The notes beneath the pieces were generated by a model. The model was not told the DNA's origin. It worked only from the letters and a program-made list of their open reading frames with translations, and did no database searches. Below, one piece after another: positions 1 through 64,000 of a stretch of 64,000 nucleotides of DNA (its first letter is position 1; every line of letters begins with the position of its first letter). A program made the position numbers and the translations under genes. The stretch is taken from the NCBI GenBank assembly GCA_016208415.1, contig JACQYB010000044.1, positions 1 to 64,000 of the forward strand, written 5' to 3'. The DNA comes from Betaproteobacteria bacterium. Its GTDB lineage: Bacteria > Pseudomonadota > Gammaproteobacteria > Burkholderiales > Rhodocyclaceae.

Positions 1-3000
1 GCCGGCCTGCGTCACTATCTCGATGAACTCGTCGCCGGTTCCCCCGACCAGCCGCTACGCCTGCTGCCGCTCTACCAGGCGGTGGAACGCGCCCGGGGCG
101 CGCAGGCGCCAGACGCCGCGGACCTGTTCTTCCCCGACCTGTCGGTGGGCGCGCCGGCGCGCGACAAGGAGCCCCCCGCGCTGCCCGCGGCCCTGCTTCA
201 GCAGCAACTGCGCTTCGAGCGCGGGCGCTACCAGCGGGGTTTTCTCCGGTGGCTGCGCGGCCCCGACGCCGCCGCCGGCATCTCCGACATGCAACGCGCC
301 ACGGCGGCCATCGAGCGCACCCAGCGTTCGCCCTCGGCGCGCACGTTATGGTGGGTGGCGCGCGCCTTCCTGGACGCGCTGGGGCAGGGGCTGCTGTGCG
401 GCGACATCCGCCGCACCTGCAGCCACATCGACGCCCAGATGCGGCGCATGGTGGACGGGGCGCCCGCCGTATCCGACAAGCTGTTGCGCGAACTGCTCTA
501 CCAGGTGGCGGTGGCGCAGCCCGGCTGCGACAGCGTGGAGCAGGTGCGCCAGGCCTTTGCGCTGGATGCGCTGCTGCCTGCGCCGGAAGCCGTCGGGCAG
601 CTCGAAATGGCCACCTCGACCGGGCTCAAGGATCTGCGCGACACCCTCGCCGCGGCCAAGGACGCCTGGGAACGGTTCTGCGCCGGCGCCGCCGTGGCCC
701 TGCCGCAGTTCGACGAACTCGCGCAGCAATTCGCCGGGCAACTCCCGGTGCTGGGCGAACCCCGGCTCGATCGCCTGGCCGGGGCGCTGCGCGGCATCGC
801 CCGCTGGCTGCGCCGCGAACCGCTGTTGCACGACGACACGGTGGCCATGGAAGTCGCCACCGCCTTGCTTCTCGCCGACCACATCGTGGCCACTCATGGC
901 CGGCGCGACCCCCTGACGCTCGAACACGCGCTGCTCATGGCGCAGCGCCTCGACGCGCTGATGCACGATCGGCCCCTGGAGCCCATCGACGGACCGCTGT
1001 TGGGAGAAATCTCGCGCCAGGCCCAGGAGCGCCTGCTGATCCGCCAGGTCACGCGGGAGATCCAGGCCAATCTGGCGGCCGCGGAACAGGTGCTCGACAG
1101 CTTCTTTCGCGACGCCTCGCGCCACGGCGATCTGGCGAAGGCGGCCGCGCCGCTGCGCCAGGTGGAAGGCGCACTGGAGATGCTCGGCCAGGGCGACGCC
1201 GCGCAGATGCTGCGCCACTGCAGCGCCCACATCGCCCGTTTCGCCGCGGGCGAGGCCGCCGAGCGCGCCCAGTGTGAAGTGCTGGCGCAGCAACTTTCGG
1301 CGCTGGGGTTCTTCGTCGACGCCCTGCAGCACAAACCGGCCGACCTGGGGGCCTTGCTCGCCTCCGCACGTCGCCCGGGTACCGGCGAAGCGCTTGCCGA
1401 GGAGGAAACCGCGCCGGGAAAGCCCGGCGCCGCAGCCCCCTGCGAAAGCTCGGCGCCGCTCTCGGTGCCCGGGGAGTTGCGGCATGGCACAGCCGCGGAG
1501 CAGGGGACGCTCCTGCCGCCGTCGCAAGCCCCCGCCCTGGAAGCCGCGAACGATGAAGAGGCCGCCGCAACCGGGGTCTCGACGTTCGCCACGCCGGCGG
1601 CGGGCGTCGCCGCTTCCCCACCTGCACCCGCCCTGCCTGCGTTCGACGAATCCGCCGAGGACGAATCGGTGGACGAAGACATCCTCGGCATCTTCATCGA
1701 GGAAGCCAAGGAACTGCTGTCCGACATCGACGGCGGCCTCAGGGAACTGCGGGGCGACCCGGCCAGCGCCGAGTTGCTGGGCGGCATCCGGCGCCGCTTC
1801 CACACCCTCAAGGGTAGCGGCCGCATGGTGGGACTCCACCAGTTCGCGGAGGCGTCCTGGAATCTGGAGGTCGTGCTCAACGACTGCCTGCAGCACGGCC
1901 GCTCCCTGACCCCCGATCTCGACCGGCTCATCGGCGAGGCCCGCCGTACGCTGTCCGCGTGGGTCTCCAGCATCGACAACGGCGGCAGCCGCGCCCACGA
2001 CTGGACGGCACTGCGCGCGCTGGCCGAGGACATCCATGGCGCTCCCGTCCCCCCGCTGCGGCCGGCGCCCGGCACCTCTGCCGAACCGGCGCACGGCGCC
2101 GCGCCCCCCGAGGTCGGCGAGCCGGCGCGCGGGCAGTTGCCCGCGGTTGCCGCGGAACTCGCACCCGGCGCCGGGGAGCCTGCCGAAGCGCCCCTCGCGC
2201 AGGCGCGGGAGCGGACGGCAGAACCGCTCCCCGGGTCCGGGGCCGAAACCACTCCGGCGGAGCACGTGGCATCGGCGCCCCCGGCGCCGGAGCCGCCCGC
2301 CGAGGACCAGGTGACGCTGGGCCACGATCGCGTTGCGCGCAGCGCCTTCGACATGTGGGTCGCCGAGGCCCGCAACCACACCGACACGCTGCGCCGCGAA
2401 CTGGCACGCCTGCAGGTCAATCCGACCCTCGTCCCGGCGGCGGCCGCGGTGTCCGCGGCGGATGCCCTGAGCGGCCTGTGCGACGGCGCCGGCATCACCG
2501 CCCTGGGGCAGCTCACGGGCGCCCTGCACGCGGCGCTCGATGCCCTGGCGCGGCAGGCCACGCCCCCGTCGGCGGCGCAATCCGGGCTGCTCAATGCCGC
2601 GGCGGCGGCCGCGGAGCACATGGTGAAGGCCGTCGCCGGACAGCGCGCCCCCGGCGCGGAAGACGAACTCACGCGGCAACTGCGGGAACTCGCGGCCGGC
2701 CTCGCGACGGCCGCACTGGCGCCGCCGCCCGTTGAGCCCGAAGCGACGGCGGATGTCGGGACGGAGCCGGCCGCCGCGGCGGCGTTGCAGGAGGCGCCGG
2801 AAGCCGCTGTGGAGGCACTGACGGGCGAAACCCGGTCGGTCGAGGTTGCGCACGGCCCGTCGCCCCAGGATGCCCACGGGGCATCGGCCCCCGGCTTCGT
2901 GGAACGGCTGCGCATCGCCGGGCCCGGGCAGGCACGCCGGGAGCGGCGGCGCCAGCGGCTCGACGACGAACTCGACGAACAACTGCTGCCGGTGTTCCTG

Positions 3001-5196
3001 GAGGAAAGCCAGGATCTGGTGCGCAGCATCAACGGCGAGTTGCGCCTGCTGCGGGCCGATCCTTCCGGTAACGGACCGGTCCGCGCCCTGGCGCGGCTGT
3101 TGCACACCCTCAAGGGCAGCGCCCGCATGGCCGGCGCCATGGCCCTCGGCGAACTGGTGCACAGCATGGAGTCGCGGCTCGAGGACGTTGCCAACCGCCA
3201 TGCCGTCACCCATCCCTTCCTGGATGAGTTCGATGCCTCTTTCGACCGGGTGGTGGTGCTGCTGGACGAACTGCGCCACGGCGAGGCGGTTCCCGCCGAA
3301 GAGGCGGAGCCGGCGCCGGAGCCCGCGCCCGAGCCTGGGACGTTGCCGGCCACGCCCGCCGTGACGGTGGAGGGCGAGCCCGAACCGGCGCCGGGCGCCG
3401 TCAGCGTGCGCGTGCGCTCCGACCTGCTCGACCGCCTGCTCAACGAAGCGGGGGAGATCGGCATCAGCCGCGCACGGGTGGACAGCGAACTGCGGCAGTT
3501 GCGCCACAGCCTCATCGACCTGACGGAAAACGTCGCCCGCCTGCGCCGGCAGTTGCGCGAGATCGAAATTCAGGCCGAGATGCAGATGCAGTCCCGCCTG
3601 CAGCAGGCCGAGGAGTCCCACGCCGAGTTCGATCCCCTGGAGTTCGACCGCTTCACGCGCTTCCAGGAAGTCACGCGGATGATGGTGGAGAGCGTCAACG
3701 ACGTGGCCACCGTCCAGCTCAACCTGCTGAAGAACCTGGACTCCGCCGACGCCGCCCTGGCCGGCCAGGCGCGGCTCAACCGCAGCCTGGCGCAGGCGCT
3801 GATGGGCGTGCGCATGACGCCCTTCAACACCATCGCCGACCGGCTCTACCGGGTGGTGCGCCAGAGCGCCAAGGAATTGGGCAAGAAGGCCAACCTAGAC
3901 ATCCAGGGCGGACGCCTCGAACTCGACCGCAGCGTGCTCGACCGCGTGGCCGCGCCGCTGGAACACCTGCTGCGCAATGCCATCTACCACGGCATCGAGT
4001 CGGTGGCGCAACGGCGCGAGGCGGACAAGCCGGAGATCGGCCAGATCGCGCTGCGGCTCGCCCACGAGGGCAACGAAGTCTCCGTCGAGCTCGCCGACGA
4101 CGGCGCCGGCCTGGATTTCGAACGCATCCGCGCCCGCGCGGTGGCGCTGGGCATGCTGGCGCCCGAGGACCGTCCCGCCGAACGCGAGCTGATCGACCTC
4201 ATTTTCCGCCCGGGCTTCTCCACGGCCGCCGAACTGACCGAAATCTCGGGCCGCGGCGTGGGCATGGACGTGGTGCGCAGCGAGGTGGCCAACCTCGGCG
4301 GGCGCATCGAAGTGCAGTCGGATCCGGGCCGCGGCTCACGCTTCCGCGTCTTCCTGCCCCAGACCCTGGCGATGATCCAGGCGCTGCTGGTGGTGGCGGC
4401 CGGCAAGACCTACGCCATCCCCTCCTCCATGGTGGAACAGGTGCTGGAACTGAAGTCCGACGCCATGGGCCGCATCATGCGCGAAGGGGCGGCGGAGTGG
4501 CGCGGCACGCGCTATCCCTACCATTTCCTGCCGGGGCTGATCGGCGTCGCCCGGGTCGCCCCCCTCGACACGCGCTATTCGTGGGTCGTTCTCGTGCGCA
4601 GCGGCGCCCAGCGGGTCGCGGTGCATGTGGAAGAGCTTCGCGGCAACCACGAAATCGTGGTCAAGGATACCGGCCCGCAACTGGCGCGCCTGGTGGGAAT
4701 CGTGGGCGCTTCGGTGATGGGCAATGGCGAGGTGGTGCTCATCCTCAATCCCGTGGCCCTGGCCAGCCGCGAACTGACCTTCGTGCCCCAGTCCCCCGTC
4801 GTGGCCGCCGCGCAGGCCAGCGCCTCGACGGTGATGGTGGTGGACGACTCGCTCACGGTGCGCAAGATCACCAGCCGCCTGCTGGAGCGCGAGGGCTACC
4901 GCGTGATCACCGCCAAGGACGGCGTGGACGCCCTGGAGCAGTTGCTCGATGTCGTCCCCGACGTCATGCTGGTGGACATCGAGATGCCGCGCATGGATGG
5001 CTTCGACCTCACCCGCAACGTGCGTGCCGACGCGCGCCTGAAAGACGTGCCCATCATCATGATCACCTCGCGCATCGCCGAGAAGCACCGCAACTACGCC
5101 CGCGAACTGGGCGTAAACTACTACCTCGGCAAGCCCTACCAGGAAGAGGAACTGCTGGGCAAGGTGGCGGAGTACGCGCAGGGGCGCGAGGGCTGA
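1..5196 (+). CDS. chpA: ChpA/PilL-type hybrid chemotaxis histidine kinase, 5' end cut by window
   Basis: The frame is open from base 1, so the gene starts before the window; 1731 residues are visible. It is a CheA-family kinase of the type IV pilus (Pil-Chp) system. Two Hpt domains are clear, each with an HTLKGS phospho-histidine motif, at about residues 601 and 1035 counted from base 1. Proline/alanine-rich linkers separate them. A dimerisation region and a GHKL ATPase follow (LLRNAIYHGIE, DDGAGLDFERIR, GRGVGMDVV), then a CheW-like domain. The C-terminal receiver domain begins MVVDDSLTVRKI and has its phospho-acceptor Asp near residue 1659 (VDIEMPRMDG). This architecture and size match ChpA/PilL rather than flagellar CheA. 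Usual partners (pilG, pilH, pilI, pilJ) would lie upstream, outside the window. The following gene is not part of the system. Confidence 0.93.
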   Translation, partial: AGLRHYLDELVAGSPDQPLRLLPLYQAVERARGAQAPDAADLFFPDLSVGAPARDKEPPALPAALLQQQLRFERGRYQRGFLRWLRGPDAAAGISDMQRATAAIERTQRSPSARTLWWVARAFLDALGQGLLCGDIRRTCSHIDAQMRRMVDGAPAVSDKLLRELLYQVAVAQPGCDSVEQVRQAFALDALLPAPEAVGQLEMATSTGLKDLRDTLAAAKDAWERFCAGAAVALPQFDELAQQFAGQLPVLGEPRLDRLAGALRGIARWLRREPLLHDDTVAMEVATALLLADHIVATHGRRDPLTLEHALLMAQRLDALMHDRPLEPIDGPLLGEISRQAQERLLIRQVTREIQANLAAAEQVLDSFFRDASRHGDLAKAAAPLRQVEGALEMLGQGDAAQMLRHCSAHIARFAAGEAAERAQCEVLAQQLSALGFFVDALQHKPADLGALLASARRPGTGEALAEEETAPGKPGAAAPCESSAPLSVPGELRHGTAAEQGTLLPPSQAPALEAANDEEAAATGVSTFATPAAGVAASPPAPALPAFDESAEDESVDEDILGIFIEEAKELLSDIDGGLRELRGDPASAELLGGIRRRFHTLKGSGRMVGLHQFAEASWNLEVVLNDCLQHGRSLTPDLDRLIGEARRTLSAWVSSIDNGGSRAHDWTALRALAEDIHGAPVPPLRPAPGTSAEPAHGAAPPEVGEPARGQLPAVAAELAPGAGEPAEAPLAQARERTAEPLPGSGAETTPAEHVASAPPAPEPPAEDQVTLGHDRVARSAFDMWVAEARNHTDTLRRELARLQVNPTLVPAAAAVSAADALSGLCDGAGITALGQLTGALHAALDALARQATPPSAAQSGLLNAAAAAAEHMVKAVAGQRAPGAEDELTRQLRELAAGLATAALAPPPVEPEATADVGTEPAAAAALQEAPEAAVEALTGETRSVEVAHGPSPQDAHGASAPGFVERLRIAGPGQARRERRRQRLDDELDEQLLPVFLEESQDLVRSINGELRLLRADPSGNGPVRALARLLHTLKGSARMAGAMALGELVHSMESRLEDVANRHAVTHPFLDEFDASFDRVVVLLDELRHGEAVPAEEAEPAPEPAPEPGTLPATPAVTVEGEPEPAPGAVSVRVRSDLLDRLLNEAGEIGISRARVDSELRQLRHSLIDLTENVARLRRQLREIEIQAEMQMQSRLQQAEESHAEFDPLEFDRFTRFQEVTRMMVESVNDVATVQLNLLKNLDSADAALAGQARLNRSLAQALMGVRMTPFNTIADRLYRVVRQSAKELGKKANLDIQGGRLELDRSVLDRVAAPLEHLLRNAIYHGIESVAQRREADKPEIGQIALRLAHEGNEVSVELADDGAGLDFERIRARAVALGMLAPEDRPAERELIDLIFRPGFSTAAELTEISGRGVGMDVVRSEVANLGGRIEVQSDPGRGSRFRVFLPQTLAMIQALLVVAAGKTYAIPSSMVEQVLELKSDAMGRIMREGAAEWRGTRYPYHFLPGLIGVARVAPLDTRYSWVVLVRSGAQRVAVHVEELRGNHEIVVKDTGPQLARLVGIVGASVMGNGEVVLILNPVALASRELTFVPQSPVVAAAQASASTVMVVDDSLTVRKITSRLLEREGYRVITAKDGVDALEQLLDVVPDVMLVDIEMPRMDGFDLTRNVRADARLKDVPIIMITSRIAEKHRNYARELGVNYYLGKPYQEEELLGKVAEYAQGREG

Positions 5197-5296
5197 GCGG
5201 CGGAGTCCGCGCGGCGATCGGGCAGCCGCAAACGATGCGCTTCGACTGATTGCCCGGGCGGCCTCCGAGCCCACGCATCGCCAAGAGGAGAATCGC

Positions 5297-5860
5297 TTGA
5301 AGTACGCCCTGCTGCTCGCTGCCGCCCTGTCGGCGGCCACTCCGGCGTTCACCGCCGACTCGTACACCATCGACCCGCGCCATGCCTACCCGGTGTTCGA
5401 AATCAACCATCTGGGCTTTTCCACCCAGCGTGGGCGCTTCAACAAGACCACGGGCAAGATCGTCCTGGACGCGGCAGCCCGGACGGGCAGCGTCGAGGTG
5501 GAAGTGGACGCCGCCTCCATCGACATGGGTCTGGACAAGTGGGACGAGCACATGCGCTCGGATGAGTTCTTCGATGTCGCCAGGCACCCGACCATCCGCT
5601 TCCGCGCAAGCGCCATCGCCTTCGACGGCGACAGGCCTGTGAGTGCGCAGGGGGAGCTGACGCTGCTGGGGGTAACCCGCCCGGTCAGGCTGGCGGTCAG
5701 CGGCTTCCGCTGCGGCATCCATCCCGTCAACAAGCGCACGCTGTGCGGCGCCGACGTGGCCACCACCATCCGCCGTTCCGAGTTTGGCATGACCAAGTAC
5801 GTGCCGGCGGTGGGCGACGAGGTGAAGATCCTCGTCCCGGTGGAGGCGTACAGGGACTGA
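5297..5860 (+). CDS. YceI family periplasmic lipid-binding-like protein
   Basis: 187 residues. The start is a TTG preceded by an AGAGGAG ribosome site at 5284-5290. A signal peptide (about residues 1-21, KYALLLAAALSAATPAFTA) predicts export. The mature part begins SYTIDPRHAYPVFEINHLGFS, the typical YceI opening, and carries LGFSTQRGRFNKTTGKI and the late motif RRSEFGMTKYVPAVGDEV. YceI proteins form a lipocalin-like barrel that binds isoprenoid or other amphiphilic molecules, and the exact ligand here is unknown. It stands alone, 100 bp after the kinase and 134 bp before comM. Confidence 0.9.
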   Translation: MKYALLLAAALSAATPAFTADSYTIDPRHAYPVFEINHLGFSTQRGRFNKTTGKIVLDAAARTGSVEVEVDAASIDMGLDKWDEHMRSDEFFDVARHPTIRFRASAIAFDGDRPVSAQGELTLLGVTRPVRLAVSGFRCGIHPVNKRTLCGADVATTIRRSEFGMTKYVPAVGDEVKILVPVEAYRD

Positions 5861-5994
5861 AGCGGCGCTGCCGGCGTTCGGGCGACGGGCAGCGGCGCCG
5901 TCCGTCCGCGCCCGCCCGTACGCCCGTTGGTCAGGGGCGCGGGGCGGGATCTTCCGCGGTACACTTCCGCCATCATTCCTCCGGCATTGCCTCC

Positions 5995-7491
5995 ATGTCC
6001 CTCGCCGTTCTCAAGTCTCGCGCCCTGTCCGGCATGGACGCCCCCGAAGTGGCGGTGGAGGTGCATCTGGCCAACGGGCTGCCGGGCTTCACCCTCGTCG
6101 GCCTGGCGGACACGGAGGTGCGCGAATCCCGCGACCGCGTGCGGGCGGCCATCCAGACGGCGCGCTTCGAATTTCCCCAGCGGCGCATCACGGTGAATCT
6201 CGCCCCGGCGGACCTGCCCAAGGAGGGCGGGAGCTTCGACCTGCCCATCGCCCTGGGCATGCTCATCGCCTCGGGGCAGGTGCCGGGCGAGGCGGCGCGC
6301 GATCTGGAATTCGCCGGTGAGCTTTCCCTCACCGGCGAACTGCGGCCGGTGCGCGGCGCCCTGGCACTGGCCCTGGCCGCGGCGCGGGCCAGCCGGGAAC
6401 TGGTGCTGCCGGCGGAAAACGCCGCCGAGGCCGCCCTGGCGGGGACTATCACGATCCGCCCGGCGCGCTCGTTGCTGGAAGTGTGCGCCCACCTGGCCGG
6501 CGCCGAGGCGCTGCCGCGCTACTCGGGTGCCCCCGCCGCGACGGCGCCGGACTACCCCGATCTGGCCGCCGTCAAGGGCCAGCCTCGGGCGCGGCGCGCG
6601 CTGGAGGTGGCGGCCGCCGGCGGGCACAGCCTGTTGATGTCCGGCCCGCCGGGCACCGGCAAGTCCATGCTGGCGGCGCGCTTCCCAGGCATCCTGCCGC
6701 CGATGCTCGCCGAGCAGGCGCGGGAGGCGGCGGCGGTGCAATCCGTGGCCGGGGTGTTCCGGCTCGAGGGCTGGGCGCGACGGCGCGTGTGTGCCCCGCA
6801 TCATTCGGCTTCCGTGGCGGCGCTGGTGGGTGGGGGGTCAAACCCACGGCCGGGGGAGATTTCGCTGGCCCACCACGGCGTGCTCTTCCTCGACGAACTC
6901 CCGGAGTGGGACCGCCGCGTGCTGGAGGCGTTGCGTGAGCCGCTGGAGAGCGGCCACATCACCGTCTCGAGGGCGGCGCGGCGGGTGGAGTTTCCCGCCC
7001 GCTTCCAGCTCGTGGCCGCCATGAATCCCTGTCCGTGCGGTTTTCTCGGCCACCCGACGCGAGCGTGCCGCTGCACGCCGGACCGGGTGGCCAGCTACCG
7101 CGGGCGCCTGTCCGGGCCGCTGCTGGACCGCATCGACCTGCACGTGGACGTGCCGGCGCTGTCCGAGGCGGACCTGCAACAGCGCGCGCCGGGCGAGGCC
7201 AGCGCCGCGGTGCGCGAACGCGTCGAGCGCGCCCACGCCCTGCAGCAGGAGCGCCAGGGCAAGCCCAACGCCCGCCTCGACAGCGCCGAGGTGGACGCCC
7301 TGTGCGCGCCGGACGCGGCGGGAGAGGCGCTCATGCGCCAGGCCATGGCGCGGCTGGGCCTGTCGGCGCGGGGCTACCACCGCGTGCTCAAGGTGGCGCG
7401 CACCGTGGCCGATCTGGCCGGCGCGGCGCAGGTGGGCGCCGGCCACGTGGCCGAGGCCATCCAGTACCGGCGGCACCTGGCGGAGGGGTGA
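5995..7491 (+). CDS. comM: ComM/YifB family AAA+ ATPase (Mg-chelatase-like)
   Basis: 498 residues from the ATG at 5995; the longer frame upstream has no YifB-like sequence. The N-terminal Lon-like fold begins SLAVLKSRALSGMDAPEV. A Walker A (SGPPGTGKSMLA, near residue 216) and Walker B (VLFLDELPEWDR) follow, then a cysteine-containing stretch NPCPCGFLGHPTRACRC. The C-terminal helical domain is YHRVLKVARTVADLAG. ComM is a hexameric helicase that promotes branch migration during integration of transforming DNA in naturally competent bacteria. Family membership is clear; competence of this organism is inferred only. Confidence 0.95.
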   Translation: MSLAVLKSRALSGMDAPEVAVEVHLANGLPGFTLVGLADTEVRESRDRVRAAIQTARFEFPQRRITVNLAPADLPKEGGSFDLPIALGMLIASGQVPGEAARDLEFAGELSLTGELRPVRGALALALAAARASRELVLPAENAAEAALAGTITIRPARSLLEVCAHLAGAEALPRYSGAPAATAPDYPDLAAVKGQPRARRALEVAAAGGHSLLMSGPPGTGKSMLAARFPGILPPMLAEQAREAAAVQSVAGVFRLEGWARRRVCAPHHSASVAALVGGGSNPRPGEISLAHHGVLFLDELPEWDRRVLEALREPLESGHITVSRAARRVEFPARFQLVAAMNPCPCGFLGHPTRACRCTPDRVASYRGRLSGPLLDRIDLHVDVPALSEADLQQRAPGEASAAVRERVERAHALQQERQGKPNARLDSAEVDALCAPDAAGEALMRQAMARLGLSARGYHRVLKVARTVADLAGAAQVGAGHVAEAIQYRRHLAEG

Positions 7492-7550
7492 GGGCGCTGC
7501 GGCCGCCTCGACGCGAACCAGGGTCGCATGCGGCCACGGAGTGTGGTGAT

Positions 7551-7564
7551 ATGATGCGCATCAT
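7551..7564. promoter_or_regulatory. Perfect 14-bp palindrome upstream of ccdA, probable operator
   Basis: ATGATGCGCATCAT is a perfect palindrome starting 37 bp before the ccdA start codon. Toxin-antitoxin operons of the ccd type are usually repressed by the antitoxin (or antitoxin-toxin complex) at such a site. The position and symmetry support an operator; binding is inference. Confidence 0.5.
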
Positions 7565-7587
7565 CAACCCACATTGGTGCCCGCCCC

Positions 7588-7827
7588 ATGCCTGCCCCAG
7601 CCCCCTTGCCCAAGAAGGCCACCAACATCACCCTCTCCGCCGACGTGCTGCGCGAGGCGAAGGCCCTGGGCATCAACATCTCACAGGCCTGCGACGAATT
7701 CCTGCGCGAACGGGTGCGCCGGGAACAGGAGCGCCGCTGGCAGGCGGACAACGCGGAATTCATCGCCGCCTACAACCGCGTGGTGGAAGAGCAGGGCTTG
7801 CCGCTGGCGGACTGGCGCGGTTTCTGA
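7588..7827 (+). CDS. ccdA: CcdA-type antitoxin
   Basis: 79 residues. The N-terminal part KKATNITLSADVLREAKALGINISQACDEFL is a ribbon-helix-helix DNA-binding fold of the CcdA kind. The C-terminal part (RRWQADNAEFIAAYNRVVEEQGLPL) is the flexible toxin-binding tail, with the typical ending LADWRGF. It neutralises CcdB and probably represses its own operon through the palindrome at 7551-7564. The toxin gene follows after 27 bp. The module is an isolated chromosomal copy between comM and degraded DNA. Confidence 0.93.
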   Translation: MPAPAPLPKKATNITLSADVLREAKALGINISQACDEFLRERVRREQERRWQADNAEFIAAYNRVVEEQGLPLADWRGF

Positions 7828-7854
7828 GCCTTCGAAACAGCCCTGCTGACCAGG

Positions 7855-8172
7855 ATGGCTCGCTTCGACGTCTATCGCAACAGCGGCCCGCATGCCGGCG
7901 ATGTTCCCTTTCTGCTGGACGTTCAGAGCGATTTGCTGACCGGCCTGGACACCCGGGTGGTGGTGCCGCTGCGCCGGCGCGACCGTTTTCCCGCCAGCCA
8001 CATTCCCGAGCGCCTGTGCCCCGTGTTCGAAATCGACGGGCTGCCCTGCGTGCTGGAAACGCCCAAGCTTGCCGCGGTGCCGCAGCGCCTGCTGAAGGCG
8101 CGGGTGGGCTCCCTGGCGCAAGCCGGGGAACGTGTCGTCGGCGCACTGGACTTCCTCTTTCACGGGTACTGA
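7855..8172 (+). CDS. ccdB: CcdB-type gyrase-poisoning toxin
   Basis: 105 residues, complete. ARFDVYRNSG at the start, LLDVQSDLLTGLDTRVVVPL in the middle, and the ending VGALDFLFHGY are CcdB family marks. In the F-plasmid protein the last residues (WGI) contact gyrase; here the tail is HGY, so gyrase poisoning should not be assumed. It forms an operon with ccdA. The same reading frame continues after the TGA into an RTX-type tail, see 8173-8451. Confidence 0.92.
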   Translation: MARFDVYRNSGPHAGDVPFLLDVQSDLLTGLDTRVVVPLRRRDRFPASHIPERLCPVFEIDGLPCVLETPKLAAVPQRLLKARVGSLAQAGERVVGALDFLFHGY

Positions 8173-8451
8173 CGGCTGCGTGCGGCACCCGTTACCCCGC
8201 ATGACGGGATCCGCACCCACAAGCTGCTCTCCGAGGACCCGGCGCGCTATCCCGACGCCGAAGGCCATCTCCGCCTTATCGGTTCAGGCCAGGACAGCTT
8301 CGTGCAGATCAACGACCCTTCCGCCGGCTGGCGCACTTTCCTCACGCTGCGGGGCGTCGCCGCACAGGAACTGGACACCGCCCTCCAGGCCGACATCTCC
8401 GGCGGACTGGCAACGGCCTGCGACGGGGATTTCCTCTGGTACCTTGGTTAA
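8173..8451 (+). pseudogene. Orphan C-terminal tail of an RTX-like secreted protein
   Basis: The frame after the ccdB stop stays open to a TAA at 8449-8451 with no usable start codon. From about 8242 it reads ARYPDAEGHLRL, then INDPSAGWRTFLTLRGV, then ADISGGLATACDGDFLWYLG. The last 75 residues of the RTX-like gene at 29949-31457 are clearly related ([32 protein letters not shown]). The calcium-binding repeat region that should precede this tail is missing. It is most likely the 3' remnant of a lost RTX gene whose 5' part was replaced when the ccd module or other DNA arrived. Confidence 0.75.
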
Positions 8452-8484
8452 AGGGGGCAACTCCTCGTGTCGTCGGGGGCCAGG

Positions 8485-8610
8485 TCACACCGCCACGTGA
8501 CACGACGCGTCGGCGTCTGCCAGGAGCAGCGCCGGGCGGAATCTGCTGCGGCCGAGATCGGAAAAGGGGAACGGGAGAACGATCACCTGTCCGGATGCAA
8601 GTGCGCGCAT
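8485..8610 (-). pseudogene. Truncated MazF/PemK-like toxin remnant
   Basis: On the minus strand an ATG at 8610 opens a 41-residue frame: ASGQVIVLPFPFSDL, then FRPALLLADA, then a stop at 8485. The motif VIVLPFPFSDL...RPALLLAD is the N-terminal part of MazF/PemK-type ribonucleases, which normally run to about 110 residues. The rest of the toxin is missing; the sequence beyond is the RTX remnant on the other strand. The start lies inside the ancestral antitoxin frame (28-bp overlap), as in functional pairs of this type. Confidence 0.6.
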
Positions 8611-8796
8611 GCCTCATCCTCCTCGGGTTTCAACCAGTCCTCGGCCAGCGCTGCGTGCTTCCGCCAGCAGCGCCGATTCGTCGGCGGGTGGGGTGAGAAG
8701 AGTAAGCAACGCCCGCCCGGCGGGCAGCTTCGGTAGCGGTTCCAGCGGACGAATGTGACCGCTGCTGTCGATTTCGACCTCGATGGTTTGCAGCAT
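8583..8796 (-). pseudogene. Frameshifted antitoxin-like gene
   Basis: From the ATG at 8796 the frame reads LQTIEVEIDSSGHIRPLEPLP and LPAGRALLTLLTPPADESALLAEAR, a common small antitoxin type. It then runs off into AGRGLVETRGG and stops at 8614. One base further the expected tail appears: ALAEDWLKPEEDEACAHLHP, ending at 8583. The total span is 214 bp, one more than a multiple of three, so a single extra base near 8652 explains it. The intact tail would overlap the MazF-like start. As it stands the product is 60 residues with a wrong C-terminus. Confidence 0.65.
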
Positions 8797-9017
8797 CGTC
8801 AGGCTCCGGGTTCGATACGGCGTTGAGGATACTGCTACGGTTGCGCGTGGGGTGCTTGACGGCCGCGCAGGCTGCGTAGCGACTCGGCACGACCTGTTTC
8901 CCACGCCCCGTGCAGGTGTCTACGACCGCGCTGCCGTGTGCGCCGCTGCGCACTACCCCAATCTCGGCGACAATGTCGTCTCCACAAAGTCATTCAGGGA
9001 GTCATCAATTGGACGTC

Positions 9018-9398
9018 ATGTCTTCCGACAGCGGCAGGACCCGCTGGGGCGTGCTGGCCGTCGTCATCGTGCTGCTGGCCGTGGCGCTGTTCGCCGCCTA
9101 CACCTGGATCGTGCTGTCCTGGAGTTTCTCCCAGGGCGAGCGCGCCGGCTACGTGCAGAAGTTCTCGCGCAAGGGCTGGGTGTGCAAGACCTGGGAGGGC
9201 GAGCTGGCCATGGTGAACATCCCCGGTGCGCTGACGGAGAAGTTCTACTTCACCGTGCGCGACGAGGCGGTGGCCGAACGCATCAACCAGTCCATGGGCA
9301 AGCGGGTGGCGCTGTCGTACGAGCAGCACGTGGGCGTGCCCAGCCGCTGCTTCGGCGAGACGGAGTACTTCGTGGTGGATGCGAAAGCGGTGGAATGA
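9018..9398 (+). CDS. Conserved single-pass membrane protein of unknown function
   Basis: 126 residues from the ATG at 9018, the first start that places the membrane segment near the N-terminus. Residues 9-31 (WGVLAVVIVLLAVALFAAYTWIV) are one hydrophobic helix. The outside part has WSFSQGERAGYVQKFS, GWVCKTWEGELAMV and YFTVRDEAVAERI, with two cysteines. I know this as a conserved hypothetical family of beta- and gammaproteobacteria; no function is established. It precedes a broken transporter gene by 69 bp. Confidence 0.75.
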   Translation: MSSDSGRTRWGVLAVVIVLLAVALFAAYTWIVLSWSFSQGERAGYVQKFSRKGWVCKTWEGELAMVNIPGALTEKFYFTVRDEAVAERINQSMGKRVALSYEQHVGVPSRCFGETEYFVVDAKAVE

Positions 9399-9467
9399 GC
9401 GTGCGCTGCCATCGCGCCGCCGGTGCATGAGGCAGGCGCGCACCATCTCGGGCGGCCCGGCGGCGAC

Positions 9468-10590
9468 ATGAGCGTGCGCCCCGCCGCGCTGGCGCCGCTG
9501 CTGGCGGCGCTGGCGGCCATCGGGCCGTTTTCCATCGACACCTACCTGCCGGCGATGCCCGCCATCGCCGCGTCGCTGGGTGCCACCCAGCTCCAGGTGC
9601 AGCAGACGCTCACCGCCTTCCTCGCCCCCTTCGCCGTCATGACGCTGTGGCACGGCGCGCTGTCCGACGGCTTCGGGCGCAGGCGGGTGATCCTGGCGAC
9701 GATGCTGCTGTTCGCCGCGGCCTCGGCCGTGTGCATGCTGGCGCCGCGCATCGAGGTGCTGTGGCTGGGCCGCGCGCTGCAGGGGATGACCGCGGGCGCG
9801 GGCACGGTAGTGGGCCGGGCGGTGATCCGCGACATGCTCGCGGGCGCCGCCGCCCAGCGCCTCATGGCCCACGTGACCGTCATGTTCGCGCTGGCGCCGG
9901 CGGTGGCGCCCATCCTCGGCGGCTGGATTTTCGTGGAACTCGGCTGGCGCGCCGTGTTCGGCTTCCTGACGCTGCTGGGCGTGGCGCTGTGGCTGCTGTG
10001 CCTGGCGCTGCTGCCGGAGACGCTGGCGCCGGAGCATCGCCAGAGCGTGCATCCGGTGTTCCTGCTGCGCTCCTACCGGGCGGTGTTTTCGCGCGGCGAG
10101 TTCCTGCAACTGGCGGGCACGCTGGCGCTCAACTTCGCCGGCTTCTTCGTCTATGTGCTGGCGGCGCCGGTGTTCCTCACTGTCGGGCCGCATGGCCGGC
10201 CGCATCACCCCGCGCCGCACCGCGGCCATCGGCTTTTCGATCATGGCGCTGGCCGCCGCGGCCAACCTCACCCTCAACCTGGCGACCACCCCCGGCGTGC
10301 CGTGGGCCATCCTGCCCGTTGCCGCCTACAACGTCGGCATGGCGCTGTCCCTGCCCAGCCTCACTCTCATGGTGCTGGACCTGTTCCCCAGGCAGCGCGG
10401 GCTGGTGTCGTCCTGCCAGAGCTTCACCCAGGGCATCACCAACTCCCTCACCGCCGCGGTGGTGGCGCCCCTGGCGTGGGCCTCGCCCCTGGCGATGGCG
10501 CTGGCCATGGGGGGCTTTCTCGGCACGGGGATGGTGCTGTTCGCCGTGTTCCGGCACCGGCATCCGGACAGCGGCTGGCGGATCGACTGA
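9468..10590 (+). pseudogene. Bcr/CflA-type MFS drug transporter with internal deletion and frameshift
   Basis: The first frame (from ATG 9468) reads as a Bcr/CflA exporter: SIDTYLPAMPAIAASLGATQ, GALSDGFGRRRVIL, GRALQGMTAGAGTVVGRAVIRD, through FFVYVLAAPVFLT near 10180. It then becomes nonsense. From about 10188 the +1 frame continues the protein: SGRMAGRITPRRTAAIGFSIM, to SGWRID and a stop at 10590. Family members carry roughly 25-35 residues between these two points, so a short deletion that is not a multiple of three has removed about one membrane helix. The product should be inactive unless the sequence is wrong. The start codon is supplied by a GGCGGCCCGGCGGCGACATG repeat end. Confidence 0.8.
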
Positions 10591-10604
10591 TTGCGGGGCG
10601 GGCC

Positions 10605-11906
10605 TCACATGGCCTGCCGGCAATGCGTCTCCCGCGTCAGGCTCACCAGCACCAGCGAGGCGGCAATGCAGGCCGTCATCACCACGAAGCCGGCCTGCCA
10701 GGCGCCGGCGTCGTAGATGCGCGCGCCGGCCTCCAGCGCGCCGTTCCAGCGGGCATCCAGCACCAGGCCCACCACCGGCTGCAGCACCGCCCCGCCCAGC
10801 AGCGGGCCCATGTTGCAGATGCCCGAAGCGGTGCCGGCCAAGTGCAGCGGCACGGACTCCTTGGTGAAGGCGAAGCCGATGATCAGGCTGCCGGAGACGA
10901 AGCCCAGCACCAGCAGCAGCGCCACCAGGGCGGGTAGCGGCAGGGGCGGCAGGAAGGCGATGAGGCACCAGCCGGCCAGCGCCACCGCCGTGGTGCCGAC
11001 GTACAGCGGCTTGCGCCGGCCCATGCGCTGGGACAGGGCGCCCAGCAGCGGCCCACCCACCGCCCACGCCACCAGCATGGCGGAGGTGATGGCCGCCGCC
11101 TCCTTCTTGCCCAGGCCATAGACCTGGCTGAGGTAGGGCACGCCCCACAGGCCGCCGAAAGTGAGCATGGCCCCGGCCACGCCGAAGGGGGTGAGCAGCA
11201 GCAGCCAGGTGTTGCGGTAGCCGAAGACGTGGGCAATGTCGTGCCCGACGGAACGGTGGGCACCGCCTGGCCCCGCGTGGCCTGGAGCATGGCTGGCGTA
11301 GCCCATTTGCGCCGGGTCGTCGCGCACCCGCAGCCAGATGGCGGCGCACAGCAGCCCCGTGAGCGCCGCCGAGCCCCACATCACCGCCCGCCAGCCGAAG
11401 GCTTCCACCAGGATGCGCAGCGGCACGCCCGCCAGCACGGCGCCGAGAATGCCCGTGGCCAGCGCCAGCCCCGAGGCGAGAACGAAGTGGCGGGCATGGA
11501 ACCAGCGCGTGGCCAGCTTGAGCATGGACACGAAGGCCACCGCCACCGAGGCGCCGATGAGCAGCCGCCCGCCGTTGGCCCAGGCCAGGGTGGGGGCGGC
11601 GGCGAACACGGCGGTGCCCAGTGTGGCCACGGCGGCGCCGCCGACCAGCAGGCGGCGCGGGCCCCAGCGGTCGGCCAGCACGCCGGTGGGGATCTGCATC
11701 GCCGCGTAGCTGTAGAAGTAGAACGCCGAGAGGTTGCCCAGGGCGGCGGCGCCGAGGGAAAACTCGGTCATCAGCCGGTCGGTGATGACCGCCGGCGCCA
11801 CGCGCTGGTAGAAGCCGACGAGGTAGAGCAGCGCCCCCAGACCCCAGATGCTCCAGCCCAGGGCGGCGGGGGGAAAGGGGCGCGGGCCGCCGCCGGGCGC
11901 GCTCAC
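10605..11906 (-). CDS. MFS transporter, anion/sugar-acid symporter-like
   Basis: 433 residues with about 12 hydrophobic segments. The N-terminal half contains YQRVAPAVITDRLMTEFSL and the MFS loop 2-3 motif VLADRWGPRRLLVGG. The family looks like the sugar-acid/anion symporter branch (glucarate, nitrate-like), judged by length and GFYQRVAP; the substrate cannot be read from sequence. It runs towards the broken Bcr/CflA gene and its 3' end is 14 bp from it. A 10-bp gap separates it from the rhodanese gene upstream on the same strand, so the two may be co-transcribed. Confidence 0.85.
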   Translation of the reverse strand: MSAPGGGPRPFPPAALGWSIWGLGALLYLVGFYQRVAPAVITDRLMTEFSLGAAALGNLSAFYFYSYAAMQIPTGVLADRWGPRRLLVGGAAVATLGTAVFAAAPTLAWANGGRLLIGASVAVAFVSMLKLATRWFHARHFVLASGLALATGILGAVLAGVPLRILVEAFGWRAVMWGSAALTGLLCAAIWLRVRDDPAQMGYASHAPGHAGPGGAHRSVGHDIAHVFGYRNTWLLLLTPFGVAGAMLTFGGLWGVPYLSQVYGLGKKEAAAITSAMLVAWAVGGPLLGALSQRMGRRKPLYVGTTAVALAGWCLIAFLPPLPLPALVALLLVLGFVSGSLIIGFAFTKESVPLHLAGTASGICNMGPLLGGAVLQPVVGLVLDARWNGALEAGARIYDAGAWQAGFVVMTACIAASLVLVSLTRETHCRQAM

Positions 11907-11916
11907 GGCGCCGTCT

Positions 11917-12309
11917 TCAGCACTGCTCCCAGGGCAGGCCCTCGCAGCGCCAGCCGGTGAGGGCGCTGCGGTGGTGCGTGTCGTCCAGTTCGCCCTCGAA
12001 GCCGTGCTGCACGTTGAAGACCTGGGTGAAACCGGCCTGCTCCAGGGCGCGCCCCGCGTCCTGGGAACGGTTGCCGCTGCGGCAGATGAGCACCAGCGGC
12101 CGGTGCGCGGTGTGACCGGCCAGCTTCTTCACCTCGCCCACGAAGTGGGGATTCACCTCCCAGTCGGCGCCGTCGTTCCAGGACACGTGCAGCGCCCCGG
12201 CGGGGTGGCCGACGAAGAGGAATTCCATCTCGCTGCGCACGTCGATGAACAGGGCGTCGGGGTGCTCGTCCAGGTACTGGAAGGCTTCCTTGGGGGTGAA
12301 GTGTTTCAT
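11917..12309 (-). CDS. Rhodanese-domain protein
   Basis: 130 residues from the ATG at 12309; a start 11 codons further up is possible but less like the family. One rhodanese domain fills the protein: ALFIDVRSEMEF at the front, the active-site loop CRSGNRS with the persulfide-forming cysteine, then AGRALEQAGFTQVFNVQHGFEG. Such single-domain proteins carry sulfane sulfur, acting as thiosulfate or polysulfide sulfurtransferases or as sulfur carriers. No signal peptide is seen, so it is cytoplasmic. Confidence 0.88.
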   Translation of the reverse strand: MKHFTPKEAFQYLDEHPDALFIDVRSEMEFLFVGHPAGALHVSWNDGADWEVNPHFVGEVKKLAGHTAHRPLVLICRSGNRSQDAGRALEQAGFTQVFNVQHGFEGELDDTHHRSALTGWRCEGLPWEQC

Positions 12310-12357
12310 GATCGGGGCACGGGGTAGGGATGGGTGAATCATTCTACTTCGGCCACC

Positions 12358-12714
12358 CTACTCGCGATACTCGCCGGCCTTGCGGTTGCTGCCCCGCACC
12401 TTGTCGGCGGGATAGCGCCGGTCGTTGATGTCGATCTTGTCGTTGGCGGCGCGCACCAGGTCCACCCCCAGGCGGTCGGCCATGCGCACCAGGTAGATGA
12501 GGATGTCGGCCATCTCCAGGCGCACCTCCTCCAGCTTTTCCGGCGCCAGCGCGGTGCTCTCCTCGGCGGTGAGCCACTGGAAGTGCTCCACCAGTTCCGC
12601 CGCCTCGGCGATCAGCGCCATGGAGAGGTTCTTGGGGGTGTGGAACCGCTGCCAGTCGCGCACGCGGGTGAAGGCGTCCAGGCGCTGGCGCAGGGCTTCG
12701 AGGCTGTCGGGCAT
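12358..12714 (-). CDS. MazG-like nucleotide pyrophosphohydrolase
   Basis: 118 residues from the ATG at 12714. The motifs FHTPKNLSMALIAEAAELVEHFQW and EEVRLEMADILIYLVRMAD are the EExxE/ExxD metal-binding helices of the RS21-C6/MazG-like family. These enzymes hydrolyse non-canonical or modified nucleoside triphosphates (dCTP analogues and the like), a house-cleaning role. It lies 48 bp upstream of the rhodanese gene on the same strand and 160 bp from the divergent lipoprotein gene. Confidence 0.9.
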   Translation of the reverse strand: MPDSLEALRQRLDAFTRVRDWQRFHTPKNLSMALIAEAAELVEHFQWLTAEESTALAPEKLEEVRLEMADILIYLVRMADRLGVDLVRAANDKIDINDRRYPADKVRGSNRKAGEYRE

Positions 12715-12874
12715 GGGGCGGCTCCGGGGGGTGATGGGGTAGTTTGCCCCATTTGGGGCGGCCCCGGCGGCGCGCAGCCTGATCGTCAAATTGCCTGGCG
12801 CGGGCGTCGGGGCCGCGTGCCGCAGGGCCATCGTGCTATAAGCTGCGGCAATCCATCCGCCATCGGAGGCTGCC

Positions 12875-13357
12875 ATGTCCCGACTCACCGCCGCGCTTTG
12901 CGCCGTCCTGTCCGCCCTCGGTCTCTCCGCCTGCGACTGGTTCGCCATGAAGGAACTCAAGCCGGGCATCTCCACCGGCTACGACGTGCGCGAGCGCATG
13001 GGCACGCCCACCCTGGAATGGCGCAACGAGGACGGCTCGCTGACCTGGGAGTTCGCCCGCACGCCGGAAGGCAAGGTGAATTACCTGATCACCGTGGGGC
13101 CGGACAACATCATGCGCAGCATCGAACAGGTGGTCACCGAGGCGAACTTCGCCCGCGTCCAGGCCGGCATGAGCCGCGACCAGATCCGCCGCCTGCTCGG
13201 GCGTCCGGCCCACGTCCAGAAACTGGGGCTGAAGCAGGAAGAGGTGTGGGAGTGGAAGTACGACAACCCGCACAACGCCGACATGCGTTTCTACGTCCAT
13301 TTCGACATCGAAGGGCGGGTGGTGACCACCAGCCGGCGGGAAGAGCCGAAGGGCTGA
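12875..13357 (+). CDS. BamE/SmpA-OmlA-like outer membrane lipoprotein
   Basis: 160 residues. A lipoprotein signal peptide ends in the lipobox LSAC with Cys20. Two copies of the short BamE-like motif are visible: ELKPGISTGYDVRERMGTP and VQAGMSRDQIRRLLGRPAHV, each a helix followed by strands (TWEF, VWEWKYD). This tandem arrangement is seen in SmpA/OmlA-type lipoproteins that support outer-membrane assembly. It may be an additional paralogue rather than the true BamE, because genomic context (fur, recN) is absent. Confidence 0.8.
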   Translation: MSRLTAALCAVLSALGLSACDWFAMKELKPGISTGYDVRERMGTPTLEWRNEDGSLTWEFARTPEGKVNYLITVGPDNIMRSIEQVVTEANFARVQAGMSRDQIRRLLGRPAHVQKLGLKQEEVWEWKYDNPHNADMRFYVHFDIEGRVVTTSRREEPKG

Positions 13358-13373
13358 CGGCGCGGGCGGCGCC

Positions 13374-14636
13374 TTACAGCCGCGCCTTCAGGATGCGTGC
13401 CACCTCGGCGTCGCTCAGCAGCACGGGATTGGTCTTCATGCTCGATCCGCGGCAGTTTTCCACCACCCGGGGAATGTCCCCGGTGCACATGCCGAAGGCT
13501 GACAGGCGCGGCAGTTCGAGGCGCCGCGTCCAGTCCGCCAGCGTGGCCAGCAGCACGCCGCGGGCGGCGCCGTCGTCGAGGTGGGTGCGCGGGCGCAGCA
13601 GCCGGCCCGCCTGGGCGTAGCGCGCCAGCGCCGCGTTGTCGGGCTCGCGCGCCAGCATGGCGTCGATGTTGGCGCGGGTGCAGGCTTCCACCAGGGTGCC
13701 GCAGACCACGCCGTGGGGAATGGGGAAGAAGGCGCCCAGCGGCGAGGCCAGGCCATGCACGGCACCCAGTCCGGTCTGGGCGAGGCAGATGCCGGACAGC
13801 AGGGCGGCGTAGGCCATGTGGGCGCGGCCCTGCGACGCCGCCGCGCCACCCTCGTGCCATGCCAGCAGGCCATCGCGCACAGACGCCAGGCCGGATAGCG
13901 CCAGGGCGTCGGTGAAGGGGTTGGCGCGGCCGGAGACGAAGGACTCCAGCAACTGGGTGAAGGCGTCCATGCCGTCGGCGGCGATGAGATCCGGCGGGCA
14001 GGTGGCCAGCAGGTCCGGGTCCACCACGGCCCATCGGGCCACCAGTTGGTCGTCGCGGAAGGATTTCTTGAAGCCTTGCGGCCCGCACACCGACAGCACG
14101 GCGTTCTTCGTCGCCTCGGAGCCGGTGCCGGCGGTGGTGGGCACGGCGACGAAGGGCGTGGCCGGGCCGCGGTAGGGCAGTTCCGGGCCGACGCCTTCCA
14201 GATGGTCCATGACGGAATTGCCGGGGACGAGCAGCCCGGCCACGGCCTTGGCGGCGTCCAGCACGCTGCCGCCGCCGATGCCGACCACGGCGTCGATGCC
14301 GGCCGCGCGCAGCCGCGCCACCGCCTCGTCGACGAACTGCGGCGAGGGCTCCCCTTCGACGACCAGGTGTTCCCAGGACGGGCTGCGTGCCGCCAGTTCG
14401 TCGCGCAGCCACTGGCCGTGGGGCGACTCCATGAAGGAGCGGCGGCCAGTGACCAGCAGCAGGCGCTGTGGGAGCGGGCTTGACCGCGATTGTGGCGGCC
14501 GATATCTCGGGCAATCCTGCTCCCACGTGGCGAGCAGGTCGGGCAGCTTGCGCAGGCTGCCGGCGCCGAACTCGATGCGCGGCAGGCGGGTGATGGCAAA
14601 CGGCGCCACGGCGGCGGGGCGGGCCGGCGCGCTCAT
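13374..14636 (-). CDS. Iron-containing alcohol dehydrogenase with an in-frame REPIN insertion
   Basis: 420 residues of group III iron-dependent alcohol dehydrogenase. Visible are the NAD site GIGGGSVLDAAKAVAGLL, PTTAGTGSEATKNAV, and the metal-ligand region DGMDAFTQLLESFVS ... VHGLASPLGAFFPIPHGVVCG. Between KLPDLLATW and QRLLLVTGRRSF lies EQDCPRYRPPQSRSSPLP (residues about 37-57). It is encoded exactly by the REPIN-like repeat at 14468-14526 and is foreign to the family. The insertion sits in the N-terminal nucleotide-binding domain before the first Rossmann strand and may or may not be tolerated. The substrate is unknown. Confidence 0.88.
   Translation of the reverse strand: MSAPARPAAVAPFAITRLPRIEFGAGSLRKLPDLLATWEQDCPRYRPPQSRSSPLPQRLLLVTGRRSFMESPHGQWLRDELAARSPSWEHLVVEGEPSPQFVDEAVARLRAAGIDAVVGIGGGSVLDAAKAVAGLLVPGNSVMDHLEGVGPELPYRGPATPFVAVPTTAGTGSEATKNAVLSVCGPQGFKKSFRDDQLVARWAVVDPDLLATCPPDLIAADGMDAFTQLLESFVSGRANPFTDALALSGLASVRDGLLAWHEGGAAASQGRAHMAYAALLSGICLAQTGLGAVHGLASPLGAFFPIPHGVVCGTLVEACTRANIDAMLAREPDNAALARYAQAGRLLRPRTHLDDGAARGVLLATLADWTRRLELPRLSAFGMCTGDIPRVVENCRGSSMKTNPVLLSDAEVARILKARL
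14468..14526. repeat. REPIN-like inverted repeat inside the alcohol dehydrogenase gene
   Basis: 59 bp with arms GTGGGAGCGGGCTTGACCGC and, on the other side in reverse complement, GTGGGAGCAGGATTGCCCG. It is a diverged member of the family also found at 17996, 25155, 27151, 38347 and 41279. It is translated in frame as part of the dehydrogenase. Confidence 0.8.
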
Positions 14637-14712
14637 TGGGGCATCCTCGCGACTGGCGCGCGTTTCCCGCCAGGCGGGACGTCGCCTTCCCTGGGGAGGC
14701 CCAGCGGAAGGC

Positions 14713-15009
14713 TCATGGCGCGGGGAACAGGCCGGCGAAGGGTTCGCCGCGGCGCGGTGCCGCCATCATCGACGCCACCACGTCGCGCCAGGCGGCGTAG
14801 TGGGGAGTCTGCTTGTGGGCGGCGGCGTCGGCGGCGGCGGCATAGGCCTCGTACAGCACGAAGCGCGTCGGCTCCTGCGACGACTGCAGCACGTCGAAGC
14901 GGCGGTTGCCGGGCTCGCGCACCGATGCCTCGTGGTTGGCACGGGTGGCGGCAATGAAGGCCTCCACGCACTCGGGCTTGACGCTCACATGGACCAGGGT
15001 GACATGCAT
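14713..15009 (-). CDS. Antibiotic biosynthesis monooxygenase (ABM) domain protein
   Basis: 98 residues from the ATG at 15009, preceded by a GGAGGAGAG ribosome site. HVTLVHVSVKPECVEAFIAATRANHEASVREPGNRRFDVLQ and FVLYEAYAAAADAAAHKQTPHYAAWRD form the dimeric alpha+beta barrel of the ABM/LsrG/quinol monooxygenase-like family. These cofactor-free enzymes oxidise quinols or isomerise sugar phosphates; the substrate is unknown. It is 76 bp upstream of the dehydrogenase on the same strand and could share a transcript. Confidence 0.87.
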   Translation of the reverse strand: MHVTLVHVSVKPECVEAFIAATRANHEASVREPGNRRFDVLQSSQEPTRFVLYEAYAAAADAAAHKQTPHYAAWRDVVASMMAAPRRGEPFAGLFPAP

Positions 15010-15135
15010 CGCTCTCCTCCTTCCGTGCGCAGTGATACCAGAATCCGCCGCGAGGTGGAATGCCCATGCCGGCGGCGGCCGGTGGCCAGCCATCGCCGCC
15101 TTGCACAGCAGCGTAGCCGGCGCTATGGTGAGAGC

Positions 15136-17943
15136 ATGAGACCCGACGCTGCCCTGGTGAATCCCGGCCCCGCGCCCGCGGCGGCTGCCGCGCGCGCGGA
15201 CGCGCCGCAGCAGTTCGCGGACGTCCTGGCCGGCGAACTCGACGCCCTGCGCCCCGACGCGACCGGCGATGACCCCGGCCAGCGCGCCGACAACGCCCGC
15301 ATGTGCGGGCTGGCCTTCTCCGGCGGCGGCATCCGCAGCGCCACCTTCAACCTGGGCATCCTTCAGGGGCTGTGCTCGGCCCGGCTGCTGCGCCATTTCG
15401 ACTATCTCTCCACGGTTTCCGGCGGCGGCTACATCGGCGCCTGGCTCACGGCGCTGATCCACCGCCTGGGCGGCGGGCGGGTGGAATACGTGGAGGAGTT
15501 GCTGGGCACCTCCACCCAGGACAGCGGCGCACGCCCCGACCACCCGGCGGTGCGCTACCTGCGCGACTTCAGCAACTACCTCACGCCGCGCCGTGGCCTG
15601 TTCTCCGGCGACACCTGGGCGGCCTTCGCCACCTATCTGCGCAATTTCAACCTCAACCTGCTGGGGCTGCTGGCGACCTTGAGCATCTTCCTGCTGGGGC
15701 TGCGGCTGCTGCTGCCGCGCGTCGACGACGTGGTGGCGGCGCTGGGCGCGCCGGCCACGCTGCTGGCGGTATTCGCGCTGCTGCTGGTGGCGACCCTCGG
15801 TATCGCCACCCGGCTGCCCGGCGCCCAGGTGGGCGCCTCCGCGGTCTGGGACGGGCGCGCCGTGGCCGGTGGCGTGAGCGTGCTGTCCATCATGGCGGCG
15901 GTGCTGTTTTCCGCCTACGTGTTCTACGAGGTGCGCCAGCCCGAGCCGCTGCCGGACGGGCACTGGTGGGCGCTGGGCTTGGGCATGTATGCCGGGCTGT
16001 GGCTGCCGGGATGGATGGTGTTCGCCGCGCGGCGGGTGCGCATGCGGCGCGGGCAAGGCCTGCGGCTTCCCGGTGGTGCGGCGCTGCCCCGGCTGCTGAC
16101 CGCTACTGTCGCCACGCTCATCGCCGCGTGCGCGGCCGGCGGCCTCATGACCCTCTACGCCCACTTCACCGTGGCGGTACTGGATGCCGCCAGTCCCTGG
16201 TGGCAGGAGCAGGGCGTTTCGGAACCCGTGGGGCGCTGGTGGGCGGCGGGCATCGGCGGCGGCGTGGTGTTGCTGGTGGTGTTCTGCGGCACGGTGACAC
16301 TGCACATCGGCCTGGTGGGACGGCTGTTTTCCGACGCCGACCGGGAGTGGTGGTCGCGCCTGGGCGGCTGGCTGACGGGCGCGGGCCTGGGCTGGATGCT
16401 CGCGTGCGCCAGCGTCATGTATGCGCCCATGGCCTTCACCTGGGTGCGGGATTCGCTGGTGGCCGCGGGCGGTCTGTCGTGGCTGGTCACGACCCTGGGC
16501 GGCGTGCTCATGGGCGGGGGCAGCCTTGCCGGCCGGGGCGGCGCGGGCTGGCGCGACCGGCTGCTGCGCCTGGCGCCCTACGCCTTCATGCTCGGGCTGC
16601 TGGTGGCTCTGGCGTGGGGGCTGCACGCCGCGCTGCTGGCGCTGGACGGGCGCGGGCTCCCCACCCTGTCGCCGGAAGCGGCATGGACCGACGCCGTGCG
16701 CGCCCACCTCATGGCCGCGAGCCAGGTGCCCGACGCTGCCGGGGTCATGGCATTGATGCTGGCCGTGGGTGCGATGCTGCTGCTGGGCTGGCGGGTGGAC
16801 ATCAACCTGTTCTCGCTCTTCGGCTTCTACCGCGACCGCCTGGTGCGCTGCTATCTGGGGGCGTCCCATGCCCTGGAGCAGGTGCCGCGCCGCCCGGACG
16901 CCTTCACCGGTTTCGATCCCGGCGACGACCTGCCGCTGGCCGACATCCGCGCCACGCAAAGACCCTACCCCATCCTCAACGCCACCCTCAACCTGGTGCG
17001 CGGGCGGGAGCTGGCGTGGCAGACGCGCAAGGGGGCGGCCTTCGCCTTCACGCCGCGGGCGTGCGGGTTCTCGCTGCCGGAAACGGGGGCGGGCGGGCGC
17101 GTGGCCGGCTGCAGCGGGGCGTGGCGGCCGACCGGGGAGTACGCCGGGGGGGTGAGCCTGGGCACGGCCATGGCGGTGTCCGGCGCGGCGGTGAGCCCCA
17201 ACATGGGCTACCACACCGACCCGGGCGTGGCCTTCATGCTCACGGTGTTCAACGTGCGCCTCGGGCGCTGGTGCGGCAACCCCTGCCATGAGCGGGCATG
17301 GCGCCGCTTCAGCCCGGGCTTCGCGCCCACCTATCTGCTGCGGGAACTGCTCGGCCTCACCCACCGCGACGCGCCCTACGTCCATCTGTGCGACGCCGCC
17401 CACTTCGAGAACCTGGGCATCTACGAGCTGGTGCGCCGGCGCACCCGCTGGATCTTGGCGGTGGATGCGGGCGCCGATCCGGATTGCCGCTTCGACGACC
17501 TGGGCAACGCCATCCGCAAGTGCTACGCCGATTTCGGCGCGGTGATCGACATCCGCCTGGACGCCCTGCGCTGCGCAGGCGAGCGGGCCCGCCCGGCGGC
17601 CCGCCATGCCGTGGGCGCCATCCACTATCCCGCCCAGGGCCGGGCGGCGGCCACGCAGGGCACGCTGGTCTACATCAAGGCGACGCTCACCGGCGACGAA
17701 CCGGCGGACGTGCTCAACTACTCCCTGGAACACCCCGGGTTTCCGCACCAGAGTACCGCCGACCAGTTCTTCGACGAGGCGCAGTTCGAAAGCTACCGCC
17801 GGCTGGGGGAGCACACGGCGCTGGCGGTGTTCCGGGAGGCGGTGCTGGAGGCGGCGGCGCTGACTCCGGCGGGGGCGATGCCGGAGGCGCTGTTCGCGAG
17901 CCTGGAGGCCATGGGTGGCAAACGCCCGGGCGGCGATCGATAG
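15136..17943 (+). CDS. Large membrane-embedded patatin-like phospholipase
   Basis: 935 residues from the ATG at 15136; the open frame upstream has no coding character. A patatin core begins at the N-terminus: oxyanion loop FSGGGIRSATFNLGILQGL, then the nucleophile elbow STVSGGGYIGAWL (Ser in VSGGG). Residues about 170-570 carry around eight hydrophobic segments that split the catalytic domain. The patatin fold then resumes with ISLG-like GGVSLGTAMAVSGAAVSPNMGY, and a late Asp motif VDAGADPD supplies the catalytic dyad. The predicted role is a membrane lipid acyl hydrolase. Genes of this size are sparsely distributed. It ends with TAG and is followed by a REPIN and a MITE-like element. Confidence 0.88.
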   Translation: MRPDAALVNPGPAPAAAAARADAPQQFADVLAGELDALRPDATGDDPGQRADNARMCGLAFSGGGIRSATFNLGILQGLCSARLLRHFDYLSTVSGGGYIGAWLTALIHRLGGGRVEYVEELLGTSTQDSGARPDHPAVRYLRDFSNYLTPRRGLFSGDTWAAFATYLRNFNLNLLGLLATLSIFLLGLRLLLPRVDDVVAALGAPATLLAVFALLLVATLGIATRLPGAQVGASAVWDGRAVAGGVSVLSIMAAVLFSAYVFYEVRQPEPLPDGHWWALGLGMYAGLWLPGWMVFAARRVRMRRGQGLRLPGGAALPRLLTATVATLIAACAAGGLMTLYAHFTVAVLDAASPWWQEQGVSEPVGRWWAAGIGGGVVLLVVFCGTVTLHIGLVGRLFSDADREWWSRLGGWLTGAGLGWMLACASVMYAPMAFTWVRDSLVAAGGLSWLVTTLGGVLMGGGSLAGRGGAGWRDRLLRLAPYAFMLGLLVALAWGLHAALLALDGRGLPTLSPEAAWTDAVRAHLMAASQVPDAAGVMALMLAVGAMLLLGWRVDINLFSLFGFYRDRLVRCYLGASHALEQVPRRPDAFTGFDPGDDLPLADIRATQRPYPILNATLNLVRGRELAWQTRKGAAFAFTPRACGFSLPETGAGGRVAGCSGAWRPTGEYAGGVSLGTAMAVSGAAVSPNMGYHTDPGVAFMLTVFNVRLGRWCGNPCHERAWRRFSPGFAPTYLLRELLGLTHRDAPYVHLCDAAHFENLGIYELVRRRTRWILAVDAGADPDCRFDDLGNAIRKCYADFGAVIDIRLDALRCAGERARPAARHAVGAIHYPAQGRAAATQGTLVYIKATLTGDEPADVLNYSLEHPGFPHQSTADQFFDEAQFESYRRLGEHTALAVFREAVLEAAALTPAGAMPEALFASLEAMGGKRPGGDR

Positions 17944-17995
17944 GCCGGCGGGCTGGCCTGGACAAGGCAGCCGCGACAGACCCATCGGGGCGCCC

Positions 17996-18055
17996 GTGGG
18001 AGGCGGGCTTGCCCGCGATTCCCGCCGTCGCCATCGCCGGCGAGCCCGCTCCCAC
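17996..18055. repeat. REPIN-like inverted repeat
   Basis: 60 bp in the space after the patatin gene. Arms are GTGGGAGGCGGGCTTGCCCG and the matching right half ending GCCCGCTCCCAC. It could form a hairpin in the 3' untranslated region. Same family as the copies at 14468, 25155, 27151, 38347 and 41279. Confidence 0.85.
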
Positions 18056-18105
18056 AGGAGGGCCGGGGGCAGCCCCGCCAGTGCGCGGCGAAGCGCGGCC
18101 GCTCA

Positions 18106-18285
18106 GAGCCTGTGAAAATACTCGACGCCGTAGCGAGAACGCCGCCAAGCCCGCATGACAAGGCGCGAAAGGGGCGAAATTCGGGCGCGTAGCGGGCCTA
18201 CGTAACCGAATTTCGCCCCTTTCGCAACGCAGGCAGGCGGGAATTGGCGGTGTTCGCAGTAGGCGTTGGATATTTTCACAGGCTC
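18106..18285. mobile_element. 180-bp MITE-like palindromic element with TCA target duplication
   Basis: The ends are perfect 15-bp inverted repeats, GAGCCTGTGAAAATA and its complement. Imperfect pairing continues inward to CGAAAGGGGCGAAATTCGG in both arms, so nearly the whole element folds back. TCA stands directly outside both ends (18103-18105 and 18286-18288), which fits a 3-bp target duplication as made by some IS5-family transposases. No transposase is encoded. The right-hand TCA is also the complement of the stop codon of the neighbouring minus-strand gene. Confidence 0.75.
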
Positions 18286-18759
18286 TCAGTGCGCCGGGCT
18301 GCCCGCCTCCCGCGCGGCAGCGTGCAGGGCGGCGAGGAAGGCCTGGCGATGGGCGCTGGCGTCCACCTGGGTCCATCCCATGCCGCAGCACTGCATGGCG
18401 ATGTTGAGCGCCTCGGCGTAGGACTCATCCTCGAAGTCGCTGTCCAGCGGGGTGTGCTCGGTGCGATAGCGGTCCCAGTAGATCTCGGCCGCCGCGGCGG
18501 CGCGCCGGCGCAGCACCTCATCCAGCGCCGACGCTTCGACGATCACCGATGCCTCGCGCCACTGGGGTTCGTGACGGCAGTCGTGCCATTCGCCCAGATG
18601 TACCGGCAGGGCGCAGGCGTCGCCGATTTCCCCCGCCATGCGGGCGGCGTCCGCATCCGCGCCGCGGGGCAGGTAGGCCAGCATGGGAACGCCGTACTCC
18701 AGCCACACCTCGCCCGCCGTGGGCAGGGTGATCCACGAATTCATTCGCGCGCTTGCCAT
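18286..18759 (-). CDS. Hypothetical soluble protein
   Basis: 157 residues. The ATG at 18759 has a GGGAGG ribosome site 5 bp upstream; a second ATG lies five codons on. The sequence is acidic and soluble, with no signal peptide or membrane segment. Recognisable stretches are NSWITLPTAGEVWLEYGVPM, EIYWDRYRTEHTPLDSDFEDE and NIAMQCCGMGWTQVDASAHRQAF. I do not recognise a family. Codon use matches its neighbours. Its stop codon abuts the MITE-like element, so the natural terminator may have been displaced. Confidence 0.65.
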   Translation of the reverse strand: MASARMNSWITLPTAGEVWLEYGVPMLAYLPRGADADAARMAGEIGDACALPVHLGEWHDCRHEPQWREASVIVEASALDEVLRRRAAAAAEIYWDRYRTEHTPLDSDFEDESYAEALNIAMQCCGMGWTQVDASAHRQAFLAALHAAAREAGSPAH

Positions 18760-18792
18760 GGCTGCCTCCCGCTTGCCTGCTTTACTCTTGAT

Positions 18793-19584
18793 TTATAGCC
18801 GCCGCGATGCCGGGCCGCCATGCTGCGGTGCGGGAGACGAGACGCCATCCGGCGCGGCGGCCACGAGCGGCCGCCCCTCGCCTTGTTCCTCGTAGGTCCG
18901 GCCGTCGCGGATGTGGTAGATGCGCTCGAAGGTGGGAATGATCTTCTCGTCGTGGGTGACGACGATGATGGCGGCGCCGGAGTGGCTTGCCATGCGGTGG
19001 AGGATGCGCATCACGGCCAGCGCGCGCTCGCTGTCCAGGGGCGCGGTGGGCTCGTCGGCGAGGATGACCGGCGGGCGGTTGGCCAGCGCCCGGGCGATGG
19101 CCACGCGCTGCTGCTCGCCCCCCGAAAGCTCGGACGGCTGTGCACGGGCGCGGTGGTCCACGTCCAGCGCCTGCAGCAGTTCCCGCGCCCGTGCCCGCGC
19201 CTCGGCGTTGGGTCGCCCGGCCAGCATGGGCAGCAGCGCCACGTTGTCGGTGACGTCGAGGAAGGGGATGAGGTAGGGCGCCTGGAAGATGAAGCCGATG
19301 GAATCCCGTCGCAGGGCGCGCAGGTCGCCGATCTTCCAGCCGTCGTCGTAGATGACCCGCTCGCCTACGCTCATGCGCCCGCCCGTGGGTTCCACCACGG
19401 CGCCCAGGCACTTGAGCAGCGTGCTCTTGCCGGAGCCGGAAGGGCCGATGAGTCCCACCACCTCGCCGGAAGCGACGGTGAGATTGACGTCCTTGAGGGC
19501 TTCGACGGCGGTGTCGCCCTCGCCGTAGCGCTTGCGCAGGCCGTCGATGCGGATGCCGTGGTCGGCGGAGGTGGTGTGTGCCAT
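18793..19584 (-). CDS. ABC transporter ATP-binding protein (MacB/LolD type)
   Basis: 263 residues from the ATG at 19584. Walker A GPSGSGKSTLL, Q-loop IFQAPYLIPFLDV, signature LSGGEQQRVAIARAL, Walker B VILADEPTAPLDS and the switch His VVTHDEK are all present. This is the MacB/LolD/DevA group, which powers transenvelope export or lipoprotein release. It is the last gene of an operon with the FtsX-like permease and the HlyD-type adaptor. About 35 residues beyond the core at the C-terminus look disordered. Confidence 0.93.
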   Translation of the reverse strand: MAHTTSADHGIRIDGLRKRYGEGDTAVEALKDVNLTVASGEVVGLIGPSGSGKSTLLKCLGAVVEPTGGRMSVGERVIYDDGWKIGDLRALRRDSIGFIFQAPYLIPFLDVTDNVALLPMLAGRPNAEARARARELLQALDVDHRARAQPSELSGGEQQRVAIARALANRPPVILADEPTAPLDSERALAVMRILHRMASHSGAAIIVVTHDEKIIPTFERIYHIRDGRTYEEQGEGRPLVAAAPDGVSSPAPQHGGPASRRL

Positions 19585-19592
19585 GGCGCCCC

Positions 19593-20786
19593 TCAGCCTC
19601 CGATGGCGGTGGCCGGGTCCACCCGGAGTGCGGCGCGGATGGCCAGCGTGCTGGCCACGGCGCAGATGACCATGACGATGACGAAGCCGCGCAGCGCGTC
19701 CCCCGGCAGCAGCAGGACGTACTTGGGGAACACCGGCGCCCACAGCGTCGCTGCCGTCTTGCCGACGACGAAGCCGATCACCCCGAGCCCCTGCGCCTGC
19801 TGCAGGATCATGCCGGCGATGGTGCGGTTCCGGGTGCCGATGAGCTTGAGCACGGCGAGCTCGCGGATCTTGCCCAGGGTCATGGTGTAGATGATGAAGG
19901 CGACGATGGCCGCGCTCACCACCGCCAGGATCACCAGGAACATGGCGATCTGTTTCGCCGAGGTGGCGATGAGCTTGGCCACCAGGATGTCCTCCATCTG
20001 CATGCGGGTGTAGGCCTGCAGGCGCTTCCAGCGGCGGATGCGCGCGGCCACCTGTTCCGGCTGCGCGCCCGCGGCCACCCGCACCAGCACCGCATTGACG
20101 TTGCGGCTGCTGGTCTGGGAGGCCTGGATGGCCTCCAGCAGGCCGGGCACGCCGGGGCGGTTGAGGGCAGGATTGGCGGCGGTGCGGGCGCGCTCGTTGA
20201 TGATGGCGTCGTTGTCGCGCAGAAACTGCGCCTCCTGGGCGTCGCGCAGCGGGATGAAGATCATGGGGTCGCCGCCCGAGGACACCATGCGCCGCGTGAG
20301 CCCCACCACGGTGTAGTCGTGGCGGCGGATGCGGATGCGATCGCCCACCCCGAAGCCGGTCTTGACGTCGGCCACGGCCTCGTAATGGCCGCGGGTGATG
20401 TGGCGGCCGGCTACCAGCCGCCCGGGTTCTCCCGGCTGGCCGGGCTCGAAGCCGACGACCATGGCGCGCACGTCCGTCTCGCCCTGGCGCACCTGCATGG
20501 TGAGGTAGGTGACGCTGGCCGCCCGCGCCACGCCGGGCATGCCGAGGATGGCGCGGTAGGCGTCGTCGTGCAGGCTGGAGGGCTCGGCGTAGGGGCCCAG
20601 GGTGTCTTGCTGCACCACCCACAGGTCGGCGCCGCTGTTGTCCAGCAGCGCCTGGGCGTCATCCACCATGCCGCGGTAGATGCCCGCCATGGAAAGGGTG
20701 ACGCCGATGAGCAGGCCCAGCCCCAGGCCGGTCAACACGAACTTGCTCCAGGAATGGAGGATGTCGCGCCCGGCCAGGCTGATCAC
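19593..20786 (-). CDS. ABC transporter permease, MacB/DevC-like (FtsX domain)
   Basis: 397 residues from a GTG at 20786 that overlaps the stop codon of the upstream adaptor gene, suggesting coupled translation. A first helix (FVLTGLGLGLLIGVTLSMAG) is followed by a periplasmic MacB_PCD-like domain. Three C-terminal helices of the FtsX domain follow (AMFLVILAVVSAAIVAFIIYT, GLGVIGFVVG and the last near FVIVMVICAVASTLA). The stretch LGKIRELAVLKLIGTRNRTI is the typical FtsX cytoplasmic loop. It works with the ATPase downstream and the HlyD-like protein upstream; the exported substrate is unknown. Confidence 0.92.
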   Translation of the reverse strand: MISLAGRDILHSWSKFVLTGLGLGLLIGVTLSMAGIYRGMVDDAQALLDNSGADLWVVQQDTLGPYAEPSSLHDDAYRAILGMPGVARAASVTYLTMQVRQGETDVRAMVVGFEPGQPGEPGRLVAGRHITRGHYEAVADVKTGFGVGDRIRIRRHDYTVVGLTRRMVSSGGDPMIFIPLRDAQEAQFLRDNDAIINERARTAANPALNRPGVPGLLEAIQASQTSSRNVNAVLVRVAAGAQPEQVAARIRRWKRLQAYTRMQMEDILVAKLIATSAKQIAMFLVILAVVSAAIVAFIIYTMTLGKIRELAVLKLIGTRNRTIAGMILQQAQGLGVIGFVVGKTAATLWAPVFPKYVLLLPGDALRGFVIVMVICAVASTLAIRAALRVDPATAIGG

Positions 20787-21970
20787 TTGCCGCGCTCCGC
20801 GAGGCTGTCGACCACCCGGATGCGGCTGCCGGCGGCGAGTTCGCGTTCGGCGTGGACCACCACCCGGTCGCCGGGGCGCAGCCCGTCGGCCACCCGCACC
20901 AGGCCGTCGAGGCTGGCGGCTGCGGTGCGCACGGGCACGAAGCGCAGGCCGTCGTGCGCCGCCACCCATACGCCGGTGGCATCGCCCTGGCGGCGCAGGG
21001 CGGCATTGGGCAGCACCGGGCCGCGGTCGCCGGTGGGCAGTTGCAGGGTGACCTCCGCCAGTTCGCCCACGGACAGATCCTCGGGGATGGCGTCGAAGGC
21101 CACCTGGGCGATGCGCTCCTCGGTGACGGCGTCGGCCAGCAGTTCCACCCTTGCCACCCGGCCGGGCAGTGGCTGCCCCGGGCGGGAGCGCAGCACGATC
21201 TGCGCCGGCAGGCCCGGCTTGAGGCCGGCGGAGCGCCCCTGGTCGAAGCGTACCCGCACCCACAGGCTGGCCGGGTCCACCAGCCGCAGCACCGCCTGGC
21301 CCGCCACCACGGTGGAGCCGGGTTCGGCGTCGCGGGCGCTGACCACGCCCGCAGCCGGGGCCAGCAGCCGCGCCTGGCGGCGCTGCTGCCGCAGCCCTTC
21401 ACGGTCGGCCTGGAGACGCAGCAGATCCTGGCGCGCCGCGGCGAGGTTGGAGTCGGCGGCGGCCAGCGCGGCACGGGCGGAGGTCTGCTCCTGCACCTTG
21501 AGTTCCACGGCGCTGGTGGCCACGAAGCGGTCGCGACCCAGGTCCTGGTAGCGGCGGGCGTTCAGTGCCGCCACCTCGTGGCGCGCCAGGGCGTCCTGGC
21601 GCTGGGCCTCGGCGGCGGCGATGGCGTGGTGCGCCCGGGCCATGCCGGCCTCCAGCGCGGCTGCGCGCTCGTCCAGGTCCACCGGGTCCATTTCGGCCAG
21701 CACCTCGCCGGCGGCCACCGCCCCGCCCACGTCCACCTGCACCGATTTCACCCGTCCGGCGGTGGTGGGGCCGATGAGCCAGGCCCGGCGCGCCTCGACG
21801 GTGCCGATTCCGAACAGCGCCGGGGTCACGCTGCCTTCCTCTACCTGGACCACGGTGACGCGCGTGGCCGCCAGGGGTCCGGTGCGCGCCATGATGAAGC
21901 CGAAGGTGCCAACCAGCACCACCCCGAGGGCGATGAGCACCACCTTGCGGGAGACAGCGGGCCGCTTCAT
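20783..21970 (-). CDS. HlyD/MacA-type periplasmic adaptor (membrane fusion protein)
   Basis: 395 residues from the ATG at 21970. One N-terminal membrane anchor (VVLIALGVVLVGTFGFIMA) leads to a biotinyl-lipoyl half-motif (GRVKSVQVDVGGAVAAGEVLAEMD). A long coiled-coil hairpin covers about residues 100-190 (AAALEAGMARAHHAIAAAEAQRQ ... LLRLQADREGLRQQRRQ). The second lipoyl half follows (LLAPAAGVVSARDAEPGSTVVAGQ), then beta-barrel domains. It links the inner-membrane ABC permease to an outer-membrane channel. No TolC gene is in the window. The ribosome site seems to come from the end of the palindromic element at 21977-22118. Confidence 0.92.
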   Translation of the reverse strand: MKRPAVSRKVVLIALGVVLVGTFGFIMARTGPLAATRVTVVQVEEGSVTPALFGIGTVEARRAWLIGPTTAGRVKSVQVDVGGAVAAGEVLAEMDPVDLDERAAALEAGMARAHHAIAAAEAQRQDALARHEVAALNARRYQDLGRDRFVATSAVELKVQEQTSARAALAAADSNLAAARQDLLRLQADREGLRQQRRQARLLAPAAGVVSARDAEPGSTVVAGQAVLRLVDPASLWVRVRFDQGRSAGLKPGLPAQIVLRSRPGQPLPGRVARVELLADAVTEERIAQVAFDAIPEDLSVGELAEVTLQLPTGDRGPVLPNAALRRQGDATGVWVAAHDGLRFVPVRTAAASLDGLVRVADGLRPGDRVVVHAERELAAGSRIRVVDSLAERGK

Positions 21971-21976
21971 CCCAAA

Positions 21977-22118
21977 AACCTCATTTGACGCAGAGAACGC
22001 TGAGAAAAACGATGAGAACACAGAGCGTTACGAGGCAAGTCCCGATCACCCGACGGGTGAATGTCCGTTCTTGCTCTGCGGCCTCGGTGTCTCTGCGATC
22101 TCTGCGTTGAAAGAGGTT
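21977..22118. mobile_element. MITE-like palindromic element (CGCAGAGA type)
   Basis: 142 bp with arms that pair imperfectly over about 45 bp. The left arm is AACCTC..TTGACGCAGAGAACGCTGAGA; the right arm in reverse complement is AACCTC..TCAACGCAGAGATCGCAGAGA. Short CGCAGAGA-type palindromic repeats are widespread in proteobacterial genomes. This one lies between the TetR gene and hlyD. Its terminal GAGGT lies at ribosome-site distance from the hlyD start. Confidence 0.6.
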
Positions 22119-22136
22119 CAACTGCGGTTTCAAGGC

Positions 22137-22745
22137 TCATGCCTCAACTCCTATGCCGCGAAGATAGATGGGGAAGGCGCGCCGGGCCTCGCCGGCCATG
22201 GCGGCGGTGTCGCCGGAGAGCATGGACTGCATCACCAGGCCCTGGATGCTGCCGATGAAGAGCGTGGCCGCAGCGGCGATGTCCAGGTCGTTTGCCACCT
22301 CGCCCCGGACCGCGGCCGACTGCAGCAGGCCCACCAGCAGCGTGCGGTAGGCCTGGAGTATGCCCCGTACCCGCTGCTTGACCGGGGAATCGCCCGCCTG
22401 CTGCAACTCGTGGAAGATGAGCCGTGGCACCCCCGGATGGGCGACGACGAAATCCACATGGGCCAGGAACACGGCCTGCAGGGCCGCCCTCCGCTCGGGC
22501 GCGGCGTGTGCCGCCTGGCGCAGGGCGGGCAGAAGAGTGTCCTCCACCCAGTCCATCACCGCCAGCCAGATGGCTTCCTTGGTGGGGAAGTGGCGGAATA
22601 CCGCGCCCTGGGTCAGGGCCATGGCCGCGGCGATGTCCGCCGTGGTGATGTCCGACGGGCTGCGGCGGGCGGCCAGGCGCACCACCGCCTGCACGGTCTC
22701 GGCCTGGCGTTCGCCGGTGGGCAGTCTGCTGCGAAGGGGTTCCAT
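22137..22745 (-). CDS. TetR-family transcriptional regulator
   Basis: 202 residues. The N-terminal helix-turn-helix is ITTADIAAAMALTQGAVFRHFPTKEAIWLAVMDW. The C-terminal ligand domain has HPGVPRLIFHELQQAGDSP and the late motif ATLFIGSIQGLVMQSML, typical of regulators beside HlyD/ABC export operons. It is the first gene of the minus-strand run tetR-hlyD-permease-ATPase. A perfect 8-bp inverted repeat starts 10 bp upstream of its start codon, so it probably represses itself and the export genes until a toxic compound binds. Confidence 0.93.
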   Translation of the reverse strand: MEPLRSRLPTGERQAETVQAVVRLAARRSPSDITTADIAAAMALTQGAVFRHFPTKEAIWLAVMDWVEDTLLPALRQAAHAAPERRAALQAVFLAHVDFVVAHPGVPRLIFHELQQAGDSPVKQRVRGILQAYRTLLVGLLQSAAVRGEVANDLDIAAAATLFIGSIQGLVMQSMLSGDTAAMAGEARRAFPIYLRGIGVEA

Positions 22746-22754
22746 GGGATGGGA

Positions 22755-22776
22755 GGTAAGTATCCGATTACTTACC
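22755..22776. promoter_or_regulatory. Inverted repeat GGTAAGTA-N6-TACTTACC, probable TetR operator
   Basis: Perfect 8-bp arms around TCCGAT, placed 10 bp before the tetR start and 171 bp before the divergent DUF4399 gene. Size and spacing fit a TetR-dimer operator. Control of the divergent gene is possible but not shown. Confidence 0.65.
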
Positions 22777-22946
22777 TATTGGACACCAAAGAGACGGGTC
22801 CTGTCCAGTCGCTCGCGCGGCGCGTGCTCCCTCCGCGGGAATGTCTTGCCTACCCGGAGCTTGCCCGGCCGCGCCGCGTCTGCTACGAACAATGGATGGG
22901 CACGATGACAACGGCTGTTCGACCCACACAGAGAAAGGAGCCTGCG

Positions 22947-23402
22947 ATGGCAAGCCGCACAATTTTCGCAAGCCGCACAACTTCCGCATGGTGCGCAGCA
23001 GCGATGCTGCTGGTGGCCACGGCGACGGCCTGGGCACAGGTCCCCCGCACCGCCGCCCCGGACGGGGCGGGGCTGTACTTCGTCACTCCGAAGGACGGTG
23101 AAACCGTCCAGGGCGACGTGGTGGTGCGTTTCGGGCTCAGGGGCATGGGAATTGCGCCAGCGGGCACGGATGCGCCCAACACCGGCCATCACCACCTGCT
23201 GGTGGATGCCGACAAGCTGCCCGCCCTGGACCAGCCCATTCCCACCGACGACAAGCATCGCCATTTCGGCGCCGGCCAGACCGAGGTGACGCTGAAACTG
23301 CCCGCCGGCCGGCACACCCTGCAGCTCCTGCTGGGCGACCGCAATCACATTCCCCATAACCCGCCGGTGATGTCGGAGCGGATCAGCATCACGGTGCAGT
23401 GA
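22947..23402 (+). CDS. DUF4399 periplasmic protein
   Basis: 151 residues from the ATG at 22947, with ribosome site AAAGGAG at 22935-22941. A signal peptide (about residues 1-30, ending TATAWAQ) predicts export. The mature domain reads VYFVTPKDGETV-like (LYFVTPKDGETVQGDVVVRFGLRGMGIAPAG), then NTGHHHLLVD, DDKHRHFGAGQTEVTLKLPAGRHTLQLLLGDRNHIPHNPPV. The many histidines (TGHHHLLVD, KHRHFG) suggest metal binding, but the function of DUF4399 is not known. A TetR gene with an operator-like repeat is divergent from it. Confidence 0.87.
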   Translation: MASRTIFASRTTSAWCAAAMLLVATATAWAQVPRTAAPDGAGLYFVTPKDGETVQGDVVVRFGLRGMGIAPAGTDAPNTGHHHLLVDADKLPALDQPIPTDDKHRHFGAGQTEVTLKLPAGRHTLQLLLGDRNHIPHNPPVMSERISITVQ

Positions 23403-23506
23403 GGGAAGGGGACGCGCTTCCGCGGGTACGGGTCAAGGCGGCGCGCTCGGGCGCCGGACCCGTACCCGCATTCAATTTGCCCGGCAGGCCCAGCGGGCAA
23501 CGGGGT

Positions 23507-24940
23507 CTACTTCGGCCACGTATCGTGGAACAACTGGCGGATGAAGTGGCGGAACATCGACGCGTCGAAGCCGTCGCGGTCGTAGAAGCCGTTGTGACCG
23601 TCCACGATGCGTGCGTCGGTGTAGACATTCCAGAAGGGGGTGTCGGGATCGCGGCTTTCGTGGCCGGGTTCGTGCATCAGCTTGACGCCGCCGCAGAAGT
23701 AGCGCGTCCAGCCGGGGCGCAGGGCGCCGCCGGGGGTGGCTTCCCATTGGCGGCGGAACTGGCGTGCCTTGTCCTCCTCGATGGCCACGTCGTCGTCGGT
23801 GATGCCGGCATGGAGGTTGCCTTTCCATCCCGGGCAGTCGCAGGGCGCCGCACCACCGCCTGCGGGTGGGCGCAGATCCTGCCCGTCGCAGGGCGTGAGG
23901 GTGTGGGTGCGCAGCCGCTCGATGTGGCCCAGGGTGTGGCGGTTGGCCTCCTTCTGCGGGCCGGTGCGCTCGCGCTCCAGCAAGGTGTTGATCCACCGTC
24001 CGGTGGGGAAGGCGTAGCGGGTGGCGTAGTCGTTGGCCGTGGTCACCACCACGAACACCGGCGGCTGCCCGGGCGGATAGCGGCGACCCTTGGCGATGTG
24101 GTGCAGCGGCTCGTAGCGCGAGCCCTCGAAGGCCGGGTTGATCAGCACCACCATGTCGGCGAAGGGCCGCACCGGCGTCTTTGACGCGTCCTGCTCGTCC
24201 AGGGCCACGGCGCTCTCCATCAGGAACTGGGACAGCGCGGTATAGACCACCAGCCCGCCGAAGCTGTGGCCCAGCACGATCATGCGCACCTTGGGGTCGG
24301 TCGGGTTGTGCTGGAACTTCGCCTGCTGGAAGCGGCGCAGGCGCGCGAACAGCTCCCGGATGGAGCCCTTGGCCACCCGGTCGGCGGCGCCCTTGCGGGT
24401 GTAGAAGGAGAGGTTTTCCAGCGGACCCAGGTCCGCCATGGCCAGCCCGCGCCAACTGGCGTAGATGCCGATCACCTTGCGCGGCAGTTCGCGCACGCCC
24501 TTCTCCCGCGCCTGGATCTGGACCTTGCCGGCGTCCAGGTCGTACATGTGCTCCAGCGTGGCGCGGAAGGCCGCGACGTTGCCGTCGTCGTGGTCGGCGT
24601 TGTGCTTCCAGCCATGCACGAAGACCAGCAGGAGCAGGTTCTGGTCCGGCTTGGCGGCTTCGGCGTCGAGCAGTTTGAAAATGCGCTCCATCTGCGCCTG
24701 TCCCTGGTCGTGCATCCAGCCCTGGTCGTCGAACTCCATGAAGCCCAGCGTGTACTTGCCAGTCTGCTCGACACTGCTGACGCGCGCACAATCCTTCGCC
24801 TCGGCGCCGGGCAGCGACTCGGCGCAGGGGGTGGTCTGGGTGCGGAAGGCGGCGTTGGGTGTGCAGCCGGCGAGCAGCGCGCCCAGGACGACGGTGGCGC
24901 CGAGGGCCGCCAGGGTCCGGACGATGGAGGGCATGGGCAT
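23507..24940 (-). CDS. Lipoprotein with alpha/beta-hydrolase domain
   Basis: 477 residues. The ATG at 24940 (or the one two codons on) begins a lipoprotein signal peptide ending LLAGC, with Cys at about 26. The hydrolase part has VFVHGWKHNADHDDGNVAAFRATLEHM, the nucleophile elbow GHSFGG (Ser), and a late stretch HNGFYDRDGFDASMFRHFIRQLF. The fold looks like the lipase/esterase side of the alpha/beta hydrolases. A frame starting at 25138 was rejected because it adds no conserved sequence. It is a single gene; the substrate is unknown. Confidence 0.83.
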   Translation of the reverse strand: MPMPSIVRTLAALGATVVLGALLAGCTPNAAFRTQTTPCAESLPGAEAKDCARVSSVEQTGKYTLGFMEFDDQGWMHDQGQAQMERIFKLLDAEAAKPDQNLLLLVFVHGWKHNADHDDGNVAAFRATLEHMYDLDAGKVQIQAREKGVRELPRKVIGIYASWRGLAMADLGPLENLSFYTRKGAADRVAKGSIRELFARLRRFQQAKFQHNPTDPKVRMIVLGHSFGGLVVYTALSQFLMESAVALDEQDASKTPVRPFADMVVLINPAFEGSRYEPLHHIAKGRRYPPGQPPVFVVVTTANDYATRYAFPTGRWINTLLERERTGPQKEANRHTLGHIERLRTHTLTPCDGQDLRPPAGGGAAPCDCPGWKGNLHAGITDDDVAIEEDKARQFRRQWEATPGGALRPGWTRYFCGGVKLMHEPGHESRDPDTPFWNVYTDARIVDGHNGFYDRDGFDASMFRHFIRQLFHDTWPK

Positions 24941-25154
24941 GGCGGTCTCCCGGCGATGTTGGTGGGCTTGCGCGGGATGGTGCAGCGCGTGGGGTGCCAT
25001 TCCCATTCTAGTGGAACGGTGGCCTGGTGGCAGGCAGGCGTAAGCCGTCGGGAGGAGGGCGGCGGCGCAGGAGCCTTGCGCGCACTGCTTGAGGACTACG
25101 CCAAAGGTGCCATTCCAGTTGGCGAAGACGAACGCCAACGGAATCCGGATGCCC

Positions 25155-25209
25155 GCGGGAGCGGGCTTGCCCGCGAAATGACCGTCCTCGCGGGCAAGCC
25201 CGCTCCCGC
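25155..25209. repeat. REPIN-like inverted repeat
   Basis: 55 bp, GCGGGAGCGGGCTTGCCCGCG on the left and the mirrored GCGGGCAAGCCCGCTCCCGC on the right. It lies between two minus-strand genes, 17 bp after the stop of the CHASE2 gene, where the hairpin could act as a transcription end or mRNA stabiliser. Confidence 0.88.
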
Positions 25210-25226
25210 AGGAATGTTGTTTCCCG

Positions 25227-26924
25227 TTACACCCAGCGCGTTTCGCCCCAGACGGGTTCGGTGCCGCCGCCCTGGCGCTCGGCGGTGATGAGTGCCCGGC
25301 CGATGGCCGAGAACTGCTCGGCCAGCCCTTCCGCCGGCAGATGTCCGCGCTCGTCGGTGCGCACCACGCTGCGCGAGACGCTGTGGCTGATGCCGTGTTC
25401 CTTCAGCCAGGCGGAGAAGCGCACCGCCTCGGCCTGGCTGGTTTCGCGCGTGCGCGGGTCCAGTTGCGGCCCCACCCAATAGACGTGGGCCACGGCGGCG
25501 GTGCCCTCGGCCAGGGGACCGGAGCGGAACAGGCGGCGCTCCATGCAGGCGCTGGGGCAAAAGCGCAGCACCGCTTCCTCCAGCGCCGTGCCCTTGGTCC
25601 GCGCCGCCCCGTCGCGCCCGAAGATGGTGAGCGCCTGCAGGCGGTAGGGGCTGTCGGCGGCGAACTGGCGGGCAAAGGGGCCCTCGCCGCGCAGGCGCAT
25701 CTGCAGCAGCCCGAGCCAGGACGTGGCGAGCAGGGAGTACAGCAGCACGAAGCCGGCGGGCACCGCGAGGTCCACCTTCAGGTCGAACAGGCTCAGGCAC
25801 AGGTAGGACAGCGCCAGCAGCACCAGCGCCCCGAACAGCATGATGCGGCGCAGATGGCGATGGCTGCGGCGACGGATGAACACGCCCGTGGACCAGGCCA
25901 GGGACAGCAGCACGAAGGCGGCGTTGAGCCAGTCCGGGACCTCGCGCAGGAAGCGGGCGTTCTTCAGGTTGTCCAGGGCGGTGGCAAGGATGTCGGCGGA
26001 GCCGTGCCGGAAGCTCACCGGGCTGGCCCGTCCGTCGGCCAGGGCGGCGGCAGAGGCGCCGATGACGTAGATGCGGTTGGCGGCATCGGCGCCGCTGCGC
26101 CGGCGCTCGGGATGCAGGGCGTCTTCCAGCACCTCGGCGAAGGAGATGCGCTGGTGCGCCCGCGGCCCGGCCGGCCAGCTCAGGCCCTCGTCGGCGCCCG
26201 CGACGGTGCGCCAGTCGAGCATGCGTGCCACCGTCCACGGCAGCGAGGGGATGCGCCAGCCGTCGACGTCCTCGAAGTAGCGGAAGCGGCGCACCACGCC
26301 GTCGGCGTCGGGATGGAAGTTGCGCGTGCCCAGGCGCGGGCTGGCGGCCACGCCGCCCAGCGCCGGAAGCATCAGCGCCACGGGTCGGTCGCCGGCGCGT
26401 GGCGCGAGACGCTGCAGGGCCGGCAGGCGCGCGGTGCTCAGGTCGCTGCGACGGTCGGAATCCGCCGGCAGCCGCACCATGGGCCACACCGCCACGCGGC
26501 TGGCGAGCAGTTCCTGCGCCGCCGCGGTATTGCGCGGATTGGCGCCGTCCTCGGTGTCGGCGCTGTTGTCCGGCGCGCCGGGCACGATGTCGAACACCAC
26601 GGCCCGCGCGCCGCGCCTTTCCAGTTCCCCCACCACGGTGGCGAAGACGTCGCGCGGCCACGGCCAGCGGCCCGCCACCTGGCTGATGCGGGCGTAGCTG
26701 CGGTCGTCGATGTCTACCAGCGCGATCTGGGGATCGGCCGCCGGCGCCATGAGCCGGTGTCGCAGCATGAAGTCGAAGGCTCCCGCGCGTACCTGCGGGG
26801 CCACCTGCCATGTCATGGAATCGATGGTGGCGAGCACGAACAGCACTACGCCGAAGGCCGCGAACACCACGCGCGGGGGCAGCCGCAGCAGCGACCCCAG
26901 CAGGGCCGAGAGCAGGAGCTTCAT
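25227..26924 (-). CDS. CHASE2-domain membrane sensor with unrecognised C-terminal domain
   Basis: 565 residues from the ATG at 26924. One membrane helix (VVFAAFGVVLFVLATI) precedes the CHASE2 domain: RAGAFDFMLRHRLMAPAADPQIALVDIDDRSY, then RWPWPRDVFATVVGELERRGARAVVFDIV, and the closing RIYVIGASAAALADGRASPV. Three helices close the sensor (FVLLSLAWSTGVFI, IMLFGALVLLALSYL, VPAGFVLLYSLLATSWLG). About 150 cytoplasmic residues follow, including VYWVGPQLDPRTRETSQAEAVRF and AEQFSAIGRALITAER. I cannot match this part to a kinase, cyclase or GGDEF/EAL domain. CHASE2 normally feeds such output domains. Confidence 0.85.
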   Translation of the reverse strand: MKLLLSALLGSLLRLPPRVVFAAFGVVLFVLATIDSMTWQVAPQVRAGAFDFMLRHRLMAPAADPQIALVDIDDRSYARISQVAGRWPWPRDVFATVVGELERRGARAVVFDIVPGAPDNSADTEDGANPRNTAAAQELLASRVAVWPMVRLPADSDRRSDLSTARLPALQRLAPRAGDRPVALMLPALGGVAASPRLGTRNFHPDADGVVRRFRYFEDVDGWRIPSLPWTVARMLDWRTVAGADEGLSWPAGPRAHQRISFAEVLEDALHPERRRSGADAANRIYVIGASAAALADGRASPVSFRHGSADILATALDNLKNARFLREVPDWLNAAFVLLSLAWSTGVFIRRRSHRHLRRIMLFGALVLLALSYLCLSLFDLKVDLAVPAGFVLLYSLLATSWLGLLQMRLRGEGPFARQFAADSPYRLQALTIFGRDGAARTKGTALEEAVLRFCPSACMERRLFRSGPLAEGTAAVAHVYWVGPQLDPRTRETSQAEAVRFSAWLKEHGISHSVSRSVVRTDERGHLPAEGLAEQFSAIGRALITAERQGGGTEPVWGETRWV

Positions 26925-27048
26925 GTCGTCGTACCGCGCCTGTGGCAAGTGCCCACGGCGCCGGCGGCGCCCGGCCGTGCCCGCCGTGACGATGAACAAC
27001 GTGCCCCCATGATGCTTCCCGAAAATTGGATCTGGATCGGTATCCGCT

Positions 27049-27156
27049 GATACCCCCGGCCATTTATCGGCAGCGGGTGGGCAGCCTTGAATGCGTGAGG
27101 GAGATACCCTCGACCATTTATCGGCAGCGGGTGGGCAGCCTTGAATGCGTGAGGGA
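27049..27156. repeat. Tandem duplication of a 54-bp unit
   Basis: Two adjacent copies, 27049-27102 and 27103-27156, differ only at a few bases just after GATACCC. Forty-four bases from CCATTTATCGGCAGCG onward are identical. It has the look of a recent slippage or unequal-crossover event; it is not an array. Confidence 0.9.
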
Positions 27157-27209
27157 GCGGGCTTGGGCGCGAGTTCGGCCGCCATGATCGCGGGCAAGCC
27201 CGCTCCCGC
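27151..27209. repeat. REPIN-like inverted repeat
   Basis: About 59 bp. The left arm GGAGCGGGCTTGGGCGCGAG is diverged; the right arm GCGGGCAAGCCCGCTCCCGC is canonical. It touches the second copy of the 54-bp tandem unit. Confidence 0.75.
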
Positions 27210-27327
27210 AGTACCCTGCTTCATGCGCGTCGCCATGGCGACTTGGCGGATAATGTGCGGCGGTGCCGTGTCCCGGCCGGACGGGGCCACGGCGGATCAT
27301 CCCTCACCCGTTCCCGCCGCCCGAGCC

Positions 27328-27708
27328 ATGAACAAACAAGTCATTTCCACACCCGCCGCCCCCGCCGCCATCGGCACCTACTCCCAGGCCGTGCGCGCCG
27401 GCGACACCGTCTACCTCTCCGGCCAGATCGGCCTGGACCCCGCCACCATGCAGATGGTGGAGGGCATCGACGCCCAGATCGAGCGCGTGTTCCAGAACCT
27501 GCAGGCGGTGGCGCAGGCCGCCGGCGGCAGCCTGGCGGACACCGTCAAGCTCAACGTCTATCTCACCGATCTCGGCAACTTCGCCCGGGTGAACGAGACC
27601 ATGGCGCGCCACTTCCAGCAGCCCTACCCCGCCCGAGCGGCGGTGGGCGTGGCGGCGCTGCCGCGGGGCGCGCTGGTGGAGATGGACGCGGTGCTCGTCA
27701 CCAGCTGA
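27328..27708 (+). CDS. ridA: RidA family 2-iminobutanoate/2-iminopropanoate deaminase
   Basis: 126 residues from the ATG at 27328. [65 protein letters not shown] and the closing [23 protein letters not shown] are the RidA signature. The conserved Arg in the PARAAVGV stretch binds the imine. RidA hydrolyses reactive enamines/imines made by PLP enzymes such as threonine dehydratase. It is 11 bp upstream of recG and probably in the same transcript. Confidence 0.96.
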
Positions 27709-27719
27709 TCGCCGTCCGG

Positions 27720-29807
27720 ATGGGCAAGGGCGGGGCATCGTCCGGGCGCGAGCGCGCAGCAGCCCCGCCGGATGCCGCTGCCCGGCGGCTGGCGCGGCTG
27801 GGCATCGCCGGCGATGCCGACCTGCTGCTGCACCTGCCGCTGCGCTACGAGGACGAGACCCGCCTCACCGCCATTGCCCGCGCCCGTCCGGGGGAGAGTG
27901 CGCTCATCGAAGGCACGGTGACGGACTGCGAGGTGCGCCTGCGTCCGCGTCGCCAGCTCGTGGCACATGTGCATGACGATGGCGCCGCGATGGCGCTGCG
28001 CTTCTTCAGTTTCTATCCCGCCCAGCAGAAGCTGCTCGCCCCGGGCAGCCGCGTGCGCGCCTTCGGCGAGGTGCGCGGGGATCCGCGCGGCGGCGGCCTG
28101 TGGAGTGGCGGGACGGTGGAAATGGTGCATCCGCGGGTGCGGGCGGTGGTGCCGGACGAACCCCTGGCGCAAGCGCTCACTCCTGTCTATCCGACGACGG
28201 CGGGGTTGTCCCAGGCTGCGCTGCGCCGGCTCATCGACGGCGCGCTGGAGCGGGCGGACCTCGCCGACACTCTGCCCGATGCGCTGCGCCGGCGGCTTGC
28301 GTTGCCGGCCTTTGCCGAGGCGCTGCGGCTGCTCCATCACCCCCCGGCCGGCATCGCCCCCGAGGCGCTGGCGGCGGCGGATCACCCGGCATGGCGGCGG
28401 GTGCGCTTCGACGAACTGCTGGCCCAGCAGCTCTCGCTGCGTCGCGCCTACGCCGCCCGCCGGGCGCGGCATGCGCCGGTGCTCGGTGACGAGGATCTGC
28501 CGCGCCGACTGATCGAGCGCCTGCCCTTCCGCCTCACGCGGGCGCAGCAGCGCGTGTGGCGCTAGATCGCCGCCGACCTGTCCCAGCCCCACCCCATGCA
28601 GCGCCTGCTGCAGGGCGACGTGGGCAGCGGCAAGACGGTGATCGCCGCGCTGGCCATGCTGGCCGCCGCCGGCAGCGGCCGCCAGGCGGCGCTTATGGCG
28701 CCCACCGAGATCCTGGCCGAGCAGCACGCCCGCAAGCTCGCCGCCTGGCTGGAACCCCTGGGCGTGCCCCTGGCCTGGCTGACCGGCGGCCTGGGCCGCG
28801 CCGCCCGGGCGGCGATGATCGAGTCCGTGGCCAGCGGGCGGGTGCTGCTGGCCGTGGGCACCCACGCCCTGATCGAGGAGGCGGTGGACTTCCCGCGCCT
28901 GGGGCTGGTGATCGTGGACGAGCAGCACCGCTTTGGCGTGCGCCAGCGCCTGGCGCTGCGGGACAAGGGCGGTGCGGCGGCGCAACTGCCCCACCAGCTC
29001 GCCATGTCCGCCACCCCCATTCCCCGCACCCTGGCCATGAGCTACGGCGCCGACCTGGATGTGTCGGTGCTGGACGAACTGCCCCCCGGCCGCACCCCGG
29101 TGCTCACCAAGCTGGTGTCGGCGGCCCGCCGCGACCAGGTGATCGCCCGCGTGCGCGAGGCCTGCGCCGCCGGCGCCCAGGCCTACTGGGTGTGCCCGCT
29201 CATCGAGGAGTCGGAGGCGCTGCAGCTCAAGACCGCGGTCGAGAGCCATGAGCGGCTGCGCGCCGAGCTGCCCGGCCTGGCCGTGGGTCTGGTGCATGGG
29301 CGCATGGCGGCGGCGGACAAGGCGCAGGTGATGGCCGACTTTGCCACCGGGCGCATCCACCTGCTGGTGGCCACGACGGTGATCGAGGTGGGGGTGGACG
29401 TGCCCAACGCCTCCCTCATGGTCATCGAGCACGCCGAGCGCTTCGGGCTGGCGCAACTGCACCAGTTGCGCGGCCGGGTGGGACGCGGATGGCGCGAGTC
29501 CGTGTGCATCCTGCTCTACCAGCACCCGCTCTCCGACGCCGCCCGGGCGCGGCTGCGCGTCATCTTCGAGCACGCCGACGGCTTCGAGATCGCCCGCCAG
29601 GACCTGCGGCTGCGCGGCCCCGGCGAATTCCTCGGCGCCCGCCAGAGCGGCGCGCCGCTGCTGCGCTTCGCCGACCTGGAACGCGACATCGACCTGCTCG
29701 AAGCCGCGCGCGATGTTGCGCCGGAGATGTTGCGAGAGCACCCGCAACGGGCCGCCGCCCACATCGACCGCTGGCTGGGAGGGCGCGCGGCGCTGGCGCA
29801 GGCGTGA
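27720..29807 (+). pseudogene. recG: recG ATP-dependent DNA helicase interrupted by an in-frame amber codon
   Basis: From the ATG at 27720 the frame encodes the RecG wedge domain (LARLGIAGDADLLLHLPLRYEDETRL, LSFYPAQ-like FFSFYPAQQKLLAPGSRVRAFGEVR). It runs to TRAQQRVWR at 28562 and meets TAG at 28563-28565, codon 282. The same frame resumes at once with IAADLSQPHPMQRLLQGDVGSGKT (Walker A), DEQHRFGVRQR (motif II), MSATPIPRTLAM (motif III) and the C-terminal helicase motifs to 29807. RecG normally has Glu at this point (RVWxEI), and GAG to TAG is one base change. RecG reverses stalled forks. Either the gene is inactivated or this base is wrong. Without the stop the protein would be 695 residues, the usual length. 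Confidence 0.93.
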
Positions 29808-29948
29808 GCCAGCCGGAGTATCCTCGCGGTGAGTTCGGGGCAGCGCATCTTTTTGGGCGACCGGCGCGGCGCTGCCTGAAAGTGTATCGTGCTACTTCGT
29901 GGCCGGTGGAGGCGCCGGGCGGGCAGATTTTTCCAGGGAGGTGGGGCG

Positions 29949-31457
29949 ATGAAGGTCTGGCTGGGAGGAAGTGGCGATGACGTACTGGTGGGTGCGGCGG
30001 AGGAGAACCGGTTCGAACCGGGTGTCGGCGCAAATGTCATCGTGGGTGGCGACCAGCGGGACACCGTGGTGATCAATGGCACCACGTCCATCGCGATTTA
30101 TGCCTACGGGTCCGGCATCCGCACGTCGGCCACCGAGCCGTATTCCGCCAATACCATCAGCACCGGTGCCGGCGACGACACGGTGCTGCTGTCGAGGATC
30201 AGCGGAATCGATCCAGGCGCTCCCGAAGGGTCCGCGGCACGGCAGTGGGTCTTTGCCGGCGCGGGCGACGACCGCGTGGAGATCTCCGCGCCCAGCGCAG
30301 CCTGGATATTCGGCGGTGAGGGCGAGGACGTGATCATCAAGACCGATCTGCGCACCGACTATGACTGGCTGGTGGACGGGTCAGACGTCATCTACGCCGA
30401 TGCCGCAGATCCGCCGGACGACGTGGGCCAGGATGTGGCGTGGAGCGACGCCGATATGATTTTCGGTGGTGCGGGGAATGATTCCATCGCCACCGGCGAT
30501 GGACCGGATTGGGTCGACGGCGGCGATGGCGACGACCGCATTGAACTCGGCGCCGGCGAGAACCGGGCTTTCGGTGGCAGCGGCGACGACGTCCTCTCCG
30601 TGAGCGGCATCAAGGTCGGACTTGTGACGTCCCAGATGACTCCGGAGGGCACGTTCGGTTACTCATATTCGGTTGATGCCATTTACGGCGGAGCCGGCAA
30701 CGACGCGATCGAAATCGCCAATGTCCGTGGGGGCAACCTGGGGATTTCCGTTCATGGGGATGTTGGCGACGACAGCATCCGCATCGAGACGGTCGACGGT
30801 TCCCTGGTGACCGGCGGTGACGGAAACGACGTCATCCTCTGCGTCGCAGCGCCTGCCGGATGGTAGAAACCCATAATCCTCGCCGATCCGGCGGATGTGG
30901 TCTTCGGCGGAGCCGGAGACGACAGCATCGATACCGGGCGCGGCCCCGACCTGATCGTCGCCGGCGACGGTTTCGACACCATCGCCGCAGGACTGGGCGA
31001 CGACCGCATCTTTCTTGCAGGCGGTTCCGGCGGCGACCGCGCCACCGACCGTCTGGTCGTCGACGATCCCAGGGACTCGTTCTTTGGCATCCCGAGCGGA
31101 TGGTCGTCGGACATGGTTTTCGACTTCCAGCCGCTGTCCCGGATGGGTGCCGACAGCGCCGGACAGGCGGACAAGATCGACCTGACAGCCCTGCTCCAGG
31201 CCTACGATGCCTCGGGCGTCGCCGCTGGCGATTCCCGCTACTACAGCGCCGCCAACCCCTTCGATGCCGGCCACCTGCGGCTCACCGCGGTGGGCGGCAG
31301 CACCCGGGTGGAGATCAACGACCCTGCCGCCGGCTGGCGCAGCTTCCTGACCCTGGTGGGGGTGGGTTCCGACGAGTTGAGCACCACCGTCCAGGCCGAC
31401 CTTTCCAGCGGGCTTGCCGCGGCCTCGGGGGGCGACTTCCTCTGGTACGTGGGCTAG
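29949..31457 (+). pseudogene. RTX-like acidic repeat protein, interrupted by an in-frame amber codon
   Basis: The ATG at 29949 follows a strong ribosome site (AGGGAGG). The frame is rich in glycine/aspartate repeats of RTX type: LGGSGDDVLVG, STGAGDDTVLL, FGGAGNDSIATGDGPDWVDGG, FGGSGDDVLSV. It stops at TAG 30864-30866 after APAGW. The same frame continues KPIILADPADVVFGGAGDDSIDTG and runs to TAG at 31457, ending with AGWRSFLTLVGVGSDEL and GDFLWYVG. Read through, it has 502 residues. The terminal 75 residues match the remnant at 8173-8451. RTX proteins bind calcium outside the cell and leave through type I secretion; no such system is in the window. Confidence 0.8.
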
Positions 31458-31623
31458 CAGCCTGTCGGACCTGGCCGTTTGCGGGAGCCGTGGCAGGGTG
31501 GCCGTTGCAGCAAGGGGCTGCAGGCGCGTGCCGCAGGCCCGCCCGGCGCGGATAGAATCCCGCCATCTGCATCCGGCCGCCGCCCCGGTGGGCGCGGCGG
31601 CCGGCCACGGGAGTGCCGCGCCC

Positions 31624-32493
31624 ATGACGCTGACCGAACGCCTCACCCACTACGAACGGCTGATGCGGCTGGACAAGCCCATCGGCATCCTGCTGCTGTT
31701 GTGGCCCACGATGTGGGCGCTGTGGTTTGCCGGCGACGGGCATCCCAGCGCCTTCCTGGTGTGGATCTTCGTGCTCGGCACGGTGCTGATGCGCTCCGCC
31801 GGCTGCGTCATCAACGACTGGGCGGACCGGGATTTCGACCCCCACGTGGAGCGCACGAAGAACCGCCCGCTGGCCACCGGCGTCGTCTCGGGGCGCGAGG
31901 CGCTGATCCTGGCGGCGGGGCTCACGCTGCTGGCCGGGCTGCTGGTGCTGCCCCTGAATGTGCTGGTGTGGGGGCTGGCGGTGGTGGCGGTGTTCCTGGC
32001 CGCAAGCTATCCGTTCACCAAGCGCTTCCTGGCCATTCCCCAGGCCTACCTGGGCATCGCCTTCGGCTTCGGCATTCCCATGGCCTACGCGGCGCAGCAT
32101 TTCGCGCTGCCGTGGGAGGCGTGGCTGCTGCTGCTGGCCAACATCTTCTGGGCCGTGGCCTACGACACCGAGTACGCCATGGTGGACCGCAACGACGACC
32201 TGCGCCTGGGCATCCGCACCTCCGCCATCACCTTCGGCCGCTTCGACGTCGCGGCGGTGATGCTGTGCTATGCGGCGATGCTGGGCATGCTCGGCTTCGT
32301 CGGCTGGCACTACGGCCGCGGTGTGCCCTATTTCAGCGGGCTGGCACTGGCGGCGGGCCTGGCCGGCTACCACTACACGCTCATCCGCGGGCGCAGCCGC
32401 GAACTCTGCTTCAAGGCCTTCCTGCACAACAACTGGCTTGGCGGCGCGGTGTTCGCCGGGCTGGCGCTGGACTACGCCCTGCGGGCGGCGTAG
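31624..32493 (+). CDS. ubiA: 4-hydroxybenzoate polyprenyltransferase UbiA
   Basis: 289 residues. The first Asp-rich motif is [26 protein letters not shown]; the second is [25 protein letters not shown]. Around eight membrane helices are visible. UbiA attaches the polyprenyl tail to 4-hydroxybenzoate, the first membrane step of ubiquinone synthesis. The ATG at 31624 gives the family's usual N-terminus ([23 protein letters not shown]). ubiD, a later step of the same pathway, lies 14 kb away at 46474. Confidence 0.97.
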
Positions 32494-32560
32494 TGGGCGG
32501 CGCCGGGCGGGTGCCGGCATCGCCAGGTTGCGGGGCCCGCCATGCCGGTGGCCTCCCCCG

Positions 32561-33862
32561 CTACTTGTTGATCTTCTTGTCCATCCACTGGATGCGGGTC
32601 TTCAGCCAATCCTTGAGATACTTCACCTCTTTTGGATAGGTTCCCTTGACCACGGCGTTGGGCCAGACGTACTTGTCGAGGATGGGCCAGCGCTTGAAGT
32701 TCTGCTTCTGCGACGCGTCGATCTGGACCGCTGTCTGGTCTACGTAGTCGAAGATGGTATCGATCTGGGTGCGCTTGAGCTGGTTCCAGCGGTTCTTCAC
32801 CTTTGCCTGGAACAGCGGGTCGTAGAACATCTGCTCGATCCAGTCCGACTGGCGCACCCACCAGCCGGTGGGATAGCGGGCGCGGCTGAAATCCACGTTG
32901 CCGGCACCGAGGTCGAAATCCCACGCCGGGCCCATCCTCAGCTTGCCGCCACGGTCCTTGTGCCAATAGACGCTGGAATACCAGCGGGCGTCCTGGTTCT
33001 TGAAGATCTCGTTGATGAGGAACCAGTCGATGAGCGAATCCACATCCACGTAGCGGGCGTAGCCGTTGACCGGGTCGTCGAAGTAGTTGGAGTAGATCAC
33101 GTCCTCCACCTGCTGCACGTGGTTCGCAACCCACGCCTTCTGCGCGGCGGTGATCTTGGAGTTGGACGGTGACTTGATGTTGAAGATGATCTGCCAGCGC
33201 GTCATGAAATACACGTCGTCCGGCGCCAGATAGTCCGGCGCGTCGATTTCGAGCAGATAGCCGCCGCTCACCGCGGGTTCGGCGTTGTCCGCGGCTTCCA
33301 TCTTGGTGATGTTGACCCGGTCACGGGCGACCTTGATGTGCTCTCCCAGCAGGTAGTTGCCCCGGTATTCGCCGTTGAGGTAAAGCTCCACATAGCGCAG
33401 CCGCGGCGTATAGGCCATGCCGAAACGCCGGCTCAACTCCATCGCCACATGGTTGCGCATCAGGGTCTTGTCGGCGTAGTTGGCCAGCAGCAGCCAGTCG
33501 TCGTCCGCCGGCATGTCGAGGAGCTGCGTCTTGCTGGCGAGCTTGATGCGGTAGCCCTTCTTCGGCATGTCCCAGGTGGAGTTGCCGCGCCCGCGCACCT
33601 CGATGGCGCCGTCGTAGAGCCCGGCGCCGTATTTCATCTTCGTGCCGTCGGTGATCTTCAGCCGGCCGGAAAGATAGATGTCGCGCGAGGTGATGGGTAC
33701 GTTGCCGTCGGTCCAGATCTCCACCACCGGCAGCCCGGTGTCGACGGGTTGCGCCGCGCTCGCGTCCTGCAGCGGCGCCAGCAGGAGCAACAACACCGCC
33801 AGCACGGCCGTGGCGAAGCCCTGCCACAGTGCCGGGAAATCGAGTCGTGTCTGCCGGTGCAT
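32561..33862 (-). CDS. Secreted CotH-kinase family protein
   Basis: 433 residues from the ATG at 33862. The signal peptide (ALWQGFATAVLAVLLLLLAP..., cut near ASAAQ) predicts export. The CotH domain shows VRGRGNSTWDMPKKGYRIKLAS, DDDWLLLANYADKTLMRNHVAMEL, VELYLNGEYRGNYLLGEHIKV and the DFD-type metal motif MGPAWDFDLGAGNVDF. Spore coat CotH phosphorylates other coat proteins; exported bacterial relatives are mostly uncharacterised and often sit near surface or cellulosome-like proteins. There is no partner beside it. It ends with TAG. Confidence 0.88.
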   Translation of the reverse strand: MHRQTRLDFPALWQGFATAVLAVLLLLLAPLQDASAAQPVDTGLPVVEIWTDGNVPITSRDIYLSGRLKITDGTKMKYGAGLYDGAIEVRGRGNSTWDMPKKGYRIKLASKTQLLDMPADDDWLLLANYADKTLMRNHVAMELSRRFGMAYTPRLRYVELYLNGEYRGNYLLGEHIKVARDRVNITKMEAADNAEPAVSGGYLLEIDAPDYLAPDDVYFMTRWQIIFNIKSPSNSKITAAQKAWVANHVQQVEDVIYSNYFDDPVNGYARYVDVDSLIDWFLINEIFKNQDARWYSSVYWHKDRGGKLRMGPAWDFDLGAGNVDFSRARYPTGWWVRQSDWIEQMFYDPLFQAKVKNRWNQLKRTQIDTIFDYVDQTAVQIDASQKQNFKRWPILDKYVWPNAVVKGTYPKEVKYLKDWLKTRIQWMDKKINK

Positions 33863-34270
33863 GGTCTTCCTCCCTGTCGAATGGGAACGACGAGATGCGG
33901 CCGCCTCCCGCCGGGCGAGCGCGGTTTGGCACGGGTGGCAGCAGCGGCGGCCGCCCGGCATGCTTCCTGCAATTGAATCCGACCTCGCGGGGACCGCGGC
34001 TGCCTGCCGGCCATCCTCCATGGCGCGACTCCAGCGCACGATGCGGTCCGTCGTCCTTGTAGTTGCCGGATCATGCTAGGACTACCGGGAGTTCCATGTC
34101 CAGGGGATATCATGGTTTGTGGCTGCCATCGTCGGCGTCGCGGCCGGCAGCGCATTCGCGCTCCAGGACGTGGTGGGGATGGATGACGGGAGGCGCGAAC
34201 GACCAGCATCCGAGCCCGGCAGCCGAGGGCGTATCATCGGACTCGCCTGCACCCGTGGAGCGCTTCAGCG
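33863..34270. other. 408-bp divergent intergenic region, no gene seen
   Basis: The region lies between the start codons of the CotH-like gene (minus) and folE (plus) and so should contain both promoters. Open frames here show no family match or ribosome site. No repeat or clear hairpin stands out. Confidence 0.5.
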
Positions 34271-34909
34271 ATGCCCGACCCTTCCGACCACGACCACCCG
34301 CCCGCCGCCGGACACGGCATCGGCATCGCCCGCCGCGGCCGCTTCGACCCGGACGCCTTCGAGCGCGCCGTCACGGACCTGTTGCGCGCCTGCGGCATCT
34401 CCCCGGACACGGTGCACACCGGCCGCACCGCCCAGCGCGTGCGCGAGCTGTGGCAGCGGCGCCTGCTGGGCGGCTACGAGCTGGACCCGGCCGCCGCCCT
34501 GGGCGAGGGCTTCGAGGACCCCCGCAGCGACATGGTGGTGGTGCGCGGCATCGCCATCCACGGCGTGTGCCCCCACCACCTGGTACCCTTCCGCGGCCTG
34601 GCCCACGTCGCCTACATACCGGGCGGGCGGCTGCACGGCTTCGGGCGCATCGCCCGGCTGGTGGATGCCATCGGCCACCGCTTCACCTACCAGGAATGGA
34701 TGACCCGCGACATCGCCGAGGCGCTCATGAGCCACGGCCGGGCGCGCGGTGCCGCGTGCGTGGTGGAGGCGGAGCAGTTGTGCCTGCTGCTGGGCGAGGA
34801 TCGCCGCGGCGACGAGCGGGTGGTGACGCAGGCGTTCACCGGCGTGTTCGAGGCCGACGTGCAACTGCGCGCCGAGTTTTCGCGGGCGATTGCCACGCCG
34901 CGGATGTGA
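34271..34909 (+). CDS. folE: GTP cyclohydrolase I
   Basis: 212 residues. RTAQRVRELWQRRLLGGYELDP, the zinc-binding Cys in GVCPHHLVPFRGLAHVAYIPGGRLHGFGRIARLVD, and FTYQEWMTRDIAEALMSHGRARGAACVVEAEQLC are GCH-I motifs. The usual CEHH zinc loop reads CPHH here. The enzyme converts GTP to dihydroneopterin triphosphate for folate. The sequence is somewhat diverged from housekeeping FolE, so it may be a second copy serving another pterin pathway. 36 bp separate it from the next gene. Confidence 0.92.
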   Translation: MPDPSDHDHPPAAGHGIGIARRGRFDPDAFERAVTDLLRACGISPDTVHTGRTAQRVRELWQRRLLGGYELDPAAALGEGFEDPRSDMVVVRGIAIHGVCPHHLVPFRGLAHVAYIPGGRLHGFGRIARLVDAIGHRFTYQEWMTRDIAEALMSHGRARGAACVVEAEQLCLLLGEDRRGDERVVTQAFTGVFEADVQLRAEFSRAIATPRM

Positions 34910-34945
34910 TCGGCGCCGACGCACGCCAACCCTTGAGAGGCCGTC

Positions 34946-35572
34946 ATGTATCACGGTGAGAGATTCAACGGTTACAGCCACCTTGTCGGCACGCTGCTGG
35001 CGCTGTCCGGCGCGGTCGTGCTGGTGGTGTCGGGCGCGTTGCGCGCCGACGTCTGGAAGGTGGTGAGTTTTTCGATCTACGGCGCGAGCCTGGTGCTGCT
35101 CTACGCCATCTCCACCCTGTACCACAGCACCCGCGGCCGTCCCAAGCGCTTTTTCCGCCAGCTCGACCACAATGCCATCTACCTGCTGATCGCCGGCACG
35201 TACACGCCGTTCACCCTGGTGACGCTGCGCGGGCCGTGGGGCTGGACGCTGTTCGGCATCGTCTGGGGGCTGGCGGCGCTGGGGATGCTTCAGGAGGTGC
35301 TGCTGGGCAAGAAGACGCGGATCATTTCGCTGTCGATCTACGTCCTGATGGGGTGGATCGCCCTGGTCGCCGTGGTTCCGCTGATGGACGCCCTGTCGCC
35401 GGCGGGCTTCGCCTGGGTCGCGCTGGGCGGCGTGATCTACACCGTGGGCATCGTGTTCTACCTCTTCGACGAGCGATTCACCCACTGGCACGGCATCTGG
35501 CACCTGTTCGTGATCGGCGGCAGCGCCCTGCATTACTTCGCGATCCTCAAGTACGTGGCGTGGGCCGACTGA
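34946..35572 (+). CDS. trhA: Hemolysin III / TrhA family membrane protein
   Basis: 208 residues with seven predicted membrane helices. PAQR-type motifs: GERFNGYSHLVGTLLAL, YAISTLYHSTRGRPKRFFRQLDHNAIYLLIAGTYTPF and THWHGIWHLFVIGGSALHYFAIL. The conserved His/Asp residues likely bind a metal. Recent work on this family links it to membrane fluidity; haemolysis is an old label. AGAGG precedes the ATG. Confidence 0.9.
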   Translation: MYHGERFNGYSHLVGTLLALSGAVVLVVSGALRADVWKVVSFSIYGASLVLLYAISTLYHSTRGRPKRFFRQLDHNAIYLLIAGTYTPFTLVTLRGPWGWTLFGIVWGLAALGMLQEVLLGKKTRIISLSIYVLMGWIALVAVVPLMDALSPAGFAWVALGGVIYTVGIVFYLFDERFTHWHGIWHLFVIGGSALHYFAILKYVAWAD

Positions 35573-35617
35573 GCGCGCCCCGGACTTGAAGCGCCTCGGC
35601 CCCCACCCGCGCAGATC

Positions 35618-37327
35618 ATGGCCCGCGAAAACAGCCGCATCCGCAAGCCCGTGGCGCCGGAGACCTGCGCCGAGATCCGCGCCCTGTTGGGCCGCGGGCC
35701 GTTGCGCCGCGAGTTGCTGATCGAATACCTGCACCGCATCCAGGACCGCCACGGCCATCTCTCCGCGGCGCACCTGGCGGCGCTGGCGGTGGAGATGAAG
35801 CTGGCCCGGGCCGAGGTGTTCGAGGTGGCGAGCTTCTACCACCACTTCGATGTGGTGCGCGAGGGCGAAACGGCGCCGCCGCGGCTCACCGTGCGGGTGT
35901 GCGATTCCGTGGCCTGCGAGATGGCCGGGGCGCATGACCTGCTGGCCCGCCTGCGCCAGATGCTCGGCCCGGCGGTGCGGGTGCAGGCCGTGCCCTGCGT
36001 CGGGCGCTGCGACTGCGCGCCGGTGGCGGTGGTCGGGCGCAACCCCGTGGGCCGCGCCAACCCGGAGGCGGTGCGCGCGGCGGTGGGGGAAGGGCGCTTC
36101 GAGGACGCCATCCCGGCCGCCGCGACGGGCTTCGACGCCTACGTCGCCGCCGGCGGCTACCGCCTGTACCAGGACTGCCTGGCGGGGGCGCGCACCCCCG
36201 AGGCGGTGATGGCCGAACTGGAGCATTCCACCCTGCGCGGGCTGGGCGGCGCCGGCTTCCCGGCCGGGCGCAAGTGGCGCATCGTGCGCGCCCAGCCGGC
36301 ACCGCGGCTGCTGGCGGTGAACATCGACGAAGGCGAGCCGGGCACCTTCAAGGATCGGTTCTACCTGGAGCGCGACCCCCACCGCTTCCTGGAAGGCGCG
36401 CTCATCGCCGCCTGGGCGGTGGGTTGCGAGGCCATCTTCCTCTACCTGCGCGACGAATACGCCGGCTGCCGGGCGCTGCTGGAACGGGAACTGGCGCGGC
36501 TGCGCGCCGCCCTCCCGGCGGCGGTGCCCATCGAACTGCGCCGCGGCGCGGGCGCCTATATCTGCGGCGAGGAGTCGGCCATGATCGAGTCCATCGAGGG
36601 CAAGCGTGGCGCACCAAGGCTGCGCCCGCCCTACGTGGCCGAGGCGGGCCTGTTCGGCCGCCCGACGCTGGAGCACAACCTGGAGACCCTGCACTGGGTG
36701 CGGGACATCCTGGAGCGCGGCGCCGAGTGGTTCGCCGGCCAGGGGCGCCACGGCCGCAAGGGGCTGCGCTCCTTCTCGGTGAGCGGGCGGGTGGCGCGCC
36801 CGGGGGTGCATGTGGCGCCGGCGGGCATCACGCTGCGCGAGCTGACCGCCGAGCACTGCGGCGGCATGGCGCCGGGGCACGAACTGTACGGCTACTTTCC
36901 GGGCGGCGCCTCGGGGGGCATCCTGCCGGCGAGCCTGGCGGACCTGCCGCTGGACTTCGACACCCTGCAGCCCCACGGCTGCTTCATCGGCTCGGCGGCC
37001 ATCATCGTGCTGTCGCAGCACGACACGGCCCGGGCGGCGGCGCTCAACGCCATGCGCTTCTTTGCCCGCGAGTCCTGCGGCAAGTGCACGCCCTGCCGCG
37101 TCGGCACGGCCAAGGCGGTGGCGCTGATGGAGCAGCCGGAGTGGGATGTGGCCCTGCTGCGGGAACTGTCGCAGACCATGATGGACGCGTCCGTCTGCGG
37201 CCTGGGCCAGGCGGCGCCCAATCCGCTGCTGTCGGCGATGCGCCACTTCCCGGATGAATTCGACCCGGGCGGCGCGCGCCTGCCCTGTGCGCCGGCGTCC
37301 GGCACGGGTGGGGAGACGAAGGCATGA
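35618..37327 (+). CDS. Formate dehydrogenase, fused gamma/beta (FdsG-FdsB, NuoE-NuoF-like) subunit
   Basis: 569 residues combining two proteins that are separate in most fds operons. Residues 1-155 are NuoE-like with a [2Fe-2S] set CDSVACEMA ... CVGRCDC. The rest is NuoF-like. It has the NADH/FMN loops LGGAGFPAGRKW and NIDEGEPGTFKDR, the GAGAYICGEESAMIESIEG motif, and a [4Fe-4S] set ESCGKCTPCR (Cys near 487) plus the late DASVCGLG. It passes electrons from the molybdenum subunit to NAD+. It overlaps the next gene by four bases (ATGA). Confidence 0.92.
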   Translation: MARENSRIRKPVAPETCAEIRALLGRGPLRRELLIEYLHRIQDRHGHLSAAHLAALAVEMKLARAEVFEVASFYHHFDVVREGETAPPRLTVRVCDSVACEMAGAHDLLARLRQMLGPAVRVQAVPCVGRCDCAPVAVVGRNPVGRANPEAVRAAVGEGRFEDAIPAAATGFDAYVAAGGYRLYQDCLAGARTPEAVMAELEHSTLRGLGGAGFPAGRKWRIVRAQPAPRLLAVNIDEGEPGTFKDRFYLERDPHRFLEGALIAAWAVGCEAIFLYLRDEYAGCRALLERELARLRAALPAAVPIELRRGAGAYICGEESAMIESIEGKRGAPRLRPPYVAEAGLFGRPTLEHNLETLHWVRDILERGAEWFAGQGRHGRKGLRSFSVSGRVARPGVHVAPAGITLRELTAEHCGGMAPGHELYGYFPGGASGGILPASLADLPLDFDTLQPHGCFIGSAAIIVLSQHDTARAAALNAMRFFARESCGKCTPCRVGTAKAVALMEQPEWDVALLRELSQTMMDASVCGLGQAAPNPLLSAMRHFPDEFDPGGARLPCAPASGTGGETKA

Positions 37328-40176
37328 GCGCGGGCGCGGACGACCGGGCCATTCCCTTCACCCTCGACGGCCAAGAACTGCTGGCGCGGCCCGGCGAGAC
37401 CATCTTCGAGGCGGCGCGGCGCCACGGCACGGTGCTGCCGCACCTGTGCCATCGCAGCGGCATGCGCGCCGACGGCAACTGCCGCGCCTGCATGGTGGAG
37501 ATCGAGGGCGAGCGCGTGCTGGCACCGTCGTGCTGCCGTGCCGTGGCGCCCGGAATGCAGGTGCGGGCCGAGAGCGATCGCGCCCGGGCGGCGCAGAAGA
37601 TGGTGCTGGAACTGCTGCTGTCCGACCTGCCGGAGTCGGTGCAGGATGAGGTGGTCCGCGGTGACGGCAACGCCAGGCTGCCGAAGGCGAAGTCCCGGGT
37701 GGAACTGTGGAGCCGGCGCCTGGGCGTGGGCGCTCCGCGCTTCGCGCCGCGGCCGCGGGTAGCCACGGACACGTCCCACCCCGCCATCGCCGTGGACCTC
37801 AACGCCTGTATCCAGTGCACCCGCTGCCTGCGCGCCTGCCGCGAGGTGCAGGCCAACGACGTCATCGGCTACGCGTTGCGCGGCGCCCGCTCGGAGATCG
37901 TGTTCGACTTCGGCGACCCCATGGGGGCGAGTTCCTGCGTGGGCTGCGGGGAGTGCGTGGAGGCCTGCCCCACCGGCGCCCTGCTGGCCAGGTGCACGGC
38001 GGGCGTGACGGCGGACCGGACGGTGGATTCCCTGTGCCCCTACTGCGGCGTGGGCTGCCAGGTGCGCTACCACGTGGCCGGGGAGCGCATCGTCGAGGTG
38101 ACGGGACGCAAGGGGGCGGCCAACCAGGGGCGGCTGTGCGTCAAGGGCCGTTTCGGCTTCGACTATCCGCGCCATAAACACCGTCTGACGGTGCCGCTGG
38201 TGCGCCGCGAGGGGGTGCCGAAGGCGGCGTCCCTGGGCATCGACCCGGCCGATCCCTGCGCGCCCACCGCCGAGTGGCCACAGGGCGCCTTCCGCGAGGC
38301 GAACTGGGAGGAGGCCATGGAACAGGCCGCCGGCGGGCTCAAACGTGTGGGCGCGGGCTTGCCCGCGATTGCGGCGACGGATGTCGCGGGCAAGCCCGCT
38401 GCCACAGCCGGGGCCCTGGCCGGCTTCGGCTCCGCCAAGGGCAGCAACGAGGAGGCCTACCTGTTCCAGAAGCTGGTGCGGGTGGGCTTCGGCACCAACA
38501 ACGTGGATCACTGCACCCGCCTGTGCCATGCCTCCAGCGTGGCGGCGCTGCTGGAGGGGATCGGCTCGGGGGCGGTGTCCAACCCGGTGGGCGACGTGCA
38601 GTTCGCCGACGTCATCCTGGTCATCGGCGCCAACCCGACGGTGAACCACCCGGTGGCGGCCACCTTCATGAAGAACGCGGCGCGGCGCGGCGCCACCCTC
38701 ATCGTCATGGACCCGCGGGAGACGGACCTGGCGCGCCACGCCACCCACCATGTCCAGTTCCGCGCCGACACCGACGTGGCGCTGCTCAACGCCATGATGA
38801 ACGTGATCGTCACCGAGGGGCTGGTGGACCAGCGCTTCATCGCCGGGCGCACCGCGGGCTTCGAGGCGCTGCGCGACAACCTGCGCTTCTTCCCGCCCGA
38901 GGAGATGGCCGCCCTCTGCGGCGTCGACGCCGAAACCATCCGCACCGTGGCGCGGCGCTACGCCACCTCGCGGGCCTCCATGATCTTCTGGGGCATGGGC
39001 ATCTCCCAGCACGTGCATGGCACGGACAACGCCCGCTGCCTCATCGCCCTGGCGCTGATGACCGGGCAGATCGGCCGCCCCGGCACCGGCCTGCACCCGC
39101 TGCGCGGCCAGAACAACGTGCAGGGCGCCTCCGACGCCGGGCTCATTCCCATGATGTTCCCCGACTACCAGCGGGTGGACGATGGCCCCGCCCGCGCCCG
39201 CATGGAAACCCTGTGGAACCTGCCCCCGGGGAGCCTGGACGCGAAGCCGGGCCTGACGGTGGTGGAGATCCTCAACGCCGCGCGGCACGGCGACATTCGC
39301 GGCATGTACATCATGGGCGAGAACCCGGCCATGTCCGACCCGGACCTCAACCACGCGCGCGCCGCCCTGGCAGCCCTGGAGCATCTGGTGGTGCAGGACA
39401 TCTTCCTCACCGAAACCGCCATGTTCGCCGACGTGGTGCTGCCGGCCTCCGCCTTCGCCGAGAAGAGCGGCAGCTTCACCAACACCGACCGCATGGTGCA
39501 GATGGGGCGCGCCGCCATCCCCCTGCCCGGCCAGGCGCGGCAGGATTTATGGATCATCATTGAGATGGCCCGCCGCCTTGGCCTGGACTGGGCCTACGAC
39601 GGCCCCGGCGCGGTGTTCGAGGAGATGCGCCGCGCCATGCCGTCGATTGCCGGCATCTCCTGGGAACGGCTGGAGCGCGAGGGCAGCGTCACCCAACCCT
39701 GCGTGGCGGAAGGTGCGCCCTCCAGGCCGGTGCTGTTCCAGCAGGCATTCCCCACCGCCGACGGACGCGGGCGCTTCGTGCCGGCCCGGTTCCTGCGCGC
39801 CGACGAACTGCCCGACGACGAGTATCCGTTCGTGCTCATCACCGGGCGCGAGCTGGAGCACTGGCACACCGGCGCCATGACGCGCCGCTCCGCGGTGCTC
39901 GACGCGCTGCGGCCCGGACCCACGGTGGATGTGCATCCCGACGATCTGCGCGCCCACGGCCTTCGCTCCGGCGACCCCATCGCCTTGGTGACCCGCCGCG
40001 GCACGCTCACCGCCCGCGCCCGCGCCGAGCCGGGTCTGGCGCCCGGCACGGTGTTCATGGCCTTCTGCTACGCGGAGGCGGCGGCCAACCTGCTCACCAA
40101 TCCGGCGCTGGACCCCTTCGGCAAGATCCCGGAGTTCAAGTATTGCGCGGTGCGGCTGGGTCCTGTCCCGGCGTGA
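37324..40176 (+). CDS. fdsA: NAD-type formate dehydrogenase, molybdopterin alpha subunit, with in-frame REPIN
   Basis: 950 residues. An N-terminal [2Fe-2S] domain (CHRSGMRADGNCRACMVEI) is followed by two [4Fe-4S] motifs (CIQCTRCLRACRE, CVGCGECVEACPTGAL) and the molybdopterin-domain cluster CPYCGVGCQV. The active-site ligand is Cys401 in HCTRLCHASSV (selenocysteine in some relatives; here TGC). Residues about 342-361 (RVGAGLPAIAATDVAGKPAA) are encoded by the REPIN at 38347-38405 and interrupt GGLK...GALAGFGSAKGSNEEAYL. The enzyme oxidises formate to CO2. The chaperone genes fdsC and fdsD do not follow. Confidence 0.94.
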   Translation: MSAGADDRAIPFTLDGQELLARPGETIFEAARRHGTVLPHLCHRSGMRADGNCRACMVEIEGERVLAPSCCRAVAPGMQVRAESDRARAAQKMVLELLLSDLPESVQDEVVRGDGNARLPKAKSRVELWSRRLGVGAPRFAPRPRVATDTSHPAIAVDLNACIQCTRCLRACREVQANDVIGYALRGARSEIVFDFGDPMGASSCVGCGECVEACPTGALLARCTAGVTADRTVDSLCPYCGVGCQVRYHVAGERIVEVTGRKGAANQGRLCVKGRFGFDYPRHKHRLTVPLVRREGVPKAASLGIDPADPCAPTAEWPQGAFREANWEEAMEQAAGGLKRVGAGLPAIAATDVAGKPAATAGALAGFGSAKGSNEEAYLFQKLVRVGFGTNNVDHCTRLCHASSVAALLEGIGSGAVSNPVGDVQFADVILVIGANPTVNHPVAATFMKNAARRGATLIVMDPRETDLARHATHHVQFRADTDVALLNAMMNVIVTEGLVDQRFIAGRTAGFEALRDNLRFFPPEEMAALCGVDAETIRTVARRYATSRASMIFWGMGISQHVHGTDNARCLIALALMTGQIGRPGTGLHPLRGQNNVQGASDAGLIPMMFPDYQRVDDGPARARMETLWNLPPGSLDAKPGLTVVEILNAARHGDIRGMYIMGENPAMSDPDLNHARAALAALEHLVVQDIFLTETAMFADVVLPASAFAEKSGSFTNTDRMVQMGRAAIPLPGQARQDLWIIIEMARRLGLDWAYDGPGAVFEEMRRAMPSIAGISWERLEREGSVTQPCVAEGAPSRPVLFQQAFPTADGRGRFVPARFLRADELPDDEYPFVLITGRELEHWHTGAMTRRSAVLDALRPGPTVDVHPDDLRAHGLRSGDPIALVTRRGTLTARARAEPGLAPGTVFMAFCYAEAAANLLTNPALDPFGKIPEFKYCAVRLGPVPA
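38347..38405. repeat. REPIN-like inverted repeat translated inside fdsA
   Basis: 59 bp with arms GTGGGCGCGGGCTTGCCCGC and, mirrored, GTGGCAGCGGGCTTGCCCGC. It keeps the fdsA frame open across its whole length. The flanking coding sequence is normal on both sides. Confidence 0.9.
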
Positions 40177-40333
40177 GGCGACGGCTCCGCGTATTTCCGG
40201 CCGCTCCGATCTCGACTACATCGGAAGGCGTAGCGCCCGTTACCCCTCCGAAGGGTGGCGTTAAACTCGCAGGACGGAGACAATATGATCTCCGGCGCCA
40301 AGAAGGTCGTCGGCACGATCGCGAGGGGGGTGT

Positions 40334-41242
40334 ATGGGAACGAGTCTGCGGGTTGTCGCGCCGCGCTGCGCAAGGCTGCTGGTTGGGCTGGTGGCGGGGC
40401 TTGCCGCGTACCACGCCCAGGCGCTGGAGCTTCTCGTGCCGGCTTACTTCCGTTCCGACTGGACCCCCAACTACTGGGCCAACCTCACGGCCTCCGCCCC
40501 CAGCGCCAGCATCTGGGCCGTGTTCAACCCCGGCAACGGCCCGGGCGGCAGTGCCGATGCCACCTATCAGTCAGCCATCGGCAGCTTCAACAGTGCCGGC
40601 GGGCACACGGTGGGCTATGTCTTCACCAGCTACGGGAGTCGCAACATCGCCGACGTCAAGCAGGACGTGGACCGCTACCTCAGCTATTACGGCCCGACCA
40701 ATCTGAGCGGCTTCTTCGTCGACGAAATGGCCTACGACAACAACAGCGCCCATTTCGCCTACTACAACGAGATCTACGGCTACATCAAGACGCAAAGCAG
40801 CGGCTACCGGGTGTTCGGCAACCCGGGCCAGAATACCCTGGTGAATTACGCCAGCTATGCCGACACGCTGGTCACCTTCGACAGCAACACCGGCTACCCC
40901 GGCTTCACGCCGGACGCCTGGAACGCCGGCTATTCCGCTGATCATTTCGCTCACCTGGCGTACGGCGTTGCCGACTCCGCCACCATGACCAGCTACATCG
41001 ACCTGGCGGTGGCGCGCAATGCCGGCTTCGTCTATTTCACCGACGATCCCGGCAGTCCAGTTCCTACCGAGAACAACCCCTGGGATACCCTGCCCAGCTA
41101 CTGGAACGCCGAGGTGGCCTACGTGGCCGCCGTGCCCGAACCCCACGAATACGCCCTGATGCTGGCCGGGATTCCCCTGGCCGCGTGGGCGGCGCGGCGG
41201 CGCCGGCGGCACGCGGTTCCGGCACCCTGCGCTGCGGCGTAA
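40334..41242 (+). CDS. PEP-CTERM sorted protein with spherulin-4 domain
   Basis: 302 residues. A signal peptide (LLVGLVAGLAAYHAQA) is followed by a spherulin-4-like domain: LLVPAYFRSDWTPNYWANLTAS, WAVFNPGNGPG, VGYVFTSYGSRNIADVKQDVDRYLSYY, GFFVDEMAYDN and VFGNPGQNT. The C-terminus is a textbook PEP-CTERM tag: AVPEPHEYALMLAGI, a hydrophobic helix and AARRRRR. Such proteins are cut by exosortase and released to the surface or biofilm matrix. Spherulin-4 relatives are thought to be glycoside hydrolases of exopolysaccharide. No exosortase or EPS gene is in the window. Confidence 0.88.
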   Translation: MGTSLRVVAPRCARLLVGLVAGLAAYHAQALELLVPAYFRSDWTPNYWANLTASAPSASIWAVFNPGNGPGGSADATYQSAIGSFNSAGGHTVGYVFTSYGSRNIADVKQDVDRYLSYYGPTNLSGFFVDEMAYDNNSAHFAYYNEIYGYIKTQSSGYRVFGNPGQNTLVNYASYADTLVTFDSNTGYPGFTPDAWNAGYSADHFAHLAYGVADSATMTSYIDLAVARNAGFVYFTDDPGSPVPTENNPWDTLPSYWNAEVAYVAAVPEPHEYALMLAGIPLAAWAARRRRRHAVPAPCAAA

Positions 41243-41278
41243 GGATGCCGGTGCCCGCCGGGAGGAGCTTCTCGGGCT

Positions 41279-41337
41279 GGGAAAGCGGGTTTGCCCGCGA
41301 TCGCGGCGGCTGAAATCGCGGGCAAGCCCGCTCCCAC
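41279..41337. repeat. REPIN-like inverted repeat
   Basis: 59 bp, left arm GGGAAAGCGGGTTTGCCCGC, right arm GCGGGCAAGCCCGCTCCCAC. It lies between the convergent ends of the spherulin gene and the sulfhydrylase gene, where it may separate the two transcripts. Confidence 0.88.
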
Positions 41338-41343
41338 GGGGCG

Positions 41344-42615
41344 TCAGGGCGCCGCCAGCGCCTGATCCAGATCCTCCAGGATGTCGTCGATGTGCTCGAT
41401 GCCGATGGACAGCCGCACCATGTCCTCGCTCACCCCCGCCCGGGCCATTTCCTCCGCCGAAAGCTGGCGGTGGGTGGTGCTGGCCGGGTGGCAGGCCAAG
41501 GACTTGCAATCACCGATGTTGACCAGCCGCGTGACCAGCTTCAGCGCATCCTGAAAGCGCCCGCCGGCGGTCATGCCGCCCTTGACCCCGAAGGTGAGGA
41601 TGCCCGAGGCGCGCCCGCCCATGTACTGCTGCACCAGGGCGTGGTCCGGGTGCTCGGGCAGGCCGGCGTAATTCACCCATTCCACTTTCGCATGGCCGCG
41701 CAGGAACTGCGCCACCTTCACCGCGTTGTCGCAGATGCGGTCCATGCGCAGCGCCAGCGTCTCCACGCCCTGCAGGATGAGGAAGGCGTTGAAGGGCGAG
41801 ATCGCCGCACCCATGTTGCGCAGCGGCACCACCCGCGCCCGGCCGATGAAGGCCGCGGCGCCCAGGGCTTCCGTATAGACCACCCCGTGGTAGGACACGT
41901 CCGGCTCGTTGAGGCGGCGGAAGCGCGCCTTGTGCTCGGCCCAGGGGAACTTGCCGCTGTCGACGATGATGCCGCCGATGCTGTTGCCGTGGCCGCCCAG
42001 GTACTTGGTGAGCGAATGCACCACGATGTCGGCGCCGTGCTCGAAGGGCCGGCACAGGTAGGGCGAGGGCACGGTGTTGTCGACGATCAGCGGGATGCCG
42101 TGGCGATGGGCGATGTCCGCCAGGCGTTCGAAATCGGTGATGTTGCCCAGGGGATTGCCCACCGACTCGCAGTAGATGGCCTTGGTGCGGCCGTCGATCA
42201 GACCCTCGAAGCCGCCCGGGTCGCGGTAGTCGGCGAAGCGCACGTCGATGCCGTACTGCGGCAGGGTATGGGCGAAGAGGTTGTAGGTGCCGCCGTAGAG
42301 GGTGCTGGCGGAGACGATGTTGTCACCGGCCTCGGCGATGGTCTGGATGGCATAGGTGATGGCCGCCTGGCCCGAGGCCAGCGCCAGCCCCGCGATCCCG
42401 CCTTCCAGCGCGGCGACGCGCTTCTCCAGCACGTCCTGGGTGGGGTTCATGATGCGGGTGTAGATGTTGCCCTGCACCTTCAGGTCGAACAGATCGGCGC
42501 CGTGCTGGGTGTCATCGAAGGCGTAGGACGTGGTCTGGTAGATGGGCACGGCCACCGCGCGGGTGGTGGGGTCGGGGGTGTAGCCGGCGTGGACGGCCAG
42601 GGTCTCGGGTCTCAT
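41344..42615 (-). CDS. metY: O-acetylhomoserine (thiol)-lyase / sulfhydrylase, MetY type
   Basis: 423 residues from the ATG at 42615. PLP enzyme of the Cys/Met metabolism family: [49 protein letters not shown], the PLP-lysine motif [35 protein letters not shown] and the C-terminal [17 protein letters not shown]. It makes homocysteine (or methionine) from O-acetylhomoserine and sulfide (or methanethiol). The upstream SDR gene is 191 bp away on the same strand; co-transcription is uncertain. Confidence 0.96.
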
Positions 42616-42806
42616 GGTGCGGGGGGCCTCGTCGGTGTCGGGAGCAGTCAGTCTAGCGTGAGCCACGCGCTGCGGTAGCGGGATTCGGCGCGCCGGGAGG
42701 GGATGAGCAGCGGTCCCGCCGCACACCGGGCACGACGACCGTACCGCGATGCGTCGCGCTCCAGGGCCTTGGTGGCGCGGGTTTGTCCCTCGCCCTGTCT
42801 TTGTAC

Positions 42807-43553
42807 CTACCAGGGGATCGGTTGCCGGTCGCGGAAGAAACCGCCGGTGGGGCCATCCTCCGCCAGGGTGGCGAGCCATACCGCGGTGTCGGCGCCCTCT
42901 TGCACGGAGCGGGTGGCGTTTGGCCCGCCCATGTCGGTACGCACCCAGCCGGGGCACATGGAGTTGACCTTGAAATCGCCGTCGGCCAGTTCCCGGGCCA
43001 GGATGCGCGTCGCGGCATTCAGGGCGGTCTTGGAAATCCGGTAGGCCGGCGCGCCTGCCTGCATGTCGGACAACTGCCCCATGCCGCTGGAGAGATTGAC
43101 GATGCGCCCGTAGCCCCCGGCGCGCATCAGCGGCAACAGCGCCCGCGCAACGCGCAGGACGCCGAACAGGTTGGTATCCAGGGTGCGCTGGAGCACGTCC
43201 AGCGGCAGGTTCTCCAGTGGCGTGTCCCAGCCGTCGATGGCGATGCCGGCGTTGTTGACCAGCACGTCGCAACGCCCGTGGGCATGGCGCAGCCAGTCGG
43301 CAAAGGCGGCCACGCTGGCGTCGCGGGCCACGTCGAGGACGTGGAAGGCCGGCGACAGGCCCTCGGCACACAACGCGGCAACGACGGCCTCGCCCTTTTC
43401 CGCGTCCCGCGCGGTGAGCACAACATCCAGCCCCCCTTTCAGGAGTTGGCGCGCCACCTCCCGGCCGATGCCACGGTTGGCGCCGGTGACGATGGCGAGC
43501 GGTGCGCGCTGGGCGCTCGCCCCATGCATGCCACCGATCATTGCGCCGGTCAT
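42807..43553 (-). CDS. Short-chain dehydrogenase/reductase, carbonyl reductase-like
   Basis: 248 residues from the ATG at 43553. The NADP site TGANRGIGREVARQL, the NNAGIAIDG motif and the catalytic set Ser (NLSSGMGQLSD), Tyr/Lys (YRISKTALNA) are intact. The sequence resembles carbonyl-reductase-like SDRs (LVNNAGIAIDGWDTPLENLPLDVLQRTLDTNLFG ... GGPNATRSVQEGADTAVWLATL). The substrate is unknown. A longer upstream frame contains low-complexity sequence only and was not used. Confidence 0.92.
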   Translation of the reverse strand: MTGAMIGGMHGASAQRAPLAIVTGANRGIGREVARQLLKGGLDVVLTARDAEKGEAVVAALCAEGLSPAFHVLDVARDASVAAFADWLRHAHGRCDVLVNNAGIAIDGWDTPLENLPLDVLQRTLDTNLFGVLRVARALLPLMRAGGYGRIVNLSSGMGQLSDMQAGAPAYRISKTALNAATRILARELADGDFKVNSMCPGWVRTDMGGPNATRSVQEGADTAVWLATLAEDGPTGGFFRDRQPIPW

Positions 43554-44259
43554 TTGCTTGCCTCCGGATCCCGAAGCGCTTTGGATCCCGATTCGAAGTG
43601 GCGACGGCTCACCACCAGCATCCTTCCCGGCGCGGATTCGAACCTGCAATGCATGGCTGTCCCCCCTGTTGTGGTCGGTGTGTGGGCTGTCGTCTTCCAG
43701 GCGGCCGCAAAAAAAAAGAGCCGCACGGGCGGGAAAGGTTCCAGGCGGGAGCGGGACGCACCCGGCGGATCGCTCCCGTGCGCAACGCCACAGCGGCGCA
43801 TCATGCAGGCGCAATGAAACACAACATCCTTCAATGCGGCGATGGGAGATCACCCCGATGGCTGACCGTGAACCGGGCCCGTCATTGCGGGAAATTCCCC
43901 CTGGGTGGCAGACCTCCCGGTGTTTCAGGGACTTGTTGATCTGGCACTGGAATCGGGCCAGGCGTGAACTACATCACGGCATTAGTCCTTTTGGCTGATT
44001 GCGGGGGGTGGTGGGAGGTTCGAAAATGAATACCGCTTGTGTGAAACCGCGTCACCCGTGGCATGCCATTGTGTCGCGGAGCGTGCGCCCCGTTCGGGCG
44101 AGGGCCAGCCAGACCGGAGTGGGTCGCTGCCTGGGGCCCGCGTGGTCAAGGGGCGTCACGGCGAATGGTTGCCAGGCTCGTCGCGGTTACCGGTTGCCCC
44201 GCACGAGGTGGCGGCAAGAGCGGCTGCATTGACGGATCCATTTGATACGGAGGCAGGTC
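43554..44259. other. 706-bp intergenic region, no gene seen
   Basis: This lies between the divergent SDR and RTX genes. It contains a run of nine A (43709-43717). Read on the minus strand this is a T-run following a GC-rich stretch (CCGCCCGTGCGGCTC), possibly a weak terminator. The part nearer 44000 is less GC-rich than the genes around it and may hold the RTX promoter. No family could be assigned to open frames here. Confidence 0.5.
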
Positions 44260-45591
44260 ATGGCTTTTTTCAGCACGGGGTCGAACTATTCATCCCTCGT
44301 CACTCATCTCGCGAGTCTCGGGGCCAGCGGCACGAGCACGTTTGCGGTGATCACCCAGACTTCCACGGAGTATGTGGTTAGAGCGGGCGACGACACCGTC
44401 TACCATACCGGCTCCGGGTTCACCTATGACTCCGACGGGGAACTGATCGGTGGCACGGTGACCGGGCTGACCTGGCAATATCAGGGAATTACCTCGATGT
44501 CCGTGAGCGGACTGAGCATTCCTGCGTCGGTGCTGAACACCCAGGGTTACGTAATCTCCGTGCTCAACGGCGGCCACGATATTTTTCTTGGGAGTGCCGC
44601 CGACGATACGTTCCTTGGCGGCGCAGGTGATGACGTCATGGTGGCGCTGGCCGGAAACGATGCCCTCAACGGGGAGAGCGGCAACGACTGGCTGTGGGGT
44701 GGCGAGGGCAATGACACCCTGAACGGGAACGACGGCAACGACGTCTGCGTAGGCGGTACAGGCAATGACACTCTCTCCGGAGGTCTCGGCAACGACATCC
44801 TGATTGGCGATGACGGTGATGATCACGCCGAGGGCGGCGACGGCGACGACTGGCTCTGGGGGGGCGCCGGTACGGACGATCTGCGGGGCAACGCGGGAGC
44901 GGACAAGATCATCGGCGGAGCGGGCAATGACAGTTTGCTCGGCGAGGATGGCGACGATGTGCTGATCGGGGACGATGGCAACGACGCGCTCAACGGCGGC
45001 TTGGGCAACAATTCACTGTGGGGCGGTAACGGGGACGACGATCTGAACGCCTTCGCCGGCAACGGTAACAACATCCTGGTTGGCGGCGCCGGCAACGACA
45101 TGCTCAAGGCTGGCGCCGGAAGCGACTATCTGGAAGGTGATGACGGAAATGACATCTGCTACGGTGGAGATAGCCTCGATGTAATATTTGGGGGCGACGG
45201 TAATGATGTTCTGTATGGCGAGGGCGGCAATGACATTCTCTATGGCCAAGGGGGCAACGACAAGCTGATCGGTGGCCTTGGCTCGGATGTCATGTATGCG
45301 GGCCCCGGGGCGGACGAGGTGATCTTCAACAACACCGATTTCGCAGCTACCCCTTCATATGACACCATTTACGGCTTTACCGGCGGCACCACTGCCGACT
45401 CCGACAAACTCAGCTTCAACGGTGTCCTCGAGAGCGACGTCACCATTACGGCAGGCAAGCAGGTCATTGGCGGGGTGAATCACTTTGGGACCTACCTGTT
45501 CGTGCACGCGGCGGGCACGGAACACTATATTTTCCTCGTAGACACCGACGTGAGCGCGCTCGCCGACAACGTCAATCTGTTCTTCGCTTGA
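44260..45591 (+). CDS. RTX-type calcium-binding repeat protein
   Basis: 443 residues from the ATG at 44260, ribosome site GGAGG at 44249-44253. Residues 1-110 form a distinct N-terminal domain (STFAVITQTSTEYVVRAGDDTVYHTG, TGLTWQYQGITSMSVSGLSI). From about residue 110 to 360 come many nonapeptides of the GGxGxDxLx type (GGAGDDVMV, GGEGNDTLN, GGTGNDTLS, GGLGNDILI, GGDGNDVLY). The C-terminal part (AGPGADEVIFNN, YDTIYGFTGGTTADSDKLSF) is the usual end domain before a type I secretion signal. The codons include more A/T than the neighbours, suggesting transfer or relaxed selection. No T1SS genes are near. Confidence 0.92.
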   Translation: MAFFSTGSNYSSLVTHLASLGASGTSTFAVITQTSTEYVVRAGDDTVYHTGSGFTYDSDGELIGGTVTGLTWQYQGITSMSVSGLSIPASVLNTQGYVISVLNGGHDIFLGSAADDTFLGGAGDDVMVALAGNDALNGESGNDWLWGGEGNDTLNGNDGNDVCVGGTGNDTLSGGLGNDILIGDDGDDHAEGGDGDDWLWGGAGTDDLRGNAGADKIIGGAGNDSLLGEDGDDVLIGDDGNDALNGGLGNNSLWGGNGDDDLNAFAGNGNNILVGGAGNDMLKAGAGSDYLEGDDGNDICYGGDSLDVIFGGDGNDVLYGEGGNDILYGQGGNDKLIGGLGSDVMYAGPGADEVIFNNTDFAATPSYDTIYGFTGGTTADSDKLSFNGVLESDVTITAGKQVIGGVNHFGTYLFVHAAGTEHYIFLVDTDVSALADNVNLFFA

Positions 45592-45616
45592 CCCCTGTCT
45601 GCCTCATTCGGAGGTG

Positions 45617-45657
45617 ACGGCGGGAGCGCGGCGGGCGACCGCGCTCCCGCCGTTTTC
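45617..45657 (+). terminator. Rho-independent terminator of the RTX gene
   Basis: A perfect 15-bp stem (ACGGCGGGAGCGCGG, loop CGGGCGA, then the complement) is followed directly by TTTCTTG. It begins 25 bp after the RTX stop codon. Confidence 0.92.
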
Positions 45658-46015
45658 TTGTCGTCATGGAGATTCCGTGGCGGGTTGCCGTTGGCACTTG
45701 TTTTTTTTCACGGCCGCGGAGTCGTTAGGGCTGGGCATCAGGACGGCGTCGTCAACTCCTATCCCTACCCCTTGGCGCGCGGCCGCGGGCATCACTTCTG
45801 GCTGCCGACGCTGGCCACTACTATTCCACCAATGCATTTGGCTTTCCCCCGCGGACGCGGTGCCGGTGGTCTCCCAGCCCTGAAGCCGCTCCCGGCCACG
45901 TCGCCTCCAGGTGACGTGCCCCGCCGCGCGGTGGATTCGGCCAGCGCGAGGCCCCTTGAGCCGGCCGTCAGCCGTAGAATCCCGTCTGGCTCATTCATCG
46001 TTGCCGGACGCACCC
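45658..46015. other. 358 bp between RTX terminator and cytochrome gene, no gene seen
   Basis: Open frames exist but none shows a recognisable family or ribosome site. An 8-T run lies near 45695. The region probably holds the promoter of the cytochrome-ubiD pair. Confidence 0.45.
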
Positions 46016-46477
46016 ATGAAATCCGTTCCCGCCAGCCTTCGCGCCGCCCTGCTCGTCGCCACCGCCGCGGCGCTGCCCGCCGCAGCCCAGACCCCGCCGC
46101 CTGAGGCCGACACGCGGCAGTTCGCGCCCCTGCCCGCCGCGGCGCAGGCCACGTTGCGCGTCGAGATGCTGGACAACCTGGCGGCGCTGAACGAGATCAT
46201 CAGCCTCATGGCCGAGGGCAAGCTGAAGGACGCGGGCGCCGTGGCGGAGCAGCGGCTGGGCGTATCCGCCATGGGCCGGCATCGCGGCAAGCCCCTGGAT
46301 GCGCGGCCCGGCCCGCACATGCCCGAGGCCATGCACGGCATCGGCATGGAGGGCCACCGCACCGCCAGCGAGTTCGCCCGCCTGGCCGCCGCGGGCGAGC
46401 GCGACAAGGCGCTGGCGGCCCTGTCCGGCGTCACCGGCACCTGCATGGCCTGCCACTACGCCTACCGCGTGCGATGA
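46016..46477 (+). CDS. Cytochrome c'/c556-like haem protein
   Basis: 153 residues. A signal peptide ends near AAAQT. The body is helical ([60 protein letters not shown]) and ends in a single haem site [11 protein letters not shown] at residues 143-147. The C-terminal haem and helix content fit the cytochrome c'/c556 four-helix group. It is periplasmic. Its stop overlaps the ubiD start (ATGA), suggesting coupled translation. Confidence 0.87.
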
Positions 46478-47943
46478 AATACCACGACCTGCGCGACTTC
46501 ATCGCCCAGCTCGAACGGCTGGGCGAGCTCAAGCGCGTGGCCGCGGAGGTGGACCCGTGCCTCGAGATGACGGAGATCTGCGACCGGGTGCTGCGCGCCG
46601 GCGGCCCGGCGGTGCTGTTCGAGAATCCGAAGGGCCACGCCATCCCGGTGCTGGGCAACCTCTTCGGCACGCCGCGGCGCGTGGCGCTGGGCATGGGCGA
46701 GGAGGGCGACTGGAAGGCTGCGCTGCGGGAGGTGGGCCGGCTGCTGGCCTACCTCAAGGAGCCGGACCCGCCCCGCGGGCTGAAGGACGCCTGGGAAAAA
46801 CTGCCGGTGCTGCGCAAGGTGCTGGACATGGCGCCGAAGGTGGTCTCCTCCGCCCCCTGCCACGAGGTGGTGTGGGAGGGCAAGGACGTGGATCTGGCGC
46901 GCCTGCCGGTGCAGACCTGCTGGCCGGGGGATGTCGCGCCGCTCATCACCTGGGGCCTGACGGTGACGCGCGGCCCGAACAAGGCGCGCCAGAACCTGGG
47001 CATCTACCGCCAGCAGGTGATCGGCCCCAACCGCGTCATCATGCGCTGGCTGGCCCATCGCGGCGGCGCGCTGGATTTTCGCGACCACCAGCTCGCCCAT
47101 CCCGGCACGCCGTTCCCGGTGGCCGTGGCGCTGGGGGCGGACCCGGCCACCATCCTCGGCGCCGTCACCCCGGTCCCGGACACGCTGTCGGAATACCAGT
47201 TCGCCGGTCTGCTGCGCGGCGCCAAGACGGAGCTGGTGAAGTGCATCGGCTCCGACCTCCAGGTGCCGGCCGGCGCCGAGATCGTGCTCGAAGGCGTCAT
47301 CCACCCCGGCGATACCGCGCCGGAAGGCCCCTACGGCGACCACACCGGCTATTACAACGAGGTGGCCGAGTTCCCCGTGCTCACCCTCGGGCGCATCACC
47401 ATGCGCCGCCAGCCCATCTACCACTCCACCTACACCGGCAAGCCGCCGGACGAGCCGGCCATGCTGGGCGTGGCGCTCAACGAAGTGTTCGTGCCGCTGC
47501 TGCAGAAGCAGTACCCGGAGATCACCGACTTCTACCTGCCCCCCGAGGGCTGCTCCTACCGCCTCGCGTGCGTCAGCATCAGGAAGCAGTACGCGGGACA
47601 TGCGCGGCGGGTGATGTTCGGCATCTGGAGCTTCCTGCGCCAGTTCATGTATACCAAGTTCATCATCGTCACGGATGATGACGTGGACGTGCGCGACTGG
47701 AAGGAAGTGATCTGGGCGCTCACCACGCGCGTGGATGCAGCCCGCGACACCCTCATCGCCGAGAACACGCCCATCGACTACCTGGACTTCGCCAGCCCGG
47801 TGGCGGGCCTGGGCAGCAAGATGGGCATCGACGCCACCAGCAAGTGGCCGGGCGAAACCGGGCGCGAGTGGGGCCGGCCCATCGTCATGGACGGCCGGGT
47901 GAAGCGGCGGGTGGATGATCTCTGGTCGAGTCTTGGGCTCTGA
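46474..47943 (+). CDS. ubiD: 4-hydroxy-3-polyprenylbenzoate decarboxylase UbiD
   Basis: 489 residues, full family length. Start [22 protein letters not shown]; central [31 protein letters not shown]; prenylated-FMN/metal region [14 protein letters not shown] and [21 protein letters not shown]; end [18 protein letters not shown]. It decarboxylates the polyprenylated ring in ubiquinone synthesis and needs prenyl-FMN from UbiX, which is not in the window. Confidence 0.97.
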
Positions 47944-48012
47944 ACGGGAGCCTCCATATGGGTCTCGGGCGGCGCGGCGGCGTCGCCCCAACTGCGGCGA
48001 AAAGGAGCGCAC

Positions 48013-48435
48013 ATGAACCTGCCCGTATCCAATCCCTCCACGGGAGACGTAGTCGATGTGCCGGGTGACAGCCTGATCCGGCTCACCCATGTCATGTACC
48101 TGCTCCACGCCATCGGGCTGGGCATCGGCGCCTTCTCCCAGGCGGCCACCGTGGTGGGCGCCTTCGTCTTCGGCTGGACGTCGATCATCGCCATCATCAT
48201 CAACTACGTGAAGCGCGACGAGGTGCGGGGCACCTTCCTGGAGAGCCATTTCCACTGGCAGGCGGGCACGTTCTGGTGGTGCCTGCTGTGGCTGGCGGTG
48301 GCCGCCATCCTGTACGTGCTGCTCGTAGGCTTTGTGCTCAATGTCCTGCTGTTCTTCGTGGTCGGCATCTGGGCGGTCTACCGCATCGCCCGCGGCTGGC
48401 TGGCCCTCAAGGATCGTCGGGAACTGCCGATATGA
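48013..48435 (+). CDS. Small membrane protein, DUF4870-like
   Basis: 140 residues, ribosome site AAAGGAG before the ATG. Three to four membrane helices: HVMYLLHAIGLGIGAFSQAATVVGAFV, the segment before IIINYVKRDEVRGTFLESHFHWQ, then TFWWCLLWLAVAAILYVLLVG and LNVLLFFVVGIWAVYRIARGWLAL. FLESHFHWQ..TFWW is typical of a conserved membrane family of unknown role. It follows ubiD after 69 bp, perhaps in the same transcript. Confidence 0.82.
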   Translation: MNLPVSNPSTGDVVDVPGDSLIRLTHVMYLLHAIGLGIGAFSQAATVVGAFVFGWTSIIAIIINYVKRDEVRGTFLESHFHWQAGTFWWCLLWLAVAAILYVLLVGFVLNVLLFFVVGIWAVYRIARGWLALKDRRELPI

Positions 48436-48540
48436 AACCTGTCACCGCCGGTGCTCCGGGCGACGCGATGCTGCCCCCACCGCGCCCGTCCGGAACCCGT
48501 GCGGTGGCACCATCCTCCGACGCCCCGTACGGCCCCCTTC

Positions 48541-48611
48541 CATGATGACAACCCCCACGCTTCGCTGCCCCCCCGGGGGGGGGTGGATGTCGCCTTGGGG
48601 CGGCCCGGCGG
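48541..48611. repeat. Gene-junction repeat, copy 1 of a tandem pair
   Basis: A 71-bp unit reading CATGATGACAACCCCCACGC, TTCGCTGCC, a C8/G9 run pair, then GTGGATGTCGCCTTGG and GGCGGCCCGGCGGC. It is followed at once by a second copy. Relatives are at 51911-52051 and 63008-63080, with partial ends at 9449 and 56083. Confidence 0.85.
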
Positions 48612-48683
48612 CATGATGACAACCCCCACGCTTCGCTGCCCCCCGAGGGGGTGGATGTCGCCTTGGGGCGGCCCGGCGGCGAC
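48612..48683. repeat. Gene-junction repeat, copy 2, running to the start codon of the next gene
   Basis: Nearly identical to copy 1 but with CCCCCCGAGGGGG in the centre. Its end GGCGGCCCGGCGGCGACATG supplies the ATG (48684) of the phosphoribosyltransferase gene. Confidence 0.85.
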
Positions 48684-49241
48684 ATGACCGTCCGCGGCCA
48701 GCGCTTCTGCCTCTACGACGCGGGGCAACTGGAAGCCGTGCTCGATGCCATGGCCCACCAGACGGTGCGCTTCGTGCAACCGGGGCGCAAGGTAGTGCTG
48801 GTGGGCCTGCTGCGCCGCGGGGAACCGCTGGCCCGGGCGCTGCAGGGGCGTCTCGCGCGCCTGACCGGCGCCACCTTCGAGTATTACGGGCTGACGCTCA
48901 AGCGCTACGCCGACGATCTCACCCTCATCCACCCCGAAACACGCCTGACGGAAAACCCGCAGCTCGCCAGCGCGGATTTCTCCTCTGCGACGGTGATCGT
49001 CGTCGATGACGTGCTCTACCGCGGCTATTCGCTGCTGCGGGCGGTGGATTACCTGGCTCAGCTCGGCGCCGGCGAGATCCGCACCGTGGTGCTGGTGGAT
49101 CGCGGCGCGGAGAAGCTGCCGGTGCGTGCCGACGTCGCCGGGGTGCGCCTGGACGTGGCGCCGGGCGATGTCGTCGAATGCCACGTTCCGCCCTACGAGG
49201 CGGATCTGCGCATCGAGTTGCTGCGCCCCGCGCGGGGCTGA
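48684..49241 (+). CDS. Phosphoribosyltransferase, PyrR-like
   Basis: 185 residues. The PRPP-binding loop is VIVVDDVLYRGYSLLRAV; the N-terminal substrate part has VVLVGLLRRGEPLARALQGRL and a central EYYGLTLKRYADD. The domain resembles the PyrR/uracil-type PRTases, but the acidic motif and length leave open whether it is catalytic or regulatory. The start codon lies at the end of a repeat unit and has no clear Shine-Dalgarno site. It ends 19 bp from the convergent murI stop. Confidence 0.82.
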   Translation: MTVRGQRFCLYDAGQLEAVLDAMAHQTVRFVQPGRKVVLVGLLRRGEPLARALQGRLARLTGATFEYYGLTLKRYADDLTLIHPETRLTENPQLASADFSSATVIVVDDVLYRGYSLLRAVDYLAQLGAGEIRTVVLVDRGAEKLPVRADVAGVRLDVAPGDVVECHVPPYEADLRIELLRPARG

Positions 49242-49260
49242 ACCCGCCGGCGCGTCGGTC

Positions 49261-50169
49261 TCACGCGCCGTCCGGGTCGAAGCGACCCCATGGCGCCGCG
49301 GCCACCGGCGCCGGCAGGCGCTCCACCTCCACCTCGGCTCCCCACAGCCGCGACATCAGGCGTGCTGCCGCTGCGGTGTCGTGGCTGGTCCAGAAGCGGG
49401 TGCTGCCGGCTTGCGAGCCGGGTGCCAGCAGGTTCTCGTCGGCCAGGCGCCGGCGCACTTCGCGGGCGACGGCCGGGCCCGGGTCCATGATCGTCACCTC
49501 CGGGCCGGCAAGGTCGCGGATGAGCGGCACGATGAACGGGTAGTGGGTGCAGCCCAGCACCAGGGTGTCGGCTCCCCGTCGCAGCAGTGGCGTCACGTAG
49601 CGCTCCACCAGGCCGCGGGTGTCGGCGCCTTCCAGGTCCCCGGCCTCCACGCGTTCGACCAGACCATGGGCGGGCTGCACCACGACCTCGATACCGCTGC
49701 CGAAGCGCGCCAGCAGCCCTGCGAAGCGCGCGCTCTCCAGCGTGCCGCGGGTCGCCAGAACCCCCACCACGCCCGAGGCCGTATTGCCCGCAGCGGGTTT
49801 GACGGCCGGTTCCATGCCCACCACCGGCAGTGCGAACTCGCGGCGCAATGCGCCGATGGCGGCGCCGGTGGCGGTGTTGCAGGCCACCACCACGGCCTTT
49901 GCGTCCCGGGCGACGAGGAAGGCGGTGATCGCCATGCAGCGTGCCTCGATGAAGCCGGAGGGCTTGTCGCCGTAGGGCGCGTGGGCGGAATCCGCGACGT
50001 AGAGCAGATCCTCGCCGGGCAGTTCGCGACGGATCTCGCGCAGCACCGACAGGCCGCCGACGCCGGAGTCGAACACGCCGATGGGGCGGTCGGGCGCGGG
50101 CAGGCGGGGCGGGGAGGGGGGAGGCAAGGGTGTCGCCGGGTGTGGAGGATGTGCCGCTTTTACCCGCAA
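49261..50169 (-). CDS. murI: Glutamate racemase
   Basis: The conserved core starts IGVFDSGVGGLSVLREI and carries both catalytic cysteines: VVVACNTATGA and LVLGCTHYPFI; ADSAHAPYGDKP binds substrate. The enzyme makes D-glutamate for peptidoglycan. The start is uncertain: no ATG or GTG lies shortly before the core. The TTG at 50169 gives 302 residues with a proline-rich leader; a CTG closer in is also possible. Upstream starts are excluded by the tusE terminator at 50231-50260. Confidence 0.92.
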   Translation of the reverse strand: MRVKAAHPPHPATPLPPPSPPRLPAPDRPIGVFDSGVGGLSVLREIRRELPGEDLLYVADSAHAPYGDKPSGFIEARCMAITAFLVARDAKAVVVACNTATGAAIGALRREFALPVVGMEPAVKPAAGNTASGVVGVLATRGTLESARFAGLLARFGSGIEVVVQPAHGLVERVEAGDLEGADTRGLVERYVTPLLRRGADTLVLGCTHYPFIVPLIRDLAGPEVTIMDPGPAVAREVRRRLADENLLAPGSQAGSTRFWTSHDTAAAARLMSRLWGAEVEVERLPAPVAAAPWGRFDPDGA

Positions 50170-50230
50170 CGGCGCGGTGGCGCCAGCACCTTTGTCGCCA
50201 GGCCGCGCTGGCCTTCGGCGGCAGGGCCGA

Positions 50231-50260
50231 ACAAGAAAAAAGCCGCGTCGGAGCGCGGCT
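50231..50260 (-). terminator. Rho-independent terminator of tusE
   Basis: On the minus strand AGCCGCG-CTCCGA-CGCGGCT is followed by TTTTTCTTG. It begins 25 bp after the tusE stop and separates it from murI. Confidence 0.85.
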
Positions 50261-50284
50261 CGGGACGGATTCCTGCGAAACCGT

Positions 50285-50614
50285 TCAGACGCAGCCGGTG
50301 GGCTTGGGCATCCCGGCGTAGCGGCCGGCCTGTTTGGCAGGACCGTAGGGGAACAGTTCGAACAGGTACTTCTTGTCGCCCACCTCGTCGCCGAATTCCT
50401 CCCTGAGCGCCTTCTGCAGGATGCGCAGATTGGGCGACGTGCCATGCTCGTGATAATAGCCGCGGATGAAATTCACGATCTGCCAGTGGGAATCGGTCAG
50501 GGGAAGGTTGTCCTCCCCCGCGAGATGCTCGGCCACGCGCTCGTCCCAGTCGCCCAGGTCGGCGAGGTAGCCCTCGGCATCGGTGGCAATTTCTTTGCCG
50601 TCTATCACGATCAT
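50285..50614 (-). CDS. tusE: TusE/DsrC-family sulfur relay protein
   Basis: 109 residues, full length. Typical DsrC fold motifs: GYLADLGDWDERVAEHLAGEDNLPLTDSHWQIVNFIRGYYHEHGTSPNLR and the C-terminal arm GMPKPTGCV with the penultimate cysteine (Cys108). The second arm cysteine, 11 residues before, is absent (Gly here), as in TusE-like rather than dissimilatory DsrC proteins. It therefore acts as a single-thiol sulfur carrier, probably in tRNA 2-thiouridine synthesis or a related transfer. A poly-purine ribosome site (AAGGAGACAC) precedes the ATG. Confidence 0.92.
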   Translation of the reverse strand: MIVIDGKEIATDAEGYLADLGDWDERVAEHLAGEDNLPLTDSHWQIVNFIRGYYHEHGTSPNLRILQKALREEFGDEVGDKKYLFELFPYGPAKQAGRYAGMPKPTGCV

Positions 50615-50734
50615 CGTCGTGTCTCCTTGGTTTCTGTTGGGGTTGGGGGTGATTCCCTAGTTATTTTGTCGGGTATTTTGGCAAAAGTCTACCGCGATGG
50701 GGGCCGAACGAAAAAAAAGAGGCGCCGGACCGGC

Positions 50735-51913
50735 TCAGGAGAGCGCCAGCGCCGCCTTGGCCATGACCCGCTCTTCGTCCGTGGGGATCACCCACAGGGC
50801 GACCGGGCTGTCGGGAGGGGCGATGGAGCGGGCGCCCGGGGAGGCGGCCTCGTTGGCCCGGGCATCGATGCGCACACCCGCCCAGCCCAGCAGGCGGGCG
50901 ATCTTCTCGCGCACCGGCGCGGCGTTCTCGCCGATGCCGCCGGTGAACACCAGCGCGTCCAGCCCGCCGATCTTCACCGCCAGCCCGGCGATGTGGGATG
51001 CCGCCTTGTCGGCGAACAGGTCGATGGCCTGGGCGGCGTGTTCGTTGCCGCCGGCGGCGGCCTCCAGCAGCACGCGCATGTCCGGGGAAAGGCCGGATAC
51101 GCCCAGCAGGCCGGACTCCTGGTACAGCAGCGCGGCGATCTGCGCCGCGCCCATGCCCTGCTGCATCAGGTACAGCACCACGCCCGGATCCAGGGAGCCG
51201 GTGCGTGTGCCCATCATCAGGCCATCGACGGCGGTGAAGCCCATGGTGCTGGCCTGGGACCGGCAGTCCAGCATGGCGCAGGCGGAGGCGCCGTTGCCCA
51301 GGTGGGCCACCACCACCCGGCCCCAGGCACGCGCACCCAGATGCTGCGGCAGCACCGAGGCCACGTACTCGTAGGACAGGCCATGGAAGCCGTAGGCCTT
51401 GACGCCTTCGTCGGCGAAGTGGCGCGGCAGCGGCAGCATGCGCCGCCACGCCGGCTGGGTGGCATGGAAGGCGGTGTCGAAACAGGCGATCTGGGGCGTG
51501 CCGGGATAGGCGGCCCGCATGGCCCGCAGTCCCGCCAGGTTGTGGGGTTGATGCAGCGGCGCGAGACGGGTGAAGGCTTCCAGCCGCCCGAGCAGCGCCG
51601 CATCCACGCGCACCGGGCGGACGAATTCCTCGCCGCCATGCACCACGCGATGGGCGCAGGCGCGCAGTCCGCCGGCGGGCAGTCGTCCCGCCAGCATGGC
51701 GATGCAGTCGGCGTGGCTGCGCCCGGCCACGACCTCGTCGACCAGCGCCTCGCCCTCCTGACCGCGCATGCGCAGGCGCCCGTCCGCCAGGCCCACCCCG
51801 TCGAAGCCGCCGGCCAGCACAGGTTCCAGGGCCGCGCCGCGAGCCTCGAACAGCTTGAACTTGATGCTCGACGAGCCGGCGTTGAGGGTCAGGATCAGGT
51901 CGTGGTGACTCAT
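50735..51913 (-). CDS. ackA: Acetate kinase
   Basis: 392 residues from the ATG at 51913. Signatures: LTLNAGSSSIKFKLFE at the start, HRVVHGGEEF, CFDTAFHATQPAW, GYHG-like YGFHGLSYEYV, MGFTAVDGLMMGTRTGSLDPG and VFTGGIGENAAPVRE. The enzyme interconverts acetyl phosphate plus ADP with acetate plus ATP. It follows the pta-like gene in the same direction. The 138 bp between them consist wholly of two repeat units, the second of which provides this start codon. Confidence 0.95.
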   Translation of the reverse strand: MSHHDLILTLNAGSSSIKFKLFEARGAALEPVLAGGFDGVGLADGRLRMRGQEGEALVDEVVAGRSHADCIAMLAGRLPAGGLRACAHRVVHGGEEFVRPVRVDAALLGRLEAFTRLAPLHQPHNLAGLRAMRAAYPGTPQIACFDTAFHATQPAWRRMLPLPRHFADEGVKAYGFHGLSYEYVASVLPQHLGARAWGRVVVAHLGNGASACAMLDCRSQASTMGFTAVDGLMMGTRTGSLDPGVVLYLMQQGMGAAQIAALLYQESGLLGVSGLSPDMRVLLEAAAGGNEHAAQAIDLFADKAASHIAGLAVKIGGLDALVFTGGIGENAAPVREKIARLLGWAGVRIDARANEAASPGARSIAPPDSPVALWVIPTDEERVMAKAALALS

Positions 51914-51981
51914 GTCGCCGCCGGGCCGTCCCAAGGTGACATGCACCCCCCCGGGGGGCAGCGAAGCGTGGGGGCACTCAC
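51911..51981. repeat. Gene-junction repeat next to ackA
   Basis: 71-bp unit, minus-strand sense, ending GGCGGCGACATG at the ackA start (51913). The centre is CCCCCCGGGGGG. Its neighbour at 51982-52051 is nearly identical. Confidence 0.88.
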
Positions 51982-52051
51982 CATGTCGCCGCCGGGCCGC
52001 CCCAAGGTGACATGCACCCCCTCGGGGGGCAGCGAAGCGTGGGGGCACTCA
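51982..52051. repeat. Gene-junction repeat overlapping the pta stop codon
   Basis: 70-bp unit, minus-strand sense, beginning TGAGTGCCCCCACGCTTCGC; its TGA is the stop of the pta-like gene (52049-52051). The centre is CCCCCCGAGGGGG. Confidence 0.88.
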
Positions 52052-53458
52052 TCCCGCGCCTTCGTCCTGGCTGGCGACGATGAAGCGCGTGACGGCGCAG
52101 GAGGCGGCCCGGGTGGCGGGGCTGTCGGAACGCGAGGTGAGCACGAAGGGCACGCGCAGGCCCAGGCCCACCCCGGCGCAGGAGGCATCGGCCAGGTGTT
52201 CGAGCTGCTTGGCAAGCATGTTGCCGGATTCGAGGTCCGGCGCCACCAGGATGTCCGCCCGGCCGGCGACGTCGCTGACGATGCCCTTGATGCGTGCGGC
52301 CTCCAGGCTCACGGCGTTGTCGAAGGCCAGGGGTCCGTCGACGATCCCGCCCTTGATCTGGCCGCGTGCCGCCATCAGCGTGAGCATGGCGGCATCGACG
52401 GTGGACTGCATTTTCGGGTTGACGGTCTCGATGGCCGAGAGTATCGCCACCCGCGGCAATTCCACGCCGAAGCGGTGGGCGAAATCGATGGCGTTCTGCA
52501 CGATGTCCATCTTGGCCTCGATGTCGGGGGCTGGATTCACCGCCCCGTCGGTGATGAACAGGGTGCGCTCGTAGCGCGGCACATCCATGACGAAGACGTG
52601 GGACACGCGCCGCCCGGTGCGCAGCCCCACGCTGCGGTCCAGCAGGGCCGAGAGAAAGCGGTCGGTGTGCAGGCTGCCCTTCATGGGGAAGCGCGCCTTG
52701 CCCTGCGCCAGCAGTTGGGCGCAGGCGGCGGCCGCGGTGGTTTCGTGGCCGTCGGTGGCGTGGATGCGCGCCCCGTGCAGGTCGAGGCTCTCGCGCTCGG
52801 CGATGGCGCGGATGGTTGCCTCCGGCCCGCACAGGATGGGGTCGATGATGCCGGCCTGGAGCGCCTCCAGCGCCCCGCCCAGGGAGGTCGGGTCGCAGGG
52901 CCAGGCCACCGCCACGGCTGCCGGCGGCAGGTCGCGCGCCAGGTCCATCAGGCGCTGGTAGCGTAGCGCCCGGTCGGTCACCGTCACCTCCGGCAGGTCC
53001 ACCTGCGCCCGCACCACCTTGCGTCGCGGCGCCACCACGCGCGCCACGCCGTCCACCACGGGGTGGCCGTCCTGGTTGGCGGCATCGCAGTGGAAGACCA
53101 CCTGATGCGTGTCGGGGTGCTTCTCGGTCACCCGCACCGTCACGCGAAGTTCGTCGCCCACCATCACCGGCCGCAAAAAGCGGAAGGATTGGGACACGTA
53201 TTCCGTCCCCGCTCCGGGAAAGTCGTTGCCGAGTACGGCGGAGAACAGCGAACCCGCCCACAGGCTGTGGGCCACCACGGTGGAGCGGCCGCAGGTGCGG
53301 GCGAAATCGGCGTCGAAATGGGTGGGATTGACGTCGCCGCTGGCGGCGGCAAAGAGCTGGATGTCTTCCTCGCGCAGCCGACGCGTGATGGTGTGGACGT
53401 CGCCGATGGCGATGTCGTCAAAGGGATGGTTCTCGATGAGATCCTCGAGCTTGCCCAC
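52049..53458 (-). CDS. Bifunctional MaoC-type enoyl-CoA hydratase / phosphate acetyl(butyryl)transferase
   Basis: 469 residues from a GTG at 53458, chosen because AAGGA lies 7 bp upstream; an ATG nine codons earlier is possible. Residues 1-150 are a MaoC hot-dog domain (EEDIQLFAAASGDVNPTHFDADFA, VAHSLWAGSLFSAVLGNDFPGAGTEYVSQSFRF). The rest is a phosphotransacetylase (YQRLMDLARDLPP, GGALEALQAGIIDPILCGP, FITDGAVNPAPD, GGIVDGPLAFDNAV, VAPDLESGNMLAKQL). With ackA it can turn acyl-CoA into carboxylate and ATP. Confidence 0.92.
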   Translation of the reverse strand: MGKLEDLIENHPFDDIAIGDVHTITRRLREEDIQLFAAASGDVNPTHFDADFARTCGRSTVVAHSLWAGSLFSAVLGNDFPGAGTEYVSQSFRFLRPVMVGDELRVTVRVTEKHPDTHQVVFHCDAANQDGHPVVDGVARVVAPRRKVVRAQVDLPEVTVTDRALRYQRLMDLARDLPPAAVAVAWPCDPTSLGGALEALQAGIIDPILCGPEATIRAIAERESLDLHGARIHATDGHETTAAAACAQLLAQGKARFPMKGSLHTDRFLSALLDRSVGLRTGRRVSHVFVMDVPRYERTLFITDGAVNPAPDIEAKMDIVQNAIDFAHRFGVELPRVAILSAIETVNPKMQSTVDAAMLTLMAARGQIKGGIVDGPLAFDNAVSLEAARIKGIVSDVAGRADILVAPDLESGNMLAKQLEHLADASCAGVGLGLRVPFVLTSRSDSPATRAASCAVTRFIVASQDEGAG

Positions 53459-54026
53459 GTGGTTGTCCTTTCCATTTCTTGGCATCGGGTGCGCCATTCC
53501 GGGTGACGGCGGCGCTCTGCGGCCGAACGCGGCTTCAGGCGTCTGCGCCCGGCCCCGAGGCCACGCCGTCATGCCTGTGGGCATGCTCGGTGCGGGTCCC
53601 GCGGCCGAGGAAGTGTCACCTCCGAGTTACGGCAGCGCGGCACCCGACTTGAGATGCCGAAGGCGTTGTGCACTGCCCCAGGCGCCCATTGGAACCGTAA
53701 ATGGTGCACCGCGTCAAGCAACGTGGGCAATTCGAAGCGGCTGCGGTGATGCCCCGCCTGCGGCGGGCGCGTCTCGCGGAAGGGTAAGTCGCCGAGCAAA
53801 AACAACTTGAACATTGTCCATCTTGCATATGAGTGCCATGCGGCGTTGCCAAGACGCTTGTGTGGCTCGCCACACGGCGCGTCTTGGCGCCTTGCCTGGC
53901 ATCTCGTCTGCAAGCGGCCAATTGTTCAAATTGTGTTTCCTCGGCTCCCAAGGGAAGTGAGACTCGGGGCGAGAAGGGTGGGCCGACGTCCGCCCCTCCT
54001 GCCCGATGAATCAGGCAGGTGCGCCA
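53459..54026. other. 568-bp region with long palindrome, no certain gene
   Basis: Open frames are short and show no family. The middle part, 53784-53950, is a large imperfect palindrome described separately. A lesser hairpin CCTGCC...GGCAGG lies at about 53998-54020. Promoter signals for the pta-ackA operon should be in 53459-53780 but are not obvious. Confidence 0.5.
53784..53950. repeat. Long imperfect palindrome, MITE-like or structured RNA
   Basis: The core 53848-53888 is GCCAAGACGC, TT, GTGTGGC, TC, GCCACAC, GGC, GCGTCTTGGC: two perfect nested stems. Outside it, about 45 bp on each side still pair imperfectly (AACTTGAACA on the left, TTGTTCAAATTG on the right), and GCCGAG recurs at both outer ends. 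No reading frame explains it. Confidence 0.65.
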
Positions 54027-54608
54027 CTACGGAATCGCGCGCTCGACCAGGCGTCGCCACCAGGGCTTGTGCGGTGCCCAACTCAGGACGGCCTGGGGGA
54101 GCGCGCTGGGCTGGCGAACGTGGCGCGGGGTCGCGAGGGCATCGGGAAGCGACGGGAAACAGCTTGCCGCCGCCGGTCGCGGCAGGTTCGGCGGCGCCGG
54201 ATGGCCTGTCGTCACCAGCGCCGGTTGCGATACGACCAGCCGGAGTTGCGGCGCGCGGAACTCGGGGCTTGCTTTCGTGCCCGGGGCAACGGGCGCCATC
54301 GGCGTTTCGGGGTGTCTGTGGGCGTGCACGGTCGGTGTCTCCATGTTGTCTGCGCAATGTCGGACGGGGCGGATCCGGCCGGCCATCGGCCGCCGCGGCT
54401 CGGGGTGCGGCGCCGGGGCGTACTCCGGCAGCGAACCTTGTTGCGTGGCGACCTCTGATTCCAGCATAGCGCGCCTGTGCGCCGGCGATGGCGGAAACAG
54501 CCGCGAAAAACAGCCGTTAATCAAGCGATCCACGGCGGACCGCGCGGTGCCCGGGAGGGACTCCCGGACGGCGGGCCGCGATCGGTCGGTGATCCTGGGG
54601 AGGGTCAT
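54027..54608 (-). CDS. Hypothetical Pro/Arg-rich protein coupled to the GCS2 ligase gene
   Basis: 193 residues from the ATG at 54608, which overlaps the stop of the ligase gene (TATGA). A GTG three codons earlier is the alternative. The N-terminal part TLPRITDRSRPAVRESLPG and the ending KPWWRRLVERAIP are arginine-rich, and the middle is rich in Pro, Ala and His. The frame holds mostly G/C in third positions, like a real gene. No signal peptide, membrane segment or known family is seen. It may be an anchor or accessory of the ligase, or a fortuitous frame. Confidence 0.4.
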   Translation of the reverse strand: MTLPRITDRSRPAVRESLPGTARSAVDRLINGCFSRLFPPSPAHRRAMLESEVATQQGSLPEYAPAPHPEPRRPMAGRIRPVRHCADNMETPTVHAHRHPETPMAPVAPGTKASPEFRAPQLRLVVSQPALVTTGHPAPPNLPRPAAASCFPSLPDALATPRHVRQPSALPQAVLSWAPHKPWWRRLVERAIP

Positions 54609-56029
54609 ACGCTCCACTCATGCACCGGGCTGCCGCCGCGCTGGTGGCGCACGTAATCGGCGGTGAGGCGGCGCAGGTCGCGCCCATGGCGGTGGGCGTG
54701 GTCGCGCTGCCAGCGGGCGCCGGTCTGGCCGCTGCGCACCCGCGCCGCGATCACGGCCAGCAGCCGGTCGGCGTCTTCCGCGGCGATGCCAAGTTCCGCC
54801 AGGCCCTCGCGCGCCATGGGCAGGACGACTTCCCGTACCAGGGCGCCGACCTGGCAGCGGTGGCCGTCGGGCCACTGGATCTCGGCGTCCAGCCCGTGGC
54901 GCGCTGCGGCATAGAAGTTCTCCCGCGCCTGGACGAAGGGCAGTTGGTGTTCCGGCGCGGCGGCCTGCAGGGCGAGCAGGCGGACCGCACCGTAGTAAAG
55001 CGCGGCGTTGGCCATCATGTCGACAATGCTGGGCCCGGCGGCCATGACGCGGTGCTCGATGCGCAGGTGTGCCCGGTCGTGGGGCGGCAGCCCCACCAGC
55101 AGCCGGTTCCAGCGCCAGATGGTGCCGTTGTGCAGGCGCAGGTGGGCCATCTCCTCGGCCGGCGTATCGAACAGGATGGGCAGCAGCACGCAATAACGTT
55201 CCAGGTTTTCCAGGAAGTGCTCGACGCAGCTCTCGCCCAGGTAGCCGGAGCCGAAGGTGACGCGGCGCCGCTCGGGGTGGGCGTCGTCGCCGGTGTCCAC
55301 GCCCTGCTCGAACAGCGGCACGCGGGTTTCCTCCCATAGTGAGTGGCCGAAAAGGAAGGGTGAGTTGGCGCTCACCGCGACCATCGGCGCCGCCAGCATC
55401 GCCGAGGCGTTGTAGAAGCGGGCCGCCTGGGCGGCCGGCACCTGCAGATGGGCCTGGAACGACGTGGTGGCCGCCTCCAGCATCACGTCGGAATGGGTCA
55501 GCGCCAGCGTTTCGCGCCCGTCGATGCACAGGTGCAGGGGTTGTCCGCCGCGGGCGGCCAGCACCTGCTCGTTGAGGGCGTAATAGCGGTTCAGCGGCGA
55601 CATGTTGGCCAGGCAGAGGTGGCGTTCGCTCACCGTGGGGAGGATGCCGATGAGCGCCACGTCGTGGTCCAGCGCCTCGGCGCAGTCCTGGCAGCGGCGC
55701 AGCAGTCCGGCCAGAGTCGCCTCCAGGCGGGAGAGCGCGTGGCCGGCGAGGGGCTGCGGTTCGCAGTTCAGTTCGAAGTTGAAGCGCGACAGTTCCGGCA
55801 CCACCAGCGGCGAGTCCAGGCGCGCCAGAAAGGCCTGGTTGTCGGGTGCGGGAAAGCCGTCCCGGTCGATGAGCCAGCCCTCCACCTCGAATCCGGCCGT
55901 GTAGCCGCTGGGCGAGAAGGCGCCGCCGGCGAGTTTCTGCGCCAGGCAGGCGGTTTCCTCTTCGAGTCGCTGCCGGAATGCAGCGAAATCATCCGGCACG
56001 AAACGCTTTGCGACGATTTCCTGACCCAT
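54605..56029 (-). CDS. Glutamate-cysteine ligase-like protein (GCS2/YbdK group)
   Basis: 474 residues from the ATG at 56029. GCS2 features: FEVEGWLIDRDGFPAP, SRFNFELNCEPQPL, CQDCAEALDHDVALIGILPTVSERHL, MLEAATTSFQAHLQVPA, VAVSANSPFLFGHSLWEETRVPLFEQGVD, and LRIEHRVMAAGPSIVDMMANAALYYGA. These proteins have ATP-grasp-free glutamine-synthetase folds and join glutamate (or another acid) to an amine. Many YbdK-type members do not make glutathione, so the true substrate is open. It is followed by a coupled small frame. Confidence 0.85.
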   Translation of the reverse strand: MGQEIVAKRFVPDDFAAFRQRLEEETACLAQKLAGGAFSPSGYTAGFEVEGWLIDRDGFPAPDNQAFLARLDSPLVVPELSRFNFELNCEPQPLAGHALSRLEATLAGLLRRCQDCAEALDHDVALIGILPTVSERHLCLANMSPLNRYYALNEQVLAARGGQPLHLCIDGRETLALTHSDVMLEAATTSFQAHLQVPAAQAARFYNASAMLAAPMVAVSANSPFLFGHSLWEETRVPLFEQGVDTGDDAHPERRRVTFGSGYLGESCVEHFLENLERYCVLLPILFDTPAEEMAHLRLHNGTIWRWNRLLVGLPPHDRAHLRIEHRVMAAGPSIVDMMANAALYYGAVRLLALQAAAPEHQLPFVQARENFYAAARHGLDAEIQWPDGHRCQVGALVREVVLPMAREGLAELGIAAEDADRLLAVIAARVRSGQTGARWQRDHAHRHGRDLRRLTADYVRHQRGGSPVHEWSV

Positions 56030-56330
56030 GGTGATCTCCCCGGCGGCGTGCGCCTGCGCCCTGCGCCGCCATCGTAATCGTTCATGCCGCCCGCCGGGAC
56101 GCCCCGAGGGAGGCATGCACCCCCTCGGCGGAGGTTGAGGCGGGGGTTCGCAAAGCACCGCTTTGCGCCGCCGAAACGGGCGAGCCGTGCACGGCGAGCC
56201 CTTCGCGAACAATGTGAGCGCGGGGGTCGTGCTCCTGCTGCCCGGCGCAGAATCTACGCCAACTTCTGCCGATGTGTCATCTACCCGAAAGGTCGTGCCG
56301 GCGCCCGGGCCGGCCAGGGCATGGGAGCCG
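56030..56330. other. 301-bp intergenic region with a degenerate junction repeat
   Basis: No gene is visible between murU and the GCS2 ligase start. Positions 56083-56150 hold a decayed relative of the junction repeat (CATGCCGCCCGCCGGGACGC, then CATGCACCCCCTCGG). The remainder shows no clear signal. Confidence 0.5.
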
Positions 56331-57038
56331 TCATGCTCTGCGGGAGGAGGAGGGGCCGGGCGAGCCCAGCAAGGCGTTCAGTTCTTCCAGCCGCCGAGGC
56401 GTACCGACGTCGGTCCACAGGCCGTCGTGGCGTTCGCCGCCCACTTGGTCCCGCGCCATGGCGGCGCGCAGCAGCGGCGCCAGGGGGGCGCGCTCGCCGC
56501 GGGCGATGGCGGCGAACAGTTCGGGGTGATACACGCCGATGCCGGAGAACGTCAGGCGCGGTTCGCCTCGCGCGCGAACGCGCCCGCCGTCGAGGCGGAA
56601 ATCGCCGGCCGGATGCTGCGGCGGATTGGGCACCAGCACCAGGTGGGCGAGACGCCCGGCCGGCTCCAGCGCCGCGCCCGCGGCGTGCAGCCGTGCCAGG
56701 GCATAGTCGCAGTGGATGTCGGCGTTGATCACCGCGAAGGGTCCGGGCCCCAGCAGCGGCAGCGCGTTGGCGATGCCGCCGGCGGTCTCCAGCGCCCGCG
56801 CCTCGGGGGAGTAGCGCAGGTGCAGCCCGAAGCGCCCGCCGTCGCCCAAAGCCTGCTCGATGAGGTGGCCGAGGTGGGCGTGGTTGATCACGATCTCCTC
56901 GAAGCCGGCGGCGCGCAGCCGTTCCAGGTGCCAGACGATGAGCGGCTTGCCGCCCGCCTCCAGCAGCGGCTTGGGCGTGCGGTCGGTGAGCGGGCGCATG
57001 CGCTCCCCCCGGCCGGCGGCGAGGATCATGGCTCTCAT
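56331..57038 (-). CDS. murU: MurNAc-1-phosphate uridylyltransferase MurU
   Basis: 235 residues from the ATG at 57038. The nucleotidyltransferase start [31 protein letters not shown], the loop [23 protein letters not shown] and the late [13 protein letters not shown] are typical. With the kinase upstream (amgK, 34 bp away) it recycles N-acetylmuramic acid to UDP-MurNAc, bypassing the fosfomycin-sensitive route, as shown for pseudomonads. The last residues PSSSRRA are low complexity. Confidence 0.94.
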
Positions 57039-57072
57039 GACGGCGATGGGCGCGAGGGGCCCGACGCGCGGA

Positions 57073-58071
57073 TCAAAACGTGTACCCCACGTGCGCGCAA
57101 CGGCCTTCAAGGTCGTCCAGCAGCCGCGCGAGCGGGGCCAGGTCGCGATAGCGCTCGCAGGCGCGGCGCAGGTAGCGGGCAACCCGCGGCATGTCAGCGA
57201 GGTAGCCGTCCTTGCCGTCGCGGTGCCACAGCCGCGCGAAGATGCCCAGCACCTTGACATGGCGCTGCACGCCCATCCATTCGTAATCGCGGTGGAAGGC
57301 GGCGAAGTCGGGATGCACGGGCAGCCCGGCGCGGCGCGCCTTCTCCCAGTAGCGGATGAGCCAGTCCAGGGTCAGCCCCTCGTCCCACTCGACGTAGGCG
57401 TCCTTGAACAGGGAGACCAGGTCGTAGGTCACGGGGCCGTAGACCGCGTCCTGGAAGTCCAGCACGCCGGGGTTGGGGCGGGTGACCATGAGGTTGCGCG
57501 AGTGGTAGTCGCGATGCACGAACACCCGCGGCTCGGCGAGATTCACCGCCAGGATGCGCTCGAAACACTGACGCAGCGCCGCGTCTTCCGCCTCGGACAG
57601 GGTATGGCCGAGGTGGCGCCCCACGTACCACTCGGGGAACAGATCCAGCTCGCGAGCGAGCAGGGCGCAGTCGTATTCCGGCAGCACGCCCGGCCGGCTG
57701 GCCTGCTGGATGCGGATGAGGGCGTCCAGGGCGTCGGCATAGAGCGCGGGGGCGTTGCCGGCATTCAGCGCCGACAGGTAGGTGGTGTCGCCCAGGTCGG
57801 AGAGCAGCAGGAAGCCCTGCTCCAGATCCGTCGCGAACACCTCCGGCACGTGGGCTCCGGCCGCGGCGAAAAGCCGTGCCACGTGGAGGTAGGGGCGGCA
57901 GTCCTCGTGGGCGGGCGGGGCGTCCATGACGATGCGCGAGGGCGCCCCATCTTCGAAGCTCACCCGGAAGTAGCGCCGGAAGCTGGCATCGGCCGAGGCC
58001 GGGGCGAGGCTGAAGTCACGGCCGGGAAACTGCTGCCCGATCCAGTGACGCAGCGCCTGGGTACGTTCCAT
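57073..58071 (-). CDS. amgK: Anomeric MurNAc/GlcNAc kinase AmgK
   Basis: 332 residues from the ATG at 58071; an ATG four codons earlier is possible. An aminoglycoside-phosphotransferase fold: [34 protein letters not shown], the catalytic loop [13 protein letters not shown] and the metal motif [22 protein letters not shown]. It phosphorylates MurNAc at C1, giving the substrate of MurU. The pair is divergent from lptD, 97 bp apart, the order found in many beta- and gammaproteobacteria. Confidence 0.95.
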
Positions 58072-58168
58072 ATTCCTGCCCATTGCAGCGAGGGTGCTAA
58101 AATCGCGGCATTCTAGCACCGCCGAAAATCGGAACCCGGCGTGGTGCGGAGCCTTTCCCCGAGTATCC

Positions 58169-60523
58169 ATGCCGAATTCCAAGCACGATCTGGTGCCGCT
58201 GGTGGTCTGTTGTGTCTGTGGCGGGTTGGCCGTCGCGGCACCAACCATTGCCCGGGCACAGTCGGTGGCGCCGCCCGCGGTGCAGGAGGCACAGCCATCT
58301 TCGGCGCGGGAGTTGGTCACGCCGGCCTCCCGACCCGCCGCAACGCCCGCGCCGCTACGACCGTCAATGGACCTGGCGCCGCCACCCAAGGACCGGGAGG
58401 GGCTGCCGGTATTCATTTCCGCGGACAGCATTGCCGGCCGCACCGAGGACGAGGTCACCGCCGAAGGCAACGTCGTGCTGCGCCGCCTCGGCAACACCCT
58501 CAAGGCCGACCGGCTCACCTACCGCCAGAGCATCGACGAGGTGGACGCGCAAGGCAACGTGCGGCTCACCAGCGAGACCGATGCCATCGCCGGCCCCCAC
58601 CTGCGCCTGCAACTGGAAAAGAGCCTGGGCTTCTTCGAGCGGCCGGTGTATTCCATCTCCCGGCCCCCGCGCTCGGGGCAGAAACTGGAGGCCGTGAAGG
58701 GCGGCGGCGAGGCGGAGCGCCTGGATTTCGAAGGCGAGGATCTGTTCCGGCTCAGGAACGCCACCTTCTCCTCCTGCGGACCGGATGACCCGGACTGGTA
58801 CCTCAAGGGCCGCGACGTCCTCCTCGACTACAGGATCGACGAGGGCGTGGGACGCGACGTGCGGCTGGTGTTCATGGGCGTGCCGCTGTTCTACACGCCC
58901 TACGTGGACTTCCCTCTCAACAACCGCCGCAAGACCGGCCTGCTGCCGCCCACCATCGGCAGTTCCAGCAAGACCGGCCTGGACCTGACCCTGCCCTGGT
59001 ACTGGAACATCGCGCCCAACCAGGATGTCACGTTCGCACCGCGCTTCCTGTCGCGCCGCGGCCTGCAATTGAACACCGAATACCGCTACCTGCAGCCCGA
59101 ATACACCGGCTCGCTGCGGGTGGAGTGGCTGCCCAAGGACACGGTCACCAACACCGCCCGCCATGCCTATGCCCTTCAGCACACCCACGTTTTTCGCAGC
59201 AACGTCGTCGGCCAGCTCAACCTCAACGGCGTTTCCGACGACACCTACCTGACCGACCTGGGCACCCGTGTAGCCACCAGCGCCCAGTCGCAACTGCTGC
59301 GCCAGGGCGTCCTGGCCTACGGCTGCGGCTGGTGGACGGCCACTGCGCTGATGCAGCGCTACCAGACCCTGCAGGATCCGGCGCTGCCTCCGGTGGTGGC
59401 GCCCTACGACCGGCTGCCGCAACTGACCCTGCTCGCCAGCCGTCCGGAGTTCTACGGTGACAGCGCCTTCGCCTTCAGCGGCGAGTTCGTGTCCTTCCAC
59501 CACCCGACCATGGTGCTGGGCCGCAGGCTGACGGCCTATCCGCAGATCTCGCTGCCGCTGCAGACCAGCGCCTTCTACGTCACCCCCAAGTTCGGCTACC
59601 ACCTCACCCGCTACGGGCTGTCGCGCCAGGCCGCGGACGTGCCCGACACCCTTACCCGCAGCGTGCCCATCTTCAGCGTGGACGGCGGCGTGACCTTCGA
59701 ACGCGACGCGCGCTGGCTGGGCCGCGACATGGTGCAGACCCTGGAGCCGCGCCTGTATTACCTGCGGGTGCCGCATCGCGACCAAGGCCGCATCCCCGTC
59801 TTCGACACCGGCATTGCCGACTTCAACTTCACCCAGATCTTCGCCGAGAACAGCTACGTCGGCGGCGACCGCATCTCCGACGCCAACCAGCTCACCACCG
59901 CCCTCGTCTCGCGCATCATCAATCCCGCCACCGGCGCCGAGCTGATGCGCGGCGCCGTGGGCAGCCGCTACTACTTCCGCGACCAGACCGTAGACTTTCC
60001 CGGCCTCGCGCCGCGCACCGGGCGCCGCGCCGACCTGCTGGCGGCGTTGTCCGGCGAGGTGCTGCGCGACATCTGGTTCGACTCCGGCGTGCAATACAAT
60101 CCCCGCAGCCGGCACACCGAGCGCCTGACGGTGGGCGCCCGCTATCAGCCCGCCCCGGGTCGCGTCTTCAACACCGGCTACCGCTACACCCGCGACGTGC
60201 TGCGCGAAGTGGATGTGTCCGCCCAGTGGCCGCTTTGGCGCAACTGGTACGGCGTGGCGCGCTACAACTACTCGCTGAAGGAAAACCGCCTCATCGAAGC
60301 CATCGGCGGGCTGGAGTACGATGGCGGCTGCTGGGTGGGCCGGGTGGTGGTCCATCGCTACGCTGCGGCCGCCCAGGTGGCCACCAGCGCCCTGTTCGTG
60401 CAACTGGAGTTCAACGGCTTCTCGCGCATCGGTTCCAACCCGCTGGAGTTGCTGCGGCGCAGCGTGTCCGGCTATGGCCTGATCAACCGCTCGGTCTCCG
60501 ATCCGGTGTTCGGTGCCGACTGA
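58169..60523 (+). CDS. lptD: LPS-assembly protein LptD
   Basis: 784 residues from the ATG at 58169. A signal peptide (LVPLVVCCVCGGLAVAAPTIARA) is followed by a Pro/Ala-rich linker and the LptA-like periplasmic jellyroll (VFISADSIAGRTEDEVTAEGNVVLRRLGNTLKADRLTY). Then come FSSCGPDDPDWYLKGRDVLLDYRID, typical of LptD, and the large beta-barrel ending SGYGLINRSVSDPVFGAD. LptD places lipopolysaccharide in the outer leaflet together with LptE. It begins the lptD-surA-pdxA-ksgA run. Confidence 0.97.
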   Translation: MPNSKHDLVPLVVCCVCGGLAVAAPTIARAQSVAPPAVQEAQPSSARELVTPASRPAATPAPLRPSMDLAPPPKDREGLPVFISADSIAGRTEDEVTAEGNVVLRRLGNTLKADRLTYRQSIDEVDAQGNVRLTSETDAIAGPHLRLQLEKSLGFFERPVYSISRPPRSGQKLEAVKGGGEAERLDFEGEDLFRLRNATFSSCGPDDPDWYLKGRDVLLDYRIDEGVGRDVRLVFMGVPLFYTPYVDFPLNNRRKTGLLPPTIGSSSKTGLDLTLPWYWNIAPNQDVTFAPRFLSRRGLQLNTEYRYLQPEYTGSLRVEWLPKDTVTNTARHAYALQHTHVFRSNVVGQLNLNGVSDDTYLTDLGTRVATSAQSQLLRQGVLAYGCGWWTATALMQRYQTLQDPALPPVVAPYDRLPQLTLLASRPEFYGDSAFAFSGEFVSFHHPTMVLGRRLTAYPQISLPLQTSAFYVTPKFGYHLTRYGLSRQAADVPDTLTRSVPIFSVDGGVTFERDARWLGRDMVQTLEPRLYYLRVPHRDQGRIPVFDTGIADFNFTQIFAENSYVGGDRISDANQLTTALVSRIINPATGAELMRGAVGSRYYFRDQTVDFPGLAPRTGRRADLLAALSGEVLRDIWFDSGVQYNPRSRHTERLTVGARYQPAPGRVFNTGYRYTRDVLREVDVSAQWPLWRNWYGVARYNYSLKENRLIEAIGGLEYDGGCWVGRVVVHRYAAAAQVATSALFVQLEFNGFSRIGSNPLELLRRSVSGYGLINRSVSDPVFGAD

Positions 60524-60560
60524 GCCGCGGAGCCGGCGTTTCCCCTGACCCGAGATATCC

Positions 60561-62018
60561 ATGTTTCGAGATGCCATGTCCTCGATGAACGCCATCCCCC
60601 GCGCCCTTGTCCTGGCGCTCGCCGCAATCCTGTGCCTGCTCGTCGCGGCCACGGCACGGGCCCAGATCCGCGTACCCCAGCAGGATCCTGCTGCGGGAGC
60701 GCCGCGCCTCGGTAGCCCGCCCGCTGCCCGCCCCGTTCCTGCGGCGCCCGCGGCCGACACCGCTCCCCCTGCCGCCACGCCCGCGGCCGAAGCGGTTCCG
60801 GCCGACCGCATCGTGGCGGTGGTCAACAACGAGGTCATCACCGCGAAGGAACTGCGCGCCCGCGTCGGCGTGGCGGAGCAGCAACTGCGGCGCCAGAACA
60901 CGCCCCTGCCGGCACGGGAACAACTGGAGCAGCAGTTGCTGGAGCGCCTGATCCTGGAGAAGGTGCAAATGCAGTACGCCGCCGAGACCGGCCTGAGCGT
61001 GGACGACGCCCAGATCGATCGCGCGGTGGCGCGCATTGCCGAGAACAACCGCATGGATCCGGGCACTTTCCGCCAAGCGCTGGAACGCGACGGCGTGCCG
61101 TGGCACAAGTTCCGCACGGAACTGCGCACCGAGATGGTTCTGAGCCGTCTGCGGGAGCGGGAGATCGACAGCCGCGTCATGGTGTCCGACGCCGAGGCGG
61201 AGAACTTCCTCGCCGATCCCGAACGCGCAGGCATGGCCAACTCCGAGTTCCACGTCCAGCACATCCTGGTGCGGGTGCCCGAGCAGGCCGGCCCGGAGCA
61301 GGTGGCGCGCCTCAAGGCCAAGGCCGACGAGGCCCGGGCCAAGGTGGCCGGCGGCGAGGACTTCGCCCGCACCGCCGCCGCCTTCTCCGACGCCCCCGAC
61401 GCCCTGCAGGGCGGCGACCTGGGCTGGCGCACGCCCGAGCGCCTGCCGGGGCTGTTCGTCGAATTGGTGGCCGGCCTCAAGCCGGGCAACACCAGCGCGG
61501 TGGTGCGCAGCCCCGCCGGTTTCCACGTCGTGCGCCTGGCGGCACGACGCGGCGGACTGGGCGCGGGCGAGAAGGTGCAGCAGACGCGGGTGCGCCACAT
61601 CCTCCTCAAGAACAACCAGGTCCTGTCCGACGCCGACATCCGGCAGCGGCTGACGGGACTGCGGGAACGCCTGCAGCATGGCGCCGATTTCGCCGAACTG
61701 GCGCAGCGCAACAGCCAGGACGGCAGCGCCGCCAAGGGGGGCGAACTGGGGTGGATCTACCCGGGCGATACCGTGCCCGACTTCGAGCGCGCCATGGACA
61801 AGCTGCCCGTGGGCGAGATCAGCGAGCCGGTGCGCTCGCCCTTCGGCTGGCACCTCATCCAGGTGCTGGAGCGGCGCGTGGCCGACGCCTCGGAGGAGCG
61901 CCGGCTGCTGGTGGCCAAGCAGGCGCTGCGCGAACGCAAGGCCGAGGAGGCCTACCAGGACTGGCTACGCCAGTTGCGCGACCGGGCCTACGTCGAACAC
62001 CGGCTGGAGGAGCGTTGA
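60561..62018 (+). CDS. surA: Periplasmic chaperone and peptidyl-prolyl isomerase SurA
   Basis: 485 residues. A signal peptide ([21 protein letters not shown]) leads to a Pro/Ala linker and the SurA N-domain ([21 protein letters not shown] ... [19 protein letters not shown]). Two parvulin domains follow: [15 protein letters not shown] ... [15 protein letters not shown] and [14 protein letters not shown] ... [20 protein letters not shown]. It escorts outer membrane proteins, LptD among them. A start five codons on (MSSMN) is also possible. Confidence 0.97.
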
Positions 62019-63106
62019 CGGCCGCGGCCCCGGACCGCGTCCCGGTCATTGCCGTCACTGCCGGCGAACCCGCCGGCATCGGCCCGGAGTTGTGCCTGCA
62101 ACTGGCCTTGCGGCGCGCGTGGCCGGCGCGCCTGGTGGTACTGGGCGACGCGGCGCTACTGCAGGAGACGGCCACGCGCCTGGGCCTGCACCTGGCGCTG
62201 CGGGACTACCGTCCCGACAACGCCGGCCCACTTCCGGGCACGCTGGAAGTCCTGCACCTGCCGCTGGCCGCACCCGCCACCCCCGGCCGCCTCGACCCCG
62301 CCAATGCCCGCCACGTACTGGCGCTGCTCGACCGCGCGGCGGACGGCTGCCTGGCCGGCGAGTTCGACGCCATGGTCACCGCGCCGGTGCACAAGAGCGT
62401 CATCAACGACGCCGGCATCGCCTTCTCCGGCCACACAGAATACCTGGCCAGCCGCACCGGCACGGCGCGGGTGGTGATGATGCTCATGGCGCCGCGCGCC
62501 GGCGGCTGGCTAAGGGTGGCCCTGGCCACCACCCACCTGCCGCTGCGCGCCGTGGCCGACGCCATCACCCCCGACAGCCTGGAGCAGACGCTGCGCATCC
62601 TCGACCTCGGCCTGCGTGAGCGCTTCGGACTGGCGGCGCCCCACATCCTGGTGGCCGGCCTCAACCCCCACGCCGGCGAGGGCGGGCACCTCGGGCGGGA
62701 GGAAATCGAAGTCATCATCCCCGTGCTGGAGAAGCTGAGCGCCGAGGGCATGCACCTCGCCGGGCCACTGCCGGCCGACACTCTGTTCGTCCCGCAGCAG
62801 CTCGACCGCGCCGACTGCGTGCTCGCCATGTACCACGACCAGGGCCTGCCGGTGCTCAAGCACGTGGGTTTCGAGCACGGCGTCAATGTCACCGTGGGCC
62901 TGCCCATCATCCGCACCTCCCCCGACCACGGCACCGCGCTGGACCTGGCCGGCAGCGGCCGCGCCGACTGCGGCAGCATGGCGGCGGCCATGGAGGTGGC
63001 GCTGTCCATGGCGCGCGCCGGGCCGCCCCATGGCGACATGCGCCCCCTCGGGGGGCAGAGAAGCGTGGGGGTCCTCGCCATGGTGCGCGCCGGCGCCGCC
63101 CCATGA
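62015..63106 (+). CDS. pdxA: 4-hydroxythreonine-4-phosphate dehydrogenase PdxA, with repeat-encoded C-terminal tail
   Basis: 363 residues from a TTG at 62015 that overlaps the surA stop; GGAGG lies 5 bp before it. PdxA motifs: [101 protein letters not shown]. The enzyme makes the ring precursor of pyridoxal phosphate. The final 30 or so residues ([22 protein letters not shown]) come from a reversed gene-junction repeat and are not part of the family. Confidence 0.96.
63008..63080. repeat. Gene-junction repeat, reversed, inside the pdxA 3' end
   Basis: Read on the minus strand it has CCCCCACGCTTCTCTGCC, CCCCGAGGGGG, CGCATGTCGCC and GGGGCGGCCCGGCG, matching the units at 48541 and 51911. It stays open in the pdxA frame. 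Confidence 0.8.
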
Positions 63107-63882
63107 GCGGCGGACACGTCGCCCGCAAGCGCTTCGGTCAGAACTTTCTCGTCGACGAGGGCGTGATCCGCGACATCGTCGCCGCCATCGCCCCGCGCCA
63201 CGACGACCGCATGGTGGAGATCGGCCCCGGCCTGGGCGCGCTCACCCGCCCCCTGCTGGAGCGCCTCGACTGCCTGCACGTGGTGGAGATCGACCGCGAC
63301 CTGGTGGCGCGGCTGCGCCGCGCCCACGACCCGCAGCGCCTGGTGATCCACGAGGGCGACGCCCTGCGCTTCGACTTTTCCACCCTCGGACCGGCGCTGC
63401 GCATCGTCGGCAACCTGCCCTACAACATCTCCTCGCCGTTGCTGTTCCGCTTCGCCGAAGCCGCGCAAGCGCTGCGGGACGTGCACGTCATGCTGCAGCG
63501 CGAGGTGGTGGAGCGCATGGTGGCGGCCCCCGGCGGCGGTGAGTACGGGCGGCTGTCAGTGATGCTGCAGTACCGCTTCGTCATGGAATGGGTGCTGCAC
63601 GTGCCGCCGGACGCATTCCGACCGCAGCCCAGGGTGGAGTCCGCAGTGGTGCGCATGGTGCCGCGCCCGGCCGCAGAATGCACCGCCCGCGACGAAGCGC
63701 TGCTGTCACGGGTGGTGGCGGCGGCCTTTTCCCAGCGCCGCAAGATGCTGCGCAACACCCTGCGCGGAGTGCTGGCGGAACCGGACTTCGCCGCGCTAGG
63801 CATCTCCCCCACCGCCCGCGCCGAGGAACTGGCGGTGGCGGACTACGTTCGCATCGCCGACCATCTGGCAGGGAGGCCATGA
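63103..63882 (+). CDS. rsmA: 16S rRNA (adenine1518/1519-N6)-dimethyltransferase RsmA
   Basis: 259 residues. [21 protein letters not shown] at the start, the SAM loop [18 protein letters not shown], the catalytic [14 protein letters not shown] and the late [16 protein letters not shown] are diagnostic of KsgA/RsmA. It dimethylates two adenines near the 3' end of 16S rRNA in the last steps of subunit assembly. It overlaps the pdxA stop (ATGA), so both are translated together. Confidence 0.97.
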
Positions 63883-63919
63883 CTGGCCGCTGCGGCAGCG
63901 CTTTCTTCCGCGCCGGTCT

Positions 63920-64000
63920 TCACTCCCGCGGCCACGCCCTCAGCACGATCTCGTCAAACCCGCTGCCCTTCGGCAGCGTGCCGAAGGCATAGCCCCAGTC
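63920..64000 (-). CDS. C-terminal end of a minus-strand gene cut by the window
   Basis: Reading from base 64000 the minus strand gives DWGYAFGTLPKGSGFDEIVL then RAWPRE and a TGA at 63920-63922. The frame is open to the window edge and converges on rsmA, leaving 37 bp between the stops. Codons look like real coding sequence. The family cannot be told from 26 residues. Confidence 0.6.
   Translation of the reverse strand, partial: DWGYAFGTLPKGSGFDEIVLRAWPRE

Follow-up and report, generated by a model that had tools for sequence, protein, structure and literature searches.

The pta-ackA spacer of a Rhodocyclaceae bacterium: a tandem pair of hairpin repeats that appear to be mobile

The window analysed here is a 64-kb stretch of a Rhodocyclaceae genome in which pta lies upstream of ackA on the minus strand. 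Sequence comparison of the spacer between them (51911-52051) revealed two 70-nt units that are 97% identical and lie 71 nt apart from start to start, confirming that the whole spacer consists of two copies of one repeat, as an earlier note on this sequence had proposed. Read on the minus strand, the spacer runs from the pta TGA (52051-52049) to the ackA ATG (51913-51911), and the coordinates bear out that the outer copy opens with the stop codon and the inner copy closes with the start codon. The features of the locus are the following.

52049-53485, minus strand: pta, the upstream gene, encoding a bifunctional enoyl-CoA hydratase/phosphate acetyltransferase of the PRK08190 type; its TGA lies within the outer unit
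51982-52051, minus strand: outer unit, starting with the pta TGA, then CCCCC, ACGCTTCGCTG and the GC hairpin CCCCCCGAGGGGG
52014-52006, 52005-51991 and 51990-51982, minus strand: 9-nt arm, tip and second 9-nt arm of the outer unit, the last ending in CATG
51911-51980, minus strand: inner unit, whose final three bases (51913-51911) are the ackA ATG
51943-51935, 51934-51920 and 51919-51911, minus strand: arm, tip and second arm of the inner unit
50735-51913, minus strand: ackA, the downstream gene, encoding an acetate/propionate kinase; its ATG comes from the inner unit

The 20-mer GGCGGCCCGGCGGCGACATG was found five times at up to 3 mismatches, compared to 0.12 times in shuffled sequences. Three further copies of the repeat lie in the window.

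48545-48686, plus strand: second two-unit array, ending in the start ATG of a pyrR-like gene (48684-49241)
9395-9470, plus strand: degenerate or truncated copy with only GGGCGGCCCGGCGGCGACATG (9450-9470), the last ~21 nt of the canonical unit
about 63011-63083, minus strand: single unit within the 3' end of pdxA (62015-63106), in frame and in the orientation opposite to the genes

The array at 48545-48686 has no coding stop at its left end. The copy at 9395-9470 is flanked by two occurrences of ATGAGCGTGCGC, 73 bp apart, the second of which opens a gene for a Bcr/CflA transporter (ATG at 9468). The suggestion that the same repeat end supplies the starts of both genes thus held for 48684, where the ATG is real and the array again has two units, and only for the terminal bases at 9468. 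The count of four contexts in the window had missed the copy in pdxA. PdxA models stop at residue 333-335 of 363, leaving a C-terminal tail that the element encodes. No described RNA family in Rfam matched within the window.

The anatomy of the unit was read from 131 units in 88 arrays of this genome and from about 40 loci of other genomes. Each unit consists of a left end resembling (ATG)TGA, then CCCCCACGCT, a spacer and CGCTGCCCCCC-GA-GGGGG, followed by the tip TTGGGGCGGCCCGGC between two complementary 9-nt arms. Unit length is mostly 68-72 bp in this genome, and relatives have units of about 81-85 bp. The first hairpin is GC-rich (CCCCCC-GA-GGGGG). In the second, the 15-nt tip is nearly invariant, and its string TTGGGRCGGCCCGGC is carried on a 9-bp stem that is variable in sequence yet covarying. 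Nine pairs covary, with several pair types at each position, and pairing ends at pair 10. Outside this genome, pairs 3 to 9 were Watson-Crick in 22-36 of 40 loci, compared to 10-16 when the right arms were shuffled. Sulfurisoma alone gave a mean of 7.6 of 9 stem pairs, compared to 5.9 after shuffling (maximum 6.6 in 5000 shuffles). The combination of a covarying stem and a fixed tip suggests a candidate hairpin-recognising protein.

Outside this genome 18 stem mismatches were G-U and 19 were A-C, and in this genome A-C (37) exceeded G-U (18; p=0.014). Since G-U is not in excess over A-C, the covariation does not look like selection on the mRNA strand, and a stem acting as a DNA-level hairpin rather than as mRNA structure would fit better. 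This bears on the earlier proposal that the GC hairpin could control the downstream gene. The unit might be a cis-acting RNA element, kept for tuning the downstream gene, whose hairpin hides the start codon or keeps coupled genes apart. Consistent with this, the stem covaries, the predicted leader structure has the ackA AUG in a paired region, and some Variovorax sites have an AGGAGG-like sequence in the right arm before the start. However, the predicted folding of the ackA and pyrR leaders was on a par with that of shuffled sequences (z 0.66, -0.43 and 0.50), and the mismatch counts, equal outside this genome, are in this genome opposite to what selection on the mRNA strand would leave. Many copies also lie inside genes or after stops, and the genes concerned are unrelated (hemW, waaA, ntrC, pncC and metW). 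We therefore regard RNA control as unlikely and the case for translational control by the unit as weak; control by the GC hairpin was not upheld.

A search for the core ACGCTTCGCTGCCCCCC at up to 2 mismatches gave 154 occurrences in the 3.85-Mb genome and none for a reversed-pattern control, which is far beyond chance. The figure is a lower bound because the core pattern missed a further subtype (L356 and L357, on C15 and C44 of this genome), which has the longer spacer typical of other genera. Placement relative to genes was read from about 60 stretches that hold most arrays, the fetched copies being a subset of the 154, with genes called by our own hexamer model rather than by a standard annotator. 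Two main subfamilies were distinguished. Subfamily A has an arm ending in CATG and a period of mostly 71, also 72 and 68, bp; subfamily B has the arm GGCGCCGGGGG and a period of 69 bp (23 codons).

Among 40 non-edge arrays of subfamily A, 13 had a stop on the left and a start on the right, 6 a start only and 9 a stop only, and 4 were intragenic. In a strict test of the arrays with an ATG in the right arm, 13 of 39 ended at a true gene start, compared to 4.2% of 9225 background ATGs (p=3e-9). A coding stop lay within 38 nt of the left end in 19 of these 39, compared to 1.6% of random positions (p=2e-24), and nine had both. The comparison of genomic copies with chance start codons, which the earlier note had called for, came out in favour of an association with starts for these arrays. 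In contrast, 18 of 23 subfamily B arrays were intragenic, in both orientations, compared to 4 of 40 in A (p=6e-8). The idea of an element that is aimed at translation junctions, or persists there, is accordingly borne out for subfamily A but not for the whole family. Most copies of the family lie away from starts, yet their placement is non-random.

The insertions inside genes preserve the reading frame. All 18 intragenic tandem periods were multiples of 3, compared to 10 of 25 elsewhere (p=4e-5). Pfam matches in this genome are broken at the unit in an acyl-CoA dehydrogenase middle domain (L039) and in a GGDEF domain (L046). The phosphoglycerate kinase (pgk) of Acidovorax temperans pEP1 has about 24 extra residues in frame in the PPMLRCPPEGGATALGRPGGGW region, placed between the segments that align with residues 27 and 29 of the solved kinase 6i06. 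At L048:1988-6227, two adjacent genes, one of them cytochrome-c-like, contain eight B units in three arrays, all in frame. Preservation of the frame is what would be expected if insertion were random and selection alone shaped the distribution, junctions and in-frame sites being merely tolerated. Another observation on the units concerns an insertion sequence, found within the GC hairpin at four sites, mostly near contig ends (L043:1-160, L073, L077:4280-5540 and L082:2465-2568). It has the end CATAAGCGCTAACATAA and, in L077, a 405-aa transposase-like ORF, tentatively taken to be IS4-like. The hairpin seems to be its preferred site.

Comparison with related genomes bears on how the units arrived. 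The relatives' pgpA-pncC, rdgB-hemW, waaC-waaA and metX-metW junctions are for the most part overlaps or gaps of a few bases, without the element. A reversed partial unit was seen at the metX-metW junction of one relative (L273 of G001). The AckA relatives in the genome collection, at most ~60% identical, were too distant, and no close empty site for pta-ackA was found there. The unit bridges stop and start at 8 of 21 Sulfurisoma loci, with 4 more ending at a start, and at 6 of 20 Variovorax loci. Nine Sulfurisoma junction loci were set against genomes of the same genus, mostly at 84-94% protein identity. The aligned site mostly lacked the unit; the insertion at L424 was shared, and a degenerate copy was present at L419. 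On this sequence comparison, the unit at these junctions is to be read as inserted rather than ancestral.

The flanks of the inserted units suggest a target. ATGG or ATGA is present on both sides of the unit at six or more Sulfurisoma sites; the filled sites L376 and L372, for example, read TAAATGG-unit-ATGGAAATC and GGCAATGA-unit-ATGACGAAA. At L375 and L382 the flanking ATGG is not the native start of the gene, suggesting that it serves as a sequence target rather than as a start codon. This target motif, together with the exact ATG or TGA adjacency in three genera, argues against purely random insertion. In favour of random insertion, ATGA stops were just moderately enriched (11 of 22, compared to 79 of 321; p=0.02). 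Random insertion followed by selection is thus a serious contender, to which we give somewhat less than even weight. In a permutation test the flanks matched upstream of the ATG (p=0.0002), and downstream they matched no better than permuted pairs (p=0.20). Duplication of ATGR is likely rather than proven, because the upstream match may partly consist of remnants of earlier units.

The empty sites also bear on the origin of the arms. If the 9-nt arms were templated from the target at each insertion, the left as reverse complement of the right, the stem would covary without selection. In keeping with this, the 21 Sulfurisoma loci show 17 different right arms, each paired with its own partner, and the stem length is fixed at 9. 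However, the native bases before the ATG differ from the arm at L372 (CGGCA, compared to GGCGCC) and L376 (CATAA, compared to GGAGCC), so the arm travels with the element. Templating is largely refuted by these sites, and we consider it very improbable.

Collectively, these results suggest that the pta-ackA spacer is probably a tandem pair of a non-autonomous, mobile-looking betaproteobacterial hairpin repeat that was inserted at the gene junction and then duplicated. A copy would have landed where the pta stop and the ackA start shared an ATGA-type overlap, and tandem duplication would have followed. Insertion of an A unit keeps the upstream stop and the downstream start because its right arm terminates in ATG, and ATGA or TGA usually stands at its left end; the empty sites at other loci showed both signals kept. 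More generally, copies would spread as DNA, the hairpin tip probably being recognised by a hairpin-binding enzyme. Insertion would open next to ATGA or ATGG, with duplication of this ATGR target, and arrays would grow in tandem. Selection would then spare A copies that fell at gene junctions and B copies whose 69-bp unit keeps the reading frame. If ackA translation is affected at all, by a start codon buried in the hairpin or by loss of the native leader, this would be incidental. We put forward more tentatively, and with some doubt, that mobility is site-specific and aimed at gene junctions, with an ATGA/ATGG target, an ATG carried in the arm that regenerates both translation signals, and a putative enzyme reading the tip.

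Subfamily A at stop/start junctions and subfamily B in frame often lie where the repeat does least damage. A repeat that bridges junctions without losing stop or start, and that adds in-frame peptide segments to conserved proteins, makes it possible to test how selfish DNA persists in densely packed bacterial genomes. Annotation is also affected, as the starts of ackA, hemW, waaA and ntrC in this genome fall within the repeat.

Relatives of the unit are common throughout Betaproteobacteria. Within the family of this genome, 165 of 299 genomes had matches to the unit; UbiD identities of 80-84% to Sulfuritalea, Azovibrio, Dechloromonas, Azonexus, Thiobacillus and Nitrosomonas suggest that this family is Rhodocyclaceae. 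Genomes with matches include Variovorax, Sulfurisoma, Ideonella, Rubrivivax and Paraburkholderia, and plasmid matches were found in Acidovorax, Azoarcus, Rhodoferax and Burkholderia. Because the query of the order-level survey took in some 44 bases of a conserved gene, its tally of 116 genomes was dropped and only within-repeat matches were used. The phage collection and the two gammaproteobacteria checked, Azotobacter and Halomonas, held no relatives of the unit, and a literature search by motif string returned no paper.

By its published description, the Beta-proteobacterial repeat element (BRE; Hot et al. 2011, PMC3110155) is probably the kind to which the family belongs. Its reported hosts, Comamonadaceae, Alcaligenaceae and Azoarcus, overlap in range with those of our unit. 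Both are GC-rich, tandem, mostly intergenic and variable in copy number, with tens of copies per genome, and in both some copies overlap ORF ends and some lie wholly within coding sequence. BRE is 75-91 bp in Bordetella (PMC3110155), compared to the mostly 68-72 bp here and about 81-85 bp in relatives. The BRE paper proposes no structure, stop/start bridging or function (PMC3110155). BRE identity was also sought through lexA, and the lexA loci of nine f4 genomes held no unit.

Rickettsia palindromic elements (RPE) are short palindromes in frame inside unrelated protein genes (PMC10969869). Subfamily B and the Acidovorax pgk copy resemble them in being in frame within protein genes, and the insertions in pgk, L039 and L046 likewise fall in conserved domains. 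RPE are about 150 bp; our units occur in tandem, and subfamily A is mostly intergenic. The RPE sequence is presumably other than that of our unit. ERIC and MITE elements are similarly dispersed and non-autonomous, with a probable short target duplication and occasional intragenic copies, and ATGR lies on both sides of the unit at several loci supported by empty sites. Unlike them, the unit has no terminal inverted repeats at its ends, long or otherwise, its inverted repeat being the 9-bp hairpin at one end only.

REP and BIME palindromes, associated with RAYT, are likewise short, high-copy hairpins in gene junctions, but our unit differs in its stem, which is free in sequence yet covaries beneath a conserved tip. 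That the unit is a REP element moved by RAYT was not supported: no unit was present in the fetched flanks of 14 Y1 (RAYT) transposase loci (PF01797) in 10 genomes, and this search yielded no mobilising enzyme. The window also contains REP-like palindromes resembling the Pseudomonas type (GTGGGAGCGGGCTTGCCCGCGA) at 14465, 17994, 25140-25224, 27148, 38344 and 41276, which are unrelated to the hairpin unit. One of them adjoins two 54-bp tandem copies, 96% identical, at 27049-27156.
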